The position numbers and the translations under genes are program-made. A stretch of 13,147 bases of DNA from an uncultured Coriobacteriales bacterium (GTDB lineage Bacteria; Actinomycetota; Coriobacteriia; Coriobacteriales; UMGS124): the NCBI GenBank assembly GCA_934662525.1, contig CAKUKJ010000023.1, forward strand, positions 1-13,147, in the 5' to 3' direction. Shown piece after piece: positions 1 to 13,147 of this stretch (the stretch's first letter is position 1; every line of letters begins with the position of its first letter). The notes under the pieces are model-generated. The model searched no databases, was not told where the DNA came from, and worked only from the letters and a program-made list of their open reading frames with translations.

Positions 1-1
1 G

Positions 2-1414
2 CTGGTCTTCGACCTCCCCGTGCACGGAGACTCCCGGGGCTGGTTCAAGGAGAACTGGCAGCGAGCGAAGCAGATGAACGTCGGCCTGCCCGACCTGGGC
101 CCGGTGCAGAACAACATAAGCTTCAACGCCGAGCGGGGCGTCACCCGCGGCGTCCACGCCGAGCCCTGGGACAAGTACGTGTCCGTGGCCACGGGAAGCG
201 TCTTTGGCGCGTGGGTGGACCTTCGCCCGGGCGAGTCCTTCGGGCAGGTGTACACCTGCGTCGTGGACCCCTCCAAGGCCGTCTACGTGCCCCGGGGCGT
301 TGGCAACGCCTTCCAGGCCCTGGAGGCCGGCACGGCCTACACATACCTGGTGAACGCCCACTGGTCCGCTGAGCTGAAGAAGACCTACACCTTCGTCAAC
401 CTCGCCGACCCCGCCCTGGGAATCGAGTGGCCCATACCGCTCGACCAGGCCGTGGTCTCCGAGGCGGACAGGCACCATCCCTACCTCAAGGACGTCGTCC
501 CCATGGCGCCCAGGCGCACCCTCGTGACCGGCGCCAACGGCCAGCTGGGCCGCGCGGTGCGCAGGCTCGTCGAGGAGCGCGGCCTCTCCGACTGCTTCGA
601 CTTCACCGACCGCGCCGAGTTCGACTTCTCCGACGAGTCCCAATACGGCAAGATCGATTGGTCCCTCTACGGCGCCGTCATCAACTGCGGCGCCTACACC
701 GCCGTCGACGCCGCCGAGACCCCGGAGGGCCGCCGCGCCGCCTGGGCCGCCAACGCCCAGGGCCCGGCGCTGCTCGCGAGGGTTTGCGCGGAGCATGGCA
801 TAACGCTCGTCCATATCTCCAGCGATTACGTGTTCGACGGGACTGAAGAGGAACATTCCGAGGCCGAGCCCTTCAGCCCGCTGGGTGTCTACGGCCAGAC
901 CAAGGCCGCCGGCGACCTCGCCGTGGCGAACTGCCCCAGGCACTTCATCGTGCGCTCCGGCTGGGTCGTCGGTGAGGGGAGGAACTTCGTCAGGACCATG
1001 GCGACCCTGTCCGACCGCTGCGCCGACCCCGACGACGGCCTGAACCAGGTCAAGGTCGTCGACGACCAGCTCGGCCGCCTGACCTTCGCGCGTGACATGG
1101 CCGAGGGCATCCTCTGGCTGCTCGGCTATCGCGAGGGCGACCGCGAGCCGAGTGAGCCATGCGCATACGGCACCTACAACCTCACCGGCTCCGGCAAAAT
1201 CGCCTCCTGGGCCGAAATCGCCGTGAGGGTGTTCGAGCTTCGCAACGGCAACGTTGATGTCGTTGAGTGTGTGTCGACTGTCGATTATTACGCTGGCATG
1301 AGGGGGTCTGTCGCCCCTAGGCCGCGCAATTCCGCGCTCGACCTCTCTAAGATTGAGGCCACAGGCTTCGTGTTGCGCGATTGGGAGGAAGAACTGAAGG
1401 AGCATATGGAGTAG
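2..1414 (+). CDS. Fused dTDP-4-dehydrorhamnose 3,5-epimerase / dTDP-4-dehydrorhamnose reductase (RmlC-RmlD), 5' partial
   Basis: Makes dTDP-L-rhamnose from dTDP-4-keto-6-deoxyglucose: the first half is an RmlC cupin epimerase, the second an RmlD NADPH-dependent reductase. The reading frame is open to the window edge and already reads as RmlC from position 2 (LVFDLPVHGDSRGWF), so the true start lies upstream. Numbering from position 2, RmlC signs are GDSRGWF, the catalytic-type His in RGVH (residue 52), the YVPRGVGNAFQ strand and the LADPALGIEWP close. The RmlD half starts about residue 168 (an ATG at 503), with the Rossmann loop GANGQLG (177-183), the SSDYVFDGT segment, the YxxxK pair (Y297, K301) and the usual RPRNSALDLSKI tail. 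RmlC-RmlD fusions are known in some Actinobacteria such as bifidobacteria. Base composition is high-GC, unlike the next three genes. The call is secure; only the N-terminus is missing. Confidence 0.93.
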   Translation: MVFDLPVHGDSRGWFKENWQRAKQMNVGLPDLGPVQNNISFNAERGVTRGVHAEPWDKYVSVATGSVFGAWVDLRPGESFGQVYTCVVDPSKAVYVPRGVGNAFQALEAGTAYTYLVNAHWSAELKKTYTFVNLADPALGIEWPIPLDQAVVSEADRHHPYLKDVVPMAPRRTLVTGANGQLGRAVRRLVEERGLSDCFDFTDRAEFDFSDESQYGKIDWSLYGAVINCGAYTAVDAAETPEGRRAAWAANAQGPALLARVCAEHGITLVHISSDYVFDGTEEEHSEAEPFSPLGVYGQTKAAGDLAVANCPRHFIVRSGWVVGEGRNFVRTMATLSDRCADPDDGLNQVKVVDDQLGRLTFARDMAEGILWLLGYREGDREPSEPCAYGTYNLTGSGKIASWAEIAVRVFELRNGNVDVVECVSTVDYYAGMRGSVAPRPRNSALDLSKIEATGFVLRDWEEELKEHME

Positions 1415-1471
1415 TATGAAGGTTCCGATGCCGCCATATCCTGACTCTCTAATCAGTGTGATGAGGCTGAG

Positions 1472-2635
1472 ATGCTCCCATATTATCTAGCCGCGTTCTT
1501 GATGACGTCCATTGCATGCGTGGATGTCTCCATGAGAGATGTCAAAAACAGCGCTCACATAGCGCTCAAAGTAGCCATTGTGCTCCTTGTTTCGCTCATG
1601 GCCGCCATGCGGGCCAACACTATTGGCACCGACCTTGGCGTCTATGGCTTGTATTCATATCTGGCAGCTCGACATACCTCCTTTTTAAGCTTCTTCAATG
1701 AGTCCATTTATGCGTCGTGGGCACCTATTTTCAAGGCGGTCACATGGATTTGTGCCCAAGTTTTCCATGATGTGGTTGGATACCTGTTTGTCCTGCAGCT
1801 ACTCACTATCGCTCCTGTGGTTTGGGCCTGTAGTAAGAGCTGCCCTCGCAGCTATCCAATTGCGATTGCAATCTACATGGTGCTCTTTCTTCCGATTAGC
1901 TTTAATCTGATGCGTCAGTCCATCGCGTCGGCCTTTCTGCTGCTCGCCTATTCGTTCCTCCAGGGGGGCTCCCGAAAAGGATTTCTCCTGTTCACCATAG
2001 TCGCTGTTGGTTTTCACTCTGCGGCGGTTATCGGTGTTCTCGTGTACCCGCTGTATCTGATTGGCTCCGACAGGCTAAAGATTCAGATTTCTTTGAAATA
2101 TGTTCTAGCCGTAATTGGAATATTGGCATGTGTGGGCGCTGTAATAGTTCTCTGTGCGCCTCAACTCGTTCGCGATCTTTTGGGACATTATGCCGCATAT
2201 TTTGACGCCTCGCTCATTAACCGTTCCGGTGGTAGGAGGGCAACGGCGGAAATATTCTTGTCCTATGTCATCATGGCAGTTTTCCTATACAGGATTCATT
2301 GTCAACAGAAAAGCCTGCCTGTCGAGAAGCATCTTTTTGAAGGCAATGACGCGGCAAATGCATGCGAAATTCAGCGTGTAAAACCTATCATGCTCATTGT
2401 GGCGGTTGGAGTGCTTCTTTGGGGATTAAGCCTGATTTCATTCTGGCTCTATAGGATTGGTTTGTATTTTCTTTTCTACATACTTCTGTCAGTCCCGCTT
2501 TCAGTCGAATCGATTGCAAGTCCTGCGGCGAAGAGGCTCTTTCTTGGCGTCTTTTTTGTCTTGCTGCTGCTGTGTTCGGCCGATTACTTCTTGATTCAGA
2601 ATTCGCATGAGGTGGTTCCTTATGTCCTACGATAA
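1472..2635 (+). CDS. EpsG-family polysaccharide polymerase (Wzy-type membrane protein)
   Basis: Predicted multi-pass membrane protein of 387 residues, probably the polymerase that joins flipped lipid-linked repeat units at the outer face of the membrane. It has many hydrophobic segments from residue 1 onwards, and EpsG-like landmarks: R47 followed by GTD (52-54) and Y58, the FNLMRQSIA motif (R148, Q149) in a membrane helix, and the FHSAA motif (H182). These match the EpsG/Wzy pattern of a conserved RQ helix and a downstream FH. The ATG at 1472 has a weak GAGG just upstream (1463-1466) and lies 57 bases after the rhamnose gene. The sequence is clearly AT-richer than the preceding gene. The 3' end overlaps the next gene by 14 bases. 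Sequence variability in this class prevents predicting the linkage made. Confidence 0.82.
   Translation: MLPYYLAAFLMTSIACVDVSMRDVKNSAHIALKVAIVLLVSLMAAMRANTIGTDLGVYGLYSYLAARHTSFLSFFNESIYASWAPIFKAVTWICAQVFHDVVGYLFVLQLLTIAPVVWACSKSCPRSYPIAIAIYMVLFLPISFNLMRQSIASAFLLLAYSFLQGGSRKGFLLFTIVAVGFHSAAVIGVLVYPLYLIGSDRLKIQISLKYVLAVIGILACVGAVIVLCAPQLVRDLLGHYAAYFDASLINRSGGRRATAEIFLSYVIMAVFLYRIHCQQKSLPVEKHLFEGNDAANACEIQRVKPIMLIVAVGVLLWGLSLISFWLYRIGLYFLFYILLSVPLSVESIASPAAKRLFLGVFFVLLLLCSADYFLIQNSHEVVPYVLR
2609..2615 (+). promoter_or_regulatory. Ribosome binding site choosing the start of the glycosyltransferase
   Basis: GAGGTGG lies 6 bases before the ATG at 2622. An in-frame ATG also exists at 2607, but it would place this site inside the coding region and has no comparable site of its own, so 2622 is preferred. 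Confidence 0.6.
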
Positions 2636-3662
2636 GATTGCGCTGGGGAAACAAGGCGCTGCCCTCGAGTCGCAGGCTGACCCCCTGGTCAGCATCTGTG
2701 TGACGACTTTCAATCATGCAGCGTATATTCGAGAAGCGATGGATAGTTTCCTGAATCAAATAGCCTCGTTTGAATATGAGATGCTGGTGCATGATGATGC
2801 GTCGACGGATGGAACAACTGAAATCCTAAAAGAATATGCATCTAAGTATCCCAAGACCGTAAGGCTTTTTCTAGAAAAAGAAAACCAATGGGGCAAAGGT
2901 ACTTATAAAGGGGGATATAACCGTGGCCTGCTTGTCCCTAATGCTCGTGGCAAATACGTTGCCTTTTGCGAGGGAGACGATTGCTGGCTAGACCCGCATA
3001 AACTTCAGAAGCAAGTTGAGTATTTGGATGGGCATCCAGACGTTGTGTGGTCTTGCCATGCCGCAAAAGTTGTGGATGGCAAGACGGGAGAAGAAATTGC
3101 GACGATGGGAATGGGTGATATTGAGCACGACTTGAGCCAAGAGGAGATAATCGCACACTGGAATGTTCCAACTGCCAGCTGGATGTATCGGACTGGCCTG
3201 TTGGCCGGCCTTGCTGATGAGTGGGCATTCGATATGCCGGCGAGTGATTTTCCCAGCGTTCTCTACGGGTCTCTCCTTGGGAAGGTTCACTATAGTCCGG
3301 ATAAAATGTCGCTCTACAGATATCAAACCCCCGGATCCTATACCTCAAGAACTACCTCTGGTAAGGCCCAGCTTGGAAATTGCTATCGATGGCTCGACAT
3401 GTATTCGGCTATCGATCAAGCGACCGCCAACAGGTGGCACGAGCAGTTTTTGCTCGCGTCGCGAGCGTATTTGCGAAATGTGCTTGTCTTGGATGACCAA
3501 ACACATCTTACAAATTTTGCTCGTGAGGGGCTCGCTTCGTTATGCGCCGCTGATAAATTGAAGATTTTTGTACGCCGTAGCCTGAGGAAGTTTGGGTTCG
3601 ATCTCGTTCCTATCGGATTTGGCCGTGATGCCGCACATCGCTTCGTCAAGGTGGAGCAATAA
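2622..3662 (+). CDS. Family 2 glycosyltransferase (GT-A fold)
   Basis: Cytoplasmic transferase of 346 residues that adds one sugar to the growing lipid-linked repeat unit from a nucleotide-sugar donor. The GT-A nucleotide-binding domain fills the first half: PLVSICVTTFNHAAYI near the N-terminus, DDAS with D58-D59, and EGDD (D119-D120) as the metal/donor-binding DxD equivalent, followed by WLDPHKLQKQ. There are no membrane segments. The C-terminal half is helical and less conserved, so donor and acceptor cannot be read from sequence. The start is set by a strong ribosome binding site (2609-2615), giving a 14-base overlap with the polymerase gene and probable translational coupling. It is the only glycosyltransferase here, so the priming and other transferases must lie upstream of the window or elsewhere. 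Confidence 0.9.
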   Translation: MSYDKIALGKQGAALESQADPLVSICVTTFNHAAYIREAMDSFLNQIASFEYEMLVHDDASTDGTTEILKEYASKYPKTVRLFLEKENQWGKGTYKGGYNRGLLVPNARGKYVAFCEGDDCWLDPHKLQKQVEYLDGHPDVVWSCHAAKVVDGKTGEEIATMGMGDIEHDLSQEEIIAHWNVPTASWMYRTGLLAGLADEWAFDMPASDFPSVLYGSLLGKVHYSPDKMSLYRYQTPGSYTSRTTSGKAQLGNCYRWLDMYSAIDQATANRWHEQFLLASRAYLRNVLVLDDQTHLTNFAREGLASLCAADKLKIFVRRSLRKFGFDLVPIGFGRDAAHRFVKVEQ

Positions 3663-3664
3663 GA

Positions 3665-5143
3665 ATGGCTGGGTGTTCGTTGGAGGAGGGCAACCTAAAA
3701 AGCAGAACTGTCTCATCTCTTGCATGGAAGTTGCTGGAAAGGGGTGGGAACTCTCTCGTTCAACTGGTTGTCCAGATCGTTATGGCGCGGTTGTTGGCGC
3801 CGGAGGAATTCGGCGCGCTGGCAATCATACTGGTCTTTGTAAATCTGGGGAATGTGATTGTCCAATCAGGTCTGAACACCGCGCTCGTCCAGGCACAAGA
3901 GGTTGATGAGACTGACTACTCGACGGTGTTCTGGCTGAGTTTTGGAACCTCCCTCGTGCTATTTGCTATCGTGTTCGTAAGCGCGCCTGCAATCGCGGTC
4001 TTCTATGAGATGCCGGACATCATCTGGCCTTTGCGGACATTGGGCCTCCTCCTTTTGGTGACGGCATTCAATTCCGTGCAAGTGGCAATCGTCCAAAGAG
4101 AGCTGCGCCTTCGCAAGGTCTTTATTGCCACACTAGTCTCTGTCTTTGTTTCTGGAACTGTTGGAATTGCTGCAGCCCTTGTTGGTATGGGGTTGTGGGC
4201 ATTGGTATTGCAGCAAATTGTTTACCAGGCGTTGAATTGCTTTGTCCTGTGGTTGCAGGTCAGGTGGGTTCCTTGCCTTGTGTTCGATGGGGCTAAGGCC
4301 TACAGGCACTTTGTCTATGGGTGGAAGCTTCTCGTCTCCGGCCTGCTCGACCAGGGCTATCAATCCTTGTCTGATTTGATTATCGGCAAGCAATTCAGTA
4401 CAGAAAGCCTCGGTCTCGTATCTCAGGGCAAAAAGTATCCGCAAGCGGTAGGGAGCATGTTGGATGGCGCAATACAGCCAGTCATGCTTTCTGCCGTTTC
4501 GCGCGTTCAAGATGACGTAGCTTATGTGAAGCGCCTCGTCCGGAGGGCATTGAAAACTTCGACCTTTTTGATCGTGCCTTCGATGACGCTGTTTGCTGTG
4601 GTTGCCGAGCCTACTGTCAGAATTCTGCTGGGCGACAAGTGGCTCTCCTGCGTGCCGTTTCTACAGATGTACTGCTTCGTATATGCCCTGCTTCCCATTC
4701 ACACCACAAATCTGCAAGCATTGAACGGGATGGGTCGAAGCGACTTGTTCTTGAGACTCGAGCTGATTAAAAAAGCCTACGGAGTTTGCGCGATTCTGAT
4801 TGCAGCTTTCGTTTTTCGGGATGTTTATGCGATGGTCGCCATGTACATGATAACGGGTGTCATCTCGACGTTTGTGAATGCTTGGCCCAATAAGCAGGTC
4901 ATCGGGTATTCATATGGAGAGCAGGTGCGCGATATCGCCCCGGCATTCCTTCTGTCCTTGGTGGCAGGCGGCGTCGCGCTTCTTTGCGGTTTACTCGTCG
5001 ATACGCCCATACTAAGAATCCTTATCGAGGTTGCAGCTATGTCGCTGACATATTTAGGGTTGGCGCGCCTATTTCGCGTAGAGACGTTGGGATACCTGCT
5101 GATGACGGCGAGGGAGGCACTCGACTCACGTAAACAGCGATAG
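3665..5143 (+). CDS. Wzx-type polysaccharide flippase (MOP superfamily, WzxC/RfbX-like)
   Basis: Integral membrane protein of 492 residues, expected to move the undecaprenyl-linked repeat unit across the membrane for the polymerase at 1472. The N-terminal segment SSLAWKLLERGGNSLVQLV, then ARLLAPEEFGALAII and LVQAQEVDETDYSTVFW, are typical of the WzxC-like branch of the MOP exporters. About a dozen or more hydrophobic helices continue to the C-terminus (for example around 80-105, 115-130, 155-180 and 420-470). The ATG begins 2 bases after the glycosyltransferase stop, with GGAG at 3653-3656 serving as ribosome binding site. It is the last gene of the AT-richer block. A teichuronic-acid or exopolysaccharide role cannot be distinguished from capsule. 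Confidence 0.9.
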   Translation: MAGCSLEEGNLKSRTVSSLAWKLLERGGNSLVQLVVQIVMARLLAPEEFGALAIILVFVNLGNVIVQSGLNTALVQAQEVDETDYSTVFWLSFGTSLVLFAIVFVSAPAIAVFYEMPDIIWPLRTLGLLLLVTAFNSVQVAIVQRELRLRKVFIATLVSVFVSGTVGIAAALVGMGLWALVLQQIVYQALNCFVLWLQVRWVPCLVFDGAKAYRHFVYGWKLLVSGLLDQGYQSLSDLIIGKQFSTESLGLVSQGKKYPQAVGSMLDGAIQPVMLSAVSRVQDDVAYVKRLVRRALKTSTFLIVPSMTLFAVVAEPTVRILLGDKWLSCVPFLQMYCFVYALLPIHTTNLQALNGMGRSDLFLRLELIKKAYGVCAILIAAFVFRDVYAMVAMYMITGVISTFVNAWPNKQVIGYSYGEQVRDIAPAFLLSLVAGGVALLCGLLVDTPILRILIEVAAMSLTYLGLARLFRVETLGYLLMTAREALDSRKQR

Positions 5144-5203
5144 AATGAGTGCTCACGGCCTAGTGCTGTCTCGTTGTGCTTTGGTAGCCAAGACCATTCC
5201 GAT

Positions 5204-5211
5204 GGGAAAGG
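5204..5211 (+). promoter_or_regulatory. Ribosome binding site setting the aminotransferase start
   Basis: GGGAAAGG precedes the ATG at 5219 by 7 bases. The frame is also open back to a TTG at 5174, but homologous proteins begin at about this ATG, and the extra 15 residues have no recognisable content. The rest of the 5144-5218 gap holds no clear promoter or terminator. Confidence 0.55.
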
Positions 5212-5218
5212 TAACGAT

Positions 5219-6349
5219 ATGTCCGACCGCATTCTGGTAACCCGCTCCTCCATGCCGACGTTGGAAGAGTATGTTGAGGAGATAGCTCCGCTTTGGGAGA
5301 GCCACTGGCTCACCAACATGGGCGTGGAGCACAAAAAGCTCGAGGCGGCGTTGAAGGAACGCTTGGGAGTACCTAACCTGGCCCTGTTCACCAACGGGCA
5401 CAACGCTCTTGAATGCATTTTGGAGGCCATGGCCCTGCCCCAAGGTGGCGAGGTCATCACCACGCCGTTCACGTTCGCATCCACAACGCATGCCATAGTG
5501 CGTAAAGGGCTGACCCCGGTGTTCGCCGATGTGCGGCCGGGCGACCTGACGCTGGATCCCGAGTCAATCGAGAAGATGATAACCCCGCGCACGTGCGCAA
5601 TTGTGCCCGTGCATGTCTATGGCGACCTGTGCGATGTGGATGCTATTCAGGAGATTGCCGACAGGCATGGCCTGAAGGTCGTCTACGATGCCGCTCACGC
5701 GTTCGGTGTGGAGCGCCGCATGCCCGATGGTTCCTGGCGCTCCGCCGCGTCTTTCGGCGATGCGGCCATGCTTTCCTTCCATGCGACCAAGGTGTTCAAC
5801 ACGATTGAGGGCGGCTGCGTCTGCTTCAAGGACGCAGGGCTCTACGATACGCTCAACCATTGGAAGAACTTCGGCATCACCGGCCCGGAAGACGTCGTCT
5901 ACGTGGGTGGCAACGCCAAGATGAACGAGTTCTGCGCTGCCATGGGCGTGTGCAACCTGAGGCATCTGGACGTCGAGATAGCCAAGCGGAAGAAGGTCGC
6001 CGAGTGCTACTGGGAGCGTCTGGAGGGCGCATCGGGCGTAACGGTGTTCAAGCCGGGCGAGGGTGTAAAGCACAATTACGCCTACCTGCCCGTCTTGTTT
6101 GACCCCGAGGTATTCGGTGCTACGCGTGACGACGTGTTCGATGCGCTCGATGCCGTCAGCGTCGGTGCCCGCAAGTATTTCTACCCGCTGGTGAGCGACT
6201 TTGCTTGCTACCGCAGCGTCTACTCCTCCGACCGAACCCCCGTGGCGAAGAGGGCGGCGTCGCAGGTGCTGACACTGCCCATGTATGCCGACCTTGCGCT
6301 CGCCGATGTCGACCGTATCTGCGATACCGTGCTGGGGTGCGGTCGATGA
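5219..6349 (+). CDS. DegT/DnrJ/EryC1/StrS sugar aminotransferase, VioA/FdtB-like
   Basis: PLP enzyme of 376 residues that most likely transfers an amino group from L-glutamate to a keto sugar nucleotide. It is a full-length fold-type-I protein: substrate loop near the N-terminus (SHWLTNMG), TNGHNALE phosphate-cup region, TTPFTFASTTHAI, the PLP-ring aspartate in DAAHAFG (D157, H160), and the Schiff-base lysine in SFHATKVFNTIEGG (K191). The wording of these motifs is closest, from memory, to VioA and FdtB, which act on dTDP-4-keto- or 3-keto-6-deoxyhexoses. The former is also the substrate of RmlC, encoded at 2-1414, so an amino-6-deoxyhexose branch from the rhamnose route is plausible. GC rises again relative to the flippase gene. 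It overlaps the next gene by 4 bases (ATGA). The exact sugar is inferred. Confidence 0.9.
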   Translation: MSDRILVTRSSMPTLEEYVEEIAPLWESHWLTNMGVEHKKLEAALKERLGVPNLALFTNGHNALECILEAMALPQGGEVITTPFTFASTTHAIVRKGLTPVFADVRPGDLTLDPESIEKMITPRTCAIVPVHVYGDLCDVDAIQEIADRHGLKVVYDAAHAFGVERRMPDGSWRSAASFGDAAMLSFHATKVFNTIEGGCVCFKDAGLYDTLNHWKNFGITGPEDVVYVGGNAKMNEFCAAMGVCNLRHLDVEIAKRKKVAECYWERLEGASGVTVFKPGEGVKHNYAYLPVLFDPEVFGATRDDVFDALDAVSVGARKYFYPLVSDFACYRSVYSSDRTPVAKRAASQVLTLPMYADLALADVDRICDTVLGCGR

Positions 6350-7578
6350 GCGGTTCCCAAAGGTCTATTCTCATGCTGGGGGGTTCGCGCCAGCAGGTGG
6401 TGGCGATAGAGAAGGCAAAGGAGTTGGGTTTCCGCACTGTGCTGTGCGACTACCTGCCCGATAATCCCGGTCAGTATGCTGCTGACGTGTTTTACCAGGA
6501 GAGCACGACCGATCGCGAGCGAATGCTGGAGATCGCACGGAAGGAAAATGTGAGCGGCGTGCTGGCGTATTCCAGCGATCCGGCCTCGCCCACAGCAGGC
6601 TATGTGGCTGAGGCCATGGGGCTTCCCACCAACCCTCTGAAAGCCATAGAGACCATGTCGGAGAAGCATCTGTTCCGCGCTTTCTTGAAGAAGGCCGGGC
6701 TTCCTTGCCCGCAGGCAGTGCCGTTTGCCAAGGATGCCTCGGCGGAGGAAGTGGGTGTGTTGACCCGGGGTTTTCACTTCCCGATTGTGGTGAAGCCCAC
6801 CGACTCGTCAGGCTCGAAGGGCGTCAGTGTTCTCGAAGACTTGTCGGGGCTTGACGCGGCTATCGCGCATGCCGGGAGTTTCTCTCGTAACGGCATGCTC
6901 ATCTGCGAGGAGTATATACGCAAGACCTTTCCGCACGTGATAGGGGGTGACATCTTCGTCGTTGACGGCGTGGTGCGTTTCTGGGGTTTGATGTCATGCC
7001 TGCGCGACGAGGGTTTGGGAGGGCTCGTCCCGGTCGGGGAAAAAACCCCTTCCGGGCTCTCTACCGGTGAGTGTGTCGCCGTGAAGGACGTCCTGCAGCG
7101 CCTTGTGGCTGCGCTGGGTGTGCGCTTCGGTGAGCTGAACGTGGAGGTCATCGTGGGCGAGGGCGGCGTGCCCTATGTCCTCGAGCTGGGCAGCCGCGCT
7201 GGAGGCAACATGATTCCCGTGCAGCTCTCCGACGCCAGCGGGGTAGACCTGGTGGCTGCCAATGTCTTGTGCGCCATGGGCGAGAACCCGGGTGACGTGG
7301 CATGGGACTCCGCCGAGTGCGCTGGCGCCTATGCCACGTATGTGCTGCATTCAGGCGTAGAAGGCGTGTTCAGAGGGGTGGAGAAATCCGAGGCGGTTAA
7401 ACCCCACGTATATCGTGAGGTCTTATACAAGGAGCCCGGTGAGGCTGTCGAGGCTTTTGACGGGGCCAACAAGGCGTTGGGCATCGAGTTTCTCAGATTT
7501 GCCGATGAGGCGGAGATGAATCCGATGCTTGAGGCCATATCGCGAGAGATGAGACCCGTGGTGGAGACTGCCCGATGA
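6346..7578 (+). CDS. ATP-grasp ligase (first copy)
   Basis: Predicted cytoplasmic carboxylate-amine/thiol ligase of 410 residues, activating a carboxylate as acyl phosphate with ATP. An N-terminal pre-ATP-grasp Rossmann-like domain begins ILMLGGSRQQVVAIEKAKELG. The ATP-grasp domain follows: VVKPTDSSGSKGV with K150 and a glycine-rich lid, the CEEYI adenine-contact segment, and the metal site LELGSRAGGN with E280 and N288, all intact. The C-terminal 100 residues form a further domain typical of biotin-carboxylase/PurK-like ligases. The ATG at 6346 overlaps the aminotransferase stop (ATGA); upstream in-frame starts lie inside that gene and are rejected. The substrates are not readable from sequence. 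The position between two aminotransferase-fold genes suggests it conjugates an amino acid or other acid to the aminotransferase product. Confidence 0.85.
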   Translation: MSGSQRSILMLGGSRQQVVAIEKAKELGFRTVLCDYLPDNPGQYAADVFYQESTTDRERMLEIARKENVSGVLAYSSDPASPTAGYVAEAMGLPTNPLKAIETMSEKHLFRAFLKKAGLPCPQAVPFAKDASAEEVGVLTRGFHFPIVVKPTDSSGSKGVSVLEDLSGLDAAIAHAGSFSRNGMLICEEYIRKTFPHVIGGDIFVVDGVVRFWGLMSCLRDEGLGGLVPVGEKTPSGLSTGECVAVKDVLQRLVAALGVRFGELNVEVIVGEGGVPYVLELGSRAGGNMIPVQLSDASGVDLVAANVLCAMGENPGDVAWDSAECAGAYATYVLHSGVEGVFRGVEKSEAVKPHVYREVLYKEPGEAVEAFDGANKALGIEFLRFADEAEMNPMLEAISREMRPVVETAR

Positions 7579-8540
7579 GGCGCGAGATAGGCGGTTATCT
7601 GGAGCTTGAGCGGTTCTCGGGCCCGATGCTGCACGAGGGCGACATCGCCCTCAACTGCGGAAGATCCTGCCTGGAGTACCTGATTGAGCTGCGCGGCATT
7701 CGGGTCATTTGGTTGCCCGATTTCCTATGCTCGTCTGTCTCAGGCCTTTGCCGCAAAGTTGGCGTCGAGGTCAAGGAATACCGGGTCAGTGCGGGCTTCA
7801 AACCTGCCTCCGACATCGAGGTCGGTAGAGGCGAGTGGCTCTACCTCGTAGATTATTACGGCCAGCTTACCAAAGCCGATGTAGAGTCAGCGCTGGGCGT
7901 TGCCGATGGTCGCCTGATAGTCGATGAGTCGCAAGGCTATTATCGCGAGCCTTGGGGTTATGCCGATACACTCTATACCTGCCGAAAATGGTTTGGTGTG
8001 GCGGACGGTGCCTTCTTGCACACGCACGACGGCGCACGCCTCGGTCGTGAGCTGCCACACTCGGAGTCCCATGACAGGATGGGCTTTGTGCTGGGGCGCT
8101 TTGAGCGTGCGGCGGGGGAATACTTCGCGGAGTCAAAGGCGAACAATGCCAGGTTTGCCGAAGAACCCATGGCCGACATGTCGGGATTGACGATGAACCT
8201 TCTGCATGCGTTTGACTATGAGGCCGCCAAGGTTCGCCGCTTGGCAAACTGGGAGGTTCTGAACGATGCGTTGGGGCCGAGGAACCGTCTTGCGCTTGCA
8301 AGGCCCGAGGTTCCGTTCATGTACCCTTATATGGCCTGTGATGCCGACGGTGTACGGGGGAGAATGGCCGCCGAGGGTGTATACATCCCGATGCTTTGGC
8401 CAAACGTGCCTGACGACCCCTGTGCTGGTTCTGATGCAGTTGCCTACTCAAAGAACATACTGCCCTTGCCTGTTGACCAGCGGTATGGGGCCGAGGACAT
8501 GAAGACCGTGTTGGAGGTGCTTACCCGATGCTTGGAGTAA
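7575..8540 (+). CDS. Short divergent aminotransferase-fold protein (DegT-like)
   Basis: 321 residues, shorter than the roughly 360-400 usual for DegT enzymes, and probably missed as an aminotransferase by simple inspection. The fold-type-I landmarks are in order: ALNCGRSCLEYLI matches the phosphate-cup start, VIWLPDFLCSSV the next strand-helix, LIVDESQGYY supplies a PLP-ring aspartate (D117) with Q120 in the stacking/hydrogen-bond position, and CRKWFGVADGAFL offers a lysine (K138) where the Schiff base belongs. The C-terminal half (after about 220) is a small domain ending PLPVDQRYG, as in sugar aminotransferases. It may be a true transaminase or dehydratase-like PLP enzyme on a second sugar or amino acid. 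It overlaps both neighbours (4 bases ATGA upstream, 13 bases downstream), so it belongs to the same translational unit. Confidence 0.7.
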   Translation: MRREIGGYLELERFSGPMLHEGDIALNCGRSCLEYLIELRGIRVIWLPDFLCSSVSGLCRKVGVEVKEYRVSAGFKPASDIEVGRGEWLYLVDYYGQLTKADVESALGVADGRLIVDESQGYYREPWGYADTLYTCRKWFGVADGAFLHTHDGARLGRELPHSESHDRMGFVLGRFERAAGEYFAESKANNARFAEEPMADMSGLTMNLLHAFDYEAAKVRRLANWEVLNDALGPRNRLALARPEVPFMYPYMACDADGVRGRMAAEGVYIPMLWPNVPDDPCAGSDAVAYSKNILPLPVDQRYGAEDMKTVLEVLTRCLE

Positions 8541-9868
8541 AGGGATATGCCGAAGGCAGTATGATGAGCTGCTTGCAAGGCGCATCTGCGCGGGAGTCGG
8601 AACCGCGACCCCTTGAGGGCAAGCGCCTTCTCGTGATTGGTGCGTCGCACAACGAGATTGATTTGGTGAGGCGCGCCCAGGAGCTTGGGGCTTACGTGGT
8701 AGTTACCGATAACCATGAGGATTGGGATGATGCGCCTGCCAAGCGCGAAGCCGACGAGGCATGGAATATCAGCTGGTCTGACATTGACGCAATGCAGGCT
8801 GCGTGCGAAACCTCCCGTATAGATGGGGCCACTGCGGGATACAGCGAGTTTCGTTGCGAAAATCTCATCAAACTTTGCGATCGCATGGGCTGGCCATGCT
8901 ATCTCACCTCCGAGCAGCTTGAGATTACGAGGGACAAGGTCAAGTTCAAGGAGACATGCCGCAAGTACGGCGTTCCAACCGTCGAAGAGTGGCATTCGGT
9001 AAACGAGGTCGATTCTTTCCCCGTTATCGTGAAGCCGGTTGACAGGGGCGGCTCGATCGGCATCAGCATAGCAACAAACAGCGAGGAATTGCGCGCGGCA
9101 TATCAGTACGCGATGTCTATGTCCGTGTCCAAGCAGGTGATTATCGAGCGGTTTCTGCAAGGGCAAAAGATGGATGTCTACTATGCCATCGAAGATGGCG
9201 AGATTCGCATACTGACCACGAACGACGCAATCAATGCAAGTGACAATGGCTTCGAGAGGGTTGTGCAAAGCGCCTGGCTCTATCCCGAGAAGCACATGCA
9301 TGCGCTTGTCGAGAAGGAAGACGAGCATATGCGGGCGATGATTCGCGGCATGGGCATCACGAACGGGTGCATCTTCTTCTCTGGTTTCGTTGGGCCGGCT
9401 GAAGAGTTCTCCTTCTTTGAGTGTGGCTTTCGTCTTGAGGGTGGCCATCAAGACGAGTATGTGAGTCATCGCGGCCCCTACAACTTCCTCGATTTGTTTA
9501 TATACCACGCCTTGTTTGGAAACGTTCGCTTGGTAGAACGCAAGGAGGTGGACGACCGTCTCAAATGCGTCACGGTCAACTTCTATGCAAAGGCTGGAAC
9601 CATTGGTTCCATTTCGGGAATGGAGAGGGTTGCCGAACTTCCGGATTGCACGCTGGCTCGGGCTTTTGGTCGCATCGGGCAGGAATGCAAGGATGACAGG
9701 GCGATTCTGTCGAAGGTGGCAATGGCTTCGTTCGCGAATGAGGATCCGACTGCGCTCAAGGCGGACATTGATGAGTGCTATCGTCTGTTCGCACTGCGCG
9801 ATACCAATGGGCGTGATATGGTTTACGATAGGATTGACACCGATGCCATCTTGGATTGGTGGTCGTGA
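8528..9868 (+). CDS. ATP-grasp ligase (second copy, carbamoyl-phosphate-synthase-like subfamily)
   Basis: 446 residues from the ATG at 8528. GGAGG at 8513-8517 is 10 bases upstream; the in-frame ATG pair at 8561/8564, with GAAGGC at 8552-8557, is an equally good start and would remove about 12 poorly conserved residues. The order is a pre-ATP-grasp domain (LLVIGASHNEIDLVRRAQELG, then DDAPAKREADEAWNIS), the ATP-binding segment VIVKPVDRGGSIGI with K169, and FFECGFRLEGGHQ at the metal site. There E298 is present, but the position that is usually Asn (ExN) is Gly300. The C-terminal domain includes GPYNFLDLFIYHALFG. It is only distantly similar to the other ATP-grasp gene, so it is not a recent duplicate. 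I expect a ligase acting on a glycan precursor; the substrate is unknown. Confidence 0.82.
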   Translation: MLGVKGYAEGSMMSCLQGASARESEPRPLEGKRLLVIGASHNEIDLVRRAQELGAYVVVTDNHEDWDDAPAKREADEAWNISWSDIDAMQAACETSRIDGATAGYSEFRCENLIKLCDRMGWPCYLTSEQLEITRDKVKFKETCRKYGVPTVEEWHSVNEVDSFPVIVKPVDRGGSIGISIATNSEELRAAYQYAMSMSVSKQVIIERFLQGQKMDVYYAIEDGEIRILTTNDAINASDNGFERVVQSAWLYPEKHMHALVEKEDEHMRAMIRGMGITNGCIFFSGFVGPAEEFSFFECGFRLEGGHQDEYVSHRGPYNFLDLFIYHALFGNVRLVERKEVDDRLKCVTVNFYAKAGTIGSISGMERVAELPDCTLARAFGRIGQECKDDRAILSKVAMASFANEDPTALKADIDECYRLFALRDTNGRDMVYDRIDTDAILDWWS

Positions 9869-11223
9869 TGGGGCTGCATGCGGTAGACTTGCTCTACGAC
9901 TTCGCCATCGCGGCGGCGCTGTTGTTTGCCGCGAAGGTCTTGCGCTGCAAGCTCCGCTTCATCCAGCGCGCCTACATACCCGCCGCGCTTCTGGCCGGCT
10001 TCCTGGGCCTGCTTCTGGGCCCGCAGTTTCTCGACGTCCTGCCCTTCAGCGGGGAGATTGGAAACTATCCATCCATCCTTATCGCGGTTCTGTTCGGATC
10101 GATGTTCGTGGGCACGAGGGGCAAGGTGTCGGTCAAGTCGGTGCTCAAGGGCGCAGGCGATACGATGCTCGTCAACGGGGCGTCGGAGATGATGCAGTTC
10201 GCGGTTTTCGTTCTTGTCGGCGTGACCGTGCTGCCGATGGTCTTTGACGGTATCAACGACGCGTTCGGCCTGATGCTGCCCGCCGGCTTTGTGGGCGGCC
10301 ATGGCACTGCGGCTGCCATCGGCGGCGTGTTGGCCGACGCGGGCTGGGCCGACGCCTCGACCATCGGCCAGACGTTCGCCACCGTGGGCCTGCTCGGGGG
10401 TATCCTCCTGGGCGTGGCACTCATCAACCTCGGCGCGCGCAGGGGCTGGACCAAGGTCATCAAGGGCGTTGACGAGCTGCCCGAGGAGATGCTGACGGGG
10501 CTGGTACCCGAGGACAGGGCTGCGCCCTTGGGCAAGAGCACCACCAACGGCGTGAGCATCGATTCCCTGACGTGGCACGCCTGCCTGGTGCTGGTGTCCG
10601 TGGGCATGGCCTACCTGGTGAACGAGGGGCTGAAGACCGTCCTTCCCGGCGTGTCGTTCCCTACGTATGGTCTGGCGCTGCTTTGCGGCATCGTGGTGCA
10701 GCTCGTGCTGAGGGCCGTCGGGCTCGATTCCAACGTGGACAAGGACGTGATTACCCACATCGGCAGCTCCGCGACGGACTTCCTGGTGGTGTTCGGCATC
10801 GCGTCGATCAAGGTGAGCGTGGTCGTGCAGTACTGGGTGCCCATCGTGGCGCTGTCTGTCCTTGGTTTCCTGTTCGTGACGGTCTGGCTGCTGCTGGTGT
10901 CGCGCCGCTTCTTCCGCAGCTACTGGTTTGAGCACGGCATCTACATTTTCGGCATGTCCACGGGCGTGCTTGCTACGGGCGTCATCCTGCTGCGCATCAC
11001 CGACCCCGAGTTCCGCACGGGTGTGCTTGAGGACTTCGGGCTGGCGTGGATTGTGTTGTCGGTGATGGACGCGCTGTTGGTGGCGCTTGCTCCGGTGTTC
11101 GTGTTGGCAGGTCAGGGCATAGGTTTCTCGCTGGCGTTGATGGCTGCGTCTGCTGCGGCGCTTGTCTCATGCAAGCTGGTGTTCGGGCACAAGAGCCGGG
11201 GGAAGGAGAGCCCGGGGGTTTGA
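9868..11223 (+). CDS. gltS: Sodium/glutamate symporter family protein (GltS-like)
   Basis: Integral membrane carrier of 451 residues, expected to move glutamate (or a related dicarboxylic amino acid) with sodium. It consists of hydrophobic helices throughout, with the family signature GFVGGHGTAAAIGG at about 145-158 and a second inverted half containing the HIGSSATDFLVVFGIASI segment, consistent with the two-repeat GltS fold. The ATG shares one base with the preceding stop (TGATG) and has GGTGG at 9858-9862. An earlier TTG/GTG start in the same frame would run into the ATP-grasp gene and is not needed. Standing as the last gene of a PLP/ATP-grasp operon is unusual and suggests glutamate supply (amino donor or ligase substrate) for that pathway. 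Transport of another acidic amino acid is possible. Confidence 0.88.
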   Translation: MGLHAVDLLYDFAIAAALLFAAKVLRCKLRFIQRAYIPAALLAGFLGLLLGPQFLDVLPFSGEIGNYPSILIAVLFGSMFVGTRGKVSVKSVLKGAGDTMLVNGASEMMQFAVFVLVGVTVLPMVFDGINDAFGLMLPAGFVGGHGTAAAIGGVLADAGWADASTIGQTFATVGLLGGILLGVALINLGARRGWTKVIKGVDELPEEMLTGLVPEDRAAPLGKSTTNGVSIDSLTWHACLVLVSVGMAYLVNEGLKTVLPGVSFPTYGLALLCGIVVQLVLRAVGLDSNVDKDVITHIGSSATDFLVVFGIASIKVSVVVQYWVPIVALSVLGFLFVTVWLLLVSRRFFRSYWFEHGIYIFGMSTGVLATGVILLRITDPEFRTGVLEDFGLAWIVLSVMDALLVALAPVFVLAGQGIGFSLALMAASAAALVSCKLVFGHKSRGKESPGV

Positions 11224-11348
11224 ACATCATAATGCTCGTAGGTGGGTCGAACATAGATTTACCCTATGGGTATATCGGCGGGTGCGCAGCCGTCGTGTCG
11301 TGTTGGTTGTTGCATCGTGATCCTTTTGATTTTGCAGCCGAGGGAGGA

Positions 11349-11357
11349 TGGTACACT
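11349..11357 (+). promoter_or_regulatory. Possible extended -10 promoter for the ATPase remnant
   Basis: TGGTACACT fits an extended -10 (TG-N-TACACT), about 55 bases before the ATG at 11412. The nearest -35 candidates, TTGATT at 11326 and TTGCAG at 11332, are at poor spacing (20 and 14 bases). It lies in the 188-base gap after the permease, the first gap of that size, so a promoter somewhere here is likely; this exact site is weakly supported. Confidence 0.25.
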
Positions 11358-11411
11358 ACACCTTGATAGGAACCAAGCGTCACTGCGTTTTGAGCTGATG
11401 CGGAGCGCTAT

Positions 11412-11937
11412 ATGATGGGCAAGCGAATCGAAGGCGTCAAGCTTGAGAACTATGGGCCGTTGAGGACGCTGCATTGTCCACAGTTTTCGAACCTCAACCT
11501 ATTCATAGGGGATAATGGCCAAGGCAAGACGTTCCTGCTCAAAGGGCTGTACGCTACGATACGTGTGATGGAGCTGCATGGCCGCGGGGATTCCAACGAG
11601 AAGCGGAACGATTTGCTGGCAGACAGGCTCCGGTGGACATTCCAGTTCGACAAGCTCGGCGACCTTGTAACGAAAGGCACCGACACACTAAAGATGGATT
11701 TGCTTACCAGCGCCGGGTTGATTTCATGCTCCTTTTCAAGCTCGGCATCGGTGCAGATCAACAGCGTGGCGGGAGACGGTGGCCCGTTTGAGGGCGACTC
11801 CATCTTTGTGCCCGCCAAAAAGGTCCTCTCGGTTGTAAAGTCCGGCATCCCCTGCCTTTGCGCCGTTCTTCTTAGTTCATCCATGGCGTCTTGTGTTTGA
11901 TGGTGTATCATCTGAGCTAGAAGAGAAATCGGCCTGA
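11412..11937 (+). pseudogene. AAA15/OLD-like ATPase remnant with internal deletion and frameshift
   Basis: The start is the ATG at 11412 (or 11415), preceded by GGAG at 11402-11405. Residues 1 to about 142 are the N-terminus of an AAA15-type SMC-like ATPase: an ENYGPLRTL strand, then Walker A GDNGQGKT (33-40, K39), FLLKGLYATIR, RWTFQFDKLGDLV, and SIFVPAKKVLSVVKS, a motif that in intact relatives is followed by roughly 200 more residues with Walker B and a switch histidine. Here the frame passes straight into GIP...SSMA and stops at 11898. One base out of frame, the sequence FDGVSSELEEKSA runs to a TGA at 11935-11937. GIP, SSMA and FDGVSSELEE resemble the C-terminal tail of such ATPases (usually DGIPxNPIxxxSxxLF), so I infer loss of the middle plus a one-base shift. 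No ATPase activity is expected. Confidence 0.65.
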
Positions 11938-12029
11938 CGCCGTCCACCTCTTCCGCTCCTTTTTGATGGCCTTTGACCGTGCTCCCAACCTTTTGCCGGG
12001 AATCCATGGGCAAGGGCCTTTCTGCTTTT

Positions 12030-12033
12030 GGAG
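12030..12033 (+). promoter_or_regulatory. Ribosome binding site supporting a TTG start for the NYN gene
   Basis: GGAG stands 6 bases before TTG at 12040, the first codon of the recovered N-terminus. No ATG occurs in frame close by. It sits at the end of the 102-base gap after the ATPase remnant. Confidence 0.45.
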
Positions 12034-12039
12034 ATTGTT

Positions 12040-12711
12040 TTGACGATTACAGCGGTTCTGGTTGACGGCAACTTCTAGCTTCATAGGGCAAGAACCCTTT
12101 GGGGAGAGAAACCGGCAAAAGACAGGGCTGCTGAATTGCATGCATACGCGCTCAAACACATAACGGCCCGGCGTGAATCAAAGTTCGAACTTGAGAAGCG
12201 CTCTCTTTACAGGATTTTCTACTATGATTGCCCGCCCTTGATGGAAGGCAGCGTTCACCAGCCCTGGGATGGCAGGACGCGCAGCTTTAGCAGAAATAAC
12301 CCGTCAAATCTATGGAGCTCTGAGTTTCAGGGCGAGCTTGGGGACATGCGCAAGGTTGCCATGCGCATGGGTACTATCATGGCGAAGAACATGGCGTTCA
12401 CCCTCAAACAGGAATCGCTCAAAAGGCTCATGCGCGACGAGATGTCCGTCTCCGATTTGTGCGAGAAGGACTTCGTTCTGACGGGCATCAAACAATCGGG
12501 GGTTGACATGAGAATAGGCCTCGATGTCGCCTCCCTGTCATCCAATCGGATCGTGAATCAGATTGTACTTATCGCGGGCGATTCCGACTTTGTCCCTGTG
12601 GCGAAGGCGGCTCGTCGTGCAGGAGTTGACTTTCTGATTGACCCCATGGGTCATCACATTTCCAAGGAGCTTCGAGTTCAGGTTGATGGTATCGAGGATT
12701 TAACGGTTTAG
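12040..12711 (+). pseudogene. NYN-domain (PIN-like) nuclease gene interrupted by an in-frame TAG
   Basis: Read from TTG at 12040, the frame gives TITAVLVDGNF, then TAG at 12076-12078 (codon 13), then LHRARTLWGEKPAKDRAAELHA without a frameshift to the stop at 12709-12711, 223 residues in all. NYN proteins act as metal-dependent RNases with a ring of acidic residues. Those residues are visible: D9 in VDGNF, D156 and D162 in GVDMRIGLD, and D181 and D183 in AGDSDF, followed by the typical ARRAGVDFLIDPMG strand. An aromatic residue usually follows the VDGNF-type motif, so the TAG probably replaced a Tyr codon (TAC/TAT) by one substitution. Restart at the TTG at 12136 would yield 191 residues lacking D9. 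It lies 102 bases after the ATPase remnant on the same strand. A sequencing error is the main alternative to true decay. Confidence 0.75.
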
Positions 12712-12729
12712 GTCCTTTGGGGGGGTTGC

Positions 12730-12756
12730 GGTAGCGTCGAAAAAAGTTGGTGTAAG
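12730..12756. repeat. Probable terminal inverted repeat of the IS256-like remnant
   Basis: The sequence GGTAGCGTCGAAAAAAGTTG followed by GTGTAAG has the GGTAGTGTC-A-run-TGTGTAAA layout of many IS256-family ends. Its partner end and any target duplication are outside what remains, so the boundary is approximate. Confidence 0.4.
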
Positions 12757-12808
12757 GCCGGCCCCGAAGGGGGCGGCTCCCGCCTTGTCTGAAACCACGA
12801 TGCCTATC

Positions 12809-12975
12809 TTATGTCGCCTCCATCCTGCCCGCAAGCTCCAGGCTCGACTCGATGGCGCGCCTCGCCCCGTCTCTCTGCGGCCGGCGCCTTCGCCTCGTAC
12901 AGCCCGCGCATCCCGGCCTCCGAGAAGTAGCGCGAGTCGGCCCACAGGTCGTCCTGCTCGCACACGACCGCGCCC
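12809..12975 (-). pseudogene. IS256-family transposase C-terminal fragment, frameshifted
   Basis: On the - strand, from about 12972 downwards, the sequence reads AVVCEQDDLWADSRYFSEAG then MRGLYEAKAPAAE. This resembles the IS256 transposase tail, in which an EQxxEW motif is followed by an RRYfs helix. Within the next 20 bases (about 12870-12890) the frame shifts by one and continues RRAIESSLELAGRMEAT to a TAA (12809-12811). No catalytic residues survive. An unknown short protein is the alternative, but the nearby repeat-like end favours a transposase. Confidence 0.5.
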
Positions 12976-13008
12976 GCGCACCCTGCTCAATTCGACTTGA
13001 CAAAACAC

Positions 13009-13147
13009 AAGGCGCGCATGACCGCCGACATCTGCGTGTCGGCCCCGGAGATGGCCAAGCGGCGCGGCTGCGCCGCCGGCGGCGCCGTGTCCCGCTCTGA
13101 CCGGGGCTCGCAGCACACCGGCGCGCGGCTCGCCGCATGGGCCTCCG
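13009..13147 (+). mobile_element. IS3-family orfB transposase fragment, runs off the window
   Basis: The + frame starting at 13009 reads ARMTADICVSAPEMAKRRG, then AAGGAVSRSDRGSQHTGARL and AAWAS to the window edge. This is the integrase-core stretch around the second catalytic Asp of IS3-type transposases (normally FHSDRGSQYTS); the aspartate is present, while the usual His is Arg. The part with the first catalytic Asp is missing, because upstream sequence (12991-13008) does not match the family and then becomes the opposite-strand IS256-like remnant. Whether it is intact downstream cannot be seen, but without its 5' part it cannot encode an active enzyme. Confidence 0.72.

Follow-up and report, generated by a model that had tools for sequence, protein, structure and literature searches.

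What does a bacterium build with five tightly packed genes that place a sugar aminotransferase, two ATP-grasp ligases, a short PLP protein and a GltS-like carrier side by side in a glycan locus? We analysed a window of 13,147 nucleotides (by which we mean the whole stretch of DNA under study, from an uncultured gut bacterium of the Coriobacteriales) and propose, with a probability of roughly one half, that the product of this operon is a peptide-like side chain attached to a 4-amino sugar for a Wzx/Wzy-type surface glycan, through steps for g5 to g9 in which each reaction and substrate is a prediction from sequence. The features concerned are (coordinates, strand, nature and basis):

20..1414, + strand: RmlC-RmlD fusion of the dTDP-rhamnose branch (Pfam PF00908 and PF04321; the window start may truncate the gene)
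1472..2635, + strand: EpsG-type polymerase, Wzy-like (PF14897, E 1.9e-31)
2607..3662, + strand: family 2 glycosyltransferase, GT2 (PF00535, E 8e-23)
3665..5143, + strand: Wzx-type MOP flippase (PF13440, E 1.8e-90)
5219..6349, + strand: g5, DegT-family sugar aminotransferase, DesI/VioA-like (PF01041, E 6e-90)
6346..7578, + strand: g6, conserved ATP-grasp ligase adjoining g7 (Pfam, clade placement and ATP-binding motifs)
7575..8540, + strand: g7, short DegT-fold PLP protein without a Pfam family (fold, K138/D117 and neighbourhood)
8528..9868, + strand: g8, variable ATP-grasp ligase (Pfam, tree and motifs)
9868..11223, + strand: g9, GltS-like elevator-type carrier (relatives matching PF03616, fold and neighbourhood)
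6325..9874, no strand: stretch exchanged with respect to locus L116 (blastn blocks on either side)

The order from g5 to g9 is thus DegT aminotransferase, ATP-grasp, g7, ATP-grasp and GltS-like carrier, and the five overlapping genes that a preliminary description had listed in this order are real. The 13-base overlap of g7 and g8 may be a start-codon artefact, position 8561 being a likelier start of g8 than 8528. The surface-glycan setting that was proposed at the time is borne out by the Pfam assignments upstream: RmlC-RmlD, EpsG-type polymerase, GT2 and Wzx. Support was also obtained for the VioA-like label of g5, in the form DesI/VioA-like aminotransferase: the protein matched PF01041 with 302.5 bits (cut-off 19.8), its PLP lysine (K191) was invariant across 16 sequences, and the best PDB match of its profile was DesI (2po3). 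DesI was the best NCBIfam family as well (TIGR04427), at 272 of 650 bits and hence below the equivalog cut-off, a point against the proposed reading. We predict that g5 makes dTDP-Qui4N; it would do so by transamination of dTDP-4-keto-6-deoxyglucose. As described before, no acetyltransferase such as VioB is present: none was detected among the ten window proteins that were scanned with Pfam. Neither WbqC nor GNAT was detected among these ten proteins, or when the window was searched with profiles.

It has long been known from glycan chemistry that 4-amino-4,6-dideoxyglucose can bear N-acyl and aminoacyl chains; to our knowledge, the genes that build aminoacyl chains on Qui4N are mostly unassigned. 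An anchor is provided by E. coli O121, with the gene order rfbB-rfbA-DegT-WbqC-GNAT. The passages of PMC3210612 that name the substituents give the E. coli O121 glycan as the source of N-acetylglycyl-Qui4N (its reference 147) and include N-[(R)-3-hydroxybutyryl]-L-alanyl-Qui4N as a known substituent, so that acyl-aminoacyl chains on Qui4N do exist. The O121 DegT protein is 40% identical to g5, and when the O121 WbqC was compared with the WbqCs that occupy the g6 position elsewhere, the three closest were 41-44% identical to it. No solved relative of WbqC was found by sequence. The window lacks the WbqC and GNAT genes of the O121-type N-acetylglycyl-Qui4N pathway and has ATP-grasps in their places. 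Conversely, the 43-kb O121 stretch lacked relatives of g7, ATP-grasps of the type seen here and a carrier, so the anchor does not settle the role of g7, or directly that of g6 or g8.

The surroundings of g7 were surveyed at 81 loci, namely the window and the best 80 of 548 matches (chosen by score and for the most part from MAGs of animal guts). The core also occurs in cultured bacteria such as Blautia parvula NBRC 113351 (L069) and Granulicatella balaenopterae DSM 15827 (L036), the latter with a g8 orthologue at 55%. The counts use HMM-based gene calls, longest-ORF calls having given antisense artefacts in G+C-rich loci, and profiles that were built from the very loci counted. The gene immediately upstream of g7 was an ATP-grasp in 54 of the 81 loci and was replaced by WbqC in 9; we read g7 as a partner of g6 or WbqC. 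A DegT gene occurred within 10 kb of g7 in 65 loci (window included) and RmlB accompanied g7 in 34, while the genes downstream often encoded a GNAT or a diverse ATP-grasp. The combination of DegT, ATP-grasp, g7 and a second ATP-grasp recurred in 24 of the 64 loci with sufficient flank (window included). The complete five-gene set, on whose joint conservation the preliminary description had hinged, is not generally conserved and is rare, with a carrier present at only 2 of the 81 loci, while these four genes recur and the core of DegT, ATP-grasp and g7 is common. The g6-g7 pair is the conserved part and g8-g9 the variable part. The ligases occupy positions that are held by acetyltransferases in relatives, in agreement with the earlier idea that a ligase replaces the acetylation step. 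The earlier interpretation is thereby supported in part; in place of the single amidation that it proposed, attachment in two successive steps, of an aminoacyl group by g6/g7 and then of an acyl group by g8, is the better fit. Pairing of contigs of equal size across three protein searches, which we take as a supporting sign of co-occurrence only, suggested that g7, g8 and g9 lie on one contig (12200 bases), g8 and the carrier on two (36993 and 14761) and g7 and the carrier on one (17610), where a shifted control averaged 0.5-0.7 matches (maximum 4). In a literature search we recognised no description of this gene set.

The two ligases belong to distinct groups. PF02786 was matched by g6 (26.2 bits, cut-off 19.8) and PF07478 by g8 (45.1 bits, cut-off 24); neither reached a cut-off among the NCBIfam families shown. 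Both have the ATP-binding lysine and glycine loop, which were kept in the nine sequences compared. A tree was built from 124 ATP-grasps; every one of the 57 from upstream of g7 fell within one clade of 67 (support 0.965), which held none of the 29 downstream ATP-grasps. We predict that g6, together with g7, performs the first aminoacylation of the sugar amine and that g8 performs the second acylation, in which another acid would be attached to the amine of the first amino acid. Of the 120 g8 homologues listed, 18 (612-633 aa) carried a fused GNAT, and in L002 a homologue of this GNAT is encoded as a gene of its own after the g8 orthologue, as expected if the residue added by g8 leaves an amine. 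At E<=1e-70, g8 orthologues turned up in only one of the 391 genomes from the class of genome G002 and in none of the 296 from the class of G001, a set that had no control of its own, the same query matching G002. It is quite improbable that the ligases instead amidate the carboxyl group of a glycan uronic acid or form a free dipeptide, in which case g7 would make the amine and the amino sugar of g5 would belong to a separate branch: a Campylobacter ATP-grasp amidoligase is known to act on a capsule uronic acid and the L-amino acid ligase 3vot is similar to g6 (E 1e-13), but the genes from g5 to g8 overlap or almost do so and are repeatedly found with DegT and, in the 34 loci mentioned, RmlB, and the replacement by WbqC and GNAT matches the N-acylation of Qui4N in O121.

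The g7 protein (321 aa) matched no Pfam family at E<=1, and thus not the DegT family PF01041 either, and fell outside NCBIfam; it nevertheless has a predicted DegT fold and the PLP lysine and aspartate (K138 and D117, invariant in 29 sequences). Searches for this family gave 2709 proteins and, among genomes, the 548 matches mentioned; a viral scan gave no relative, and no match was obtained when E. coli was searched at the DNA level, with distant hits allowed, for the WbqC-g7 stretch of Proteus. Within the proposed side-chain pathway, this short PLP enzyme would most likely make or amend the first residue. Two PLP proteins that adjoin two ligases, with PLP lysine and DegT fold retained in g7, could also be read as g5 and g7 aminating two positions of one sugar, with one ligase for each amine of the resulting diamino sugar. 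We regard this as very doubtful, since in 17 of the 64 loci with g6, g7 and DegT the next 2.5 kb downstream gave no count of either a GNAT or an ATP-grasp of the g8 type, and since no oxidase or isomerase opening a second position was noticed on reading the recurrent neighbour clusters. These 17 loci speak against the proposed two-step pathway as well, although at least L006 carries ATP-grasps of another Pfam type downstream.

A direct exchange of these genes was seen in L116, the locus of a close relative, of which the DegT protein is 88%, the carrier 87% and the flippase 71% identical to the window counterparts. There, g6-g7-g8 are replaced by one other ATP-grasp (1.02 kb, as compared to 3.55 kb in the window), and blastn aligned the flanks (5219-6324 and 9875-11194) with 78-80% DNA identity. 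The difference is a cassette swap, and g6-g7-g8 would form an exchangeable block between DegT and carrier.

The carrier g9 itself matched no Pfam family at E<=1, PF03616 included; a protein of genome G703 that is 87% identical to it matched PF03616 with 53.1 bits (cut-off 26). The family was matched by 16 of the 27 aligned carrier members, and the carrier profile (A2) matched no PDB sequence. All 8 near relatives of g9 (window included) have an ATP-grasp gene within 6 kb, and none of the 7 distant GltS-like genes read (from 14 found) has one. In 6 of 6 genomes the GltS-like carrier was the sole PF03616 protein. Against the proposed pathway, two of the four g8-clade loci (L002 and L036) are without carrier and their genomes gave no carrier match, and five genomes with near carriers (G703, G214, G216, G090 and G194) contained no g7, while two positive controls matched. 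At other loci the same operon region holds an APC permease, a DASS-type carrier or cargo enzymes. We predict that g9, kept beside such ligases, provides the ligase with the second acid, which would most likely be glutamate or a close dicarboxylic amino acid. DegT enzymes commonly take glutamate, and DegT and carrier are the genes that window and L116 have in common, so that the carrier might merely supply the amino donor to the aminotransferases, or have come to lie last in the locus by chance. This appears rather unlikely to us: near g7 the DegT gene is far more frequent than the carrier (65 and 2 of 81 loci), the ATP-grasp accompanies all near carriers while two of them (L104 and L105) have no DegT within 6 kb, and glutamate is abundant in the cytosol.

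For other loci, the side-chain pathway would imply that WbqC, present in gut loci such as L023 and L059, acts instead of g6, and that g8-g9 give way to a GNAT acetyltransferase or to other ligases that come with cargo genes of their own. Tentatively, gut bacteria may share a combinatorial peptidyl-sugar system in which the aminotransferase and the polymer machinery stay fixed, a starter pair (the new short PLP class with either an ATP-grasp or WbqC) is conserved, and the capping units, each bringing its own ligase together with a carrier or with enzymes that make the acid, are exchangeable; if true, the side chain of one surface sugar could be altered by swapping cassettes. Phages, antibodies and hosts meet gut bacteria at their surface glycans, and a swappable decoration cassette would therefore matter for glycan variation. 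Through E. coli O121, the neighbourhoods allow WbqC and GNAT to be read from gene to structure; the replacements then suggest testable roles for two classes of ATP-grasp, for a Pfam-less PLP family with thousands of members and for the carriers kept beside the ligases.

Compared to known systems, the locus shares with the VioA-VioB viosamine pathway the DegT 4-aminotransferase acting on dTDP-4-keto-6-deoxyglucose (as predicted for g5) and differs in having ligases in place of an acetyltransferase. With DesI (2po3) and other DegT sugar aminotransferases the window proteins have fold and PLP lysine in common, although g7 is only 11-19% identical to the structures listed. The ATP-grasp amide ligases (3vot and 4dim by sequence, and Ddl-type profiles) share the ATP-grasp profile and ATP-binding motifs with g6 and g8. 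The carrier is connected to the GltS/PF03616 Na+/glutamate symporters through its 87% identical relative and resembles AspT and CitS by its elevator-type fold; it differs from the former in its own lack of a Pfam match and in its occurrence in glycan loci beside ATP-grasps. E. coli O121 has the same arrangement of DegT, first-acyl gene and cap gene in a Wzx/Wzy locus, with WbqC for g6 and GNAT for g8.

The window carries, on the forward strand, an RmlC-RmlD fusion, an EpsG-type polymerase, a GT2 and a Wzx flippase, followed by g5 (DegT aminotransferase), g6 (upstream ATP-grasp), g7 (short PLP protein of the DegT fold), g8 (second, variable ATP-grasp) and g9 (GltS-like carrier); the window is a surface-polysaccharide locus. 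The five-gene run of the preliminary description is real, its overlaps of 4, 4, 13 and 1 bases being present in the sequence. The 13-base overlap with g7 is created by the first ATG of g8; a start at the alternative ATG at 8561, preceded by GAAGG, would turn it into a 20-base gap and give a product of 435 aa, nearer the homologue size (417-435 aa in 95 of the 120 homologues listed). Three further features were observed:

20-1414, forward strand: RmlC and RmlD in one reading frame
11412-11900: start of an AAA_15-type ATPase (E 2e-5, below the Pfam cut-off), ending after 162 aa
12136-12711: NYN-domain protein, the match limited to the later part of the profile

The AAA_15-type piece looks like a remnant or truncated gene, because several stops follow downstream in the same frame.

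A g7 alignment was used to scan genomes, which recovered 548 relatives, and the best 80 loci were analyzed together with the window (81 loci). The gene directly upstream of g7 encoded an ATP-grasp in 54 loci and WbqC in 9 (other, contig edge or nothing: 18), and the one directly downstream an ATP-grasp (29), a GNAT (12) or a DegT (12). Within 10 kb of g7 we found DegT (65/81), Wzx (47/81), RmlB (34/81), RmlA (26/81, an overestimate because its model picks up proteins of a different kind as well, those of cluster c29) and the carrier (2/81). WbqC and the upstream ATP-grasp co-occur in one of the 10 WbqC loci (L052). After 17 loci with short flanks were dropped, 24 of the remaining 64 contained ATP-grasp, g7, second ATP-grasp and DegT, and 17 contained ATP-grasp, g7 and DegT but scored neither a GNAT nor a g8-type ATP-grasp in the 2.5 kb downstream; L006, one of these 17, has ATPgrasp_ST-type ATP-grasps there. 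Conservation of all five genes together did not hold generally: among the 80 best loci only L064 has the complete set, in the order g6-g7-g9-g8-g5 and with a g6 just 35% identical to that of the window. Between g6 and g7, L005 (8742-9971) and L074 (8765-9964) encode proteins of 400-410 aa, similar by eye, that matched no Pfam family.

A tree was built from 124 ATP-grasps, sequences below 330 aa being left out. All 57 upstream ATP-grasps fell in one clade of 67 without any downstream member (support 0.965), and g8 grouped with ATP-grasps of L002, L036 and L064 (support 1.0). A GNAT acetyltransferase domain is fused to 18 of the 120 listed g8 homologues (P0157 and P0172 among them), and in L002 the g8 orthologue is followed by a separate GNAT, homologous to the fused one, as expected if the residue added by g8 has a free amine. 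Cargo genes occur near g7, in most cases either in the interval from the second ATP-grasp to DegT or beyond DegT:

L003: citrate/DASS-type carrier
L005: APC amino-acid permease, about 5 kb downstream of g7
L043: enolase-superfamily enzyme and octopine dehydrogenase
L042: MmgE/PrpD and phosphonopyruvate decarboxylase
L033: HpcH/HpaI and a MaoC-like protein (MaoC by our own reading of the sequence)

They look like an exchangeable supply of various acids to a ligase.

Models partly built from the same loci placed an ATP-grasp gene within 6 kb of g9 in the window and within the same distance of every carrier relative at 42% or more from the genome searches (L064, L102 to L106, L116), and Pfam too detects ATP-grasp domains among the neighbours in L102, L104 and L116. 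No ATP-grasp gene occurred within 6 kb of the 7 more distant carriers read, of 14 places found. A PF03616 search of six genomes returned the locus carrier as the sole match each time. The nearest relative read, L116 (genome G703, which belongs to the family of G214), shares Wzx (71%), DegT (88%) and carrier (87%) with the window, and has a single 325-residue ATP-grasp in place of g6-g7-g8; DNA identity of 78-80% ends at the end of DegT and resumes at the carrier. A g7 was absent from this genome and from four others with near carriers, and two controls matched. The carrier was unmatched in the genomes of L002 and L036, both holding g8 orthologues, which counts against the link between carrier and ligase. 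In L104 an ornithine/DAP decarboxylase-like PLP protein (7217-8407), which might act on a ligated residue, directly precedes the carrier, in a locus also containing ATP-grasp, RmlB and RmlA; the gene order round the L105 carrier resembles it. The GltS-like gene of L106 (G248:C15 19509-20838) lies in two frames, being either broken or misassembled.

The proposal of an amino sugar amidated with an amino acid or another acid survives in part, refined to a two-step, cassette-exchanged decoration. The predicted product of g5 is dTDP-Qui4N (Qui4N, 4-amino-4,6-dideoxyglucose), to which g6 together with g7 would attach a first amino acid, after which g8 would add a second, perhaps glutamate delivered by g9. 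Rival readings are that a diamino sugar is made instead, that the carrier feeds the transaminases, or that the ligation target is something other than the amino sugar. The role of g7 is the weakest step of the two-step pathway.

A WbqC-g7 pair was also found in Proteus mirabilis H63 (L117, order DegT-GT2-WbqC-g7), so such pairs extend beyond gut Firmicutes; this locus sits behind cpxRA-like genes and also holds genes that resemble those of UDP-L-FucNAc synthesis. In E. coli O121 the order is rfbB-rfbA-DegT-WbqC-GNAT-wzx, and its 43-kb stretch was without a g7 relative, an ATP-grasp of this kind or the carrier. Since O121 manages without g7, g7 probably sets which first residue is used. According to a review (PMC3210612), the substituents of Qui4N include N-acetylglycyl, for which it cites the O121 polysaccharide, and N-[(R)-3-hydroxybutyryl]-L-alanyl, for which the reference is to Hafnia alvei 1205. 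On the simplest reading, the O121 DegT would form Qui4N, WbqC would add glycyl and the GNAT acetyl. This WbqC is 41-44% identical to its three best matches among the WbqCs that occupy the place of g6, and GNATs stand directly downstream of g7 in 12 of the 81 loci. The system is an extension of N-acylated amino-sugar pathways already known, not the first of a new kind.
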